Source: Chloroflexota bacterium (GTDB taxonomy: Bacteria > Chloroflexota > Dehalococcoidia > DSGV01). Taken from it: a DNA stretch of 45,078 nucleotides. The notes beneath the pieces were generated by a model. It had not been told where the DNA came from, did not search any database, and was given only the letters and a program-made list of their open reading frames with translations. Made by a program: the position numbers and the translations under genes. The stretch is from NCBI GenBank assembly GCA_021787985.1, contig JAJYLG010000002.1, forward strand, positions 1-45,078, written 5' to 3'. Below are positions 1 through 45,078 of the stretch, one piece after another (the first letter of the stretch is position 1; the number at the start of each line of letters is the position of its first letter).

Positions 1-102
1 ATGGACAGCGCCGAGCGGGTGATGTACGCCATCGCCACCCGGCTCAACGCAAAATGGGAGGGCCGCCCGCTCCCTCACTTCAAAAGTCCACACTCATCTT
101 GA
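1..102 (+). CDS. 3' end of an unidentified gene (partial)
   Basis: The frame beginning at base 1 is open for 33 codons and stops at TGA 100-102. The visible peptide has an amphipathic stretch (AERVMYAIATRLNAKW) followed by a basic, proline-containing tail. Base 1 happens to be an ATG, but the gene could equally well begin before the window, so the true start is unknown. Too little is left to recognise a family. It lies upstream of, and on the same strand as, the MFS exporter gene, with a likely promoter (TATACT, 160-165) in between. Confidence 0.4.
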   Translation: MDSAERVMYAIATRLNAKWEGRPLPHFKSPHSS

Positions 103-159
103 CGTTACCCCTTCCCGGGAGACCGCGGCCTCGCGGCAGCTTTACGCTCACGTAAGGGC

Positions 160-165
160 TATACT
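160..165 (+). promoter_or_regulatory. -10-like hexamer TATACT before the MFS gene
   Basis: TATACT matches the sigma-70 -10 consensus at five of six positions in otherwise GC-rich DNA. No good -35 is visible. Transcription would begin near 172, which would place the TTG at 165 upstream of the message and favour the GTG at 207 or ATG at 246 as the MFS start. The first GTG at the usual leaderless distance (173) is in another frame. Confidence 0.4.
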
Positions 166-1838
166 TGAGCGCGTGCCGGGAGCTACTCCCGCACGGGACT
201 CCACCGGTGCTGCAACACCTCCCTACCCGCGACAAGCTCGTCATCATGGCCGCGACGATGCTCGGGCTCTTCGTCGCCGCGCTCGACCAGACCGTCGTCG
301 CCACCGCGCTGCCGCGCATGATCGCCGACCTGGGCGGCCTCTCGTTGCTGACCTGGGTGATCACCGCCTACACGCTCTCGTCGACGACGGCGGTGCCGAT
401 CTTCGGCAAGCTGTCCGACCTGTTCGGCCGCAAGGCGCTCTTCATCGCCGGCATCGTGCTATTCGTCGCCGCCTCCGCGGTCTGCGGCGCCGCTCAGAAC
501 ATGCCGATGCTGATCAGCGTCCGCGCCGTGCAGGGCGTGGGCGGCGGCATGATCTTCGCCAACGCCTTCGCCCTGGTGGCGGACCTCTTCGCGCCGGCGG
601 ACCGGCCGCGCTGGCAGGGCCTGGTCACGGGCACGTTCGGCCTGGCCAGCGTCATCGGCCCGGTGGTCGGCGGTCTGCTCACCGATCACCTGAGCTGGCG
701 CTGGGTCTTCTATCTGAACCTCCCGGTCGGCAGCCTGGCCGTGCTCGCCCTCGTGCGCTGGCTGCCCAGCTTTCGTCCCCACGAAAGCGAGCCGCAGATC
801 GACTACCCTGGCTTCGCCCTGCTCGTCTTGATCACCGTGCCGATGCTGCTCGCCTTCAACTGGGCGGGTTCGACCTACGCCTGGGACTCGCCCGTCATCC
901 TCGGCCTGCTGGCGTGGTGTGGGGTGGCCGCCGCCGCGTTCATCGGACACGAGTGCCGTGCGGCCGAGCCGGTGATCCCGATGGCGCTCTTCCGCGACCC
1001 GGTGGTCGCGGCCGCCATGCTCCTGAGCCTGCTCGTCGGCACGGCCATGTTCGCCTCGTCCGCCTTCGTGCCGCTGTTCGTGCAGGGCGTGCTCGGCCGC
1101 AGCGCCAGCAACTCGGGGCTGGTGATGATGCCGCAGATGGTCTCGTTCGTGGCAGCCTCGCTCGTGGGCGGCTTCCTGGTCTCGCGCTTGGGGCGCTATC
1201 GCCTGGTCATCATCGCTGGCGGAGGGTTCCTGTCGGCCGGCACGTTTCTTCTTTCCCGCGTTGGCCCTGCGACGACCAGCGTCGGCATCGTGCGCGACCT
1301 GGCGCTCATCGGCTTCGGACTGGGGTTGATGATGCCCAACATCACGCTGGCCGTCCAGAATGTGGCGCCCTATCGCGTGATGGGGGCCGCGACCGCGACG
1401 GCGACGTTCTTGCGCAGCACCGCGGGCACGATGTCCGTGGCGGTGATGGGCTCGCTCCTCACGCAGCGGATCGGCGTCGAGGTGCCGAAGCACTTGAGCG
1501 GCGCGGTGCGTGCGTCGCTCCCGGCGGCCGAGGTGCAGCGCTTCTCCGACCCGCAGGTGCTGCTCGACCCGTCGCAGACCGCGCGGGTGAAGGCCGTGTT
1601 CGACGGCCTGGGTGACGCGGGTGTGACGCTCTTCCGCGACTTCGCGGAGGGCCTGCGGGTGGCGCTGGCCCATTCGCTGGCGGCCTCGTTCACGCTTGCC
1701 TTTGTCTTCTCGTTGGTCGCGCTGGCGGGCACCTTCCTGCTGCGCGACCGCGCGCTGCGCCGAGCCCCGGCGGCGGGGGTGCCTGCCGCGGCGGAGGTGC
1801 CGGTGGTGGAGGGCGAGCGCGTCTGCGGGGGTAGCTGA
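165..1838 (+). CDS. MFS drug-efflux transporter, DHA2 (EmrB/QacA) type
   Basis: Integral membrane proton-coupled exporter of the 14-helix DHA2 branch of the major facilitator superfamily. The first helix carries the family signature LDQTVVATALP, followed by the loop motif GKLSDLFGRK of motif A, and the motif-C-like GVGGGMIFANAFALVADLF region. At up to 557 residues the length fits DHA2 proteins. The start is uncertain: TTG 165 has AAGGG six bases upstream (154-158), but the TATACT box at 160-165 suggests that the message begins near 172, making GTG 207 or ATG 246 reasonable. A last possibility is that the GTG at 173 is the real start and a one-base frameshift lies near 220. The substrate cannot be told from sequence. 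A hairpin follows the stop codon. Confidence 0.93.
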   Translation: MSACRELLPHGTPPVLQHLPTRDKLVIMAATMLGLFVAALDQTVVATALPRMIADLGGLSLLTWVITAYTLSSTTAVPIFGKLSDLFGRKALFIAGIVLFVAASAVCGAAQNMPMLISVRAVQGVGGGMIFANAFALVADLFAPADRPRWQGLVTGTFGLASVIGPVVGGLLTDHLSWRWVFYLNLPVGSLAVLALVRWLPSFRPHESEPQIDYPGFALLVLITVPMLLAFNWAGSTYAWDSPVILGLLAWCGVAAAAFIGHECRAAEPVIPMALFRDPVVAAAMLLSLLVGTAMFASSAFVPLFVQGVLGRSASNSGLVMMPQMVSFVAASLVGGFLVSRLGRYRLVIIAGGGFLSAGTFLLSRVGPATTSVGIVRDLALIGFGLGLMMPNITLAVQNVAPYRVMGAATATATFLRSTAGTMSVAVMGSLLTQRIGVEVPKHLSGAVRASLPAAEVQRFSDPQVLLDPSQTARVKAVFDGLGDAGVTLFRDFAEGLRVALAHSLAASFTLAFVFSLVALAGTFLLRDRALRRAPAAGVPAAAEVPVVEGERVCGGS

Positions 1839-1848
1839 GCTGCCGGTC

Positions 1849-1882
1849 GGTATTCTTCCGGCCGCGAATGCGGGAAAGTACC
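1849..1882 (+). terminator. Imperfect hairpin after the MFS gene
   Basis: GGTATTCTTCC (1849-1859) pairs with GGGAAAGTACC (1872-1882) with one mismatch and two G-U pairs around a 12-base loop. It starts 11 bases after the MFS stop. There is no T run, so termination is only a possibility. Confidence 0.3.
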
Positions 1883-1944
1883 GATAACGCCGGCCCCGCG
1901 CGCGGCCGATGATGCGATTACCAGCATCGCCGAGAGGGCTGACG

Positions 1945-2136
1945 ATGGACAGGCGACTCCAGACAACGTGGCAGAGCCCGGCGCCACAGCCGAAGCTCCC
2001 GCGCCTCGTGCTCAAGGGCTGCCAGCGTTGCGCGGGCGACCTGCTGCGCGACGAGGACAGCCTCGGCGTGTGGCTCGTGTGCTTGCAGTGCGGGCGCGAG
2101 TACGCGCCCGGCGCCGCTCGCAGTGATGCGGCCTAG
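1945..2136 (+). CDS. Small zinc-ribbon protein
   Basis: A 63-residue protein with two knuckles, CQRC and CLQC, 20-25 residues apart, which would form a single structural zinc ribbon; the cysteines are preceded by a short basic/proline-rich segment. Such short orphan zinc-ribbon proteins occur widely in high-GC bacteria and have no assigned function. The start is set at ATG 1945 because a GAGAGGG ribosome binding site (1932-1938) lies six bases upstream; upstream ATGs at 1909 and 1912 lack one. It converges with the gene ending at 2133, overlapping it by four bases. Confidence 0.65.
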   Translation: MDRRLQTTWQSPAPQPKLPRLVLKGCQRCAGDLLRDEDSLGVWLVCLQCGREYAPGAARSDAA

Positions 2137-2537
2137 CCGGACATGAACTGGCGAAGCTCGTTCGCCATCGACGGCGGCACGAACCCGAACGCCAGCTCGG
2201 ACTGAGGGCGCCACTCCCAGCCCACGTAGGGCTGCGACAGCCGTGGCTCCCCGCGCGCCGCGCGCGCCAGCACGAAGCGGCTGCCCGGCGGGCCGACGTC
2301 GCTCCCCGTCGGCGGGTCGAGAAAACGCGCGATCGAGACGTGCAGCCCGGTCGCCGCGCCGATCCGTTCCACCAGCGCCGGCTCGTCGTCCAGCTCGTGC
2401 GGATGGACCGTGACCCACGGAAACTCCGCCTGGCCCGGTTCGGTCTCGGCCAGCAGCACGGCCGCGCCCCAGTGCCCACCGGAGCGGACGATGAAACAGT
2501 GCAGCACCAAACGGTGGGTGCGCTCGGTCACCGCCAT
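2133..2537 (-). CDS. Hypothetical protein, possibly Nudix-fold-like
   Basis: A 134-residue soluble protein. The stretch ELDDEPALVERIGAATGL resembles the helix of a Nudix domain preceded by beta strands, but the canonical GX5EX7REUXEEXGU catalytic box is not present, so any hydrolase activity is doubtful. A GGGGGAG ribosome binding site lies about eight bases upstream of ATG 2537, and a TAGACT hexamer lies just beyond it, giving a short leader. The fold assignment is a guess from pattern; reality of the gene is supported by the clean ribosome binding site and promoter. Confidence 0.6.
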   Translation of the reverse strand: MAVTERTHRLVLHCFIVRSGGHWGAAVLLAETEPGQAEFPWVTVHPHELDDEPALVERIGAATGLHVSIARFLDPPTGSDVGPPGSRFVLARAARGEPRLSQPYVGWEWRPQSELAFGFVPPSMANELRQFMSG

Positions 2538-2644
2538 ATCGACACTCTCCCCCTTGGGAGTCTAGGCCGGTCGGCGCGGCGGCGGCAACCGGCGCCGTGT
2601 TCCGGTTCTCGAGCGGCGGGGCGGTCGGTGACGTTCGCGGATGC

Positions 2645-2650
2645 TAGACT
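2645..2650 (+). promoter_or_regulatory. -10-like TAGACT upstream of the hydroxyacid dehydrogenase
   Basis: TAGACT lies seven bases before GTG 2658, which opens a 32-codon frame ending at TGA 2754-2756. The same hexamer and spacing occur before the flippase gene (7924-7929). It is the best promoter candidate for the dehydrogenase gene downstream. Confidence 0.4.
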
Positions 2651-2657
2651 GCGGCTC

Positions 2658-2756
2658 GTGACGCCCGGGGAGACGGCCGGGGACGGTGCTGGCGTGTCCA
2701 GCCGGCCGCTCTCTGCAGTGGTGGTCGTGTCTTCCACGGACGGCCCTGTTCTGTGA
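2658..2756 (+). CDS. Possible leaderless leader peptide
   Basis: A 32-codon frame (GTG start) placed seven bases after TAGACT. Its stop TGA overlaps a GTG at 2753 that is in frame with the dehydrogenase gene (GTGA), an arrangement typical of translational coupling. The peptide (rich in Gly, Ser, Val) matches nothing I know. It may be a regulatory upstream ORF or chance. Confidence 0.25.
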   Translation: MTPGETAGDGAGVSSRPLSAVVVVSSTDGPVL

Positions 2757-2797
2757 GACGGGCGACCCGCAACGCCGGTTCGATGGAGCGAACGAGG

Positions 2798-3811
2798 ATG
2801 ACCGCTGAATCCGCACCAAACGTCTGTGTCGCCCTGGAGATCGACGGGGCGCAGCTCGAGCGCGTGCGCCGGGCGTGCGCGGCGGCGCGCGTCGTCCAGC
2901 TCTCGGCCGAGGCGCGCCGTCTGCTGCGCGAGGGCGCGGTGATCGACGGCCCCGGGCGGCCCGAGCTCGACGCCGCGCTCGCCGAGGCGGAGGTCCTCTT
3001 CTCCTGGGCGCGGCTGCCGGCGGACCTGCCGGAGCGTGCGCCACGGCTGCGCTGGGTGCAGGTCGCATCGGCCGGCGTCGACCCGATGCTCAAGGCCGGC
3101 TTGCTGGGTCGGGGATACACCGTTACCAATGCCTCGGGTCTGCACGCCACGCCGATCGCCGAGTTCTGCGCGTTGGCGATGCTGACCTTCGCCAAGGGCC
3201 TGCAGCGCACGATGCGCTCTCAGGTCAAGCACGAGTGGTCACGTTTCATGCCGTCGGAGCTGCGTGGCGCGACCTGCGGCATCCTCGGGCTGGGCGCCAT
3301 CGGCCACGAGACCGCTCGGCTGGCGAAGGCGTTCGGCATGCGCGTGCTGGCAACCCGCCGCCACCCAGACGGCGCGCCGCCGCCGCACGTCGACGCGGCC
3401 TACGGGCCGGACGGTACCGACACCGTGATGGCCGAGGCGGACTACGTGGTGCTGGCGGTGCCGCTGACGCCGGAGACGCGCCATCTGGTCGATGCGCGCC
3501 GCCTGGCGCTGATGAAGCGGACCGCCGTGCTGGTGAACATCGCGCGCGGCGCGGTGGTCGACGAGCCGGCGCTCGTCGCCGCGCTGCGCGAGGGTCGCAT
3601 CGCCGGCGCGTACCTGGACGTCTTCGCGCAGGAGCCGTTGCCGGCCGACCACCCCTTTTGGGACATGGAGAACGTGGTCGTCTCCCCGCACATCTCGGGC
3701 GGCGTGCCGGACTACCTGGCGCGGGCCACGAGCATCTTCGTCGACAATCTGGCGCGCTACTGCGCCGGGCAGCCGTTGGCCAACGTGGTCAACCCGGCGC
3801 TGGGCTACTGA
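2798..3811 (+). CDS. D-2-hydroxyacid dehydrogenase
   Basis: NAD(P)-dependent oxidoreductase of the D-isomer-specific 2-hydroxyacid dehydrogenase family, interconverting 2-oxoacids and D-2-hydroxyacids in the cytoplasm. The nucleotide-binding motif GLGAIGHETARLAKAFG is at about residues 170-185, the catalytic arginine is in NIARGAVVDEPAL, the glutamate in FAQEPLP and the histidine in SPHISGG. The 337-residue length is normal. ATG 2798 is chosen because GGAG lies nine bases upstream and the homologous part begins soon after; GTG 2753 or ATG 2783 would add non-conserved residues. Substrate (glyoxylate, phosphoglycerate-like or other) cannot be decided. It ends three bases from the convergent DUF1614 gene. 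Confidence 0.9.
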   Translation: MTAESAPNVCVALEIDGAQLERVRRACAAARVVQLSAEARRLLREGAVIDGPGRPELDAALAEAEVLFSWARLPADLPERAPRLRWVQVASAGVDPMLKAGLLGRGYTVTNASGLHATPIAEFCALAMLTFAKGLQRTMRSQVKHEWSRFMPSELRGATCGILGLGAIGHETARLAKAFGMRVLATRRHPDGAPPPHVDAAYGPDGTDTVMAEADYVVLAVPLTPETRHLVDARRLALMKRTAVLVNIARGAVVDEPALVAALREGRIAGAYLDVFAQEPLPADHPFWDMENVVVSPHISGGVPDYLARATSIFVDNLARYCAGQPLANVVNPALGY

Positions 3812-3814
3812 GTC

Positions 3815-4477
3815 TCAGGCGAGGAAGACGGCGACGATCCCCACGAGGAAGACGCCGTCGAACACGCCGGCCCCGCCGATCGAGAGCACGCCGGGGCCGA
3901 GGGCGTCGAGGCGTCCCAGGTTGAGCAAGTCCGCCCCGATCAGGGTGCCCATCGAGCCGCTGATGTAGGCGATCGGCGCGGCCTCGAGTCGGGAGCCGCG
4001 CACACGCGCGAGGACCCAGGCCAGCGCGGCGGACGCCAGCGGCGGCACGAACACCGGCATCACGACGCCCGTCCCCGGCTGGACGCGCGCCACGGCGTGG
4101 GAGAGCAGCACCATGACCGCGGTGGCGAGGAGCACCTTCCAGAACGCGGCGCGGGTGAGCAGCCAGAGGCTGAGCAGCAGCGGCACGATGGCTCCGCCGA
4201 CGTTGACGGCGATGATCTGCGCGCTCATGGTGGGCGGCTTGTAGTAGAGGAGCCGGCCGACGCGGTAGAAGCCTCCCGGCAGGAAGCCGGCCGAGCGCTC
4301 CCACAACGGGATGTTGATGACCGAACCAACGACCGCCGCCGCGAAGAGGAGGAACACCATGATCGGGGGCAGGCCGAGCTTGGCGAAGCTGACGGCTACC
4401 ACGTCGGTGAAGAGGAGCAGCAGCAGGATCGGCAGAAATGCCAGCAGGATGGCGGCGATGGCCTGACCCGGGAGCAT
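3815..4477 (-). CDS. DUF1614 family membrane protein
   Basis: A 220-residue, very hydrophobic protein with about six or seven predicted membrane helices. The C-terminal part (GSMGTLIGADLLNL, then GVLSIGGAGVFDGVFLVG) is the characteristic conserved region of the DUF1614 family, whose function is unknown. The start ATG 4477 has no Shine-Dalgarno sequence; instead TACCGT lies six bases upstream, so the message is probably leaderless. It diverges from the MFS gene at 4557 around an 11-bp inverted repeat. Confidence 0.85.
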   Translation of the reverse strand: MLPGQAIAAILLAFLPILLLLLFTDVVAVSFAKLGLPPIMVFLLFAAAVVGSVINIPLWERSAGFLPGGFYRVGRLLYYKPPTMSAQIIAVNVGGAIVPLLLSLWLLTRAAFWKVLLATAVMVLLSHAVARVQPGTGVVMPVFVPPLASAALAWVLARVRGSRLEAAPIAYISGSMGTLIGADLLNLGRLDALGPGVLSIGGAGVFDGVFLVGIVAVFLA

Positions 4478-4478
4478 G

Positions 4479-4532
4479 AACGTACGGTAGCAAACTGGCA
4501 GCGCTCGGTCTCAATTTCGGGTACCGTACGTT
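4479..4532. promoter_or_regulatory. 11-bp inverted repeat between divergent genes
   Basis: AACGTACGGTA (4479-4489) and its exact complement TACCGTACGTT (4522-4532) are separated by 32 bases in the 79-base gap between DUF1614 (-) and the MFS gene (+). Each arm reads TACCGTACGTT toward its own gene, so it may act as a divergent operator, as paired -10 elements (TACCGT), or both. Confidence 0.5.
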
Positions 4533-4556
4533 TCGTGTGGCGCCGTTGCCACGCGG

Positions 4557-5846
4557 GTGGAGGGGTCGTTCACGGACGTCAAGGGGCGCGACGCCGCGGC
4601 CAGCGCCGCCGGCGCGAGAGTGGACTACTACCGGCGGTTCCTGCTCCGCCATCGCGGTCTGGCGGCCGTGTGGGCGGCGCAGGTCGTGTCGCAGCTCGGC
4701 GATGGCATGTACCTGGTCGCCCTGCTCTGGCTGACCCTCAAGCTCGCCAACTCCGGCCTCGCCGTCTCCACCACCCTGCTGGCGCAGCTCATCCCCTACG
4801 CGGCCTTCGGGCTGGTCGCCGGCGCGCTGGTCGACCGCTGGAACCGGCGCAGCACGATGGTGGCCAGCGACGTGGTCCGCGGGCTGGTGGTGCTGGTGAT
4901 CCCGCTGCTGAGCCTGTTCGGGGATGTGCACCTGTACGAGGTCTTCGCCACTTCCTTCCTGCTGGCCTCGGCCGCCCAGTTCTTCGACCCGGCGAAGGTG
5001 GCCCTCGTGCCGCGGCTGGTGGAGCCCGACAACCTGGTGCGCGCCAACGCTCTGCTGGTGGGCACCCGCCAGGTGCTGTTCGCGCTCGGGCCCAGCGTCG
5101 GCGGCCTGCTCGTCGGCTTCTTCGGCCCCGTCGGCGTCTTCGTCATCGACGCCGTGACATTCTTCGTCTCGGCCGCCCTGCTGCTCTCGGTTCACGACGG
5201 ACGAGACGGCCGGCGGGTGCCGCTGCGTCCGCGCGGGGAGCAGCCGCACCTGCTGGAGGACGTTCGCCAGGGACTGGCGTACATCCTGCACGCGCCGCTG
5301 CTGCGCACGCTGTTCGTCACCGGCACCATGATCAGCTTCGTGCTCTCACCGCTGCCGGTGCTCGTCCCGCTGTACACCGAGCGAGTGCTGGACGTCGGCG
5401 CGACGGCGTTCGGCGGGCTGATGTCGGTGATATTCATCGGTTTCCTGGCCGGGGCGGTGATCATGGGCGCGCTCGGGCCGAAGGTCGGCAAGGGCCCGCT
5501 CGCCATCGGCGGCGTCGCCGGCGCGGGGGTCGCCTCGCTCCTCTTCGCCCTCGGCCTGCCGCTGCCGATCACACTGCTCATCGGCGCGGCCGGCGGCACC
5601 TGCATCGGCCTGCTCAACGTGGCTGAGACCACGGTGCTCCAGGAGCAGTCGGAGGACACCCTTCGCGGGCGCGTGTTCGCCGCTTACGAGTCTTTCACGC
5701 AGAGCGGGCGCGCCATCTCCCTCGTGGCGGCCGGCGCCCTGGCCGACCTGATCGGCGTACGCCAGACCTTCGTCCTCGTCGGCGCCATCACGCTCGCGAA
5801 CGGGCTGTGGCTGGGACTGGACCGGAGGGTGCGCCAAACTCGCTGA
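4557..5846 (+). CDS. MFS transporter, DHA3/EntS-like (MFS_3 type)
   Basis: A 429-residue, 12-helix major facilitator. The first helix reads WAAQVVSQLGDGMYLVAL, the loop after helix 2 has DRWNRRSTM, and helix 5 has the DAVTFFVSAALL pattern; these are typical of the DHA3 (MFS_3) group that includes macrolide and enterobactin exporters. The start is GTG 4557; there is no other in-frame start codon in the preceding 40 bases and no strong ribosome binding site. The gene overlaps the convergent alanine racemase gene by 59 bases at its 3' end. Substrate unknown. Confidence 0.9.
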   Translation: MEGSFTDVKGRDAAASAAGARVDYYRRFLLRHRGLAAVWAAQVVSQLGDGMYLVALLWLTLKLANSGLAVSTTLLAQLIPYAAFGLVAGALVDRWNRRSTMVASDVVRGLVVLVIPLLSLFGDVHLYEVFATSFLLASAAQFFDPAKVALVPRLVEPDNLVRANALLVGTRQVLFALGPSVGGLLVGFFGPVGVFVIDAVTFFVSAALLLSVHDGRDGRRVPLRPRGEQPHLLEDVRQGLAYILHAPLLRTLFVTGTMISFVLSPLPVLVPLYTERVLDVGATAFGGLMSVIFIGFLAGAVIMGALGPKVGKGPLAIGGVAGAGVASLLFALGLPLPITLLIGAAGGTCIGLLNVAETTVLQEQSEDTLRGRVFAAYESFTQSGRAISLVAAGALADLIGVRQTFVLVGAITLANGLWLGLDRRVRQTR

Positions 5847-7011
5847 CCGCCGGTACGCGCGGCAGCTCGGGGTTGATGCGCGCCACCACCTCGTAGTTGA
5901 TCGTGTCCAGCATGTCGGCGATCTCCTCGGCCGTGACCGCCTCCCGCCCGCCGCGGCCGAGCAGCACCACCTCGTCGCCCGCCGCGACGCCGGGAACATC
6001 CGTCACGTCGGCCATCGCGATGTTCATGCACACGCGGCCCACGATCGGCGCCGCGTGGCCGCGCACCAGCACCCGGCCGCGGCTGGAGAGCCCGCGGTCG
6101 TACCCGTCGTAGTAGCCGACCGCCAGCACTGCGATGCGGGCGTCCCGCTCGACGCGGTGCGTCAGCCCGTAGCCGACCGTCTCGCCCGCGGGCACCGTCT
6201 TGACCTGCGCCACGCGCGTCTTCCAGGCCAGGACCGGCCGGAGCTGGAGCTCGGGCGCCCGCCGCGCCGCCTCGCGCCGCGTCTCTGCCGATGGCCACAG
6301 CCCGTAGAGCGCGACGCCGACGCGCACCGCGTTCAGCACCGTCTCCGGGTAGAGGATGAGGGCCGCGCTGCAGGCCGCGTGCAGCACCGATGGTCGCACG
6401 TCAGCCTCGCGCAGCCGGCCCACCTCGCCCAGGAACGCCTCGCGCTGCCCGCGCGTGAAGCCCTCGGCCGCCGCGTCTTCGACGTCGGCGAAATGCATCG
6501 ATGCACCCTCCACCTGGAGCGCGTGCAGCGAGGCGCAGTGCCGCGCCAGCGCGACCAGATCGTCGCCGCGCAGCCCCTGCCGGTTCGTGCCGGTCTCGAC
6601 CTTGAGGTGCACGGGCAGGCGCACCCCTTGCCGCGCGGCGGCCGCCGCCAGCGCGTCGGCGAGCTCGCGGTCGTACACCACGACACGGGCGCGGGCAACG
6701 GCAGCGCGGTCCGCGTCCTCGGGCGGCACGCGGCCAAGGATGATGACCGGGTTCTCGATGCCGGCCGCGCGCAGCCGTTCCGCCTCGGCGAGCGAGTTGA
6801 CGCCGAACCAATCGGCCGTGTCCGCCAGCGTCCGCGCCGCGAGCTCGAGCCCGTGCCCGTAGGCGTTCGACTTGACGACGGCGATGAACAGACCGCCGCC
6901 GGCCCGGGCCTTCAGCGCCCGCGCGTTGCGGAGGAGTGCGTGCGTGTCGATCTCGACCCAGGAGAGCGCGGTGGGCGCGTCAGGGGCGCTGCCGTTCTCG
7001 GTTTGTGGCAC
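5788..7011 (-). CDS. alr: Alanine racemase
   Basis: PLP-dependent racemase converting L-alanine to D-alanine for peptidoglycan. The PLP lysine is in FIAVVKSNAYGHG near residue 45, the barrel motif HLKVETGTNRQG and the C-terminal GRVCMNIAMADVT block (usually GRVCMD) are present, as is VGYGLTHR with the catalytic tyrosine region. Start GTG 7011 gives 407 residues; TATACT lies six bases upstream and no Shine-Dalgarno site is visible, indicating a leaderless message. The longer frame upstream to 7191 would add unrelated residues. About 20 C-terminal residues run past the usual family end and overlap the MFS gene. Confidence 0.95.
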   Translation of the reverse strand: MPQTENGSAPDAPTALSWVEIDTHALLRNARALKARAGGGLFIAVVKSNAYGHGLELAARTLADTADWFGVNSLAEAERLRAAGIENPVIILGRVPPEDADRAAVARARVVVYDRELADALAAAAARQGVRLPVHLKVETGTNRQGLRGDDLVALARHCASLHALQVEGASMHFADVEDAAAEGFTRGQREAFLGEVGRLREADVRPSVLHAACSAALILYPETVLNAVRVGVALYGLWPSAETRREAARRAPELQLRPVLAWKTRVAQVKTVPAGETVGYGLTHRVERDARIAVLAVGYYDGYDRGLSSRGRVLVRGHAAPIVGRVCMNIAMADVTDVPGVAAGDEVVLLGRGGREAVTAEEIADMLDTINYEVVARINPELPRVPAVSEFGAPSGPVPATARSRA

Positions 7012-7017
7012 GTGCCC

Positions 7018-7023
7018 AGTATA
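7018..7023 (-). promoter_or_regulatory. Leaderless-type -10 (TATACT) of alr
   Basis: On the minus strand TATACT is followed by six bases (GGGCAC) and then the GTG start of alr. Initiation at the usual distance would begin the mRNA at the start codon itself. Confidence 0.5.
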
Positions 7024-7166
7024 GCCCGGCGCCGGGACTGGGGCTGGCCATTGTCCGGCTCGCGAGGACAGTGCACCCTCGGTGTGCACCATAGGTACGT
7101 GATCCTGCCTGCCGCGCACAGTCCTCACGCCGATTTGACGGCTTTCGACCATTTCCTGACTCCGTG

Positions 7167-7196
7167 TTGACGCCACAACCGGTAACCCCATATAGG
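7167..7196 (+). promoter_or_regulatory. Sigma-70 type promoter of the cupredoxin lipoprotein
   Basis: TTGACG (7167-7172) and TATAGG (7191-7196) are separated by 18 bases, the best -35/-10 pair in this part of the window. The expected start of transcription, near 7203, leaves a leader of about 37 bases with an AGAGGGGG ribosome binding site (7227-7234) before ATG 7240. Confidence 0.55.
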
Positions 7197-7239
7197 CGTA
7201 CCGAAATCAAGGTGCGCAGTTGCAGCAGAGGGGGTTTTC

Positions 7240-7818
7240 ATGTTCGTTCTTGATCCTGCGGGCAAGCGCGGGCGGTTTCTGGTCCTGGCGGTCGCCGCCG
7301 TCGCGGTGATGGCGCTGCTGGCGGCCTGTAGCGGTAAGACGAAAGCGCAGCCCGCCGCCGGCTCACCGACATCGTCATCCGCCGCGACATCGTCACCCGC
7401 CGCGACTTCGGCTCCCGCATCGGCGACGGCAACGGCCGCGGCGACCACCGTGACCGTCCGCGCCGAGGACTTCTCCTTTCACCTCGACAAGACGGTCGTG
7501 CCCGCGGGTAGCGTGCACTTCGTGCTGGTGAACGACAGCAAGGACTACGAGCACGAGCTGTGGGTGTACCCGCAAGGTCAGCCCAAGCTCCAGCAGATGC
7601 TGGCGGTCAAGGATGCCGGCAAGGACGTCGACGAGATGGACTACCTCACCGGCGTGGCGGGCAAGGTGGAGGATGTTCCGCCGGGGAAGACGGCGAGCTT
7701 CGACGCGACTCTCCAGCCCGGAACGTATGAGCTGTCCTGCTTTATCACCTCGACCATCGGCGGCAAGGCGATGGTGCACTACGAGATGGGAATGCACGCG
7801 ACACTGACGGTGCAGTAG
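7240..7818 (+). CDS. Cupredoxin-like lipoprotein
   Basis: A 192-residue exported lipoprotein: basic N-terminus, hydrophobic helix and a lipobox ending LLAAC at about residue 30, then a Ser/Thr/Ala/Pro-rich linker and a beta-rich domain. Type-1 copper ligands seem present: a histidine in DYEHELWVYP, then a cysteine (ELSCF), a histidine (MVHYEMG) and a methionine or histidine (MGMHATL) near the C-terminus. This suggests a blue-copper electron carrier or copper-binding protein on the outer face of the membrane. It is followed by a strong hairpin. No partner oxidase is nearby, so the redox partner is unknown. Confidence 0.8.
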   Translation: MFVLDPAGKRGRFLVLAVAAVAVMALLAACSGKTKAQPAAGSPTSSSAATSSPAATSAPASATATAAATTVTVRAEDFSFHLDKTVVPAGSVHFVLVNDSKDYEHELWVYPQGQPKLQQMLAVKDAGKDVDEMDYLTGVAGKVEDVPPGKTASFDATLQPGTYELSCFITSTIGGKAMVHYEMGMHATLTVQ

Positions 7819-7848
7819 CCGCCGCTCTGTCGGTGGGGCACGGGCAGG

Positions 7849-7884
7849 CGGGCGAGTCCTTCATGGGCCGGAAGGGCTCGCCCG
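7849..7884 (+). terminator. Hairpin after the cupredoxin gene
   Basis: Arms 7849-7862 and 7871-7884 (CGGGCGAGTCCTTC and GAAGGGCTCGCCCG) pair over 14 bases with one G-U pair and an 8-base loop, 30 bases after the stop codon. It lacks a T run but is the obvious candidate for the transcript end. Confidence 0.45.
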
Positions 7885-7923
7885 GCCGTGCTCGCATCGG
7901 GTGAGGAGACGCGGGCCGAACGC

Positions 7924-7929
7924 TAGACT
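7924..7929 (+). promoter_or_regulatory. -10 (TAGACT) of the flippase gene
   Basis: TAGACT precedes ATG 7937 by seven bases. The intervening GGAGGTC looks like a Shine-Dalgarno site but is only two bases from the ATG and would not be transcribed if initiation is at the normal distance. Confidence 0.4.
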
Positions 7930-7936
7930 GGAGGTC

Positions 7937-9352
7937 ATGGCACAGCCCGCCGCCGGCGCAGGTCCCCAGCCCGCGCCCATTGCCGTCGCGCCGCCTGTCG
8001 CAGCGCCCGCGGGCCGCGGCGTGCACTTCGGCCGCGCGGCGTTCACCGCGGTGATCGCCCGCGGGGCCATCTACGTCTCGGCCGCGCTCTCCTCGATCGT
8101 CGTCGCGCGCGCGCTCGGTCCGTCCGGGAAGGGCGTCTTCACCCTCGCGATCACGCTGGGCAGCCTCTTCCCGCTGCTCTTCGACCTGGGGCTCTCGTTC
8201 GCGGCGGTGCGCGCCGTGCAGGAGCGGCGCGGCGAGCCGAGGCTCGTCTTCGGCACGGCGCTGGCGGCGTACGCGGGGCTCGGGCTGGCCGGCGAAGCGC
8301 TGCTGCTGCTCGCCGGGGTGACGCTGGGCGGCTCCGTGCTGCGGGGGATGACGGCGCCGGTGCTGGCGGCCACCGCCGTCGGCTGCGTCGGGGCGTACCT
8401 GTCGATCTACCTGACGTGGGCACTGGTCGCCCTCAACCAGGCCGAGCGCGCGAACCTGGCGGGCGCGCTGGGCGCAATGCTGCTGGTGCCGCTGCTCGGC
8501 GCCGGCTTCGTGGTGCTGGGGGCGACGCCCGCGGTGGCGGTCGTCGCGTGGACGGTCTCCGCGGCGGCGCCGGTGGCCATCCTGGGGTGGCTCACCGCCC
8601 GCGCGGTCGGCTGGCGGCTGCGCTTCTCGATCGCCTCGCTGCGCGGGCAGATGCACCTCGCCGGCGGGCCGTGGGTCTACCTGCTGCTGGTGGCGCTCAC
8701 CGATCGGCAGACGACCCTGGTGGTGAACGCCGTGAAGGGATCCGGCCGGCTGGGCGTCTACAGCGTGGCGCAGGGCTTCGGCGAGATGCTCTGGCAGCTT
8801 TCCTTCGCCGTGGGCGCGATGCTCTTCTCCAAGCTCTCCAGGCTCGATCAAGGGCGCCGCGCCGAGTACGCGGCGGCGGTCACGCGCTATGCCGTGGCGC
8901 TGGCCGTGCCGGGCGCCGTCGTGGCCTGCCTCGTCGCTCGGCCGCTCATCCGCCTCCTCTACGGTGCGGACTACGCCGGCGCGGTGACCCCGTTCTACTG
9001 GCTGGCGCCCGGGATCGTCGCCTACACCGTCGCGCGGCTGCTCGCGCCCGACCTGCTCGTGCGCGACCGCGCACGAGGGCTGGCGGCCGCGCTCGCCGGC
9101 TCGTTCGTCTTGGCGCTGGCGCTCAAGGTCTGGTGGACGGCCCGGTGGGGGATCGGCGGCGCCGCGGCCGCCACCACCGTCGGCTACCTGGTCACGGCCG
9201 TCGCCGTGCTCTATCTCTTCGGCCGCCACACCGGCATCCACCCGTGGCGGGCGCTGGTGGTGCGCGGCGAGGACGTGCGCGCCGCCCGTGAGCGGCTCTC
9301 GTGGGCGCACCTGCGCGCCCTCGTGCTGCCGGGGAGCGACCATGGCGCGTAA
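7937..9352 (+). CDS. Polysaccharide/lipid-linked oligosaccharide flippase (Wzx/MATE-like)
   Basis: A 471-residue polytopic membrane protein with about 12-14 helices. It starts with the conserved arrangement of O-antigen flippases (GAIYVSAALSSIVVARALGPSGKGVFTLAITLG), including the G-P-x-G-x-G-x-F pattern of the RfbX/MurJ-like family, and has the mid-protein GVYSVAQGFGEMLWQL region. It would translocate undecaprenyl-linked glycans to the outer face. Its 3' end overlaps the glycosyltransferase gene by 11 bases, suggesting coupling and a shared pathway. ATG 7937 is chosen over GTG 7901 because of the -10 element just upstream. Confidence 0.85.
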   Translation: MAQPAAGAGPQPAPIAVAPPVAAPAGRGVHFGRAAFTAVIARGAIYVSAALSSIVVARALGPSGKGVFTLAITLGSLFPLLFDLGLSFAAVRAVQERRGEPRLVFGTALAAYAGLGLAGEALLLLAGVTLGGSVLRGMTAPVLAATAVGCVGAYLSIYLTWALVALNQAERANLAGALGAMLLVPLLGAGFVVLGATPAVAVVAWTVSAAAPVAILGWLTARAVGWRLRFSIASLRGQMHLAGGPWVYLLLVALTDRQTTLVVNAVKGSGRLGVYSVAQGFGEMLWQLSFAVGAMLFSKLSRLDQGRRAEYAAAVTRYAVALAVPGAVVACLVARPLIRLLYGADYAGAVTPFYWLAPGIVAYTVARLLAPDLLVRDRARGLAAALAGSFVLALALKVWWTARWGIGGAAAATTVGYLVTAVAVLYLFGRHTGIHPWRALVVRGEDVRAARERLSWAHLRALVLPGSDHGA

Positions 9353-11243
9353 GCGCAGGCGAGGGCCCGTCCTGCCGAAGCGCGTGCCATCCGCGGGCGG
9401 CGGGCGTGAGCGGCCGAGCGAGGCGCGGCGGCAACCACGGCAAGGGGCGTCGGCGGGCGAGACCGATGTTCGCCGCCGGCTTGCCGCGGGCGTGCGCGCC
9501 GCCTGGCGGAGGCGAACGGCGGTGCTGCTGCCGGGGCTGCCGCCGCGCTGGCGACTGGCGCTGGCCGGCGGCGTCTCGCTGGCCGTCTACGCCCAGTACC
9601 TGGCGCTGCTGAGCCTCTTCGACCACCAGCGGCCGGCGGACTTCGCCCTGCCCATCGCCTACTTCCTGAACGACCACGGGCGCTTCAGCGCGGCGCTGGT
9701 CTGGTGGCTGGTCGGCACGAGCGTCGTGCTGGTGTGGGCGCTGGCCGTCGCCGTCCAGGCGGCGCTGGAGAAGGCGGACCGCGTGGCGTGGGCGATCGGC
9801 GGGGGCGTCGCGGCGGCTGCCTTCCTCGTCCTGCTGTTCGTCTACCCGCCGTTCAGCCGCGACCTCTTCCTCTACGTCGTCCAGGCCCGTGACCTCGCTC
9901 TGCACGGAGCGAGCCCGTATCGTGTCCCGCTCGACCGGTTCGGCGACCCGCTCGTCGCATTCGTTACGCCCAACCAGCGGCACGGTTGGTCGTTCTATGG
10001 GCCGCTGTGGTATGCGCTCGCCTGGCCGGTGGGCCGCTGGAGCGCTGACGGCCTCCTGGCGCCCGCCATCGCGCTGAAGGCGATCGACGGTGTCTTCGTG
10101 CCGCTTACCGGGCTGGCCGCCGCCTGGGCCGTGCGGGCCGTCCGGCCGCGATGGGCGCTGGCCGCGTTCGTCGCCGCGGCGTGGAACCCGCTGGCGCTGC
10201 TGGAGTTCGTCGCGAGCGGCCACAACGACGCGCTCATGCTCTTCCTGGTCGCCCTGGCCGTCGGCTTCGCCCTGCGCGGCCGCTGGAGCTGGACGTTCGT
10301 GATGCTCTCGGCCTCGGTGCTGGCGAAGTACGTGAGCGTGGTGCTCGCGCCGGTCGTGCTGCTGTGGGCGTGGCGGGAGACACCGGGCGCCTTGCCGGCC
10401 CCGCTGCCCTCGACGTGGGCTGAAGCGAGCCTGGTGATACGGACAGCCGGGCACCGGCTTTGGACCGCGCTGCGAAGGCCCGTTGGCGCAGCGCGGGCGA
10501 TGCTGGACTGGCCCGGCCTGCGGCCGGCGCTGGCGGCCATGGGGTGGCTGGGGCTGTCCGCTGTCCTGTTGGGCGCGCTTTTCTTCAGACCGACGTCCGG
10601 CGGGGCACTGCCGTCTGCCGCCGTCGGCGCGGTCAATGTGTTCCAGTCGTCGCCGCGTGCGGTGCTGACCGCGCTGCTTGAGATCAACCTGCCGTCGGCC
10701 GAAGCTGCCCGCACCATTCGAGTTCTCGGGCTGGTGGCATTCGCGGCCGGGTACGTCTGGGCCCTTTGGCGCCTGCGGCAGGAGCGATTCGCCTGGCTTG
10801 CAGCGGTGCCGGCGGTCATGTTCTGCCTGCTCGCCACTGGCCTGCGGCAGGGCGCCTGGCGCCTCATCCTTGGTGCGGGAGTCGCGCGGACGCTGACTTC
10901 GCACGAGGCGAGTGTAGAGCGCGACGGGCAAAGTGAGAAGCGAGAAGGGCGGAGTGCGCGTCGGGGCCGGCCGCTACACTCCAAGGGTGATGCGTTTCGG
11001 GCGTTCCCGGCGGCGGACGGCCGCGCGATGCTGGCCGGCCGTGCTGGTGGCGGCGGTGGTCGCGCTCGGCCTGGCTGGCTGCTCCGGCGGCGGGCGGACG
11101 GGCGTGGCGGGCGAGATGCACGGGCTGGTCGCTTACACGCGGCCCAACGGCATCTGGCTGCGCGAGATGGACACCGGCAAGGCCCGGCAGCTCGTCCCGG
11201 CGCCGCCCGGCGTGACGCTGGAGTTCCCCGCCTTCTCGCCTGA
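9342..11243 (+). CDS. GT-C type membrane glycosyltransferase (GT87/MptB-like), 3' end questionable
   Basis: Polytopic membrane enzyme that probably uses a polyprenyl-phosphate sugar. After a basic, low-complexity N-terminus of about 60 residues, helices follow, with the GT-C loop motif PPFSRDLFLYVVQARDLA and the ASPYRVP pattern, then WSFYGPLWYAL and the NPLALLEFVASGHND motif (GxHND is typical of this group). ATG 9342 has GGGAGCG upstream and overlaps the flippase stop. From about 10860 the translation becomes arginine/glycine-rich and membrane features end; the frame then runs 257 bases into the next gene. The authentic C-terminus was probably lost by truncation or a frameshift near 10860. 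Confidence 0.75.
   Translation: MARKRRRGPVLPKRVPSAGGGRERPSEARRQPRQGASAGETDVRRRLAAGVRAAWRRRTAVLLPGLPPRWRLALAGGVSLAVYAQYLALLSLFDHQRPADFALPIAYFLNDHGRFSAALVWWLVGTSVVLVWALAVAVQAALEKADRVAWAIGGGVAAAAFLVLLFVYPPFSRDLFLYVVQARDLALHGASPYRVPLDRFGDPLVAFVTPNQRHGWSFYGPLWYALAWPVGRWSADGLLAPAIALKAIDGVFVPLTGLAAAWAVRAVRPRWALAAFVAAAWNPLALLEFVASGHNDALMLFLVALAVGFALRGRWSWTFVMLSASVLAKYVSVVLAPVVLLWAWRETPGALPAPLPSTWAEASLVIRTAGHRLWTALRRPVGAARAMLDWPGLRPALAAMGWLGLSAVLLGALFFRPTSGGALPSAAVGAVNVFQSSPRAVLTALLEINLPSAEAARTIRVLGLVAFAAGYVWALWRLRQERFAWLAAVPAVMFCLLATGLRQGAWRLILGAGVARTLTSHEASVERDGQSEKREGRSARRGRPLHSKGDAFRAFPAADGRAMLAGRAGGGGGRARPGWLLRRRADGRGGRDARAGRLHAAQRHLAARDGHRQGPAARPGAARRDAGVPRLLA
10975..10980 (+). promoter_or_regulatory. 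Leaderless-type -10 (TACACT) of the PD40 lipoprotein
   Basis: TACACT is followed by six bases and then GTG 10987 (ATG 10990 follows directly). It lies inside the run-on 3' part of the upstream glycosyltransferase frame, which supports the view that that part is not real coding sequence. Confidence 0.45.
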
Positions 11244-12105
11244 TGGTCGCCGGCTCGCCTACGTGGCGACCGTGCCGCTGCTGGGCGACCTGAACGCGGA
11301 CTGGGGCTCGGACATCCACCTGGTGAACGTGGACGGCGGCGGCGACACGACCGTCTGGCGGCGAGACGCGCACGGCGTCACCGTCGACTCGCTCTCCTGG
11401 GACGCGTCCGCGAGCGCGCTGCGCTTCGGCTACTACCGCCCGCTGTTCCAGGACGGCAAGTTCACCGGCCAGCAGGCCCGCGTGATGCAGCTCGACCCGA
11501 CCGACGGGCAGACCCGGCTCCTGCTCGACGACGCCGACTACCCCGCGTTCTCGCCCGACGGCCGGTCGGTCGCCTTCCTTCGCAGCTCGGGCGGTTCGAC
11601 CGCGCTGGCGACCATCTACGTCGCGAATGCCGACGGGACGAGCGCCCGCCCTCTCCTGGCCGCCGGCGCGCCCGTGTTCGGCGCCAAGCTCTACCCGCGC
11701 TTCACGCCCGACTCACAGGCCGTGGTCTTCTCGGCCCTGGTGCCGGGCGACGGCGAGGGGACAGCGCACGCCGCTCACCCGGGCGGCCTGCCTGGCGGGC
11801 CCCTGCCTGCCGGTCAGGCAGGGGCAGGCCCGGTCGACCGGCTGGTGCGGCTGCTGCTGGGCGACGGCCGCGCCTCGGCCCATGGCGGGCCGTGGGACCT
11901 GTACCGCGCCCCTCTCGACGGCGGCACGCCGCGGCGCATGACCACGCTCGACGAGGACGAGCCGTACTTCGTCTTCGCCCCCGATGGCCACGCGTTGCTG
12001 GTCTACGGCGCCTCGGGGCTCTACGTCGGCAAGCCCGACGGCACCGGGCTGCAGAAGATCGACCCCGGCATGACCCACGGCCAGGCCGACTGGACGGTGA
12101 TGTAG
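10987..12105 (+). CDS. TolB-like PD40 beta-propeller lipoprotein
   Basis: A 372-residue exported protein: twin-basic N-terminus, hydrophobic segment and lipobox LAGC at about residues 34-37, then repeated PD40/WD40-like blades with the pattern F-S-P-D-G-R-x-x-A (FPAFSPDGRRLAYV, YPAFSPDGRSVAFL, YPRFTPDSQAVVF, YFVFAPDGHALLV). Such propellers bind other proteins or ligands at the membrane surface; no enzymatic function is implied. Between blades, positions 11783-11830 carry a strong palindrome that adds a Gly/Pro-rich loop, apparently an inserted repeat that kept the frame. Starts GTG 10987 or ATG 10990 are six and nine bases after TACACT. Confidence 0.85.
   Translation: MMRFGRSRRRTAARCWPAVLVAAVVALGLAGCSGGGRTGVAGEMHGLVAYTRPNGIWLREMDTGKARQLVPAPPGVTLEFPAFSPDGRRLAYVATVPLLGDLNADWGSDIHLVNVDGGGDTTVWRRDAHGVTVDSLSWDASASALRFGYYRPLFQDGKFTGQQARVMQLDPTDGQTRLLLDDADYPAFSPDGRSVAFLRSSGGSTALATIYVANADGTSARPLLAAGAPVFGAKLYPRFTPDSQAVVFSALVPGDGEGTAHAAHPGGLPGGPLPAGQAGAGPVDRLVRLLLGDGRASAHGGPWDLYRAPLDGGTPRRMTTLDEDEPYFVFAPDGHALLVYGASGLYVGKPDGTGLQKIDPGMTHGQADWTVM
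11799..11825. repeat. Palindromic repeat inside the PD40 gene
   Basis: GCCCCTGCCTG (11799-11809) and CAGGCAGGGGC (11815-11825) form a perfect 11-bp stem with loop CCGGT. The core GGCCTGCCTG...CCGG...CAGGCAGG recurs at 13064-13085, so this looks like a dispersed palindromic element inserted in frame in a coding sequence. Confidence 0.6.
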
Positions 12106-12215
12106 GGGAGCGTCACGTCCTTCTCCCCTCCGTCGACCGAGGAGGTGCGCTGATCGTCCGCGCGGTTGACACGCACGAACGGGAACGTTCCGGCGCGCTG
12201 ACGCACGTCGGCGCG

Positions 12216-13019
12216 GTGGAACGTGTCATGGCGGCTGTGCGGCGCCGGCCGTCCGAGCCGCTGACACTGCGCGCCATGGCCGAGATGGCCGACCTGAGCC
12301 CATTTCACTTCGACCGGGTGTTCCGCGCGGTGGCCGGCGCCGCGCCCTTCGAGTTCCAGGCGGCCGTGCGCATCGATGAGGCGAAGCGACTGCTCGTCAC
12401 CACCGACCTGAGCGTGACGGAGGTGTGCTTCGAGATGGGCTACAGCAGCCTGGGCACGTTCAGCGCGCGATTCGCACGGCTGGTGGGAGCGTCGCCGGCG
12501 TCCCTGCGCCGGATCGCCCAGCGGCCGCTGCAGGATGAGCTGCTCCGTCTGGGGCAGCTCGGACCGCTCCGTCCCGCCGCGCCGCCTGCTTACCGCCCCG
12601 ACGCGTCAGGTGGGGCGCTCGGCGTCCGCGGCGAGATCACGCTCGACCGTCCAGGCCCGACGCTCGTCTTCGTTGGCCTGTTCAGCGAGCGTATCCCGCA
12701 GGGCTGGCCAGTGGCCGGGACGATACTGCCGCGGCCCGGCCCGTTCCGCATCGTCCCCGTGCCGGACGGCCGTTACCATCTGCTGGCGGCGGCGGTTCCC
12801 TGGTTCGACGACCCGCAGCGCATGTTGCTGCCCGGTGACGCCCTGCGGGTGGGCACGGCCGGTCCAACGACGGTACACGGTGGAGGCGGCGCCAGGCGGC
12901 TCGGGGTTGCGATGCGCCCGCCCGCTCCGACCGACCCGCCGATCGTCGTCGCGCTGCCACTGCTGCTCGCGCGCCGCGTCGCCCTCATCCGCGAGAGGGC
13001 GGTCCCCGGCGCAAGATAG
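12216..13019 (+). CDS. AraC-family transcriptional regulator
   Basis: DNA-binding regulator with an N-terminal AraC double helix-turn-helix: PLTLRAMAEMADLSPFHFDRVF is the first, SVTEVCFEMGYSSLGTFSARFARLVGASP the second with the classic GYSSLGTFSARF core. The C-terminal half (VFVGLFSERIPQG, GPFRIVPVPDGRYHLLAAAVP) is a beta-rich domain seen in some actinobacterial AraC-like proteins and may bind an effector. The start is unclear: a strong AGGAGG site at 12140-12145 precedes only CTG 12150 and ATC 12153 in this frame, while GTG 12216 and ATG 12228 have no ribosome binding site. It is probably not autonomous in expression from the PD40 gene 110 bases upstream. Confidence 0.85.
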   Translation: MERVMAAVRRRPSEPLTLRAMAEMADLSPFHFDRVFRAVAGAAPFEFQAAVRIDEAKRLLVTTDLSVTEVCFEMGYSSLGTFSARFARLVGASPASLRRIAQRPLQDELLRLGQLGPLRPAAPPAYRPDASGGALGVRGEITLDRPGPTLVFVGLFSERIPQGWPVAGTILPRPGPFRIVPVPDGRYHLLAAAVPWFDDPQRMLLPGDALRVGTAGPTTVHGGGGARRLGVAMRPPAPTDPPIVVALPLLLARRVALIRERAVPGAR

Positions 13020-13040
13020 GAGAAGCGCTGCCGTCCCGGG

Positions 13041-13118
13041 GCGGTCCACAATATCCCTGCGCGGCCTGCCTGCCGGCAGGCAGGCGGCAAGCAGGCGGCG
13101 GGCAGGCCGCTGGACCGC
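13041..13118. repeat. Nested palindrome between AraC and VOC genes
   Basis: Three nested inverted repeats: GCGGTCCA (13041-13048) with TGGACCGC (13111-13118); GCGGCCTGCC (13061-13070) with GGCAGGCCGC (13101-13110); and a perfect 22-bp palindrome at 13064-13085 built from GCCTGCCTGCC and its complement. It fills the gap between the two genes and could be a terminator, a structured RNA or a palindromic mobile repeat. It shares its core with 11799-11825. Confidence 0.6.
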
Positions 13119-13139
13119 GCCGCGCGAGGAGGGCAGCCG

Positions 13140-13514
13140 ATGATCCGCAACATCCGTTACGCTACCATCTACGTCAGCGACCAGGACCGGGCGCTCGAGT
13201 TCTACGTGAGCCGGCTCGGCTTCCGCAAGCAGATGGACCAGACCTTTGAAAACGGGTTCCGCTGGCTGACCGTGGTCCCGCAGGACGAGCAGACGGGCTA
13301 CGTGCTGCTCAAGCCGATGCCCGGGAGCGCGGAGGCCGATCTCGTGGGCCGCATCGGCGGCAGCGTGATCGCCGCGGACGACATCCAGGCGACCTACCAC
13401 GAGATGGTGGCGCGCGGCGTGCAGTTCTCCGAGCCGCCCACGCGCCAGCCCTGGGGCATGCAGGCGCTCTTCGCCGACCCGGACGGCAACGGCTTCGTGC
13501 TCGTCGAGGCGTGA
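13140..13514 (+). CDS. VOC-family (glyoxalase/dioxygenase-fold) protein
   Basis: A 124-residue single-module pair of beta-alpha-beta-beta-beta units of the vicinal oxygen chelate superfamily: RYATIYVSDQDRALEFYVSRLGF at the N-terminus and the closing ALFADPDGNGFVLVE, whose glutamate is a usual metal ligand; the first-strand ligand position is a threonine/tyrosine rather than histidine, so the metal site may be partial. The protein resembles the many small VOC proteins of unknown substrate. ATG 13140 follows GAGGAGGG at 13126-13133. It is the first of three same-strand genes (VOC, BNR, MoaD-like). Confidence 0.88.
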   Translation: MIRNIRYATIYVSDQDRALEFYVSRLGFRKQMDQTFENGFRWLTVVPQDEQTGYVLLKPMPGSAEADLVGRIGGSVIAADDIQATYHEMVARGVQFSEPPTRQPWGMQALFADPDGNGFVLVEA

Positions 13515-13562
13515 GGCTAGAGCGCCGCGCCCGACCGAGGGACTCACAGGGGAGGGGCTTCG

Positions 13563-14633
13563 ATGACCACCAAGGTCCTGTTGCTTGTCGCCACCAAGAA
13601 GGGCGTGTTCATGATCGAGAGCGACCGCGGGCGCGCACGCTGGGAGGTCCGCGGGCCGTTCTGCGAGACATGGCCCATGTTCGACGCGACGTATGACCCG
13701 GCGAGCAGCGCGGTCTACGCGGCCGGAGGGAGCGAGTGGTACGGCCCCGCGGTCTGGCGCAGCACCGACCTCGGCCGGAGCTGGACGCATTCGAGCCAGG
13801 GGCTCACCTACGGGGACGAGGGGCCCGGAATCGCGACCGTCTGGAGCGTCCTGGCCGCGCACGGCGCCGTCTACGCGGGCACCGATCCGGCCGGCCTCTT
13901 TCGCAGCGACGACGGCGGCGTGACATGGCAGCACGTCACCGGCCTGCGTGAGCACCCCTCGCGCCCGAGCTGGCAGCCGGGCGCCGGCGGGCTCTGCCTG
14001 CATTCGATCGTGCCCCATCCGACCGACCGGCGGCGGATGTGGGTGGGAATCTCGGCGGTCGGGACGTTCGCGACGGCGGACGGCGGCCGCACCTGGGAGA
14101 CCCGCAATCGCGGCGTGCGGGCGGAGTTTCTGCCGGAGCGCTATCCGGAGCTCGGCCAGTGCGTGCACCGCCTGGGGCGTGCGCCCGGAGAGGCGGACCT
14201 GCTGTACCAGCAGAACCACTGTGGCGTCTACCGCAGCGGCGACGGCGGTCGCGCCTGGGCGGAGGTGAGCGACGGGCTGCCGTCGGACTTCGGGTTCGCG
14301 ATGGCGGTCCACCCTCGCGAGCCGCGGACGGTTTACGTGATACCGCTCAACGGCGACGGCCGGTTCATGCCCGACGCGGCGGCGGCTGTCTGGCGGACAC
14401 GCGACGGCGGCGACACCTGGGCGCGGCTGGACCACGGTTTGCCCCAGCGGAACGCTTACCTCGGCGTGCTGCGGCAGGCGATGGCCATCGATCCGCTCGA
14501 CCCGGCTGGCGTCTACTTCGGCACCACCACCGGGCAGCTCTTCGCCAGCGCCGATGAAGGCGAGCACTGGATGCTGGTCGCCGAGTACCTGCCGCCGGTG
14601 CGCTCGGTGGGAGCGGCGCTCATCGAGGACTGA
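13563..14633 (+). CDS. BNR/sortilin-like beta-propeller protein (exo-alpha-sialidase-like fold)
   Basis: A 356-residue cytoplasmic protein without a signal peptide. It is made of repeated blades with the BNR/Asp-box pattern S-x-D-x-G-x-T-W: RSTDLGRSWTHSS, RSDDGGVTWQHV, TADGGRTWETR, RSGDGGRAWAEV, RTRDGGDTWARL and ASADEGEHWMLV. These sequences adopt a beta-propeller; catalytic residues of true sialidases cannot be identified, so hydrolase annotation should be avoided. ATG 13563 has AGGGGAGGGG upstream. The MoaD-like gene begins two bases after its stop, an arrangement I recall from other high-GC genomes, where the role of the pair is unknown. Confidence 0.85.
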   Translation: MTTKVLLLVATKKGVFMIESDRGRARWEVRGPFCETWPMFDATYDPASSAVYAAGGSEWYGPAVWRSTDLGRSWTHSSQGLTYGDEGPGIATVWSVLAAHGAVYAGTDPAGLFRSDDGGVTWQHVTGLREHPSRPSWQPGAGGLCLHSIVPHPTDRRRMWVGISAVGTFATADGGRTWETRNRGVRAEFLPERYPELGQCVHRLGRAPGEADLLYQQNHCGVYRSGDGGRAWAEVSDGLPSDFGFAMAVHPREPRTVYVIPLNGDGRFMPDAAAAVWRTRDGGDTWARLDHGLPQRNAYLGVLRQAMAIDPLDPAGVYFGTTTGQLFASADEGEHWMLVAEYLPPVRSVGAALIED

Positions 14634-14635
14634 CC

Positions 14636-14899
14636 GTGGCGACGGTCCACCTGCCCGCCTCGCTGGTGCGGCTCTTTCCGGGCGCGGCGCAACGGGTCGA
14701 GTTGTCCGCGGAGAGCGTCCGTGAGGTGGTCAAGCAGCTCGACCAGCGCTGGCCTGGGATGTGGGAGCGGGTCTGCGACGCGGGACCAGAGATTCGCCGT
14801 CATCTGAACGTCTTCGTGGATGGTGAGCGCGCGGGTCTGGACACGCCCGTGGGTGCGGCGTCGGAGGTGCGCATCATGACGGCCGTGTCGGGCGGCTGA
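14636..14899 (+). CDS. MoaD/ThiS-like ubiquitin-fold sulfur-carrier protein
   Basis: An 87-residue beta-grasp protein ending in the diagnostic C-terminal Gly-Gly (TAVSGG). MoaD and ThiS carry sulfur as a thiocarboxylate on this terminal glycine after adenylation by an E1-like enzyme; the sequence HLNVFVDGERAG followed by EVRIMTAVSGG is typical of the MoaD/ThiS superfamily. GTG 14636 starts two bases after the BNR stop, with GAGGA in the end of that gene as ribosome binding site. No E1-like MoeB/ThiF, molybdopterin or thiamine genes are nearby, so it is probably not a standard MoaD or ThiS. Confidence 0.85.
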   Translation: MATVHLPASLVRLFPGAAQRVELSAESVREVVKQLDQRWPGMWERVCDAGPEIRRHLNVFVDGERAGLDTPVGAASEVRIMTAVSGG

Positions 14900-15169
14900 C
14901 CAGCAGCGAGCGCGTGCGCCCCTGGGAACGCGGCGGGCGCCGGAGTCGGCCCGAGGTGCGACGTGGCGCTGACCGCTCGCGCCGCCCCGGCGGTCGCGTT
15001 GCGCTGGCCAGGAGATGAAAGAGTCGTCAGCGGGGCCGGCCCTGAGCGAAGATATCGGTCACGTCGAAGGCGAGGTCGGGGAAGAGCGGGCGGGGCGTCG
15101 GGGCTCCGGGTGGTTGGAGGATCGTTGGGCAGCGGGTCGCCGGTGCGGACGGACGGCGGGAGTACTGGG
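14900..15169. other. Gap with no recognisable gene
   Basis: 270 GC-rich bases between the convergent MoaD-like and LysM-NlpC genes. Short minus-strand frames exist (for example ending at 15027) but show no family features or ribosome binding sites. No clear terminator with a T run is visible. Confidence 0.5.
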
Positions 15170-16480
15170 CTACGACACGCGGCCGTAGCCGGCCAGGTAG
15201 GGTTTCCACCACCCGGAGGTGAAGGTGGAGATGCGCACGCCGTCGCCCGGACCGGTGGCGTTGACCATCTCGCCGTTGCCGATGTAGATGCCCACGTGCG
15301 TGATCGGCACCTGCTCGCTGTCAGTGTGGGCGAAGAAGACCAGGTCGCCGGGCCGCAGCTCGGAGTAGGAGATGCGCCGGGTGGCGTAGTACTGCGCCGT
15401 CGCCGTGCGCGGCACGCTGACGCCGATCTGGCGGTAGGCCCACTGCACCAGGCCGGAGCAGTCGAACCCGCCGTCCTGCGGGCCGGTGCCCCCCCAGACG
15501 TAGGTCGCGCCGATCTCGGCCATGGCGTAACGGACCACGGCCGGGAAGCCGTTCGCGGCGGGAGGCGGAGGCGGGCTGGTGGCTGGCTGGCCGGGCGTGG
15601 CCGGCGTCGCCGGGGCGGCGGCCGGCGGGCTGGCCGGGGCCGATGTGGGTGCCGGCTTGGGTGGCGGGGGCAAAGCGTGCGCCCCGGGGATGAACAGGAG
15701 CTGACCCGCGCCGATGTGACTCGGATCCGACAACTGGTTCGGCGCGAAGCCGGCGATCGCCGAGACCGCCACGTGGAAGGTGTCCGCGATGCTGCTGAGG
15801 TTGTCGCCTGGGTGCACCGTATACAGCACGCCATCGCCGATGGGGATCAGGATCTGCCAGCCTGGCTTGACCATGTTGGGGTTCAGCAGCGCCGGGTTGT
15901 TGTCGATCAGCGTCTGCGTGGCGAGCCCGTGCTCGTTGGCGATCGTGCTGACCGTGTCGCCCGCCTGGATGGTGTAGATGGTGAAGAGCGGCGGAGGCGC
16001 GGCCGGACCGACGGATGTCCCCAACGCCGCCGCCGGGGTGCTGGTCGCCGCGGCCGCGTGGACGGCCGTTCCGCGTGCGGCCGAGTCAGCCGCTCGCAGG
16101 GATTCCCGCAGCACGAGCGGCCGGCCATCGTTGGACGCGAAGGCTGGGGCGCCTGCCTGGGTGCGGGTCGCACCGGCGCCGCCGGCGGGGAGCGCGGGGT
16201 TGCGGTCGACGAGGAGCTGCACGGGAGGCCCGGCTGGCAGCCCGAATCCGGCCAGCGCGAACAGGCTGGCGATGGCCGCGACGCCGAGGATGGCGAGGTG
16301 GCGATAGCGGCGCCGCGGGCGATCGTGAGCCCGCATGTCCGTGCCGGGGGCGTACCGCGAATGGTTCAGGCGGCGCTGCCTGTCGCCGCCCGGGCTGAGC
16401 CTGCCGTGAATTGCTCCTGCGCTCCTTGGCCATGCTTGGCGCCGTTCGAGACGGCGCAGGCACTTCGGGCAGTTTACCAC
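15170..16480 (-). CDS. LysM-NlpC/P60 peptidoglycan hydrolase
   Basis: Exported cell-wall endopeptidase. After a cytoplasmic basic N-terminus comes one membrane anchor or signal helix (HLAILGVAAIASLFALAGF, about residues 61-79), two LysM modules (YTIQAGDTVSTIANEHGL and YTVHPGDNLSSIADTF), a long Pro/Ala linker and a C-terminal NlpC/P60 domain. The catalytic cysteine is in GGFDCSGLVQWAY, the histidine in ITHVGIYIG, and a third polar residue in MVNATGPG. It would bind and cleave stem peptides of peptidoglycan. GTG 16480 gives 436 residues with an N-terminal CPKC; ATG 16336, directly before the basic stretch, is an equally good start. Confidence 0.92.
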   Translation of the reverse strand: MVNCPKCLRRLERRQAWPRSAGAIHGRLSPGGDRQRRLNHSRYAPGTDMRAHDRPRRRYRHLAILGVAAIASLFALAGFGLPAGPPVQLLVDRNPALPAGGAGATRTQAGAPAFASNDGRPLVLRESLRAADSAARGTAVHAAAATSTPAAALGTSVGPAAPPPLFTIYTIQAGDTVSTIANEHGLATQTLIDNNPALLNPNMVKPGWQILIPIGDGVLYTVHPGDNLSSIADTFHVAVSAIAGFAPNQLSDPSHIGAGQLLFIPGAHALPPPPKPAPTSAPASPPAAAPATPATPGQPATSPPPPPAANGFPAVVRYAMAEIGATYVWGGTGPQDGGFDCSGLVQWAYRQIGVSVPRTATAQYYATRRISYSELRPGDLVFFAHTDSEQVPITHVGIYIGNGEMVNATGPGDGVRISTFTSGWWKPYLAGYGRVS

Positions 16481-17015
16481 CCGAGACGGTGGTGTCTAGC
16501 GTCCTGGGTCCTGTCGGCATCCTCGGCTGGGCGGCAGACCGGCCGCCATCGGGAAGAACCCGGATTGGCGAGGCGGGCCAGGGGGTCAAGCCTGCCAGCG
16601 GACGGCACGGGCAACGACCGCCGAGTCCGCGCCAAGGTGAGGGGCGCGGTCTCGGGGACCTCTGGAGAGAAGAGACCGAGCGGCCTCGGCTCTCCGAAGG
16701 GCATCTGGTCGGGGTACAGGTGTTTCCGGTGGAGATCCGGCCCGTGCTTCCTCCCGATCTTCAGGGGCATCTCGAGGGGAGCTGGCGCCGCGCCGAGACC
16801 CGCTACCGCTACCTGGCGGGGCGGTGAGCGAGGCGCGACCTGAGCCTGTCCGAGGTGCAGGCGCTACACGTGGCCATCATGGAACGGACCGGCTCGAATC
16901 CACAGGCGCTCCGAGACGCTGGCCGGCTTCGACACGCGGTCCGATGCTCCTCCAGCCCGGTACAGGCCGGGTCGGCCGGGAGCTCTGCGGTGCCGCCGGC
17001 GGCCGGGCGGGCGCG
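16481..17015. other. Gap with toxin remnant, otherwise no intact gene
   Basis: 535 bases between the divergent wall hydrolase and the 3' end of the ATPase gene. A plus-strand frame (16411-16827) ends in a stretch rich in charged and aromatic residues (ETRYRYLAGR) that could be the tail of an antitoxin, but I cannot place it in a family. The only recognisable piece is the Doc-like remnant at 16837-16944, in the same frame just after that stop codon. Confidence 0.45.
16837..16944 (+). pseudogene. Remnant of a Doc (Fic-family) toxin gene
   Basis: The 36 codons translate to DLSLSEVQALHVAIMERTGS followed by NPQALRDAGRLRHAVR. This is the N-terminal signature of Doc/death-on-curing toxins (a leucine-rich helix, then hE-x-h-x-G-x-x-x-h-R-D-x-G-h-L). 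No start codon precedes it in frame (a TGA lies at 16825-16827), GTGA at 16824 would be the natural antitoxin/toxin junction but is out of frame, and the downstream HPFxxGNKR catalytic part is absent. It is therefore frameshifted and truncated. The family assignment rests on one short segment. Confidence 0.5.
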
Positions 17016-19550
17016 CTACGCGGCGCGCCACAGCTTCAGCGGCTCGAGCCAAAGCGCCGCCACGACGCCGACGACGCCGGCGACCGCCCACTCGGCCGGT
17101 GCGAGCGGCTGGAGCTTCAGCAGCCCGGACAGGCCAGGGATGTAGAGCGCCGCCGGTAGGCTGAGGAGCGTGGCCGCGGCGACGGCCGGCAGCGCCCAGT
17201 TGCCGCGCGCGCTGATACGCCAGAATGGCCGGTCGGGCGCGCGCTCGGCGAGCACCAGCGCCGTCTGCCCCAGGATCATGGCGACGAGCGCGAGCGCGCG
17301 GGCGCGGTCCGTGGGCACGTCCTGGGCGAGCCTCACGAGGTAGAGCGCCAGCACCCCGCCGAACAGCGTCAGCCCCTCGGCGAGCGGCCGCAGCCAATCG
17401 AGCCGGGTGAGCAGTCCCACGCCGCGCGGGCGTGGCGGCCGCCGCATCAGCTCCGGCGAAGGCGGATCGGCCTCGAAGACGAGCGAGGCCATGGGGTGCA
17501 CGATCAGCTCCAGCCAGACCAGATGCGCCGGCAGCAGCAGCAGCGGCGAGCCGACCAGTGGCACCACGAGCGCGGCCAGCAGGAGCGGGATGTGGAAGGC
17601 GATCAGGTAGGAGAACGCCCGCCGTAGGTTGTCGAAGATCCGCCGCCCGTCCTTCACGGCGGCGACGATCGTCGCGAAGTTGTCGTCCAGCAGCACCAGC
17701 GTGGCCGCCTCGCGGGCGACCTCCGTGCCGCGTTGGCCCATCGCCACGCCGATGTCCGCCTCGCGCAGGGCGGGCGCGTCGTTGATGCCGTCGCCGGTCA
17801 TCGCCACCACGTGACCGCCGGCGCGCAGGGTGCGCACCAGGCGGTATTTCTGCTCGGGCCGAGTACGGGCAAAGACGTTCGCGCTGGCGACCAGACCGCC
17901 AAGCTGTGCATCGTCGAGGGCGTCGATCTCGTCGCCGGTGGCGATACCGTCGGCGTCGTGCTCGATGCCGAGCTCGTCGGCGATCGCGTGGGCGGTGAGG
18001 GGATGGTCGCCGGTGATCATAATCACCCGGATGCCGGCCGCCGCGCACTCGCCGAGCGCGTCGGCCACACCGGGACGGGGCGGGTCGGAGAAGGCGATCA
18101 GCCCCAGGAAACGCAGGGTCGCCTCGTCCTCGTCGCGGCGACCGGCGAGCCGGGCGAGGTCGCCTGCCGCCACTGCCAGCACCCGCATGCCCTGCGAGGC
18201 GAGCGTGCGATTCGCCTCCAGCGCCCGATCGCGGACCTCAGCAGTGGCGTGGCTGCGCTCGAGGATGCCCTCGAGCGCCCCTTTGGCGCAGGTGCGGGCC
18301 GCGCGGTCGCGCCGCCAGACGTGCGACATGTACTTCAGCGCCGGGTCGAACGGGTAGTCGTGCAGCAGCTCGGAGCCGTGCAGGGCGGCGACGTCCACCC
18401 CCTGGGCCTCGGCGTAGCGCAGGACCGCCTGCTCCAGCGGGTCGAACGGGTGCGGCTCGCAGGCGAGGGCGGCCGCCTCAAGCAGCTCCTGCTCGTGTGG
18501 GCCGGCCGAATCGCCGGAGCGCGCCGCAGCGGGCCCGCCCCCGCGGAAGCGGGGGGCAGTCGCGATCTCCGCCACCTCGACCCGGCCGAGCGTCAGCGTG
18601 CCGGTCTTGTCCGAGCAGATCACCGTCGTTGCTCCCAGCGTTTCGACGCCGGCGAGGCGGCGGATGAGCGCCCGGTCGCGCGTCAGCCGCCAGGCGCCCA
18701 GCGAGAGGTACAGCGTGTAGACCATGGGGAACTCTTCCGGGATGGCCGCGATGGCGAGGCTGACGCCGGCGATGATCGCCGCGGCCAGGTCGTGGCCGCG
18801 CGCCAGCTCGACCGCCACGACCGCGACGCAGAACGCGCCCGCCACGAAGGCGAGCTGCGCCACGAGCCGCCGGATGAGGCGCTGGAGCGGGGTGGAGGGC
18901 TGCCGGATCCGCGCCACCAGCGCGCCGATCAGCCCGTAGCGAGTTGCCGGCCCGGTGGCGGTGACCCGCGCGATCCCGCGGTTGGAGAGCAGGGTCGTCC
19001 CGGCGTACACCTCGCGCTCGGCCCCGGCCGCGCCCGCGTCCTTGACCACGGGCTGCGACTCGCCGGTGAGGGCCGACTCGTCGAGCACGAGCTGTGCTCC
19101 CTGGACCAGCTCGCCGTCGGCCGGGACGATGTCGCCCTCGTGGAGGATCACCAGGTCGCCCGGAACCACCGCTTCGGCGGCCACGACCTGCTGGTGGCCA
19201 TCACGCCAGACGGCCGCCGTGGGGGCGGTGAGCCGCTTGAGCTCGTCGAGCGCGTGCTCCGAGCGGGCGTCGAGCACGAGGGTGACGGCGGTGATGGGGA
19301 CGAGCGCGACCAGGGTGACGGCCGCGTCGGGGAAGTCGCGCAGAAGCAGGTAGGTGGCGCCGGCGACCAGCAGGAGGATGGCCATCGGGTCGGCCAGCGC
19401 CTTGAGGACCCAGGCGAGGAAGGTGGGGCGGCGGTGCTCGGGGACGGGGCGGTTGGGGCCGTGCCGAGCGAGGAGCGCGCGGGCCTGCTCGCTGGTGAGG
19501 CCCGGCTCGCCCTCCGGCGGCGCCGTCTGAGTGGCGGGGGCGGCGCTCAT
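17016..19550 (-). CDS. P-type cation-transporting ATPase (P2-like)
   Basis: An 844-residue ion pump with all P-type hallmarks: N-terminal cation-ATPase domain (LTSEQARALLARHGPN), actuator motif LTGES (about 161-165), phosphorylation site DKTGTLT (Asp about 314), KGA in the nucleotide-binding domain, MITGD and MTGDGINDAP in the P domain, and about ten membrane helices. The helix-4 motif is IPEEFP (about 270-275), not the PEGLP of calcium pumps or PEGLL of Na/K pumps, so the ion is uncertain. ATG 19550 is chosen: TAGCCT lies six bases upstream, consistent with a leaderless message; GTG 19556 would add two residues. The gene is intact, unlike the shortened relative at 36376-37053. Confidence 0.95.
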   Translation of the reverse strand: MSAAPATQTAPPEGEPGLTSEQARALLARHGPNRPVPEHRRPTFLAWVLKALADPMAILLLVAGATYLLLRDFPDAAVTLVALVPITAVTLVLDARSEHALDELKRLTAPTAAVWRDGHQQVVAAEAVVPGDLVILHEGDIVPADGELVQGAQLVLDESALTGESQPVVKDAGAAGAEREVYAGTTLLSNRGIARVTATGPATRYGLIGALVARIRQPSTPLQRLIRRLVAQLAFVAGAFCVAVVAVELARGHDLAAAIIAGVSLAIAAIPEEFPMVYTLYLSLGAWRLTRDRALIRRLAGVETLGATTVICSDKTGTLTLGRVEVAEIATAPRFRGGGPAAARSGDSAGPHEQELLEAAALACEPHPFDPLEQAVLRYAEAQGVDVAALHGSELLHDYPFDPALKYMSHVWRRDRAARTCAKGALEGILERSHATAEVRDRALEANRTLASQGMRVLAVAAGDLARLAGRRDEDEATLRFLGLIAFSDPPRPGVADALGECAAAGIRVIMITGDHPLTAHAIADELGIEHDADGIATGDEIDALDDAQLGGLVASANVFARTRPEQKYRLVRTLRAGGHVVAMTGDGINDAPALREADIGVAMGQRGTEVAREAATLVLLDDNFATIVAAVKDGRRIFDNLRRAFSYLIAFHIPLLLAALVVPLVGSPLLLLPAHLVWLELIVHPMASLVFEADPPSPELMRRPPRPRGVGLLTRLDWLRPLAEGLTLFGGVLALYLVRLAQDVPTDRARALALVAMILGQTALVLAERAPDRPFWRISARGNWALPAVAAATLLSLPAALYIPGLSGLLKLQPLAPAEWAVAGVVGVVAALWLEPLKLWRAA

Positions 19551-19556
19551 GGGCAC

Positions 19557-19562
19557 AGGCTA
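19557..19562 (-). promoter_or_regulatory. Leaderless-type -10 (TAGCCT) of the ATPase gene
   Basis: On the minus strand TAGCCT is followed by GTGCCC and then ATG 19550, the six-base spacing seen at several other genes in the window. Confidence 0.4.
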
Positions 19563-19704
19563 GCGCAGGCTGGCCCGTTGGGCAGGTCGCGCGCCGCCGG
19601 GGCGCGTGTGCCCGGGGACCGTGTGGTCATCCGCGCATCCGTGGCACGGCGATCTCGTGTGGCACCTTGCTCTCGTGAACCACCCCGTTGAGCGCGCGGA
19701 ATCC

Positions 19705-19959
19705 ATGCGCTGCGTCGTGCAGTTTGGCGACCGAGGCCGCTTCGTTCTTCCGGCCGCCGTTCGCCGCAGACTCGGCCTCAGGGCGGGCGACCGCTTGGAC
19801 TTGGTGGTCGGCGACGCCGGGACCCTGCGGTTGGTCAGCCTGCGTGAGCAGGTCAGACGACTTCAGGGCCTGTATCGGGATCTGGCTCCCGGGGCGGACC
19901 TGGCCGAGCGACTGATCCGCGAGCGCCGGGAGGAAGCGAAGCGCGAGACGGGCGGACGA
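19705..19959 (+). CDS. AbrB/MazE-type antitoxin with its stop codon lost
   Basis: A swapped-hairpin AbrB DNA-binding domain: VVQFGDRGRFVLPAAVRRRL followed by GLRAGDRLDLVV, then a charged C-terminal helix (about residues 60-84) that would neutralise the toxin. At 84 codons the frame reaches CGA (19957-19959) where a TGA would be expected, overlapping the toxin start as ATGA. With CGA the frame stays open to 21105, through the toxin gene and into antisense of the acyl-ligase gene, giving a meaningless extension. ATG 19705 is chosen on homology; no good ribosome binding site is seen. Partner of the PIN gene that follows. Confidence 0.7.
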
Positions 19960-20366
19960 GCGTCGGAGCCGCGGCTGTCCTGGACGCGTCTGCGCTGCTC
20001 GCCTATCTGCATGGAGAACCCGGAGGCGACCAGGTGGCCGAGGCGCTGGCACGGGTCGCGGCCATCAGCGCGGCAAGCTGGGCGGAAGTGCTTTCCCATC
20101 TCGCCGAGCTGGAACAGGATCCCGATGTGGTGGCGGAGGCGCTTGAGCAGCAGGGCCCGCTGGGCATCGCCCTGGTGGTTCATCCGTTCGATGAGGATCT
20201 GGCACGCCGCGTCGCGCGGCTGCGTCGACTGCCTCGCGCGGCTGGCCTTTCCCTCGGAGACCGGGCGTGCCTTGCGCTCGGTGAGGCGCTCGGCCTGCCG
20301 GTCATCACCGCGGATCGAGTGTGGGCGACGCTCGCGCTGGGCGTCACGGTGCAGGCCATTCGCTGA
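19956..20366 (+). CDS. PIN-domain toxin (VapC-like) with ACG in place of ATG start
   Basis: Mg2+-dependent endoribonuclease of the PIN family. Read from codon 19956 it has 136 residues and all four acidic positions: AVLDASALLAYL (Asp), ASWAEVLSHL (Glu), LSLGDRACLAL (Asp) and VITADRVWA (Asp). No ATG or GTG lies upstream in frame; the expected start position holds ACG, which a single T would make ATG and at the same time restore the antitoxin stop (ATGA). Either the toxin is silenced, is made weakly from ACG, or starts internally at GTG 20034, which would drop the first catalytic Asp. Confidence 0.75.
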   Translation, partial: TSVGAAAVLDASALLAYLHGEPGGDQVAEALARVAAISAASWAEVLSHLAELEQDPDVVAEALEQQGPLGIALVVHPFDEDLARRVARLRRLPRAAGLSLGDRACLALGEALGLPVITADRVWATLALGVTVQAIR

Positions 20367-20420
20367 CCACGCCCGCAAGTGCTCTCGCGCAAGCGGCGCG
20401 GGAGTGACGGGCCGGCCGTC

Positions 20421-20459
20421 ATTCCGGCCAAGCGAGCGGATGCCAGCGCGAGCCGGAAT
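20421..20459. repeat. ATTCCGGC...GCCGGAAT intergenic repeat
   Basis: ATTCCGGC (20421-20428) and GCCGGAAT (20452-20459) form an 8-bp inverted repeat in the 133-base space between the convergent PIN and acyl-ligase genes. The GTCATTCCGGC / GCCGGAATCCAG wording is that of a common bacterial intergenic repeat and may also act as a bidirectional terminator. Confidence 0.45.
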
Positions 20460-20499
20460 CCAGCGGTGGCGCGCTCCGCTCTTGGCGGCGCAACCTCCG

Positions 20500-22998
20500 T
20501 CACCGCGTTTCGATCAGCGCCCGGCGGAGGCGGTCGGTGGCCTCCTGGTGCGGCGTTGTCCGCGAGAAGGTCACCGGCTCGCCGATGATGACCCGCACCC
20601 GCCCCTTGCGGTTCGGCAGGTAGGGGAACTTCGACCTCGGCGGGAAGCAGAGGTTGTACCCCTCGAAGCGGAATGGGACCACCGGCACCTGCATCTCGAC
20701 CGCCATCAGGCCGGTGCCGCCCAGGAACGGCAGGAGGGAGCCGTCGGGCGGCTCCGGGTTCCCCTCCGGGCTGACGATCACACAGCAGCCGGCGTCCAGC
20801 CAGCGGCCAAGCTCCTCGAGGCTGGAGCGCACCGCGCCGCCGCTCTTTACGAACGGGAAGGCGTTGGCGATCAGCGCGCTCAGCAAGCCCTTCCATCGAG
20901 CGCGCCCCTCCCACAGCCGCGAGTCGGCCGCGACCGCGGTCCGCGCGCGCAGCCGCGACGGCAGAACGCGCAGCACGGCGAGCGGGACGTACGGCCCCTG
21001 GTAGTTGAAGATCAGGATCGACGGCAGCGGGATGGCCCCCGCGCGCTCGGGGTGGACGACCTCGAACTCCATCCAGCGGTCCTGCAGCCGGAACATGGCC
21101 CGTAGCAGCGGCGAGCGGAGCGCGCGCGCCCACCACGCCCGCGGCCAGCGCGGCGCCGGTCGCGCGGCCGCTTCCGCGGGGGCCGCGGCCTCGGCCAGGC
21201 GGCGCAGCTCCGCGAGCGTCGTCTGCGGGCCCAGGCGCGACTCGTCCAGCGTGCGCCCCATCTCCTCCTGGATGGCGGCCACCAGCTCGGCGCGTCCGAG
21301 CGAGTCGAGGCCCAGGTCCGTCTCCAGCACCGCCTCCTCGCTCAGGAGCATTGGCGCGCGCGTGGCGAGACGTGTCACCAGCGAGAGCAGCGGCTCCGCG
21401 GCCGCGAGCGGCGCGGCTGGGCGCAGCGCCTCGGCGGTGGCCAGCTTCCGCTCCACCGCTTCGAGCACCAGCTTGCGGTCGATCTTGAGGATCGGCGTGC
21501 GTGGGAAGTCCTCCTCCTGCCAGACGGTGACGCCCGCGATCTGCTGCTGCGGGGCGAGGCGGCCGTTCACCTCGCGCACGATCTCGGCCGCGCGCGCGGG
21601 CGCATCCGTGAGCAGCACGGCGTGCACCGCCTCGCCTCGCTCGCCGCGCACGCCGACGACGCAGCTCTGGCGGACGAGCGGGTGCAAGTTGAGCACCTGC
21701 TCGATGTCCTCCGGGTAGACGTTGCGCCCATCGGCCAGCACGATGCGGAACGCCTGCCGCCCCGAGACGTGCAGGAAGCCTTCGTGGTCGATGGCGCCGA
21801 CGTCGCCCGAACGGAACCAGCCGTCGGTGAAGGAGCGGGCGGTGAGGTCGGGGTTGTCCAGGTAGCCGGGGGTCACCGTTGGTCCGCGCAGCAGGATCTC
21901 GCCGTCCGAGGCGATGCGAACCTCGACGCCGGGGATCGGGCGGCCAACGCTGCCGAGCTTCTTGTGCAGGCGGTTGTTGAGCGTGGAGGCGGCGCTGGTC
22001 TCGGTCAGGCCGTACCCCTCGAAAATGGGGATCCCCATCCGCTCCCAGGCGCTGGCCAGCTTGAGATCGAGCGGCGCACCGCCGCAGCCGAGGAACTGCA
22101 GGTGGCCGCCCAGCGCCCGGTGTACGTCGCGAAACAGCCAGTGGCGCGCGCGGACGGGCAGGTAGCGGGCGACACGGTGCGCCGCCTGCCACTGGCGCCA
22201 GCGGCCCTGTCGCCGGACCTGCCGTTCGATGCCGTCCAGCAGCAGGCGCAGCACCTCGGGTACGAGCTGCATGCAGGTGATGCGCTCCTCGCGCAGCACG
22301 CGCTGGATGGTGGCCGTGTTGACGCGCGGCACGCAGTTCATCGTCCCGCCGCTGGTGAACGGGAGCAGGAGGCCGATGGTCTGCTCCAACAGGTGGCTCA
22401 GCGGAAGGATGGAGACCACGCGGACGTGAGGCGGCAGTGGAAAGGTCTGGTGCACGCCCTCTGTCTCGGCCAGCAGGTTGCCGTGGGTGAGCATCACACC
22501 TTTGGGCACGCCGGTGGTGCCGGAGGTGAAGGCGATCTCGGCCAGATGCTCGGGCCCGACGTCGGGCAGCGGGTCGAGCGGCGCTGCGTCCGCGATCAGA
22601 TCGAAGAGGTCCTCGAGGGCGAAGGTTTCCTCCACCGGCTCGGCGAACGTGCCCTCGAGGAAGCGTGACTTGAACCCCAGCCGAGGACGCGCGGCGGCGA
22701 CGAAGCGGTCGAGCACCTCCTGGCGCGTGCGCGCATCGACCGGCACAACGACAACGCCGGCCAGCCAGGCGCCGAAGAAGCAGACCGGGTACTCGGGCAT
22801 GTTCGGCGACCAGATGATGATCCGGTCACCCGAGACGAGCCCGCGCTCCGCCAGCCAGCCGGCGAACCGGTGCGCGAGCTCGCCGGCACGGCGGTAGCTG
22901 ATGCGCTCCACGCGCAGCCCGCGCCGGACCTGGAAGGCGACATGTTCGGCGTGCTGACGCGACGCGTCCCGCACGAGCTCGCCCAAGTTCCGCTTCAT
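20500..22998 (-). CDS. Acyl-AMP ligase - acyl carrier - PlsC-like acyltransferase fusion
   Basis: An 832-residue cytoplasmic enzyme in three parts. Residues about 1-520 are an adenylate-forming (ANL) domain with the P-loop IAFTSGTTGVPKGVMLTHGN, YGLTETSAAS, WFRSGDVGAIDHEG and the C-terminal lysine region ILKIDRK. A carrier domain follows at about 560-620 with the phosphopantetheine serine in LGLDSLGRAEL. The rest is a PlsC/LPLAT-like domain with SPEGNPEPPDG as motif III, but the catalytic HX4D is replaced by NYQGPYVP. It probably activates a fatty acid, loads it on its own carrier and hands it on. ATG 22998 has GGAGGAGGG eight bases upstream; the frame extends to 23118 without support. Confidence 0.88.
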   Translation of the reverse strand: MKRNLGELVRDASRQHAEHVAFQVRRGLRVERISYRRAGELAHRFAGWLAERGLVSGDRIIIWSPNMPEYPVCFFGAWLAGVVVVPVDARTRQEVLDRFVAAARPRLGFKSRFLEGTFAEPVEETFALEDLFDLIADAAPLDPLPDVGPEHLAEIAFTSGTTGVPKGVMLTHGNLLAETEGVHQTFPLPPHVRVVSILPLSHLLEQTIGLLLPFTSGGTMNCVPRVNTATIQRVLREERITCMQLVPEVLRLLLDGIERQVRRQGRWRQWQAAHRVARYLPVRARHWLFRDVHRALGGHLQFLGCGGAPLDLKLASAWERMGIPIFEGYGLTETSAASTLNNRLHKKLGSVGRPIPGVEVRIASDGEILLRGPTVTPGYLDNPDLTARSFTDGWFRSGDVGAIDHEGFLHVSGRQAFRIVLADGRNVYPEDIEQVLNLHPLVRQSCVVGVRGERGEAVHAVLLTDAPARAAEIVREVNGRLAPQQQIAGVTVWQEEDFPRTPILKIDRKLVLEAVERKLATAEALRPAAPLAAAEPLLSLVTRLATRAPMLLSEEAVLETDLGLDSLGRAELVAAIQEEMGRTLDESRLGPQTTLAELRRLAEAAAPAEAAARPAPRWPRAWWARALRSPLLRAMFRLQDRWMEFEVVHPERAGAIPLPSILIFNYQGPYVPLAVLRVLPSRLRARTAVAADSRLWEGRARWKGLLSALIANAFPFVKSGGAVRSSLEELGRWLDAGCCVIVSPEGNPEPPDGSLLPFLGGTGLMAVEMQVPVVPFRFEGYNLCFPPRSKFPYLPNRKGRVRVIIGEPVTFSRTTPHQEATDRLRRALIETR

Positions 22999-23195
22999 GG
23001 CGTGTCGCCCTCCTCCGGCGGCGGGCGCGGCCACGTGCAAGAGGCCTGGCGGCCAACGCCGGGCGAGGTATCCCCACACCGGCGCCGGGGTCGACGGTGG
23101 ACTCGTTCGTTGGTCCACTGTAATGTTACTGCGCTAATCAATGCGGGTGCGCGGTCAGGCGCCACTCACTTCGGCCGCCGCCCGGGCAGGCTCGG

Positions 23196-23223
23196 GATTC
23201 GAGATCTGAGATTTGAGATCTGA
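23196..23223. repeat. Four 7-bp tandem repeats (GATNTGA-like)
   Basis: GATTCGA, GATCTGA, GATTTGA and GATCTGA follow each other without gaps, an AT-richer island within the GC-rich space between groEL and the acyl-ligase gene. Confidence 0.6.
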
Positions 23224-23258
23224 GCCGGGGCCGAGCCGGCGGGCGGGGAGGAGAGCGG

Positions 23259-23290
23259 CGCCGGGGCGGGCTGGCCAGCCCGCCCCGGCG
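23259..23290 (-). terminator. 32-bp perfect palindrome downstream of groEL
   Basis: Two 16-base arms meet at GG/CC (23274/23275) with every position complementary and GCCGGGGCGGGC as the distal part of the left arm. It starts 23 bases after the groEL stop. There is no T run, but its stability makes it the likely end or a 3'-end stabiliser of the groESL message. Confidence 0.55.
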
Positions 23291-23312
23291 ATAACAAGTG
23301 GCGAACTCGGAG

Positions 23313-25260
<1,948 letters not shown>

Positions 25261-25298
25261 CTCGCAAGTCCTCCTCGCGTGTGATTTCGCGCTGCAGT

Positions 25299-25325
25299 TT
25301 AGCACTCTCTGGGGAAGAGTGCTAA
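25299..25325 (-). promoter_or_regulatory. CIRCE operator (HrcA-binding site) of groESL
   Basis: TTAGCACTC (25299-25307), nine spacer bases, GAGTGCTAA (25317-25325): a perfect match to the consensus CIRCE element. HrcA binds it and represses groESL until heat shock. It lies 38 bases before the groES start codon and at the expected transcription start. Confidence 0.95.
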
Positions 25326-25328
25326 CAC

Positions 25329-25357
25329 AGCCTAGCGGGTTGCCGCGCGGCGTGCAA
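25329..25357 (-). promoter_or_regulatory. groESL promoter
   Basis: On the minus strand TTGCAC (complement of 25352-25357) and TAGGCT (complement of 25329-25334) are 17 bases apart, directly upstream of CIRCE. Initiation would fall at the edge of the operator, so HrcA would block the start site. Confidence 0.65.
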
Positions 25358-25489
25358 GACGGTTCCGCCCTGGTGGTCTGCTGAAGGTCGGGGAGAAGAG
25401 CGGTGGAGATGCGAGCGGGCGGCTGAACGCCTGCGCGGTCGGCCGCCCGCCCTGGGGAGCTGCGCGCCGTTTCCGGTCGCGCGTCCCAT

Positions 25490-25927
25490 TCAGCCCGCGA
25501 GGAGCCCGGTCGGCTCGCTGCGCCGGGCCGCGCCCATGCCGGCCAGCAAGTCGAGCATCGGGGTCTCGAGTGCCTCCGCGATGTCGGACAGCGAGACCAG
25601 GCCCACCAGCCGTCCGCCGTCGACCACCGGCAGCCGCTTGACCTTGTGCGCCACCATCAGATGCAAGGCGTCCAGCGCGTCGGTGTCCGGCCGGGCGGTC
25701 GTGAGCTTCGCCGTCATGTGCTGGCCGACGGTGCACGCCCGCGGGTCGTGCCCTTCCGCCGTGCAGCGCGTCGCGATGTCGCGGTCGGTCAGGATGCCAA
25801 CCGGCTCCGCGCCGTGCGTGGCCACCAGGCAGCCCACCGAGTCGTCGCGCATCCGCCCGGCCGCGGTAAGGAGTGTGTCCTCCTGCGATACGGTGACCGG
25901 GGAGTTCATCAGCTCAGTGACTTTCAT
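25490..25927 (-). CDS. CBS-domain-pair protein
   Basis: A 145-residue protein consisting of two CBS motifs (about 7-60 and 72-125): [21 protein letters not shown] with GILTDRDI, and [20 protein letters not shown] with [10 protein letters not shown]. Such stand-alone pairs bind adenine nucleotides (AMP, ATP or SAM) and report energy state to partners. ATG 25927 has GGAGG eight bases upstream. The last 20 residues are a poorly conserved tail. It lies 122 bases downstream of the histidine kinase gene on the same strand. Confidence 0.92.
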
Positions 25928-26048
25928 CGGGTGCCTCCGAAGGCGGCGTTCCGTCGCCTCCCACAGAATCGACGCGGGCGCGGGCGTTGTCTGTCAGGCG
26001 GCGTCCGGGAATCGCTGTGCGGCATTGCCGGACAGCGCGGCGCAGCGC

Positions 26049-26843
26049 TCAGGGCGCCGCCGGAAGGCGGATCCGCACCGTGGTGCCGGCGCCGGGCGCG
26101 CTCTCGATCGCCAGCTCGCCGCCGCGCTGGGTTATGGTTCGGCGCGCCAGGCAAAGGCCCAGACCCGTCCCCCGCTCGCCCTTGGTGGTGAAGTGCGGCT
26201 TGCCCGCGCGCGCCAGCACCTCGGGCGTCATCCCGACGCCGGTGTCCGCGACGACGATCTCGACGTCGCCGCCGACGGCGCAGGCGCGCACCCCCAGCGT
26301 GCCGCCCTCCGGCATCGCCTCCAGGGCGTTGAGCAGGATGCTGACCAGGGCGCCGCGGAGCTCGCTGGGCCGGCAGCGCACCGGCGGCAGCGGGTCCATC
26401 TCGAGATGGATCGCGACCGAGTGGTTCCCGTTGCCCCCGCGATGACAGTAGGGGCGAACGAGCGCCACGGCGCGGCGGACGACGGCTCCGAGGTCTTGCT
26501 GCGTCGGTTCGCCGCCGCTGTCGCCGCGCAGCAGCCAGTGGTATCCGTCCACGACCCGGGTGAGCTCCAGCACCGCCGCGCGCACGGCGACCAGCGTGCT
26601 GCGCAGATCGGCCCGCGACACGTCGCCGTGCTCAGTCCGCAACATGAGCGCCTCGAGCCGGCCCAGCGCGATGCCGGCCAGCGCGCTGAAGTCGTGGAAG
26701 GTGCCCGGCGCCACCGATTCGACCGCGTAGCACCGCTCGACGCGCGCCCAGTCGCTCCGGTGACGCGGCAAGGCGCTGTGAATGGATTCGACGTTCGCTC
26801 CGCCCGCGGTGGGGCCGGAGCGGCGCTTCTGACCGTTGACCAA
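26049..26843 (-). CDS. Soluble sensor histidine kinase
   Basis: A 264-residue kinase with no membrane segment and no PAS domain. The phosphoacceptor region is probably FHDFSALAGIALGRLEAL (His about 49), and the C-terminal HATPase has N-box NALEAMPEGG, G1 DTGVGM, F-box HFTTKG and G2 GTGLGL. This arrangement (short H-box of the HDFNN type plus ATPase) is usual for NtrB-like kinases. No response regulator is adjacent, so its partner is elsewhere. The start is TTG 26843, supported by an AGGAGGG site nine bases upstream. Confidence 0.88.
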   Translation of the reverse strand: MVNGQKRRSGPTAGGANVESIHSALPRHRSDWARVERCYAVESVAPGTFHDFSALAGIALGRLEALMLRTEHGDVSRADLRSTLVAVRAAVLELTRVVDGYHWLLRGDSGGEPTQQDLGAVVRRAVALVRPYCHRGGNGNHSVAIHLEMDPLPPVRCRPSELRGALVSILLNALEAMPEGGTLGVRACAVGGDVEIVVADTGVGMTPEVLARAGKPHFTTKGERGTGLGLCLARRTITQRGGELAIESAPGAGTTVRIRLPAAP

Positions 26844-26964
26844 GGTGCCCCGCCCTCCTGCCGCGGATCATCGCGCTCGCGGCGTCGACGACCCGACGGT
26901 GGCCTCTGACTCAGCATCAGGCGCGAAGGGATGGGCTGTCTGTGGGGTAGGTCACAGCAAGCCC

Positions 26965-26981
26965 GTCGGGCAACGCCCGAC
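26965..26981. repeat. Short perfect hairpin
   Basis: GTCGGGC (26965-26971), loop AAC, GCCCGAC (26975-26981) in the spacer between divergent genes. It has no T run; function unknown. Confidence 0.4.
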
Positions 26982-27052
26982 AGGCCGGGGTCGCTCCCGC
27001 AGTGGCTTCCGTACTGACCCGCCCGCGTCGCCACGGATCGCTGGTGCGAGGG

Positions 27053-27253
27053 ATGATCATTGGAGCGCTGGTCGTGCTGCTCGCGGTCGCGCTCTGGAGC
27101 GCCTTGGTGACCGCCGGGAGTGCGGGTTACCGCCACGGGGGTAGCTGCACCCGGTTCTATCCGGACGGAACCCGGGTGGCGGTCCGGGCGGGCACGACCT
27201 CTTGGTGTGCGGAGGCCCGCCAGCCACGAAGTGAGGCGGGGCGGGAGGAGTAG
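27053..27253 (+). CDS. Hypothetical single-pass membrane peptide
   Basis: A 66-residue frame with one hydrophobic helix at the N-terminus (MIIGALVVLLAVALWSALV) followed by a short polar tail containing two cysteines (SCTRF, SWCAE) that could form a disulfide outside the membrane. GCGAGGG directly precedes ATG 27053; an upstream GTG at 27002 would add 17 basic residues. No family is recognisable and it could be a chance frame. Confidence 0.4.
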   Translation: MIIGALVVLLAVALWSALVTAGSAGYRHGGSCTRFYPDGTRVAVRAGTTSWCAEARQPRSEAGREE

Positions 27254-27357
27254 ACGCGCCGGTTCTGGTGGCGCGAGCAACCCCGCGCTGCACGGCACGC
27301 GCGCCTGACCCTCGCTCGTGACCCGGCGATCGGTCGTCGGCCCGTCGCGCCGGCTGG

Positions 27358-27882
27358 TCAGATGCCCGTGGCCGATGCCAGTCCCATGAGCGAGCGCAGC
27401 AGCTCGATCTGCCCCAGGTGCGCGAACCCGTGCGAGACGCACGTCTGCGCCACTGCCTGCACCTTGGTCATCTCGCCCAGCGGCTTGACGACCGTCACCT
27501 CGTCGGTGAAGCCAGGCGGCGGGTTGGCCAGCAGCTCGTCGGTCGCCTGCCACACCCCCTGCATGTAGCGCTTGAACGCCTCCACGTCGTTGATGCGGAG
27601 CGCGTGGGCCTCCTCGGTCGACATGCCGGTGCCCTGCGCCTTGTCCGGCAGGCCGAACCGCTCGTGCCAGCTCCCCTCCAGCCAGACCGGTGGCCGCCGC
27701 TGGATCACGAAGCGGACCACGTTGTCCTCGGTCCGCGCGTAGTGCCAGACGGAGAAGGCGACGGTGTTGCAGGTCGTGCCCGGCACCCAGTGCCACTGCT
27801 CCGGTGTCAGGTCGGCGATAGCCTTGTCGTAGCCCTGGTGGAGGCGCCGGATCTCGGCGCGGATCAGGTCGAGGATATCCAC
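27358..27882 (-). CDS. DinB-like metal-binding four-helix protein
   Basis: A 174-residue protein of the DinB/YfiT superfamily. Histidines that would form the metal site occur in HWVPG/FSVWHYARTEDNVV and in HGFAHLGQIELLRSL, the conserved closing helix. Members include thiol transferases (mycothiol/bacillithiol) and unknown stress proteins. GTG 27882 is chosen because GGGGAGGAC lies six bases upstream; the longer frame to 27969 crosses a 9-bp inverted repeat in the leader. It is 117 bases downstream of the rhodanese gene and probably has its own promoter. Confidence 0.85.
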   Translation of the reverse strand: MDILDLIRAEIRRLHQGYDKAIADLTPEQWHWVPGTTCNTVAFSVWHYARTEDNVVRFVIQRRPPVWLEGSWHERFGLPDKAQGTGMSTEEAHALRINDVEAFKRYMQGVWQATDELLANPPPGFTDEVTVVKPLGEMTKVQAVAQTCVSHGFAHLGQIELLRSLMGLASATGI

Positions 27883-27904
27883 GAACGCGTCCTCCCCGTG
27901 TGAT

Positions 27905-27929
27905 GCGCTTGCAGGGTACTTGCAAGCGC
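27905..27929 (-). promoter_or_regulatory. 9-bp inverted repeat upstream of the DinB gene
   Basis: GCGCTTGCA (27905-27913) and TGCAAGCGC (27921-27929) flank a 7-base loop. On the minus strand the loop region reads TACCCT, a possible -10, so the repeat could be an operator over the promoter; it could instead end the upstream rhodanese message. Confidence 0.4.
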
Positions 27930-27999
27930 GCCGCGGAGAGAAGGGCGTCACCCTCGGCTCCCTCGCCACGCGCGGTAAGGGCGGGTTTCACGCTCGCCT

Positions 28000-28914
28000 C
28001 TACTGCTCGATGGGCCTGCTGCGGTCGTTGCCCCATTCCAGCCAGGAGCCGTCGTAGACGCGCACGTGATCGTAGCCCAAGAGCCGCAGCGTGAAGAGCG
28101 CGTGGGCCGCTCGGACCCCCGTCTGGCAGTAGGTAATGACTTCCTTGTCCGGTGAGACCCCCGCCTTCTCGAACATGGCGCGCAGCTCCTCCGCGGAATG
28201 CCAGGTGCGCGGCTCCGAGGTAGTGAGCGCGCGTGTCCACTCGAGGTTGACCGCCTTCGGTATGTGACCGCCGCGGGCAGCGCGTACGTCGGAGCCCTGG
28301 TACTCGGCGAGGGAGCGGGCATCCAGGATCACGACCTTCGGGTCGGAGGTGGCTTTCTGGACGTAGTCCGCGAGAGCGACGGCGTTCGGGTTGGCCTGCG
28401 CGGTGAAGGTCGCCTTCTGGACGGTAGGAATCTCCTTGGTGGTGGGCAGGCCGGCTTTCTGCCACTCCTGCCAGCCGCCGTTCAGCACCTTGCCGCCGTC
28501 GTGGCCGTAGTAATCGAGCACCCACCACAGCCGCGTCGCCCAGAGCCCGCCCTGGTCGTCGTAGGCGACCACCGTCGTTGTGTCGCCCACCCCCAGCTCG
28601 CCCATGTACTGCGCGAAGAGCGAGTCGCGGATGACGTGAAGCTTGTCCTCCGGGTCCTTGAGCTTGGCGGAGTCGTACCAGATGGCGTTGGGGATATGTC
28701 CGGCCTCGTACGATTGCCTGCTGCGCAGGTCCACGACCCGCACCGCGGCGCCGTTGAGGTGGTCGCGCAGCCAGCCGGTCTCGGCCAGCATCTCGGGATG
28801 GGCGTAAGCGGTGCGCTCGCCGGTCGGTGTGGCGAGCTGAGGAGCCTTGCCCGCGCAGGCCGCCAGCCCGGCGGCCAGGGCGAGGCCGAGGATTACGAGA
28901 AACCAGCGTCGCAT
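28000..28914 (-). CDS. Lipoprotein rhodanese (thiosulfate sulfurtransferase), two domains
   Basis: A 304-residue exported lipoprotein: hydrophobic N-terminus with lipobox LAAC at about residues 17-20, then two rhodanese domains. The C-terminal one holds the catalytic loop ITYCQTGVRAAH (Cys about 260); the N-terminal one has AYDDQGGLWATR, with aspartate in place of cysteine, so it is inactive as usual in thiosulfate sulfurtransferases. The extracytoplasmic location implies that it acts on thiosulfate or sulfane sulfur outside the membrane, next to the YeeE-type importer. ATG 28914 has GGAAGGAG upstream, and it follows tusA by 20 bases. Confidence 0.92.
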   Translation of the reverse strand: MRRWFLVILGLALAAGLAACAGKAPQLATPTGERTAYAHPEMLAETGWLRDHLNGAAVRVVDLRSRQSYEAGHIPNAIWYDSAKLKDPEDKLHVIRDSLFAQYMGELGVGDTTTVVAYDDQGGLWATRLWWVLDYYGHDGGKVLNGGWQEWQKAGLPTTKEIPTVQKATFTAQANPNAVALADYVQKATSDPKVVILDARSLAEYQGSDVRAARGGHIPKAVNLEWTRALTTSEPRTWHSAEELRAMFEKAGVSPDKEVITYCQTGVRAAHALFTLRLLGYDHVRVYDGSWLEWGNDRSRPIEQ

Positions 28915-28934
28915 GGTCGACTCCTTCCGCCGCG

Positions 28935-29219
28935 CTACTCGCCGGAGAGCTCGGCGGCGCGGCGCGCGATCTCGTGTGCCACCTGGCTCGCGTCGTCCGC
29001 CGTGCTCGCGCGCTCGAGGCGGATGCGCCACTCCCCGGGGCCGACGACCTCGATGGAGAAGGTGAAGCCTTGCTTGGCGCCCTCCCAAGGGACCGTCGAC
29101 AGCGCCGGCGCGTGGTCGGTGAGCACCTCCAGGCCTTCCCCGGCCGGCAGGCGCTGCAGCGCCGCCCGCGCCTTCATGGCCGGATAGGGGCACATCTCCC
29201 CGCGTACATCGATCTGCAT
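28935..29219 (-). CDS. TusA-family sulfur carrier
   Basis: A 94-residue TusA-like protein. It begins MQIDVRGEMCPYPAMKARAA, with the sulfur-carrying cysteine in the CPxP motif, and ends in the beta-strand region (WRIRLERA) of the family. In YeeE-YeeD pairs this protein accepts sulfur from the imported thiosulfate. The start is ATG 29219, which has GGGAGGCG upstream; the five extra residues up to 29234 lack support. Central gene of a three-gene sulfur operon. Confidence 0.9.
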   Translation of the reverse strand: MQIDVRGEMCPYPAMKARAALQRLPAGEGLEVLTDHAPALSTVPWEGAKQGFTFSIEVVGPGEWRIRLERASTADDASQVAHEIARRAAELSGE

Positions 29220-29243
29220 GCGCGCCTCCCGCATGCCGGTCGG

Positions 29244-30482
29244 TCAAGCCAACCGGCGGATGATCTGCACACCGACGAAGGCGCCCCCGAGGAGCCCCAT
29301 GGCGAACACCCACCCGCTCAGCGCCAGCGAGGGCACGGAGGAGAAGAACGCGCCGATGGTGCAGCCGAGGGCCAGACCCGCACCGTAGCCCATCAGCGAC
29401 CCGCCGACCAGGAGCTGCGGGTAGCGCGACTTGCGGCGAGACCAGCGGAGCTTGAACTCGCGCGCGAGGACGGCGGCGGTGAACGCGCCGAACACGAGGC
29501 CCGCGTCGAGGGTGGTGCTCGCGGTCAACCACGATCCGCCGGCCACCAGGTTGCAGCCGGAGAAGCGGTCCGTGCCGATCAGCGGCCCGACCGACGCGCC
29601 GAACAGCCCCGTTCCCCGGTTTGCCCAGGTCGACAGCTCGCCCGTCACCCCGAGCGGGTGCTGGAAGGCGTAGCTGAAGAGGTTCAGAACGGCCAGCGCC
29701 ACGCCACCGACGAGGTAGGGCCAGCCGTTCCCACCGAACACGGCGTTCCATCCCTGCCGGAGCTGAGCTCGCACGCCGAGCGCCGGAGGCGTCACCTTGC
29801 GCGGTGGCGCGGACGCCAGCCGCGGCGAGCGCGTCTCCCACCAGAGGATGGCCAGGTAGGACCCGGCCAGGGCGGCCACGACCAGCGCGACGGCGCCGCC
29901 GTGACCGAGCCGAGCCGGCAGCCATACCGCGGAGCGATACTGGATGTCGTTCTGCCACCACCAGCCCCAGGTGTGCGCCGCGGCTGAAAGCCCCACCAGG
30001 ATGCCGAGCATGGCGACCCACGAATTGAGGTAGCCCTCGCCCATGCGCCACAAGGTGCCGGAGATGCATCCGCCGGCCAGCACCATGCCGATGCCGAACA
30101 GCACCCCGCCGACGATCGTGCTGAACCCGACGGGCAGCACATGTGCGCCGGGCGGCAGCGAGCCGAAGGACGGGTCGGGCACGAAGCGCGCCATCAGCAA
30201 GGAGAAGCCGAGCGTGGCGACGACAAGCCCGGCGATGATCGCCCGCATCAGACGGCCGTCGTTGCTCAAGACCAGGTCACGGAACGCGCCGGCGAAGCAC
30301 AGCCTGCTGCGCTGCAAGATGACGCCGAACGCCAGCCCGATGGCCCAGTAGGCGGCCACGTCCAGGCCGGCGCGCGTGGCCAGGAGCAGGAGCACGAGCG
30401 CCAGCGCCACGGCGGCGGCGCCGAGCCAGGGAAGCGGCAGCGAGAGCGGCGTCCGTCGCAGCGCCTGTAGCCGAGCTTCCAT
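29244..30482 (-). CDS. YeeE/YedE (TsuA-like) thiosulfate transporter
   Basis: A 412-residue membrane protein of about nine to ten helices. It has the conserved cysteine and glycine motifs of the YeeE/YedE (DUF395) family: RSRLCFAGAFRD, AGGCISGTLWRMGEG, FSGCNLVAGG and LALGCTIGAFFSS. Characterised members (TsuA) pass thiosulfate through the membrane along a line of conserved cysteines. With TusA and the lipoprotein rhodanese it forms a sulfur-acquisition operon. ATG 30482 has only a weak ribosome binding site; a good promoter is 30 bases upstream. Confidence 0.92.
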   Translation of the reverse strand: MEARLQALRRTPLSLPLPWLGAAAVALALVLLLLATRAGLDVAAYWAIGLAFGVILQRSRLCFAGAFRDLVLSNDGRLMRAIIAGLVVATLGFSLLMARFVPDPSFGSLPPGAHVLPVGFSTIVGGVLFGIGMVLAGGCISGTLWRMGEGYLNSWVAMLGILVGLSAAAHTWGWWWQNDIQYRSAVWLPARLGHGGAVALVVAALAGSYLAILWWETRSPRLASAPPRKVTPPALGVRAQLRQGWNAVFGGNGWPYLVGGVALAVLNLFSYAFQHPLGVTGELSTWANRGTGLFGASVGPLIGTDRFSGCNLVAGGSWLTASTTLDAGLVFGAFTAAVLAREFKLRWSRRKSRYPQLLVGGSLMGYGAGLALGCTIGAFFSSVPSLALSGWVFAMGLLGGAFVGVQIIRRLA

Positions 30483-30513
30483 CGCGTCCGTCCGGCGAAA
30501 GTGTTCTTACTCG

Positions 30514-30541
30514 ATTTTAATACTCAACAATGTCCCGTCAA
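30514..30541 (-). promoter_or_regulatory. Promoter of the sulfur operon
   Basis: On the minus strand TTGACG (complement of 30536-30541), 16 bases, TAAAAT (complement of 30514-30519). The AT-rich block, with TACTC repeated at 30509-30513 and 30521-30525, is distinctive and could also be a regulator site. Confidence 0.6.
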
Positions 30542-30590
30542 GCCCGGGCTCGACCACTCGTCGCGGCGCCTCCGGCCGCGCGGCTCCCGC

Positions 30591-30596
30591 TATGCT
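30591..30596 (+). promoter_or_regulatory. Leaderless-type -10 (TATGCT) of folP
   Basis: TATGCT is followed by seven bases (GGAGTCG) and ATG 30604. The GGAG lies three bases from the ATG, too close for a normal Shine-Dalgarno site. Confidence 0.45.
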
Positions 30597-30603
30597 GGAG
30601 TCG

Positions 30604-31458
30604 ATGCGCTACCCGCCGCCGGCATCCGCCCGGCCCGAACCGATCACCATCCGCGGGCGCGACTTCCGCTGGGGAAGTCGCACGTTCGTCATGGGGATCA
30701 TCAACCTCACGCCCGACTCGTTCTCCGGCGACGGGCTGGACGGCGACCCGGATGCCGCGGTGCGGCGGGCGGTGTCCTTCCAGTCCGACGGCGCGGACAT
30801 CATCGACGTCGGGGGCGAGTCGACGCGCCCCGGCCACCGTTCCGTGGCGGTCGAGCGCGAGCTGGAGCGCGTCGTTCCGGCGATCGAGCGCATCGCTCGT
30901 GAGGTGGACCTGCCGATCTCGGTGGACACGTGGAAGGCGGAGGTCGCCCGACAGGCGCTGGCAGCCGGGGCGAGCGTCGTCAACGATGTGTGGGGACTGC
31001 GGCGCGACCCGGAGATGGCATTGGTCGCGGCCCGGGCCGAGGCGGTGGTGCTGATGCATAACCAGGAGACGGCCGACTACCGGGGCGACGTCGTCGCGGC
31101 CGTGGTCGGGGGGCTGCGCCGCTCGCTGGCCTGCGCCGCGGGCGCCGGCATCGCGGCAGGGCGGATGATCGTCGATCCGGGGATCGGATTCGGCAAGCGG
31201 CCCGAGCACAACCTGGAGGTGCTGCGCCGCCTGCCGGAGCTGCGAGCGCTGGGGCGGCCGGTGCTCGTGGGCACCAGCCGCAAGAGCACGATCGGGATCG
31301 TGCTCGGCGGGCTGCCGGTGGAAGAGCGGCTGGAGGGCACGGCCGCCACCGTCGCGCTGGCGGTGGCGGGCCTGGCGGATGTCGTCCGTGTGCACGATGT
31401 GCGGGCGATGGCGCGCGTGGCCCGCATGGCGGACGCGATCGTGCGGGGGTGGCCGTGA
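30604..31458 (+). CDS. folP: Dihydropteroate synthase
   Basis: Condenses p-aminobenzoate with hydroxymethyl-dihydropterin diphosphate in folate synthesis; target of sulfonamides. The 284-residue TIM barrel has GIINLTPDSFSGDG, the pterin-site DIIDVGGESTRPG and PISVDTWKAEVA near the N-terminal half, then IVDPGIGFGKRPEHN and VLVGTSRKSTIG toward the end. ATG 30604 is set by the -10 element; ATG 30592 upstream would overlap it. Its TGA shares one base with the ATG of folK (TGATG), so the two are co-translated. A folB gene is not present between them. Confidence 0.96.
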   Translation: MRYPPPASARPEPITIRGRDFRWGSRTFVMGIINLTPDSFSGDGLDGDPDAAVRRAVSFQSDGADIIDVGGESTRPGHRSVAVERELERVVPAIERIAREVDLPISVDTWKAEVARQALAAGASVVNDVWGLRRDPEMALVAARAEAVVLMHNQETADYRGDVVAAVVGGLRRSLACAAGAGIAAGRMIVDPGIGFGKRPEHNLEVLRRLPELRALGRPVLVGTSRKSTIGIVLGGLPVEERLEGTAATVALAVAGLADVVRVHDVRAMARVARMADAIVRGWP

Positions 31459-32018
31459 TGGCGCTGGCGTATTTGGCGCTGGGCAGTAATCTGGGCAACC
31501 GCGAGGCGAACCTGCGCTTCGCGCTCGACCGTTTGCCACGCTACGGGGTGCTGGAGGCGGTCTCCGGGCTCTACCGCTCGATGCCCTGGGGCGTGGACGC
31601 CCAGCCGGACTTTCTCAACGCCGTGGTCGGACTGCGAACGGGGCTGCGGCCGCCGAGCCTGCTGCGCGCGGCGAAGCTCGTGGAGCGGGAGTGCGGCCGC
31701 CGGCCGGGCGGGCCGCGCTGGGGGCCGCGCGTGCTCGACATCGACCTGCTGTGGTGGGATGGCGAGACGGTCGAGACGGCGGACCTGACGGTGCCACATC
31801 CGCGCGCGGCCGAGCGGCCATTCGTGCTGCTGCCGTGGGCGGAGCTGGCGCCGGACCTGCCCCTGGTCGCCGGCACCGTCGGCGCGCTCGCCCGGGTCGC
31901 CGACGCGGCGGGGGTCGAGCGGCTGGCGGACCCGGGCTGGGAGCGGTCGGCCGCCTGGAGCTGGCTGCCCCCGCTCGTCCGCGGGGGCGGGCCCCCGGCC
32001 GGCGCGGCCGCGGACTGA
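31458..32018 (+). CDS. folK: 6-hydroxymethyl-7,8-dihydropterin pyrophosphokinase
   Basis: The 186-residue enzyme transfers diphosphate from ATP to hydroxymethyl-dihydropterin, the step before FolP. It starts LAYLALGSNLGNREANL, with YRSMPWGVDAQPDFLNAV, the RRPGGPRWGPRVLDIDLLWW signature and VPHPRAAERPFVLLP, all standard. ATG 31458 overlaps the folP stop by one base; GTG 31449 is possible but would overlap more. The C-terminal 25 residues are a Gly/Pro/Ala-rich tail. Confidence 0.95.
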   Translation: MALAYLALGSNLGNREANLRFALDRLPRYGVLEAVSGLYRSMPWGVDAQPDFLNAVVGLRTGLRPPSLLRAAKLVERECGRRPGGPRWGPRVLDIDLLWWDGETVETADLTVPHPRAAERPFVLLPWAELAPDLPLVAGTVGALARVADAAGVERLADPGWERSAAWSWLPPLVRGGGPPAGAAAD

Positions 32019-32155
32019 CGGGCGCCTCGCGCAGGGTGGGCGTGCTGTGGGGCGATCCGCCTTCAGCACGTGTCTACCCGCCTGGCCTCGGGCAGGCCGC
32101 CGGGTGGGGCCAGGGGGCGCCCGCGGTGCGCTCTGCCTGCCGGACACTGTTGTGG

Positions 32156-32161
32156 TACGAT
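32156..32161 (+). promoter_or_regulatory. -10-like TACGAT of the VapBC pair
   Basis: TACGAT is 18 bases before GTG 32180. With a GGAGG site at 32169-32173 this gives a short leader of about 12 bases that just contains the ribosome binding site. Confidence 0.4.
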
Positions 32162-32179
32162 TCCGTCCGGAGGATCCGC

Positions 32180-32434
32180 GTGGTGGTTACCGACCGTTTG
32201 GACGTGCGCCTCGACCCGGAGCGACGTCGCAAGCTGATCCAGCTCGTGACGGCACGCGGTCGGTCGGTATCCGACGTGGTCCGCGAAGCGATCGACCTGG
32301 CATACGAGGAAGCCCAGCGCGAACAGCGGCGTCGTGCCGCGCGCGAGCTGACCGCGATGGCAGTGGAGGAACCGCCCGACCCGCAGACGCTTTGCCGGGA
32401 GCTGGGCGGCGCGTATGGCGGCGATCTTCCTTGA
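32180..32434 (+). CDS. Ribbon-helix-helix antitoxin (VapB-like)
   Basis: An 84-residue protein whose first 45 residues form a ribbon-helix-helix: VRLDPERRRKLIQLVTARGR then SVSDVVREAIDLAYEEA. The rest is a charged helix expected to wrap the toxin. GTG 32180 follows GGAGG by six bases. The gene overlaps the PIN-domain toxin by 20 bases, the classic antitoxin-first layout with likely autoregulation of the pair. Confidence 0.82.
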   Translation: MVVTDRLDVRLDPERRRKLIQLVTARGRSVSDVVREAIDLAYEEAQREQRRRAARELTAMAVEEPPDPQTLCRELGGAYGGDLP

Positions 32435-32858
32435 CACGAACATCCCCGTCTACGCGGCCGGTAGCGCGCACCCACTGAAGGAGCCGTGCGCGCGCGTCAT
32501 CACCTTCGCGGCCGCGAATCCGCAGGCTTTCGTAACGGATGTCGAGGTCCTGCAGGAGCTCCTTCATCGGTATCTGGCAACGAAGCGGTGGGCAGAGGGA
32601 CGCCGGGTGTTGGAGTACTTCACGGACCTGATGGCAGGTCGAATCGTTCCTCTCTATGCGGAAGACGTGGCTCGGGCAGCTTCCTTCGCGGATGCGCATC
32701 CGCGGATGCCAGCGCGAGACCTCATCCATGCGGCGGTGATGGCTCGACTCGACATCAACCGCATCGTTTCCGCGGACAGCGACTTCGACCATCTGCCGGG
32801 CCTGGAGCGCCTGGACCCTGCCAGGTTCGCGGTCTGGCGCGATCTGGAAGAAGACTGA
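32415..32858 (+). CDS. PIN-domain ribonuclease toxin (VapC)
   Basis: A 147-residue PIN protein with an intact acidic set: FLDTNIPVYAAG (Asp 7), DVEVLQELLHRY (Glu), MPARDLIHAAVM (Asp) and VSADSDFDHL (Asp). VapC toxins cut tRNA or rRNA when freed from VapB. ATG 32415 lies within the antitoxin gene, so translation is coupled. This pair seems functional, in contrast with the AbrB/PIN pair at 19.7-20.4 kb. Confidence 0.88.
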   Translation: MAAIFLDTNIPVYAAGSAHPLKEPCARVITFAAANPQAFVTDVEVLQELLHRYLATKRWAEGRRVLEYFTDLMAGRIVPLYAEDVARAASFADAHPRMPARDLIHAAVMARLDINRIVSADSDFDHLPGLERLDPARFAVWRDLEED

Positions 32859-33003
32859 CGTCGAGGCGCCGCCAGCCCCGCGCAGGCGGGGGCGGGGAGC
32901 GAGAGCTCTCGCGTTCGGAGGATGTTGTGGCAGCGGCGCGATCTTCGTCTTTACTAACGTGCGAACCGCGCCGCCCGTGACGGGGCCCCCGCGCCGTGTT
33001 CGG

Positions 33004-34443
33004 CTAGCCTTGTGTCGCCACGGCCCGCAGGAACCGCGCTGGTTCGGCCAGGAACTGTCGGCGGCACGGTTCGCTGCAGAAGAGGAACTCCTCCGCCTCG
33101 TAGTCGGCGATCAGCGCCTTCGCCCGGTCCAGGCGCATCCCGCAGACCATGTCGCGCGGTTCGCCGGTCAGGCCCACCAGCGCCGCCCGGCCGTCCGTGT
33201 GCTGGGCGACGCCCGCCAGCGAGGCGTACAGGCGCAGCTCGTCGGCGATCAGGCGCGTGAGCAGGAACCGCTCGCGCACCCGCTCCTTGCCGCTGGCCCC
33301 CAGCTCCCTGGCTTCCTCAGGATGCCGGAGCAGCCACAACGTGCGCTCGGCGCACTCCTCGACCGAGTGGACGAGGAAGCCGCCGGCCCCGTCTCGAAGC
33401 TGCAGTGGGATGCCGCCGGCGTCACCGGCAACCACGGGCGTCCGTTTCCACAGCGTCTCCGAGACGACGAGCCCGAATCCCTCGCGGATCGACTTCTGGA
33501 TGACCACGTCCGATAGGCGCTGGAACGCGTTGACCTCCACATTGCTCACGCCGGTGAGGTTGGTGAAGAGGTGAATGCCCGGGTCGCCGGTCGCGGCCTC
33601 CTGGATCTGGCGGTACATGTCCCAACCCTCCGGGTCGTCGAGGGCCATCGAGCCCACGAGCGCGAGCTGGAGGTCCGGCACCTCGCGCTTTACCAGACGA
33701 TACGATTCGATGACCCCCAATGGGTCCTTCCACGGGTCGAAGCGCGATACTTGCGTGACCAGCGGCTTGTCGACCTCGACGCCGATCCAGCTCAGGACGC
33801 GCTGCGCGATCTCCGGCGGGAGGTCGAGGTTCTTCGGACTCTCGGGGTCGATGGCGGGAGGGATGATCTCCAGGCGCGGGACCGGCAGACGCTCCGGCAC
33901 GAAGCCGCCGAGGGTGAACACGGCGGCGTCGTAGCCCACCACGAAGGGTTGCAAGAAATCCCACACCTGGGGATTGGGCTCGGACGTGTCGATGTGGCAG
34001 CGCCAGGCCCACCTGGCCTGGCCCTTGCCGTGGAAGTGGAGCAGCGCCAGGGGCTGCGGGTCGTGCACCACCACGATGTCATACGACTCCTCGAGCAGCT
34101 TGGCGTTGCGGATGGAGTTGGTCAGGTACGCCTCCTGCTCCTCCGGCGTCAGCGCTGGCTCGGCGCCCTGCAGGCCGTTGTGGATCTTCTTGGTGACGCG
34201 GAAGAAGGCTTCGTCCCCGGTGATGAGCTTCCAGTCGGCCACCAGTCCCAGGTCCCGCAGCAGCGGCACCTCGGAGCGCAGGATCTCGGCGACCCCGCCG
34301 CCGTAGGGCGTGGCGTTGACGTGGAGGACACGCAACCCACGCAGTGGGGCCGCGAGCTCGTGCAGCCGCGCGAGCGCCCCAGCCCCGACGCTGGCGTCGT
34401 ATCTGCTCAAGCTCTGAACTCCCGCATCGACGGTCTCGAGCAC
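33004..34443 (-). CDS. TreT-like trehalose glycosyltransferring synthase with C-terminal YHS domain
   Basis: A 479-residue GT4 glycosyltransferase. [20 protein letters not shown] at about 39-58, the [15 protein letters not shown] segment, [20 protein letters not shown] and the C-terminal [18 protein letters not shown] are those of trehalose synthase (TreT), which joins a nucleotide sugar (ADP- or UDP-glucose) and glucose into trehalose. The last 50 residues are a YHS domain (DMVCGMRLD, then [12 protein letters not shown]), a cysteine motif normally found in metal-transport proteins; this fusion is unusual. GTG 34443 is the start, with GAGGGCGG upstream. Divergent from the membrane glycosyltransferase gene. 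Confidence 0.9.
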
Positions 34444-34643
34444 GCCGGCCCGCCCTCTGCTTCCAGCGCGCCGCTCCGCGGGCGGCCGGCGGGCCGCCTC
34501 AGCGGCGACGCGTCGCGCCGTACGCTGCCTTTCTTGGCCTGACTGTCGCTAGGATAATCGGCCGCGGCGCCGCGTGTTGCAGCCCGCCGACGTGCTCGCC
34601 TGACCGCGACCCGCACGCCGTCGCCCCTCGACGGGGCGTGTGC

Positions 34644-34649
34644 TACCGT
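34644..34649 (+). promoter_or_regulatory. -10-like TACCGT before the GT39-like gene
   Basis: TACCGT ends five bases before GTG 34655 and eight before TTG 34658, both in frame. The same hexamer serves the DUF1614 gene. The GTG at 34640 would then lie upstream of the transcript start. Confidence 0.3.
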
Positions 34650-34654
34650 TGCTC

Positions 34655-36517
34655 GTGTTGTTCTCACGCGCGACGGCGGCCGCGTCCTCGGGTCTGCCGG
34701 CAGGCGCGACCGCCGACCGGCGCGCTCGCGCGGCGCGGCCGACTGCTGCCTGGCCGGTGGCAGCGGCGCTGGCGGTAGCCGCGGCGCTCGGGCTGCCCTC
34801 GCTGCTCTGGCCGCTGGGTATCGACCAGGGGATCTTCGCCGTTTTCGCGCGCGCCATGCTGCACGGCGAGGCGCCCTACCGCGCGGTGATCGACATCAAG
34901 ACGATCGGCATCTACGCCCTGTACATCGTCCCGCTGCTCTTGCCGCTGCCGTACGCTCACGCGCTGCGGCTCGTGGACTGGGTCTACCAGCTCGCAACCC
35001 TCGCCGCGCTGGGCGCTCTCGCCTGGCGCCTATGGGACCGACGCGTCGCAGCTCTGGCCGTGTTGCTGGCGGCGCTCGCCTACTGGCCGCGTTTCGGCTG
35101 GTGGAACACCGCCCAGGCCGAGAGTTTCGCGATCCTGCCCATCACCTTGGCGCTCCTGCTGGCGCTCAAAGCGACGGACGATTCGCCGGCGCGCTGGTCC
35201 TTGCCGGGGAAGGGTTGGCGCTCGTTGGCGGCGGGGCTTCTGCTCGGCTTCGCCGTGCAGGTGAAACTGCCCGCGGCCGCCTTTCTGTTCGCGCTGCCGC
35301 TGGTGGAATGGCTCGGTGGCTGGCGCGCAGGCTGGGGGCGGCGCCTCCTGCTCGCGGCCGCTGGCTTCGTCATCGTGCAGGCGGCGGGCCTGCTCTACCT
35401 CGTGGCCGTGGGCAGCCTGGGCGACTTCATCGCCGTGATGCGGGCGGCCACCGGCTACACGCGCCTGGCGGACGGCCATTTTGGGCTGCATCCGCCGCTG
35501 GACTATCGCCTCTATCTGGCGCGCGTCTGGCCGCTCTGGTTCCTCAACACCGTGGCGGTGCTTTACGTCCTTCCTGCAACCTTCGCCGTGGCCGATGCGC
35601 TGGCGCCCGACCGCCCACGCGCGACGCTCCTGGTGTGCGCGCTGGTGATACTGGGCAGCTTGGCGGTCTTCGCGCAGGACAAGTTCATCGACTACCACTG
35701 GCAGCTCGTCACGCCCTTCCTCGCCCTGCTCGCGGGGCGTGGTCTGATGCGGCTGCACGACCTCTTGTGGGCCCTGGTCCCCCGGATCCTGCCGCGGCTC
35801 GCGGTCGAGCTCGTCATCGTCCTCGCGTTGCTGTATGGCAGCCCCGCCATCACCCAGGGTGTCCACGGCATGTTCGATGACGCTCGCGTCTACTTTCAAC
35901 ATCCGGCGGAGGGCCATCGCGCGTTCTACCTCCGCTTCGGCGACCCAGGCGCCGGCGGCTTCTCGGTCGTCGGCACTACCGAGCTGGCGCGCTACATCCG
36001 TGCCCATACCCGACCCACGGACCGGGTCGTTATCTTCAACATGGGCGGTGCGGCGGTGCTGGTGGAGTCCCATCGCGAGAGCGCCACGAGCATCCTACCG
36101 AGCCTGCTGGCGTTCGCGGACTGGACCCCGCCTGGCTGGCGGCAGGCGTTTGTGCGTCAGGTCGAGGAGCGCAAACCGGCGCTGATCGCGATCGGCGGCG
36201 GCGATGCCGGCCCCTGGGTCACCGGCAACACGCTCGACTCGCGGGCGGCTTTCGAGCGCTGGCCCGAGTTTCGCGACCTGGTGCGGCAGCAGTACCGGCT
36301 GGCGGCCCACGTGCAGAACTACGATGTCTATCTCCGCGTCCGCCCATCCTCCGCCCGCGAGCGCGGCTCGAACCGCTACCGACGGTGGGCCGGATCCAGC
36401 CACTCCTGGATCCGGCAGGCGAGCCCGGTCAGCTTAACCACCTCCACGACGGCCAGGGGGAACAGCGACAGCGCGAGTACGCCAACCCACTCCGGCCCGG
36501 AGAGGGGATGGGTGTGA
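34655..36517 (+). CDS. GT39/ArnT-like membrane glycosyltransferase, 3' end run-on
   Basis: A 620-residue polytopic protein with about ten helices. The first periplasmic loop reads [21 protein letters not shown] followed by [12 protein letters not shown], the D-x-x-x-x-x-x-x-x-x-x-G-x-x-P-Y pattern of the PMT/GT39-like (glycosyltransferase RgtA/B/C/D) family, which use polyprenyl-phosphate sugars. The soluble C-terminal domain is at about 480-590. The last 45 codons are Ser/Thr/Arg-rich and overlap the 3' end of the convergent mini-ATPase gene by 142 bases; the natural stop probably stood near 36370. GTG 34655 is chosen on the promoter spacing, GTG 34640 being the alternative. Confidence 0.8.
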
Positions 36518-37053
36518 AAGGCCGGTTGCAGGAACGGCAGCTCACAGGTCGCCAGCAGCAGCCCAGCGGAAACGGCCACAGCCAGCAGGAGCCAGCGATT
36601 GCCGCCCGGGCGGGTGAGCGGCCGGGTGGCGCTGCGGAATCCGAACGCGGCGAGGCGGCCCTCCTGGACGGCCGCCACGATTGAGGCGAAGTTGTCGTCC
36701 AGCGGCACCATGTCCGACGCCTCGCGCGCGACCTCGGTGTCGCCGCGGCCCATCGCCACGCCGACGTCGGCGGCGCGCAGCGCGGGCGCGTCGTTGACGC
36801 CATCGCCCGTCATTGCCACGACCTGGCCGGAGCGGCGGTAGGCGTGCACCAGCCGCAGCTTGTGCTCGCTGGTGGCACGGGCGAGCACGGTCGCGCGGGT
36901 GCCGACATCGGCAAGCCGCGCGTCGGCCTCGCCCGCGGACAGTCCGCGCTGCGGGTCCACCTCCAGCAGCCGGGCGACCTCCAGGGCCGGCAGAGCGTGG
37001 AAGCCCCGACCAACAGGTGTGGGCGTAGCGTCCCGCCGTGTCGGGCGTGCCAT
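36376..37053 (-). pseudogene. Internally deleted P-type ATPase (225-residue frame)
   Basis: The frame joins three pieces of a P2-type ATPase that is normally about 900 residues: the N-terminal cation-ATPase domain ([20 protein letters not shown]), the end of the P domain ([38 protein letters not shown]) and the last two helices ([38 protein letters not shown]). Missing are the actuator TGES, the phosphorylation site DKTGT, the nucleotide domain and most helices. Both joins keep the frame and no stop occurs. It cannot pump ions; it is most likely a decaying gene, less likely a small regulatory protein. ATG 37053 lies behind a weak site; TTG 37068 would add five residues. Confidence 0.75.
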
Positions 37054-37210
37054 GCTCCAACCTTGCAACAGGTGAGGCGCCCGCGTCAGCCCATGGCGGG
37101 CGCGGCCCAGCGGGTAAGAACGTCACTCAGACCGCGGCCCATTCCGGCCGACCAGATGCCGCGCGAGCGGCGCGAACCTGGGCAGGTTCCGCCGTGACGC
37201 GGTCGGCTGA

Positions 37211-37216
37211 TATGAT
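37211..37216 (+). promoter_or_regulatory. -10 (TATGAT) upstream of the antiporter leader
   Basis: TATGAT matches the -10 consensus at five of six positions. TTGACA at 37216-37221 overlaps it and could instead be a -35 for a weaker downstream -10. With TATGAT, transcription begins near 37223, leaving a leader of about 110 bases before GTG 37331. Confidence 0.45.
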
Positions 37217-37249
37217 TGACAGAGATCGGTACAGTGGGCGGAATCGCGG

Positions 37250-37333
37250 CCCGCGGCGAGACGCGGGCACCCTGGAGGAGCCTGTCAGCGGGCTCCTCTT
37301 TTGCGCGGCCGATTGTGGAGGAGGCAGCCGGTG
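37250..37333 (+). promoter_or_regulatory. Leader RNA with terminator/anti-SD switch before the antiporter gene
   Basis: Hairpin 1: CCCGCG (37250-37255) with CGCGGG (37262-37267). Hairpin 2: GAGGAGCC (37275-37282) with GGCTCCTC (37291-37298), followed by TTTT (37299-37302), a textbook intrinsic terminator. The Shine-Dalgarno GGAGGAGG (37317-37324) repeats the GAGGAG of the terminator's left arm, so CTCCTC (37293-37298) can pair with either. No known riboswitch class is evident from its sequence. Confidence 0.5.
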
Positions 37334-38545
37334 CACGGCGGCGGCAACGTCTTGTGGGAGCTGTTCATCGCGCTGCTGGTCGCGCGCCTGGCGGGTGAGG
37401 CCTTCGCGCGTTTGCGCCAGCCCGCGCTGCTGGGCGAGGTGCTGGCGGGCGTCCTGCTCGGCTCGCACGCGCTGGGCGTCATTGGCACGTCGGCGGACAG
37501 CCGCGCGGTCTTCGCGGCGCTCTCGGAGATCGGTGTGGTGCTGCTCCTGTTCGAGGTGGGGCTGGAATCGCCCATGGGCGAGTTCCAGCGCACGGGCGCA
37601 CGAGCCGCCGCGGTGGGCGCGGCCGGCGTCGTGCTGCCGTTCGTGCTGGGAGCGTGGACCATCGATCTGCTGGGCCACTCGACGCGCGAGTCGCTGTTCG
37701 CCGCCACCGCCATGGTCGCCACCAGCACCGGCGTGACCGCCCGCGTGCTGCGCGATCTGCATGCGACCCGCAGCCGCGTCTCCCGCATCATCGTCGGCGC
37801 GGCGCTCGTCGACGACGTGCTCGCCCTGCTCCTGCTGGCGGTGGTGTCGCAGTTGGAGGGAGGCAGCGCCGCGGCGGTGGCGCTGATCGTCGTCCAGGCG
37901 CTGGCGTTCATCGCTGGCGTGCTGGCGCTCGGGCTGACGGCCTTCCGGCGCTATTCGGTCCGGCTGGCGCGCATCGGCGGGGCGAGCACCGCGTTCTGGA
38001 TCGCCCTCATGCTGGCGCTCGGGCTGGCGGCCGCCGCCAGCGCCGTGGGGCTGGCGGCCATCATCGGTGCAGCGCTGGCCGGCGTGCTCCTCTCCGAGTC
38101 GGAGGAGCGGCGCGCCATCGAGCGTGGCATCGCGCCGCTGGTGGCCTTCTTCGTGCCGTTCTTCTTCATCGATGTGGGCGCGCAGGTCGACCTGAACGTG
38201 CTGCGCTCGCCGGGCGGGCTGGCGTTGGCCGCGGTGGTCACTGGTGTGGCGATCGTGGGCAAGCTGGCCGGCGTGCTGGCGTCAATGGCGGGCACCCGCT
38301 GGCTGGAGGCGCTGTCGGTGGCGTTCGGCATGGTGCCGCGTGCCGAGGCTGGGCTGGCGATCGCCGGGCTGGGCCTGGCCGATGGGCTGATCGGGCCCGA
38401 CATCTTCGCCGCGGTGGTGACGATGAGCGTCGTCACCACGCTGGTGGCCCCGCTGATCGTGGCGCCGCTGGTGCGCCGCCTGGTGCCGCAACCGCCGCCC
38501 CTCGCGCATGGACCGTCGCCGGCCGGCGACGTCGCCCGGCCCTAG
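37331..38545 (+). CDS. CPA2-family monovalent cation/proton antiporter
   Basis: A 404-residue membrane protein with about 12 helices. The N-terminal LRQPALLGEVLAGVLLGSHALG and LSEIGVVLLLFEVGLE are hallmarks of the Kef/NapA-type Na+(K+)/H+ exchangers (CPA2), and the unwound-helix region has ATAMVATSTGVTARVL followed by VGAALVDDVLALLLL, where VDD corresponds to the ion-binding aspartate pair; PRAEAGLAIAGLG closes the core. No RCK (TrkA-N) regulatory domain is attached. GTG 37331 is set by GGAGGAGG six bases upstream. Expression may be governed by the structured leader. Confidence 0.92.
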   Translation: MHGGGNVLWELFIALLVARLAGEAFARLRQPALLGEVLAGVLLGSHALGVIGTSADSRAVFAALSEIGVVLLLFEVGLESPMGEFQRTGARAAAVGAAGVVLPFVLGAWTIDLLGHSTRESLFAATAMVATSTGVTARVLRDLHATRSRVSRIIVGAALVDDVLALLLLAVVSQLEGGSAAAVALIVVQALAFIAGVLALGLTAFRRYSVRLARIGGASTAFWIALMLALGLAAAASAVGLAAIIGAALAGVLLSESEERRAIERGIAPLVAFFVPFFFIDVGAQVDLNVLRSPGGLALAAVVTGVAIVGKLAGVLASMAGTRWLEALSVAFGMVPRAEAGLAIAGLGLADGLIGPDIFAAVVTMSVVTTLVAPLIVAPLVRRLVPQPPPLAHGPSPAGDVARP

Positions 38546-38621
38546 GGGCAGGGTCCCGCCCACACCGCGGGCGTATGTGGCGTGTGATGGCGGGCGCGGC
38601 GTCTGCTGGAGATGGGCGCGG

Positions 38622-38855
38622 CTACTGCGCCTCGGGCGCGGCCTCGTCGAGCTCCGGCTCGGGCACGTCGGTCTCGGTGGTGAGCATCGTCCAGCCGACC
38701 CAGAAGGTGAGGGCGGAAAGGGCGGCCATCGCGGCAGTCACGGGCAGCGCGATCGCCGCATAGCTCTTGCGTGCGACGCCGACCAGGAAGACGAGGAACT
38801 GGACCGCGGCGAGGCCCATCAGCACGCCGCCGGTCATCTGCGAACGGTCCATCAT
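38622..38855 (-). CDS. Small two-helix membrane protein
   Basis: A 77-residue protein with two hydrophobic helices (GVLMGLAAVQFLVFLVGVA and IALPVTAAMAALSALTFWVG) joined by a short basic turn, and an acidic C-terminal tail (ETDVPEPELDEAAPEAQ). ATG 38855 has GAGGAG five bases upstream. It sits 18 bases behind the Trm112-like gene on the same strand and may be co-transcribed with it. No family recognised. Confidence 0.65.
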   Translation of the reverse strand: MMDRSQMTGGVLMGLAAVQFLVFLVGVARKSYAAIALPVTAAMAALSALTFWVGWTMLTTETDVPEPELDEAAPEAQ

Positions 38856-38873
38856 GGCACTCCTCGACCCGTC

Positions 38874-39056
38874 TTACTTGCGCAGCTCGGGCGGCAGCAA
38901 GTTCGGAATGGTGTCCTCGATCGGGTAGTCCTCGTTGCACTTCGCGCAGTGCAGGTTGCCGGCGACGATCTCGTCGCCGGACTCCTGCTGCACGGTGAGC
39001 GTAAGCTCGCCTTTGCACACGGGGCAGACCAGGATCTCCATCAGGTCGTGTTTCAT
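38874..39056 (-). CDS. Trm112/YcaR-like zinc-ribbon protein
   Basis: A 60-residue protein with the Trm112p/UPF0434 pattern: MEILVCPVCKGELTL, then LHCAKCNEDYPIEDTIPNLLP. Two CxxC pairs bind zinc, and YPIxDGIPxLLP-like text is the family signature. Bacterial members are thought to support methyltransferases. ATG 39056 (MKHDLMEIL) is chosen on homology; AGGAGGT lies 13 bases upstream and TACAAT (complement of 39096-39101) is a good -10. The frame extends to 39128 without family similarity. Confidence 0.85.
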   Translation of the reverse strand: MKHDLMEILVCPVCKGELTLTVQQESGDEIVAGNLHCAKCNEDYPIEDTIPNLLPPELRK

Positions 39057-39174
39057 CTGCCTCGCGCGGACCTCCTCGTCGTGGACTCGCTCCCTATTGT
39101 AGTGGTGCGGCAGCCACAGCCGGGCCAACCTGCGCGGTCGAGCGGACGCGGCTTCGCGGGGACCGGACCCGCGG

Positions 39175-40632
39175 CTACACGGCTGAGGGTACCGGCCGCT
39201 CGAATGCCAGCTTGTCGAGCTGCAGTTGCACCGGGATCGGGTAGTCGCCCGTGAAGCAGGCCATGCAGAACCGAGCGCGCGGCCGCCCCACCGCCAGCAG
39301 CAGCCCCTCGATCGATAGGAAGCCCAGCGAGTTCGCGCCGATATGCTCCCGGATCTGCTCCACGTCTCGCTGGGCCGCGATCAGCTCACCCTTCGTCGCC
39401 ATGTCGACCCCGAAGTAGCACGGCGAGACGATCGGCGGCGCGCAGACCCGCATGTGGATCTCGCGTGCTCCCGCCCGCCGCAACATCTGCACGACGCGCG
39501 GCGTGGTGGTCCCGCGAACGATCGAGTCGTCGACGACCACCACGCGCTTGTCACGCAGGACCTGGGGCAGGGGATTGAACTTCAGGTTGACGCCGCGCTC
39601 GCGCAGCCGCTGGTCGGGTTGGATGAAGGTGCGGCCGACGTAGCGATTCTTGATCAGCCCCTCGCCGTACGGGATGCCGCTCTCCAGCGCGTAGCCGATG
39701 CCAGCCGCGGTGGCCGAGTCCGGCACGCCGATGACGACGTCCGCGTCCACCGGATGTTCGCGCGCCAGCTCGGCGCCCATCGCCATGCGCACCGGCTGCA
39801 GCAACTGCCCGCCGACGACGGAGTCCGGCCGGGCGAAGTAGATATGCTCGAAGATGCAGAACGCGTCGCGGATCTTCGGCACTGCTTGGAAGGGCCGCAT
39901 GCCGCTGCGGTCGATGATCACCGCCTCGCCGGGCTCGACCTCGCGCACGAGGCTCGCGCCGAGGTGGTCGAGGGCGCAGGTCTCGCTGGCGACGACCCAG
40001 CCGGGGCCGAGCCGGCCGATGCAGAGCGGGCGCACGCCGAGCGGGTCACGCACCGCGGTGAGGGCGCCGGGTGTGAGGATGACGAGCGAGAACGCTCCGT
40101 GAAGCTGCGGCAGCACGCGGCGCAGGCGGTCCTCCCAGGTTCCCTCCGCGCGCGCCAACAGCATCGTGATCAGCTCGGTATCGGTGCTGGTCTGGAACTG
40201 CAGGCCGTCATCGGCCAACCGTTGGCGCAGCGCCTCGGCGTTGACGAGGTTACCGTTGTGAGCGATCGCCACCGGCCCGCCTGATCCCTCAACCAGGATC
40301 GGTTGGGCGTTGCAGATGCGATTGCTGCCGGTGGTGCTGTAGCGCGTGTGGCCGATGGCGATGTGGCCGGGGAGCTGCTCGAGGTCCGACTCCTCGAACA
40401 CCTGCGAGACGAGGCCCAGGCCGGTCCGCAGGTTGATGACCGCGCCGTCGGAGGTGGCGATGCCGGCCGACTCCTGGCCGCGATGCTGGAGGGCGTACAG
40501 GCCGTAGAAGGTCAGGCGGGCGACATCCTCACCCGGCGCGTACACGCCGAATACGCCGCAGGCTTCCCGTGGACCGCCGGCGTTCAGTCCTCCGCAGGCT
40601 GCGGGGTGCCGCGTTTCCATATCCAGCGCCAT
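39175..40632 (-). CDS. purF: Amidophosphoribosyltransferase (PurF), propeptide and Fe-S type
   Basis: Catalyses the first step of purine synthesis, making phosphoribosylamine from PRPP and glutamine. The 485-residue precursor has a 24-residue propeptide ending PREA, after which CGVFGVYAPG exposes the catalytic cysteine. The glutaminase domain has LYALQHRGQESAGIAT and GHTRYSTTG; the PRTase domain has VVVVDDSIVRGTT. Cysteines in CIFEHIYFARPDS, VSPCYFGVD and FCMACFTGDYP match the [4Fe-4S] ligands of the B. subtilis enzyme. ATG 40632 has GGGGA six bases away; TACGAT (complement of 40650-40655) gives a very short leader. Confidence 0.97.
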   Translation of the reverse strand: MALDMETRHPAACGGLNAGGPREACGVFGVYAPGEDVARLTFYGLYALQHRGQESAGIATSDGAVINLRTGLGLVSQVFEESDLEQLPGHIAIGHTRYSTTGSNRICNAQPILVEGSGGPVAIAHNGNLVNAEALRQRLADDGLQFQTSTDTELITMLLARAEGTWEDRLRRVLPQLHGAFSLVILTPGALTAVRDPLGVRPLCIGRLGPGWVVASETCALDHLGASLVREVEPGEAVIIDRSGMRPFQAVPKIRDAFCIFEHIYFARPDSVVGGQLLQPVRMAMGAELAREHPVDADVVIGVPDSATAAGIGYALESGIPYGEGLIKNRYVGRTFIQPDQRLRERGVNLKFNPLPQVLRDKRVVVVDDSIVRGTTTPRVVQMLRRAGAREIHMRVCAPPIVSPCYFGVDMATKGELIAAQRDVEQIREHIGANSLGFLSIEGLLLAVGRPRARFCMACFTGDYPIPVQLQLDKLAFERPVPSAV

Positions 40633-40870
40633 CACCCGTCCCCGACGCCATCGTACACCCGCGGCCGCTTACCGGCGCGATTCCGTGCTCTGCCGGCACG
40701 CGCTCGGGCGGATCCCCGATGTCCTGCCTCGCCCGCAGCGGCCATCCTGGGGACGAACGTCGCCGTCCTCGGTTCGCCCTCCGTGGGCGGCGGCGTCTGG
40801 CGCGTGTTGTGCCACGGCCGCCGTCCGGCGGACGCGGCCGGCGCCCCGCCGCCTCGATGGAGGACCACTC

Positions 40871-42880
40871 ATGCCCATCCACCGCAACCACCGCAAGCCG
40901 CCACGCCCCCGCCCGCCGCGCGACCGCGTCGCCGTGATGCCCGGTGTGACCGCCTGCGTGCTCGCTCCGCAGGGCGTCGCACCGGCGGTCGTCCAGGCGA
41001 CGCTCGACTCGATCCTGCTGTGGACCCCCCACGCCGTGGTCGTGAGCGAAGGCGCGCTGCCCCCGCTCCCGGCCGGCGTCAGCGGCCTGACGGCGTCGCC
41101 CGGCGTCACGTCGGCCCGCATGGTGCAAGCGGCCCTCGCTGCCGCGCCGACCGAGTGGGCGTTCTTGCTCTGGGCGGGCGAGATCACGGGCGAGCAGGCC
41201 GGTAACCGCCTCAATCTGCTGCCGCAGCGCTTGCCCGCGGACTGCGGCGCCGTGCCGGTGCGGGTCTCGGCGCGCGCACACCTGGGCGAGGCGAGCTCTA
41301 TCGTCTCGCACGAGGAGCCGCGGCTCGTGCGCCGCGCTCCCGAGCAGCCCGTCGTCGTGGGCAGGCTGGGGTACCGGATGGACTGGCGGTCGGGAGCGTA
41401 TCGCCTGGGCGAGCCCGATGCCGCGCTGACCATCGAGGCGCCACAGCTCGCCCCGTACCACCTCGACGAGGCGACCGGCGGCCGGTTCCTCGCCATGGCG
41501 ACCGACCCCGGCGCCGAACCGGAGGTGGCAGCGCTGGCGGCCGCCGAGCTGGCGCGGCGCGGCGACCCAGTGGCCGCCGATGCGGTGCTGCGCCGCGCGG
41601 CCGCCGCGGGAGCGGACCCGGACCTGCTCGGGCTCGTGGCAGAGCGCGTCATGGCGGCGGCGATGCGCAGCGGCAGGGCGGACGTCGCGGCCCTGGTAGA
41701 AACGCTGCCGGAAACCGCCCGCAGCGGGCTCGTCTGGTGGCGCGCCGGCCGTGCGAGCGCTGCCGCCGGAGACCGCGCCGCGGCCATCCGCGCGTTCGGT
41801 CTGGCGCTGCTTCGAGACGACGAATCCCGCGCTTGGCACGTCCAGGGCGGCTCGCGGCACCTGCCCTACGTCGCTTGGGCGGCGTTGGCTTTCGCCGACC
41901 GCGACTGGAACGAGGTGGCGCGGCTGGCCGCATTGGCCTCGGCTGCCACGCCGGACGACCCGCTGATGGCACTCTGGGCCGCCGGAGCGGCCGCCGTTCT
42001 GGGCGAGACGGCCGCGGCCGCCGCGCATCTGGGGCGCATCGCGCCCGCCTTCAGCGGCAGCGCCGACTTCGAGGGCGCCGACACGGCCATCGCCATGGCG
42101 GCCGTGGGCGCTGGAGATGGCGACGGGGCGTGCCTTGCCGCCGCCCGCGGCCTGTGGGCGCTCGGCCGGTCGGACGATGCCCTTGCCCTGCTCGACGTGC
42201 TCGTTGGAGGCGCAGACCGGGAGGCGCTGCGTGCCCGTGCGATGGCCCGGCTCGGCGCCGGGCTGGAGGATGAGGCCCTGCAGGACCTCGATCAGTACTG
42301 CGCCGATCACTCCGATGTCGGCGCAGAGCTGACACGTGTCCGCCTGCTGCTGGAGCGTGAGCCGCGGGCGGCCGTCGAGGCGGCGGAACGCGCGCTGGAG
42401 CTGGCCCCGACGCTCACGGAGGCGCACCTCGCGCTGGCCGAGTCCCGCCTCGCCAGCGGCGACCCGCGGCGCGCGCTGGACGGCATCGACAGGCTCGATG
42501 CGCTTGCTCCCGGCGATGCGGATGCCTGCTGCCTGCGTGCCCGTGCGCTGGCGGCGCTCGGCGAGCGCGACCGGGCGCTCGACCTGGTGGACCAGCTTCT
42601 GCTGGAGCGCCCGGGCGACGACCGGCCGTATCGCACCGCCGCCCGCGTCTTCGTCGAGGCGGGCGAGACGGGCGCGGCGCTCACGAGCTTCAACCGCGCG
42701 CTGGATGCCAACGTGCTCTCTGCCGATGGCTACGTGGAGCTGGCGGCGCTGCTCGAACGAGCCGGCAATGTAGCGGCCGCGCTCGACGCCCTTACCATGG
42801 CCTACCGGTTGCGACCGGAGCCGCGTCCGCTGCGCCGCGCCGCTGACCTGGTGTCGCGCGTGATGTCCGCCGTCGCCTGA
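40871..42880 (+). CDS. TPR-repeat protein with GT2-like N-terminal domain
   Basis: A 669-residue cytoplasmic protein. The first 200 residues (GVTACVLAPQG, TLDSILLWTPHAVVVSEG, TEWAFLLWAGEIT) follow the strand-helix order of a family-2 glycosyltransferase, but I see no DxD motif, so the domain may be inactive. From about residue 230 onward come at least ten helical repeats of the TPR type, e.g. AEVLETLPETARSG-like pairs and GDRAAAIRAFGLALLRDDES, ALELAPTLTEAHLALAESRL, GETGAALTSFNRALDANVLS. It probably serves as a scaffold. ATG 40871 follows GGAGG (40859-40863) by seven bases. Divergent from purF. Confidence 0.75.
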   Translation: MPIHRNHRKPPRPRPPRDRVAVMPGVTACVLAPQGVAPAVVQATLDSILLWTPHAVVVSEGALPPLPAGVSGLTASPGVTSARMVQAALAAAPTEWAFLLWAGEITGEQAGNRLNLLPQRLPADCGAVPVRVSARAHLGEASSIVSHEEPRLVRRAPEQPVVVGRLGYRMDWRSGAYRLGEPDAALTIEAPQLAPYHLDEATGGRFLAMATDPGAEPEVAALAAAELARRGDPVAADAVLRRAAAAGADPDLLGLVAERVMAAAMRSGRADVAALVETLPETARSGLVWWRAGRASAAAGDRAAAIRAFGLALLRDDESRAWHVQGGSRHLPYVAWAALAFADRDWNEVARLAALASAATPDDPLMALWAAGAAAVLGETAAAAAHLGRIAPAFSGSADFEGADTAIAMAAVGAGDGDGACLAAARGLWALGRSDDALALLDVLVGGADREALRARAMARLGAGLEDEALQDLDQYCADHSDVGAELTRVRLLLEREPRAAVEAAERALELAPTLTEAHLALAESRLASGDPRRALDGIDRLDALAPGDADACCLRARALAALGERDRALDLVDQLLLERPGDDRPYRTAARVFVEAGETGAALTSFNRALDANVLSADGYVELAALLERAGNVAAALDALTMAYRLRPEPRPLRRAADLVSRVMSAVA

Positions 42881-42961
42881 ACCCGGCGCGACCCCCGGCC
42901 CGCTCACGAGGGCTGCTCCGCCCTTGCGCCACGCCGCGGGCCGGGCAACCCTGGGGGCGCG

Positions 42962-44476
42962 ATGGAGCCGCGGCGGGACTACGACGTGGTGGTGGTCGGC
43001 GCGGGCAACGCCGGGCTGTGCGCCGCGCTGTCCGCCCGTGAGCGGTGCGAGCGGGTGCTGCTGCTGGAGCGGGCACCCGAGGGGTGGCGGGGCGGCAACA
43101 CGTACTTCACCGGCGGCGCGTTCCGCTTCCCGTTCGACGGGATAGAAGACGTGCTCAAGGTCATCCCCGACCTCAGCCCCGATGAGATCGCGCTCATGGA
43201 CGTCGGACGCTACACCGCGGACGACTTCTATGGCGACCTGGCCCGGATCACGGAGTACCGCTGCGATCCGGACCTGGCCAATCGGCTGGTCAATGAGGCG
43301 CTGCCGACGATGATCTGGCTGCGCCAGCAGGGCGTCCGCTTCGTTCCGGCGTACGGCCGCCAGGCGTTCAAGGTGGAGGGGCGGTACCGCTTCTGGGGCG
43401 GTCTGGTCCTGGAGGTGGTCGGTGCCGGCGCGGACCTGGTGGGCTCCCTCTTCTCGGCGGCGGAGCGGCGCGGCGTCGAGGTGTGGTACGACGCGCGGGC
43501 CACCGCGCTGGAGGTAGAGGACGGCCGGATCCGCGGCGCACGGGTCACGCGGGCGGGCCGGACGCGCGAGGTGCGGACACGGGCGGTAGTGCTCGCCGCG
43601 GGCGGCTTCGAAGCGAACCCGCAGTGGCGCGCGAGCTTCCTCGGGCCCGACTGGGACCTGGCGAAGGTGCGCGGCACGCCGTACAACACCGGCGACGGTA
43701 TCCGCATGGCGCTGGAGGTCGGCGCCCAGCCGTACGGTCACTGGAGCGGCTGCCACGCCGTGGCCTGGGACGCGAACGCTCCCCCGCATGGCGACCGGCG
43801 GATCGGCGACCTGTTCCAGAAGCACTCGTATCCGCTGGGGGTCATCGTCAATCGGGATGGCCAGCGCTTCGTCGACGAGGGGGCCGACTTCCGCAACTAC
43901 ACCTACGCCCGCTATGGCCGTGAGGTGCTGAGGCAGCCCGGTCATGTGGCCTTCCAGATCTTCGATCAGAAGGTCGTTCCCTTGCTGCGCGACGAGTACC
44001 GCATCCCCGAGGTGACTCGGGCGCAGGCCGACACGCCGCGGGATCTCGCGGAACGTCTCGGGATCGACCCGGACGGGCTGGAACGGACGGTGGCCGAGTT
44101 CAACGCGGCAGTGGAGGATGGCCCGTTCAACCCGGCGGTGAAGGACGGCAAGCGTACGCTCGGCATCGCGCCGCCCAAATCCAACTGGGCGCAGCGCCTG
44201 GACCAGCCGCCGTACGTGGGCTACGCGGTGACCTGCGGGATCACGTTCACGTTCGGCGGATTGCGCATCAATCCGGCCGCGGGAGTCCTGGATACGGAAG
44301 GCCGCGTGATCCCGGGGCTGTTCGCGTGCGGCGAGCTGGTGGGCGGGCTGTTCTACCACAACTACCCGGGCGGCTCGGGGCTGATGGCGGGCGCGGTCTT
44401 CGGCCGCGTTGCCGGCGCGTCGGCAGGCGACGAAGCGGCGCCCCCCGCCAACGCGCGGGGGCAGGCCTCGGCGTAG
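42962..44476 (+). CDS. FAD-dependent dehydrogenase, tricarballylate dehydrogenase (TcuA)-like
   Basis: A 504-residue flavoprotein of the fumarate reductase/succinate dehydrogenase flavoprotein family. It has the dinucleotide fold DYDVVVVGAGNAGLCAALSA, GGNTYFTGGAFRF (the TcuA-like version of the FAD loop), VLAAGGFEANPQW, and the closing GLFACGELVGGLFYHNYPGGSGLMAG. TcuA oxidises tricarballylate to cis-aconitate; related proteins act on other carboxylic acids and steroids, so the substrate is open. No tcuB or tcuC neighbours are present. ATG 42962 has GGGGG seven bases upstream. Confidence 0.88.
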   Translation: MEPRRDYDVVVVGAGNAGLCAALSARERCERVLLLERAPEGWRGGNTYFTGGAFRFPFDGIEDVLKVIPDLSPDEIALMDVGRYTADDFYGDLARITEYRCDPDLANRLVNEALPTMIWLRQQGVRFVPAYGRQAFKVEGRYRFWGGLVLEVVGAGADLVGSLFSAAERRGVEVWYDARATALEVEDGRIRGARVTRAGRTREVRTRAVVLAAGGFEANPQWRASFLGPDWDLAKVRGTPYNTGDGIRMALEVGAQPYGHWSGCHAVAWDANAPPHGDRRIGDLFQKHSYPLGVIVNRDGQRFVDEGADFRNYTYARYGREVLRQPGHVAFQIFDQKVVPLLRDEYRIPEVTRAQADTPRDLAERLGIDPDGLERTVAEFNAAVEDGPFNPAVKDGKRTLGIAPPKSNWAQRLDQPPYVGYAVTCGITFTFGGLRINPAAGVLDTEGRVIPGLFACGELVGGLFYHNYPGGSGLMAGAVFGRVAGASAGDEAAPPANARGQASA

Positions 44477-44486
44477 GGCGCGGGCG

Positions 44487-44492
44487 TAGAAT
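44487..44492 (+). promoter_or_regulatory. Leaderless-type -10 (TAGAAT) of lipA
   Basis: TAGAAT is followed by six bases (GGCCGC) and ATG 44499; no Shine-Dalgarno site is visible. Best match to TATAAT among the leaderless candidates. Confidence 0.5.
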
Positions 44493-44498
44493 GGCCGC

Positions 44499-45078
44499 AT
44501 GAGCGACACAGCGCTGCACGAGCGCAAGCCGCCCTGGCTGACGGTCCGACTTCCCTCTGGCCCCACGTTCGCCCATGTGCGCGATCTCATGCGCAGCAAG
44601 GCGCTGCACACGGTCTGCGAGGAGGCGCACTGCCCGAACATGGGCGAGTGCTGGGGCGCCGGCACCGCTACCTTCATGATCCTGGGCGAGGTCTGCACTC
44701 GCGCTTGCTCCTACTGCGCGGTGACCAGCGGTCGCCCGCACGGCCTCGACGAGGATGAGCCGCGGCGCGTGGGACTGGCCGTTCAGCAGATGCGACTGCA
44801 GCACGCCGTCGTCACCTCCGTCAACCGCGACGACCTACCCGACGGCGGCGCCCGGATCTTCGCCGCGACCATCCGCTGGATCCGCCGCCTGTCGCCCCAC
44901 ACGACCGTGGAGGTGCTCATCCCGGACTTTCTCGGCGACCGCGACGCACTGGCGGTCGTGATGGCCGGCCGGCCGGACGTCCTCAATCACAACACCGAAA
45001 CGGTGCCGCGGCTTTACCCGCGCGTGCGCCACAAGGCGGACTATCAGCGCACGCTGGCGGTTCTGCGGGGGGCGAAGG
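44499..45078 (+). CDS. lipA: Lipoyl synthase (5' part, runs off the window)
   Basis: Radical-SAM enzyme that inserts two sulfur atoms into octanoyl-protein to form lipoate. The auxiliary cluster motif CEEAHCPNMGECW and the radical-SAM motif CTRACSYCAV are both present, followed by VVTSVNRDDLPDGGA and the VLNHNTETV segment, all canonical. About 193 codons are visible, the C-terminal third is beyond the end. The start ATG 44499 is set by the -10 element and by the usual short N-terminus (ERKPPWLTVRLPSG). Confidence 0.97.
   Translation, partial: MSDTALHERKPPWLTVRLPSGPTFAHVRDLMRSKALHTVCEEAHCPNMGECWGAGTATFMILGEVCTRACSYCAVTSGRPHGLDEDEPRRVGLAVQQMRLQHAVVTSVNRDDLPDGGARIFAATIRWIRRLSPHTTVEVLIPDFLGDRDALAVVMAGRPDVLNHNTETVPRLYPRVRHKADYQRTLAVLRGAK

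Follow-up and report, generated by a model that had tools for sequence, protein, structure and literature searches.

Trehalose synthases of the TreT type with solved structures (PDB entries 2x6q/2xa1 and 6zj4) comprise 400–416 residues and have no C-terminal tail. An actinobacterial TreT, that of Rubrobacter xylanophilus, was reportedly described by Nobre et al. in 2008, and some of the fused proteins presented below are likewise actinobacterial. Among enzymes linked to a YHS domain, the only case with biochemistry that we found is the class IIIc adenylyl cyclase of M. phlei, in which an 8-aa linker joins the catalytic domain to a YHS tail with one Asp and three Cys (PMC4626032, of which selected sections are drawn on throughout). 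In the presence of Mg2+, this cyclase was active only upon addition of Cu2+, best at 1–10 µM; Zn, Fe(II), Fe(III), Cr, Co, and Ni gave no activity, and none was seen after EDTA quenching. The same source proposes Asp plus three Cys as the metal ligands of YHS domains and gives four Cys for the TRASH protein L24e.

The window analyzed here, the whole 45,078-nt stretch of a Chloroflexota genome, encodes a protein that joins these two families on its minus strand (Table 1). The initial annotation had read a TreT-like GT4 part followed in frame by a C-terminal YHS motif, and both were confirmed by Pfam matches within the minus-strand ORF 33004–34443; the interval 33004–33153 that it had assigned to the motif corresponds to the YHS domain together with the five C-terminal residues and the stop codon. 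The plus strand across this interval encodes something unrelated, and the GTG start agrees with the MLxxxD start of relatives.

Table 1. The TreT-YHS gene of the window and its parts (residue numbers refer to the window protein; fused proteins were picked by a cysteine pattern)
Feature	Position	Strand	Extent, evidence, or conservation
TreT-YHS gene	33004..34443	-	479 aa; GTG start at 34443, stop 33004-33006
TreT catalytic part (GT4, GT-B fold), residues 1-409	33217..34443	-	Pfam, PDB sequence match, AF2 fold match
Linker, residues 410-430	33154..33216	-	Length varies among relatives; low pLDDT
YHS domain, residues 431-474	33022..33153	-	PF04945; pLDDT of full model
Glu321 (33481-33483) and Glu329 (33457-33459), EX7E active-site pair	33457..33483	-	18/18 fused proteins
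Asp431, expected first metal ligand	33151..33153	-	Asp 17/18, Cys 1/18; role by analogy (PMC4626032)
Cys434, expected metal ligand	33142..33144	-	18/18 fused proteins
Cys456, expected metal ligand	33076..33078	-	18/18 fused proteins
Cys460, expected metal ligand	33064..33066	-	18/18 fused proteins

In Pfam hmmscan searches, TreT_GT1 (PF21269) matched residues 41–182 (2e-53, 180.4 bits against a curated cut-off of 27) and Glycos_transf_1 matched residues 224–388 (5.4e-21, 75.3 bits against 26.4). The nearest solved structures by sequence are the TreTs of P. horikoshii (2x6q, 1e-116) and T. uzoniensis (3.1e-111), which match the window protein to about residue 412 only. Its AlphaFold2 model (mean pLDDT 89.4, pTM 0.89) superposes on T. 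uzoniensis TreT 6zj4 with a Z-score of 48.2 and an rmsd of 1.6 over 395 residues and on P. horikoshii 2x6q with a Z-score of 45.7; the matches of this whole-model search were filled by GT-B entries, and the search is hence informative on the glycosyltransferase only. An EX7E Glu pair, an Arg, and a Lys are active-site residues of retaining GT4 enzymes. The Glu pair, Arg234, and Lys239 are shared with the solved TreTs, as are the GT4 domains and the fold, and R234, K239, E321, and E329 are identical in all 18 fused proteins. In the alignment with the P. horikoshii enzyme, Glu321 falls on Glu326, which is mutated in entry 2xmp (title E326A). The NCBIfam equivalog NF041139 (TreT_Thcocales) scored 417.1 bits, below its cut-off of 775, which places the window protein outside the Thermococcales TreT subgroup, the model being Thermococcales-specific by name. 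Judged by domains, fold, and active-site residues, the window protein is a TreT-type GT4 trehalose synthase, and it would presumably synthesize trehalose.

The tail matched YHS (PF04945) at residues 431–473 with 7.3e-7 and 29.5 bits in hmmscan, slightly below the curated cut-off of 30.3, and with 34.0 bits, above the cut-off, in a six-frame search of the host genome. Four of nine fused proteins passed the cut-off in hmmscan (L034, 45.8 bits; L035, 44.9; L037, 37.9; L200, 34.2), and L199, at 29.1 bits, fell slightly short as the window protein did. In L005, L006, and L009 YHS was not reported at E≤1e-3 by hmmscan; the cysteines are nevertheless kept. Because the fusions were identified by their match to C-x15-32-C-x3-C, the invariance of Cys434, Cys456, and Cys460 is partly built in, while position 431 lies outside the pattern. 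Seven tail residues (C434, G435, F455, C456, S457, C460, and F464) are invariant in an alignment of the 16 chromosomal fusions, the first and second Cys are 20 to 22 residues apart, and the linker has no invariant column at 406–430. Mean identity among the 18 fused proteins is 42% in the tail and 67% in the glycosyltransferase. In five hand-chosen pairs, dN/dS ranged from 0.10 to 0.80 for the tail and from 0.11 to 0.21 for the catalytic part, the tail being faster in four of the five. Expected ligands that are kept in a tail otherwise less conserved, with higher dN/dS in most pairs, argue for a conserved site rather than a conserved surface.

In the full AlphaFold2 model the last glycosyltransferase helix ends at residue 409, pLDDT falls below 50 at linker residues 415–423, and residues 431–470 form two strands followed by two helices with block mean pLDDT of 85–88; the isolated tail was modeled poorly (pLDDT 62). 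A sequence search of the YHS tail against the PDB gave nothing credible (best E 0.16). In both the M. phlei cyclase and TreT-YHS, a short linker connects an enzyme domain to a C-terminal YHS that has Asp plus three Cys, spaced D-x2-C-x22-C-x3-C in the cyclase and D-x2-C-x21-C-x3-C in the window protein (PMC4626032). By this analogy, the D/C-x2-C-x20-22-C-x3-C set is a putative site for one soft transition-metal ion, most likely copper. The host genome holds two further YHS matches, both on contig C15, in the six-frame search. One of them lies at the N terminus of an 897-aa ATPase that has two HMA stretches and the motif ACPCALG and that we take to be a copper-type P1B pump. The YHS of this CPC-type heavy-metal ATPase belongs to the same Pfam domain as the TreT tail and is 48% identical to it (26/54 aligned positions). 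In P1B-type copper ATPases, however, YHS is attached to a membrane pump, unlike in TreT-YHS.

At least 18 distinct intact TreT-YHS proteins were found, 16 of them chromosomal (the window, G347, G1125, G1141, G137, G100, G430 [L034, KatS3mg060], G403, G464 [L035], G664, G495, G644, G510, G512, G745, and G465 [L037]) and two on Streptomyces linear plasmids. They come from Chloroflexota, Actinomycetota, and one "Deltaproteobacteria" MAG, the phyla of the G genomes being assigned from same-group loci. The architecture is thus not confined to Chloroflexota. A further TreT-YHS, in an Acidimicrobiia MAG (L039 4001–5423), is split across two frames by a frameshift or an assembly error. A scan of contigs for relatives yielded 71 loci. 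Whole-genome searches used the window protein or alignment A1 as query against samples of genomes, the tail being read in fetched loci only. Matches were obtained in 100 of 400 genomes of the host's own phylum (E≤1e-20), 44 of 100 of its nearest relatives (E≤1e-120), 98 of 346 from the phylum of G464 and one of 297 from that of G465 (both E≤1e-140), and 20 of 150 from the class of G347 (E≤1e-140). An assembly or frame artefact was ruled out because 18 distinct proteins share one architecture, some of them encoded on long contigs (2.6, 2.7, 3.2, and 4.4 Mb) and others on plasmids, and a tail unique to the host genome was ruled out by the fused proteins of other genomes. Since its form is kept in 18 distinct proteins, the YHS tail stands far above chance.

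Close homologues of both kinds exist: the tail is present in some, yet 11 close relatives do without it (L036, 74% identical; L188, L131/L132, L183, L007, L008, L021, L038, L010, and L109). Neither outcome named in the initial annotation as refuting it, a missing HMM match to YHS or a tail missing from every close homologue, was obtained. In the part of the tree that holds the fusions, the tail-less proteins extend no more than about 20 residues past the glycosyltransferase. No YHS remnant was recognized in the roughly 700 bases downstream of the 11 genes; a loose cysteine pattern matched four times there, each match being interrupted by a stop. With the tail as tblastn query, one weak match (L183, E 0.007, 36%, about 2 kb away) lacked the cysteine pattern, and the other matches had E of 0.65 or more. 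As no decayed tail was recognized, the tail appears to be either intact or gone.

To follow the history of the fusion, a tree was built from glycosyltransferase columns only (IQ-TREE, midpoint root); 192 TreT rows gave 157 without duplicates, 101 with at least 50% identity or a tail, and 66 in the tree, and the tail label was counted on 65 rows, the frameshifted L039 being left out. Sixteen fusions and L039 fall within a set of 28 rows (support 95/93) that also holds 11 tail-less rows. The smallest set containing all fusions has 25 rows, eight of them tail-less, with weak support (81/58); a set of 26 rows, nine of them tail-less, has support 83/88. The tail label needs seven changes on this tree, against a shuffled mean of 14.6 with none of 500 shuffles as low, and well-supported branches force at least four. 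Tail and glycosyltransferase distances are correlated (Mantel r 0.62 over 18 rows, none of 5000 permutations as high; r 0.55 after thinning to 17 rows, again none of 5000). Because the fusions share one part of the tree with tail-less members and tail and enzyme distances correlate, the simplest reading, and the one that fits best, is one old fusion followed by several losses and by horizontal transfer between phyla. Repeated gains of the tail may offer an alternative history, gain and loss being indistinguishable on this tree.

The host has a second TreT (G000:C52), which is tail-less, lies elsewhere on the tree, and adjoins a GT20 (OtsA-type) gene. Several fusion genomes also carry a tail-less TreT (G464, G465, G466, G664, G495, G510, G745, and G100), and in G495 the tailed and tail-less copies belong to the same part of the tree (L127 and L188). 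Neighboring genes were counted in 17 fused loci (16 intact plus the frameshifted L181; 4.0 to 45 kb) and 16 tail-less loci (3.6 to 19.5 kb), mostly of about 19 kb. These counts are lower bounds because the crude gene caller misses genes, including TreT itself in two of the 17 fused loci (L176 and L180), and they are not independent, since some loci are close kin. OtsA-type genes were nearby in none of the 17 fused and four of the 16 tail-less loci, and OtsB-type genes in none and three, respectively. A GalT-like gene was found in three fused loci, directly downstream every time, and in no tail-less one. P-type ATPases of any kind were not commoner near fusions (5/17 fused, 5/16 tail-less), and those with a CPC motif occurred in 1/17 chromosomal fused loci, 1/11 tail-less loci of the same tree part, and 0/8 loci of other TreTs; two extra CPC pattern matches, in the near-identical tail-less L193/L194, look like chance. 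A metal-gene enrichment around the 17 chromosomal fused loci relative to the tail-less loci is therefore not supported.

Individual fused loci nonetheless include metal and stress genes. TreT-YHS lies near RND efflux genes of the CusAB type in L178; near a cupredoxin-like protein, DUF2933, and a CPC ATPase in L174, with a rhodanese two genes away; near an HMA P-type ATPase with CPD as its motif in L171; and near Usp genes in L168, L173, and L175. Acetate kinase and, by eye, phosphoketolase are encoded near the fusion in L171, with similar genes in L172. Directly downstream of TreT-YHS in L166 (10578–10967) is a small lipoprotein-like ORF bearing CxxCH, cytochrome-c-type by eye, and directly upstream in L178 (8072–8731) is a match to a cbb3-type cytochrome. 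In the window itself, a 230-aa ORF at 36376–37068 on the minus strand joins an N-terminal piece of a P-type ATPase, with almost nothing in between, to the end of the hydrolase domain and the C-terminal domain, and is probably an ATPase remnant lacking the middle. At 28003–30482, also on the minus strand, an ORF with two rhodanese stretches adjoins a Sulf_transp (YeeE/YedE-type) permease, forming a sulfur-handling pair.

The plasmid fusions were drawn from the best 10 of 22 matching plasmid records. Three records hold two distinct proteins, one on S. mirabilis pI and one, under a single shared accession, on pFRL3 and pFRL4, and all three annotate the protein merely as 'glycosyltransferase'. On pI of the soil isolate S. 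mirabilis P16B-1 the gene order on one strand is a heavy-metal ATPase (cupredoxin-like domain, ATPase, C-terminal YHS), ftsH, and TreT-YHS (SMIR_RS40965). On pFRL3 and pFRL4, galT follows TreT-YHS. One flank of TreT-YHS holds merA and Usp, and the other flank holds a CsoR-type repressor (PF02583), ftsH, and, about 8 kb from TreT-YHS, a cupredoxin-YHS ATPase, with domains assigned on pFRL3; HtpX, PspA-like, and CbtAB genes are nearby. The ATPases at L200 24159–26960 and L199 9935–12724 begin with a cupredoxin-like domain and end with a YHS domain. A CPC ATPase is present in all three records, but metal genes abound in plasmid collections. The loci L199, L200, and L201 are metal/stress islands in which heavy-metal ATPases occur together with FtsH, Usp, and metal-sensitive repressors; Hsp20 is also found on pI, and HtpX and merA on pFRL3/pFRL4. 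Such plasmid islands are reminiscent of transmissible stress-tolerance loci of other bacteria. According to the parts of PMC9195940 drawn on here, S. mirabilis that lost pI lost most of its nickel tolerance, some cobalt tolerance, and almost no copper tolerance, and the abstract reports that an S. lividans transconjugant carrying pI gained tolerance to nickel, copper, and cobalt. That paper also describes gene replacement in S. mirabilis P16B-1; its main text makes no mention of trehalose, glycosyltransferase, or YHS.

Occurrence in distant bacteria and on metal-resistance plasmids suggests metal-ion control of TreT-YHS, and the linkage of trehalose synthesis to metal or redox sensing put forward in the initial annotation is plausible by analogy. 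In the scheme that we propose, a TreT paralogue carrying YHS on a flexible linker would convert NDP-glucose and glucose to trehalose and NDP, and its TRASH-like tail would bind a single ion of a soft transition metal, in all likelihood copper. Binding would alter the synthase in its activity, stability, or oligomeric state, and trehalose, or the draw on NDP-glucose, would thereby follow cytosolic metal or the accompanying redox state. A metal-tuned TreT is proposed because of the conserved ligand set and the copper-switched YHS adenylyl cyclase (PMC4626032); the catalytic domain of that enzyme makes cAMP and no sugar, and its copper response is experimental, whereas that of TreT-YHS is drawn by analogy. 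That TreT-YHS binds a metal, which metal this is, and that the enzyme is regulated, in whichever direction, are inferences. We give slightly less than even chances to a TreT paralogue that a soft metal, probably copper, tunes in activity or stability. Against such tuning stand the lack of metal-gene enrichment near chromosomal fusions, the fast tail, the close relatives without one, and the hardly reduced copper tolerance of S. mirabilis upon loss of pI (PMC9195940, in part). The fuller account, in which one ancient fusion spread across phyla, partly via plasmid metal/stress islands, and makes trehalose on direct allosteric copper command without transcription, beside a copper pump with the same sensor domain on the plasmids, we regard as on the unlikely side.

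The tail could instead be a structural zinc finger that permanently holds Zn2+ for stability, oligomer assembly, or partner docking and senses nothing. Structural zinc is frequent in treble-clef relatives, the invariant tail residues in 16 rows are limited to the three Cys plus G435, F455, S457, and F464, and a review legend describes a C-terminal interaction in the P. horikoshii TreT dimer (PMC11046441, of which the legend is used). The M. phlei YHS responds to Cu, however, and Zn2+ gave no activity there (PMC4626032); moreover, the existence of tail-less relatives indicates that the glycosyltransferase needs no structural prop. We consider this zinc finger unlikely, if still a serious contender. 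The three invariant Cys would also suit a redox switch, in which a reversible disulfide, with or without metal, would set trehalose synthesis under oxidative stress. Genes for Usp, rhodanese, cytochrome-type, and pyridine-nucleotide disulfide reductase proteins lie near some fused loci, and oxidation of YHS cysteines was deemed plausible enough for testing in PMC4626032. In that work, as far as the cited sections go, copper nevertheless acted through binding and not oxidation, and the replacement of Asp by Cys in one lineage is more readily explained by a metal site than by a disulfide, which leaves the redox switch a small chance.

A passive metal buffer, a chaperone-like sink riding on a stress enzyme with its catalytic part unaffected, would accord with the terminal YHS domains of copper-type ATPases that the host genome and the TreT-YHS plasmids encode, but one site per 479 aa would make a poor sink, to which free YHS mini-proteins should be superior, and we rate it as quite improbable. 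Lower still is our estimate for a functionless passenger left by an old gene fusion. Its patchy occurrence (missing in 8/25 rows at support 81/58, or 9/26 at 83/88) and the faster evolution of the tail in four of five pairs would be expected of a passenger; unbroken expected ligands in 18/18 proteins at 42% mean tail identity, and the failure to recognize a decayed tail downstream of the 11 tail-less relatives, speak against it.

Searches of the open-access literature for TreT with a YHS domain, a YHS domain with glycosyltransferase, and a TRASH domain with trehalose returned none, subscription papers lying mostly outside their scope, in agreement with the initial annotation, which knew of no described TreT with this extension. 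Among the papers listed on trehalose under copper stress, most concerned plants. TreT-YHS is a new combination of two known domain families. The role of its tail is directly testable, because one part of the tree holds relatives with and without it, in one case within a single genome (G495), and TreT-YHS would offer another soluble, easily assayed case for YHS function. Control of trehalose synthesis is generally ascribed to gene expression or substrate; if a synthase had a metal-binding domain of its own, metal stress would be tied to solute output at the level of the enzyme.

Follow-up and report, generated by a model that had tools for sequence, protein, structure and literature searches.

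A leader RNA upstream of a CPA2 antiporter gene in a Chloroflexota genome is probably a divergent member of an uncatalogued attenuator family

Layout of the antiporter locus

The window, i.e., the whole stretch of 45,078 nt analyzed here, belongs to an isolated MAG whose nearest relatives among the compared genomes share only its class. Its plus strand carries a gene for a Na+/H+ exchanger-domain protein (Na_H_Exchanger, PF00999, E 7e-61), the best NCBIfam match of which was the CPA2 subfamily (TIGR00932) with 171.9 bits, a score below the cut-off. The features of the leader and of the gene are listed in Table 1. The box TATGAT at 37211-37216 is preceded one base earlier by TG, which makes an extended -10 element, and transcription is predicted from the sequence to start at about 37223. 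The TTTT at 37299-37302 lies shortly 5' of the gene start, and promoter and terminator bracket about 80 nt. The left flanking gene is on the minus strand, and no plus-strand gene lies directly upstream of the leader. The elements described in a first-pass annotation of this DNA were all present: the TATGAT box, two consecutive hairpins and a terminator with TTTT before the GTG, the occurrence of GAGGAG both in the terminator left arm and in the Shine-Dalgarno sequence, and the absence of a plus-strand gene directly upstream that could be terminated.

Table 1. Features of the CPA2 leader and gene, with positions in the window.
Feature	Position	Strand	Basis
Extended -10 promoter element TGATATGAT	37208..37216	+	sequence
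Pseudoknot S1, 5' strand UCGC (partner 37256-37259)	37244..37247	+	exhaustive family-geometry fit
Hairpin 1, GCCCGCG/GCGAGA/CGCGGGC	37249-37268	+	sequence and folding
S2, 5' strand GCCCGCG (hairpin 1 left arm)	37249..37255	+	folding, family-geometry fit
S1, 3' strand GCGA (within hairpin 1 loop)	37256..37259	+	family-geometry fit
Loop L3, GA	37260..37261	+	alignment, family-geometry fit
S2, 3' strand CGCGGGC (hairpin 1 right arm)	37262..37268	+	folding, family-geometry fit
Conserved segment GGAGGAGCCUGUC, including the terminator left arm (family GGWGGAGRCUGYC)	37274..37286	+	alignment with family
Hairpin 2, GAGGAGCCTG/TCAG/CGGGCTCCTC	37275-37298	+	sequence and folding
Intrinsic terminator, 10-bp GC-rich stem GAGGAGCCUG/CGGGCUCCUC, loop UCAG, UUUU	37275..37302	+	folding
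Shine-Dalgarno sequence GGAGGAGG	37317..37324	+	sequence
CPA2-type Na+/H+ exchanger-domain protein, 404 aa, GTG start at 37331	37331..38545	+	PF00999, TIGR00932

The folding energy of positions 37223-37307 gave a z-score of -2.15, with 2 of 200 shuffles equal or better, and a longer leader piece gave -1.79 (9 of 200). Since the energy of the leader barely beats that of shuffled sequence, it is unconvincing by itself, and the case was built on comparison, for which the evidence is convincing. A generic scan, which required 5 or more T in 8, missed the terminator because its T tract is short. The exact hairpin pattern occurs only once in the whole genome.

The divergent gene on the minus strand (36379-37053) encodes an internally shortened P-type ATPase, in which an N-terminal cation-ATPase motif runs straight into the final part of the HAD domain and a C-terminal membrane part, the catalytic middle being absent. 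Longer P-type ATPase frames, 38-61% identical to the shortened one, occur elsewhere in the genome. From its sequence, the shortened gene looks like a decayed paralogue.

Identification of an RNA family upstream of antiporter genes

No convincing homologue of the leader was found at the DNA level, as a search of 393 genomes of the class returned only GC-rich matches of 25-39 nt, which were judged to be chance. CPA2 genes with 41-51% identity were gathered from 60 relatives, 393 genomes of the class and 400 genomes of the phylum. Several of their leaders carried a -10 box, a hairpin with the loop CCC(G)UAUCC, and the arrangement GGTGGAGACTGC-loop-GCAGTCTC-TTTTT. Because the CCC of the loop pairs with an upstream GGG, the motif is an H-type pseudoknot, and it is followed by GGWGGAGRCUG, which doubles as the terminator left arm. 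Examples of S1 are GGGGU/ACCCC, CGGGA/UCCCG, GCGGG/CCCGC and GGAAG/CUUCC.

The window was kept out of every covariance model. The model R1, built from four leaders, was run blind against 400 genomes of the phylum and recovered further members, and R2, built from 18 sequences, recovered more from the window's own class. The resulting alignment A6 contains 22 members from 18 genomes and 11 families. The downstream genes encode CPA2 (8), NhaA (3), NhaD (1), a CitMHS/MamN-like transporter (1), an MrpA-type antiporter subunit (1), SPFH (2), NfeD (1) and a CBS-domain protein (1), and for four members the role of the downstream gene was unknown, untested or unreadable. NhaD and the one NhaA checked of the three scored above their NCBIfam cut-offs, while the MrpA-type subunit had a Pfam match and NCBIfam matches below the cut-off. 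Seven of the eight CPA2 cases came from the inspection of CPA2 leaders. For the members found by the RNA models alone, 7 of 15 preceded cation/proton antiporter-type genes, a fraction that in our judgement no plausible base rate would come near.

In a tree of 38 CPA2 proteins, members with the motif were clustered (6 changes, with 1 of 500 shuffles as low) and did not form one clade. The window protein has a long branch and no firm position in this tree, which therefore does not reveal the history of its leader. The first-pass annotation had expected close homologues to keep the stems if these were regulatory. The motif is indeed lacking from the majority of the distant homologues, 27 of the 38 in the tree; yet the blind searches place it at unrelated antiporter genes, and it is therefore no accident of a few CPA2 leaders.

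Neither the window leader nor the loci of its relatives gave an Rfam 15 match to the motif, even at permissive thresholds, which agrees with the earlier failure to recognize a known class such as ydaO, fluoride, Mn or T-box. In the open full-text literature, which leaves subscription papers outside its coverage, no description of the motif was found and only the Na+-I and Li+-I/II papers came up.

Several members differ from the common form. L104 and L116 both come from genome G542, and one of them precedes an SPFH gene; they retain GGTGGAGACTGC and S2, but their loop differs and has no UAUC, which may make them a variant in specificity. In L006 (1125-1194, minus strand; genome G007 of the window's class) the motif precedes the CitMHS/MamN-like transporter gene, which is divergent from a CPA2 gene of the same subfamily; the leader of that CPA2 gene itself carries GGAGGAGCGGAAGCTCCTC without a T tract. 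L158 (genome G740) was reached via a contig titled Gemmatimonadales MAG. It is a convincing-looking copy of 31 bits with a long T tract at a contig end, with the gene downstream unreadable. The motif may extend beyond a single phylum; alternatively, the MAG may be mixed.

Other candidates were set aside. A second match in the genome of the window, G000:C41 with 28.7 bits, was put down to chance, as it lacks a T tract and no gene start is clear downstream of it. The low-scoring L109, L110, L112-L114, L120, L122, L140, L150-L155 and L160-L162 were judged to be chance or plain terminators, and L111, before a SmpB-like gene, has GGAGGAGCCGG and a terminator with no clear pseudoknot and was left out. 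L068, L007 and the leaders of family f59 carry hairpins of other kinds and stayed outside the count. In f59, L063, L064, L065 and L067, upstream of CPA2, have CCTGC..GCAGG around GCCGGAGGC..GCCTCCGGC, then TTTACG; this block is common to related species and distinct from the new motif, and L064 has the outer arms without the inner hairpin. L068, just 5' of CPA2, has GGCCCGTAGC..GCTACGGGCC-TTTTT ending directly before the likely ATG, which is either the terminator of the upstream gene or a different leader attenuator. Genome G429 has two near-identical 87-nt elements (L108 and L117) with GGGACAGTC/GGCTGTCCC and TTTTT before similar sequences; these matched R1 weakly (about 26 bits) and are probably a different repeated leader.

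Structural evidence for the pseudoknot and terminator

In A6, 98.4% of the cells of S2 and the terminator were paired, compared with 73.7% in shuffles, and the covariation score was 0.614 against 0.189, a value reached by none of 500 shuffles. When the partner columns were slid by 1-3 positions, the covariation was lost. The alignment was fitted to S2 and the terminator, which favors those helices, whereas S1 was left out of the model and is therefore the more independent test. Two-sided changes were found in 7 of 7 pairs of S2 and in 4 of 5 pairs of S1. Of the two comparisons proposed in the first-pass annotation, the covariance search of Rfam gave no known class, and that of homologous antiporter leaders found covarying stems, which bear out its view of the leader as a cis-regulatory element of terminator type.

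A direct search found a bulge-free pseudoknot of the family geometry in 13 of 18 leaders. For 11 of these 13, none of 300 shuffles each did as well; for L104 and L069 the figures were 1 of 300 and 10 of 300. The bulge-free fit was absent from L103, L119, L118, L078 and L116, and in the first four of these single bulges may be read by eye in the sequence. The terminator left arm is the most conserved linear element and lies 1-5 nt 3' of the pseudoknot. The best -10 candidates in the relatives lie 40-69 nt before GGWGGAG, most of them at 45-65 nt. L3 is about 6 nt long in most relatives, with GUAUCC or UUAUCA. The terminator takes in the conserved GGWGGAG element itself in the window, L003 and L158.

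Fit of the window leader to the family

In the window, R1 listed a single match, which was the leader in the sense orientation, at a weak 10.8 bits. R2 scored the leader at 21.6 bits (E 2.7e-4), the best of 37 listed matches in the 45 kb with filters off, and R3 gave 21.3 bits with the upstream part aligned differently. About 35 other CPA2 loci showed no obvious motif, and of these L003 alone, which is the closest homologue and belongs to the window's class, gave a sense match in the leader (14.3 bits).

An exhaustive search identified the pseudoknot with S1 UCGC/GCGA and S2 GCCCGCG/CGCGGGC. None of 1000 dinucleotide shuffles reached its score, and 12 of them could form any pseudoknot at all, with the permitted ranges of L3 and J3 set wider than in the core members. 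L003 has a similar short-L3 pseudoknot, with 33 of 1000 shuffles equal or better. An alternative pseudoknot of the window, GUGGG/CCCGC with UCGCG/CGCGG, fitted more poorly (3 of 300 shuffles) and was rejected.

The distance from the end of the -10 box to GGAGGAG is 57 nt, the same as in L145, L106 and L158, and a cation/proton antiporter gene lies downstream. GGWGGAGRCUG forms the left arm of the 10-bp terminator stem of the window, followed by the U tract, with one mismatch (C for R) and in a different stem register. The linear sequence of the conserved segment resembles GGAGGAGGCUGUC, found before the MrpA-type and SPFH genes, but the stem register of the window differs and takes in GAGGAG itself. 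The conserved L3 (G/U)UAUC(C/A) is absent from the window, as it is from L104, L116 and L006. The L3 of the window, which is shorter than that of its relatives and differs in sequence, is the main departure from the family. Two nucleotides would be tight across an S1 of 4 bp, and S1 of the window may have only 3 bp. Since the window lacks the UAUC loop, its leader is read as a divergent member of the family, with some chance of decay.

Proposed function and alternative explanations

The architecture, its covariation, its place between promoter and gene, its recurrence at unrelated antiporter genes and the fit of the window were established by computation. The leader probably belongs, in a divergent form, to a family of RNAs that attenuate transcription and that no catalogue yet lists; these RNAs are likely to be riboswitches. 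With NhaA, NhaD, CPA2 and Mrp in the gene set, the signal would be Na+ or something linked to it, and a candidate riboswitch for such a signal is the most likely reading of the leader. Na+ would be the first ligand to consider, Li+, pH or another ion being possible, and the RNA would sense it directly. The first-pass annotation had suggested control by ions or by c-di-AMP; the former fits a gene set for Na+/H+ exchange, whereas the latter is not specifically suggested.

In the mechanism that we propose, the nascent RNA past the promoter would fold the H-type pseudoknot directly 5' of GGWGGAGRCUG. The signal would stabilize a pseudoknot that holds GGWGGAG, so that the left arm would be withheld, the terminator would fail and the antiporter would be made; without the signal, the terminator would form. 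The pseudoknot-held GGWGGAG and the terminator would then be mutually exclusive. No clear nested antiterminator is visible in the family leaders, and a nested base-paired one was rejected as a general solution, as AGUCUC is able to pair with the left arm in L071 only. The ON direction is suggested by analogy with the riboswitches already known for Na+ and Li+, in which high ion levels increase expression (PMC9337991, PMC9646797).

The switching mechanism of the first-pass annotation did not hold, though its core idea of a cis-regulatory attenuator or riboswitch RNA did. In that mechanism the right arm of the terminator swaps with a stem masking the Shine-Dalgarno sequence, as the shared GAGGAG would allow. 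The alternative stem has -11.7 kcal/mol and a z-score of +0.41 against shuffles, and the terminator is much more stable. The complementarity was also not seen in the relatives, where right arms such as GCAGTCTC mismatch their Shine-Dalgarno sequences and the conserved part is the left arm GGWGGAG; moreover, any stem containing GGAG fits a Shine-Dalgarno sequence. We regard this swap as extremely improbable. An ordinary terminator or small-RNA gene that stands before the antiporter by chance would account for a promoter and terminator bracketing about 80 nt, and among sRNA families Xoo2 matched the leader weakly, below the threshold (17.4 bits, E 0.45). The lack of a plus-strand gene directly upstream to terminate and the recurrence of the element directly 5' of antiporter genes in many genomes make this very unlikely.

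A regulator protein or other trans factor could also recognize the pseudoknot and GGWGGAG and control termination, with no ligand bound directly by the RNA. The same conserved architecture and gene set would be expected, and a strong conservation of GGWGGAG beyond the needs of pairing would suit a protein site as well. On the other hand, the genes are unlinked, no shared regulator gene adjoins them in the short stretches read, and the known Na+ and Li+ leaders of antiporter genes are riboswitches (PMC9337991, PMC9646797), so that we think such a factor rather improbable. The window copy could instead be a former member in decay, which has kept the terminator and a hairpin, lost the sensing loop and now merely attenuates its gene. 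Its L3 is short and without UAUC, its T tract is short, and the adjoining ATPase gene is an internally deleted remnant, so that decay is known at this locus. Yet a new S1 (UCGC/GCGA in place of GGG/CCC) fits, as maintained pairing would give; the window has also preserved GGAGGAG-CUGUC, the distance to the -10 box and an intact gene, and L003 has the similar short-L3 form, with weaker support. Decay is therefore considered unlikely, if less so than any other alternative.

Returning to the riboswitch reading, we tentatively put forward, as a possibility somewhat short of an even chance, a new alkali-metal riboswitch class, most likely for Na+. Its aptamer would be a minimal H-type pseudoknot, with the 3' segment serving as the left arm of its own terminator, and the class would control CPA2, NhaA, NhaD and Mrp antiporters together with SPFH/NfeD genes, the window being a loop variant with possibly altered specificity. 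Natural RNAs that sense alkali ions are few (Na+-I/II and Li+-I/II). If the proposal is true, the family would be an independent solution to ion sensing, a compact and structurally unrelated pseudoknot before at least four Na+/H+ antiporter families. It would also offer a first entry point to the regulation of ion homeostasis among a largely uncultured group of bacteria, and would tie SPFH/NfeD membrane proteins to the same signal as the antiporters. Given its small size, the pseudoknot lends itself to rapid in-line probing and to the determination of its structure.

Comparison with known regulatory RNAs

The window leader was not matched by the Rfam models of ydaO, fluoride, yybP-ykoY and T-box. 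There is a superficial likeness to T-box leaders, as the window has GGGCGGAATCGCGG, compared with GGGTGGAACCGCGG, 5' of the terminator; a T-box was rejected, since the terminator neither overlaps nor pairs with this stretch and no Rfam T-box match was found. Compact H-type pseudoknots serve as sensing folds in the preQ1-I, SAM-II and fluoride riboswitches, and some of them overlap the expression platform. Their conserved sequences and genes differ from those of the new family, and they had no Rfam match in the window or its relatives.

The Rfam models of Na+-I, Li+-I and Li+-II had no match in the window at gathering thresholds, in the leader at E<=10 or in the loci of its relatives. Like the new family, Li+-I (nhaA-I) and Li+-II (nhaA-II) regulate genes for cation transporters, nhaA among them, but they are mostly thought to act on translation and have no sequence or structure match to the new members (PMC9646797). 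The Na+-I riboswitch (DUF1646 motif) and the Na+-II variants of nhaA-I resemble the new family in preceding Na+-related transporter genes, including kefB/napA-type genes and nhaD (PMC9337991, PMC9646797). Some Na+-I copies and Na+-II variants also have an intrinsic terminator, and their genes are switched on by Na+ (PMC9337991, PMC9646797). For these riboswitches the published description gives two helices, P1 and P2, with conserved clusters in the P2 loop and at the P1 base (PMC9337991, PMC9646797), whereas the new family is built on an H-type pseudoknot with CCC-UAUC and GGWGGAG.
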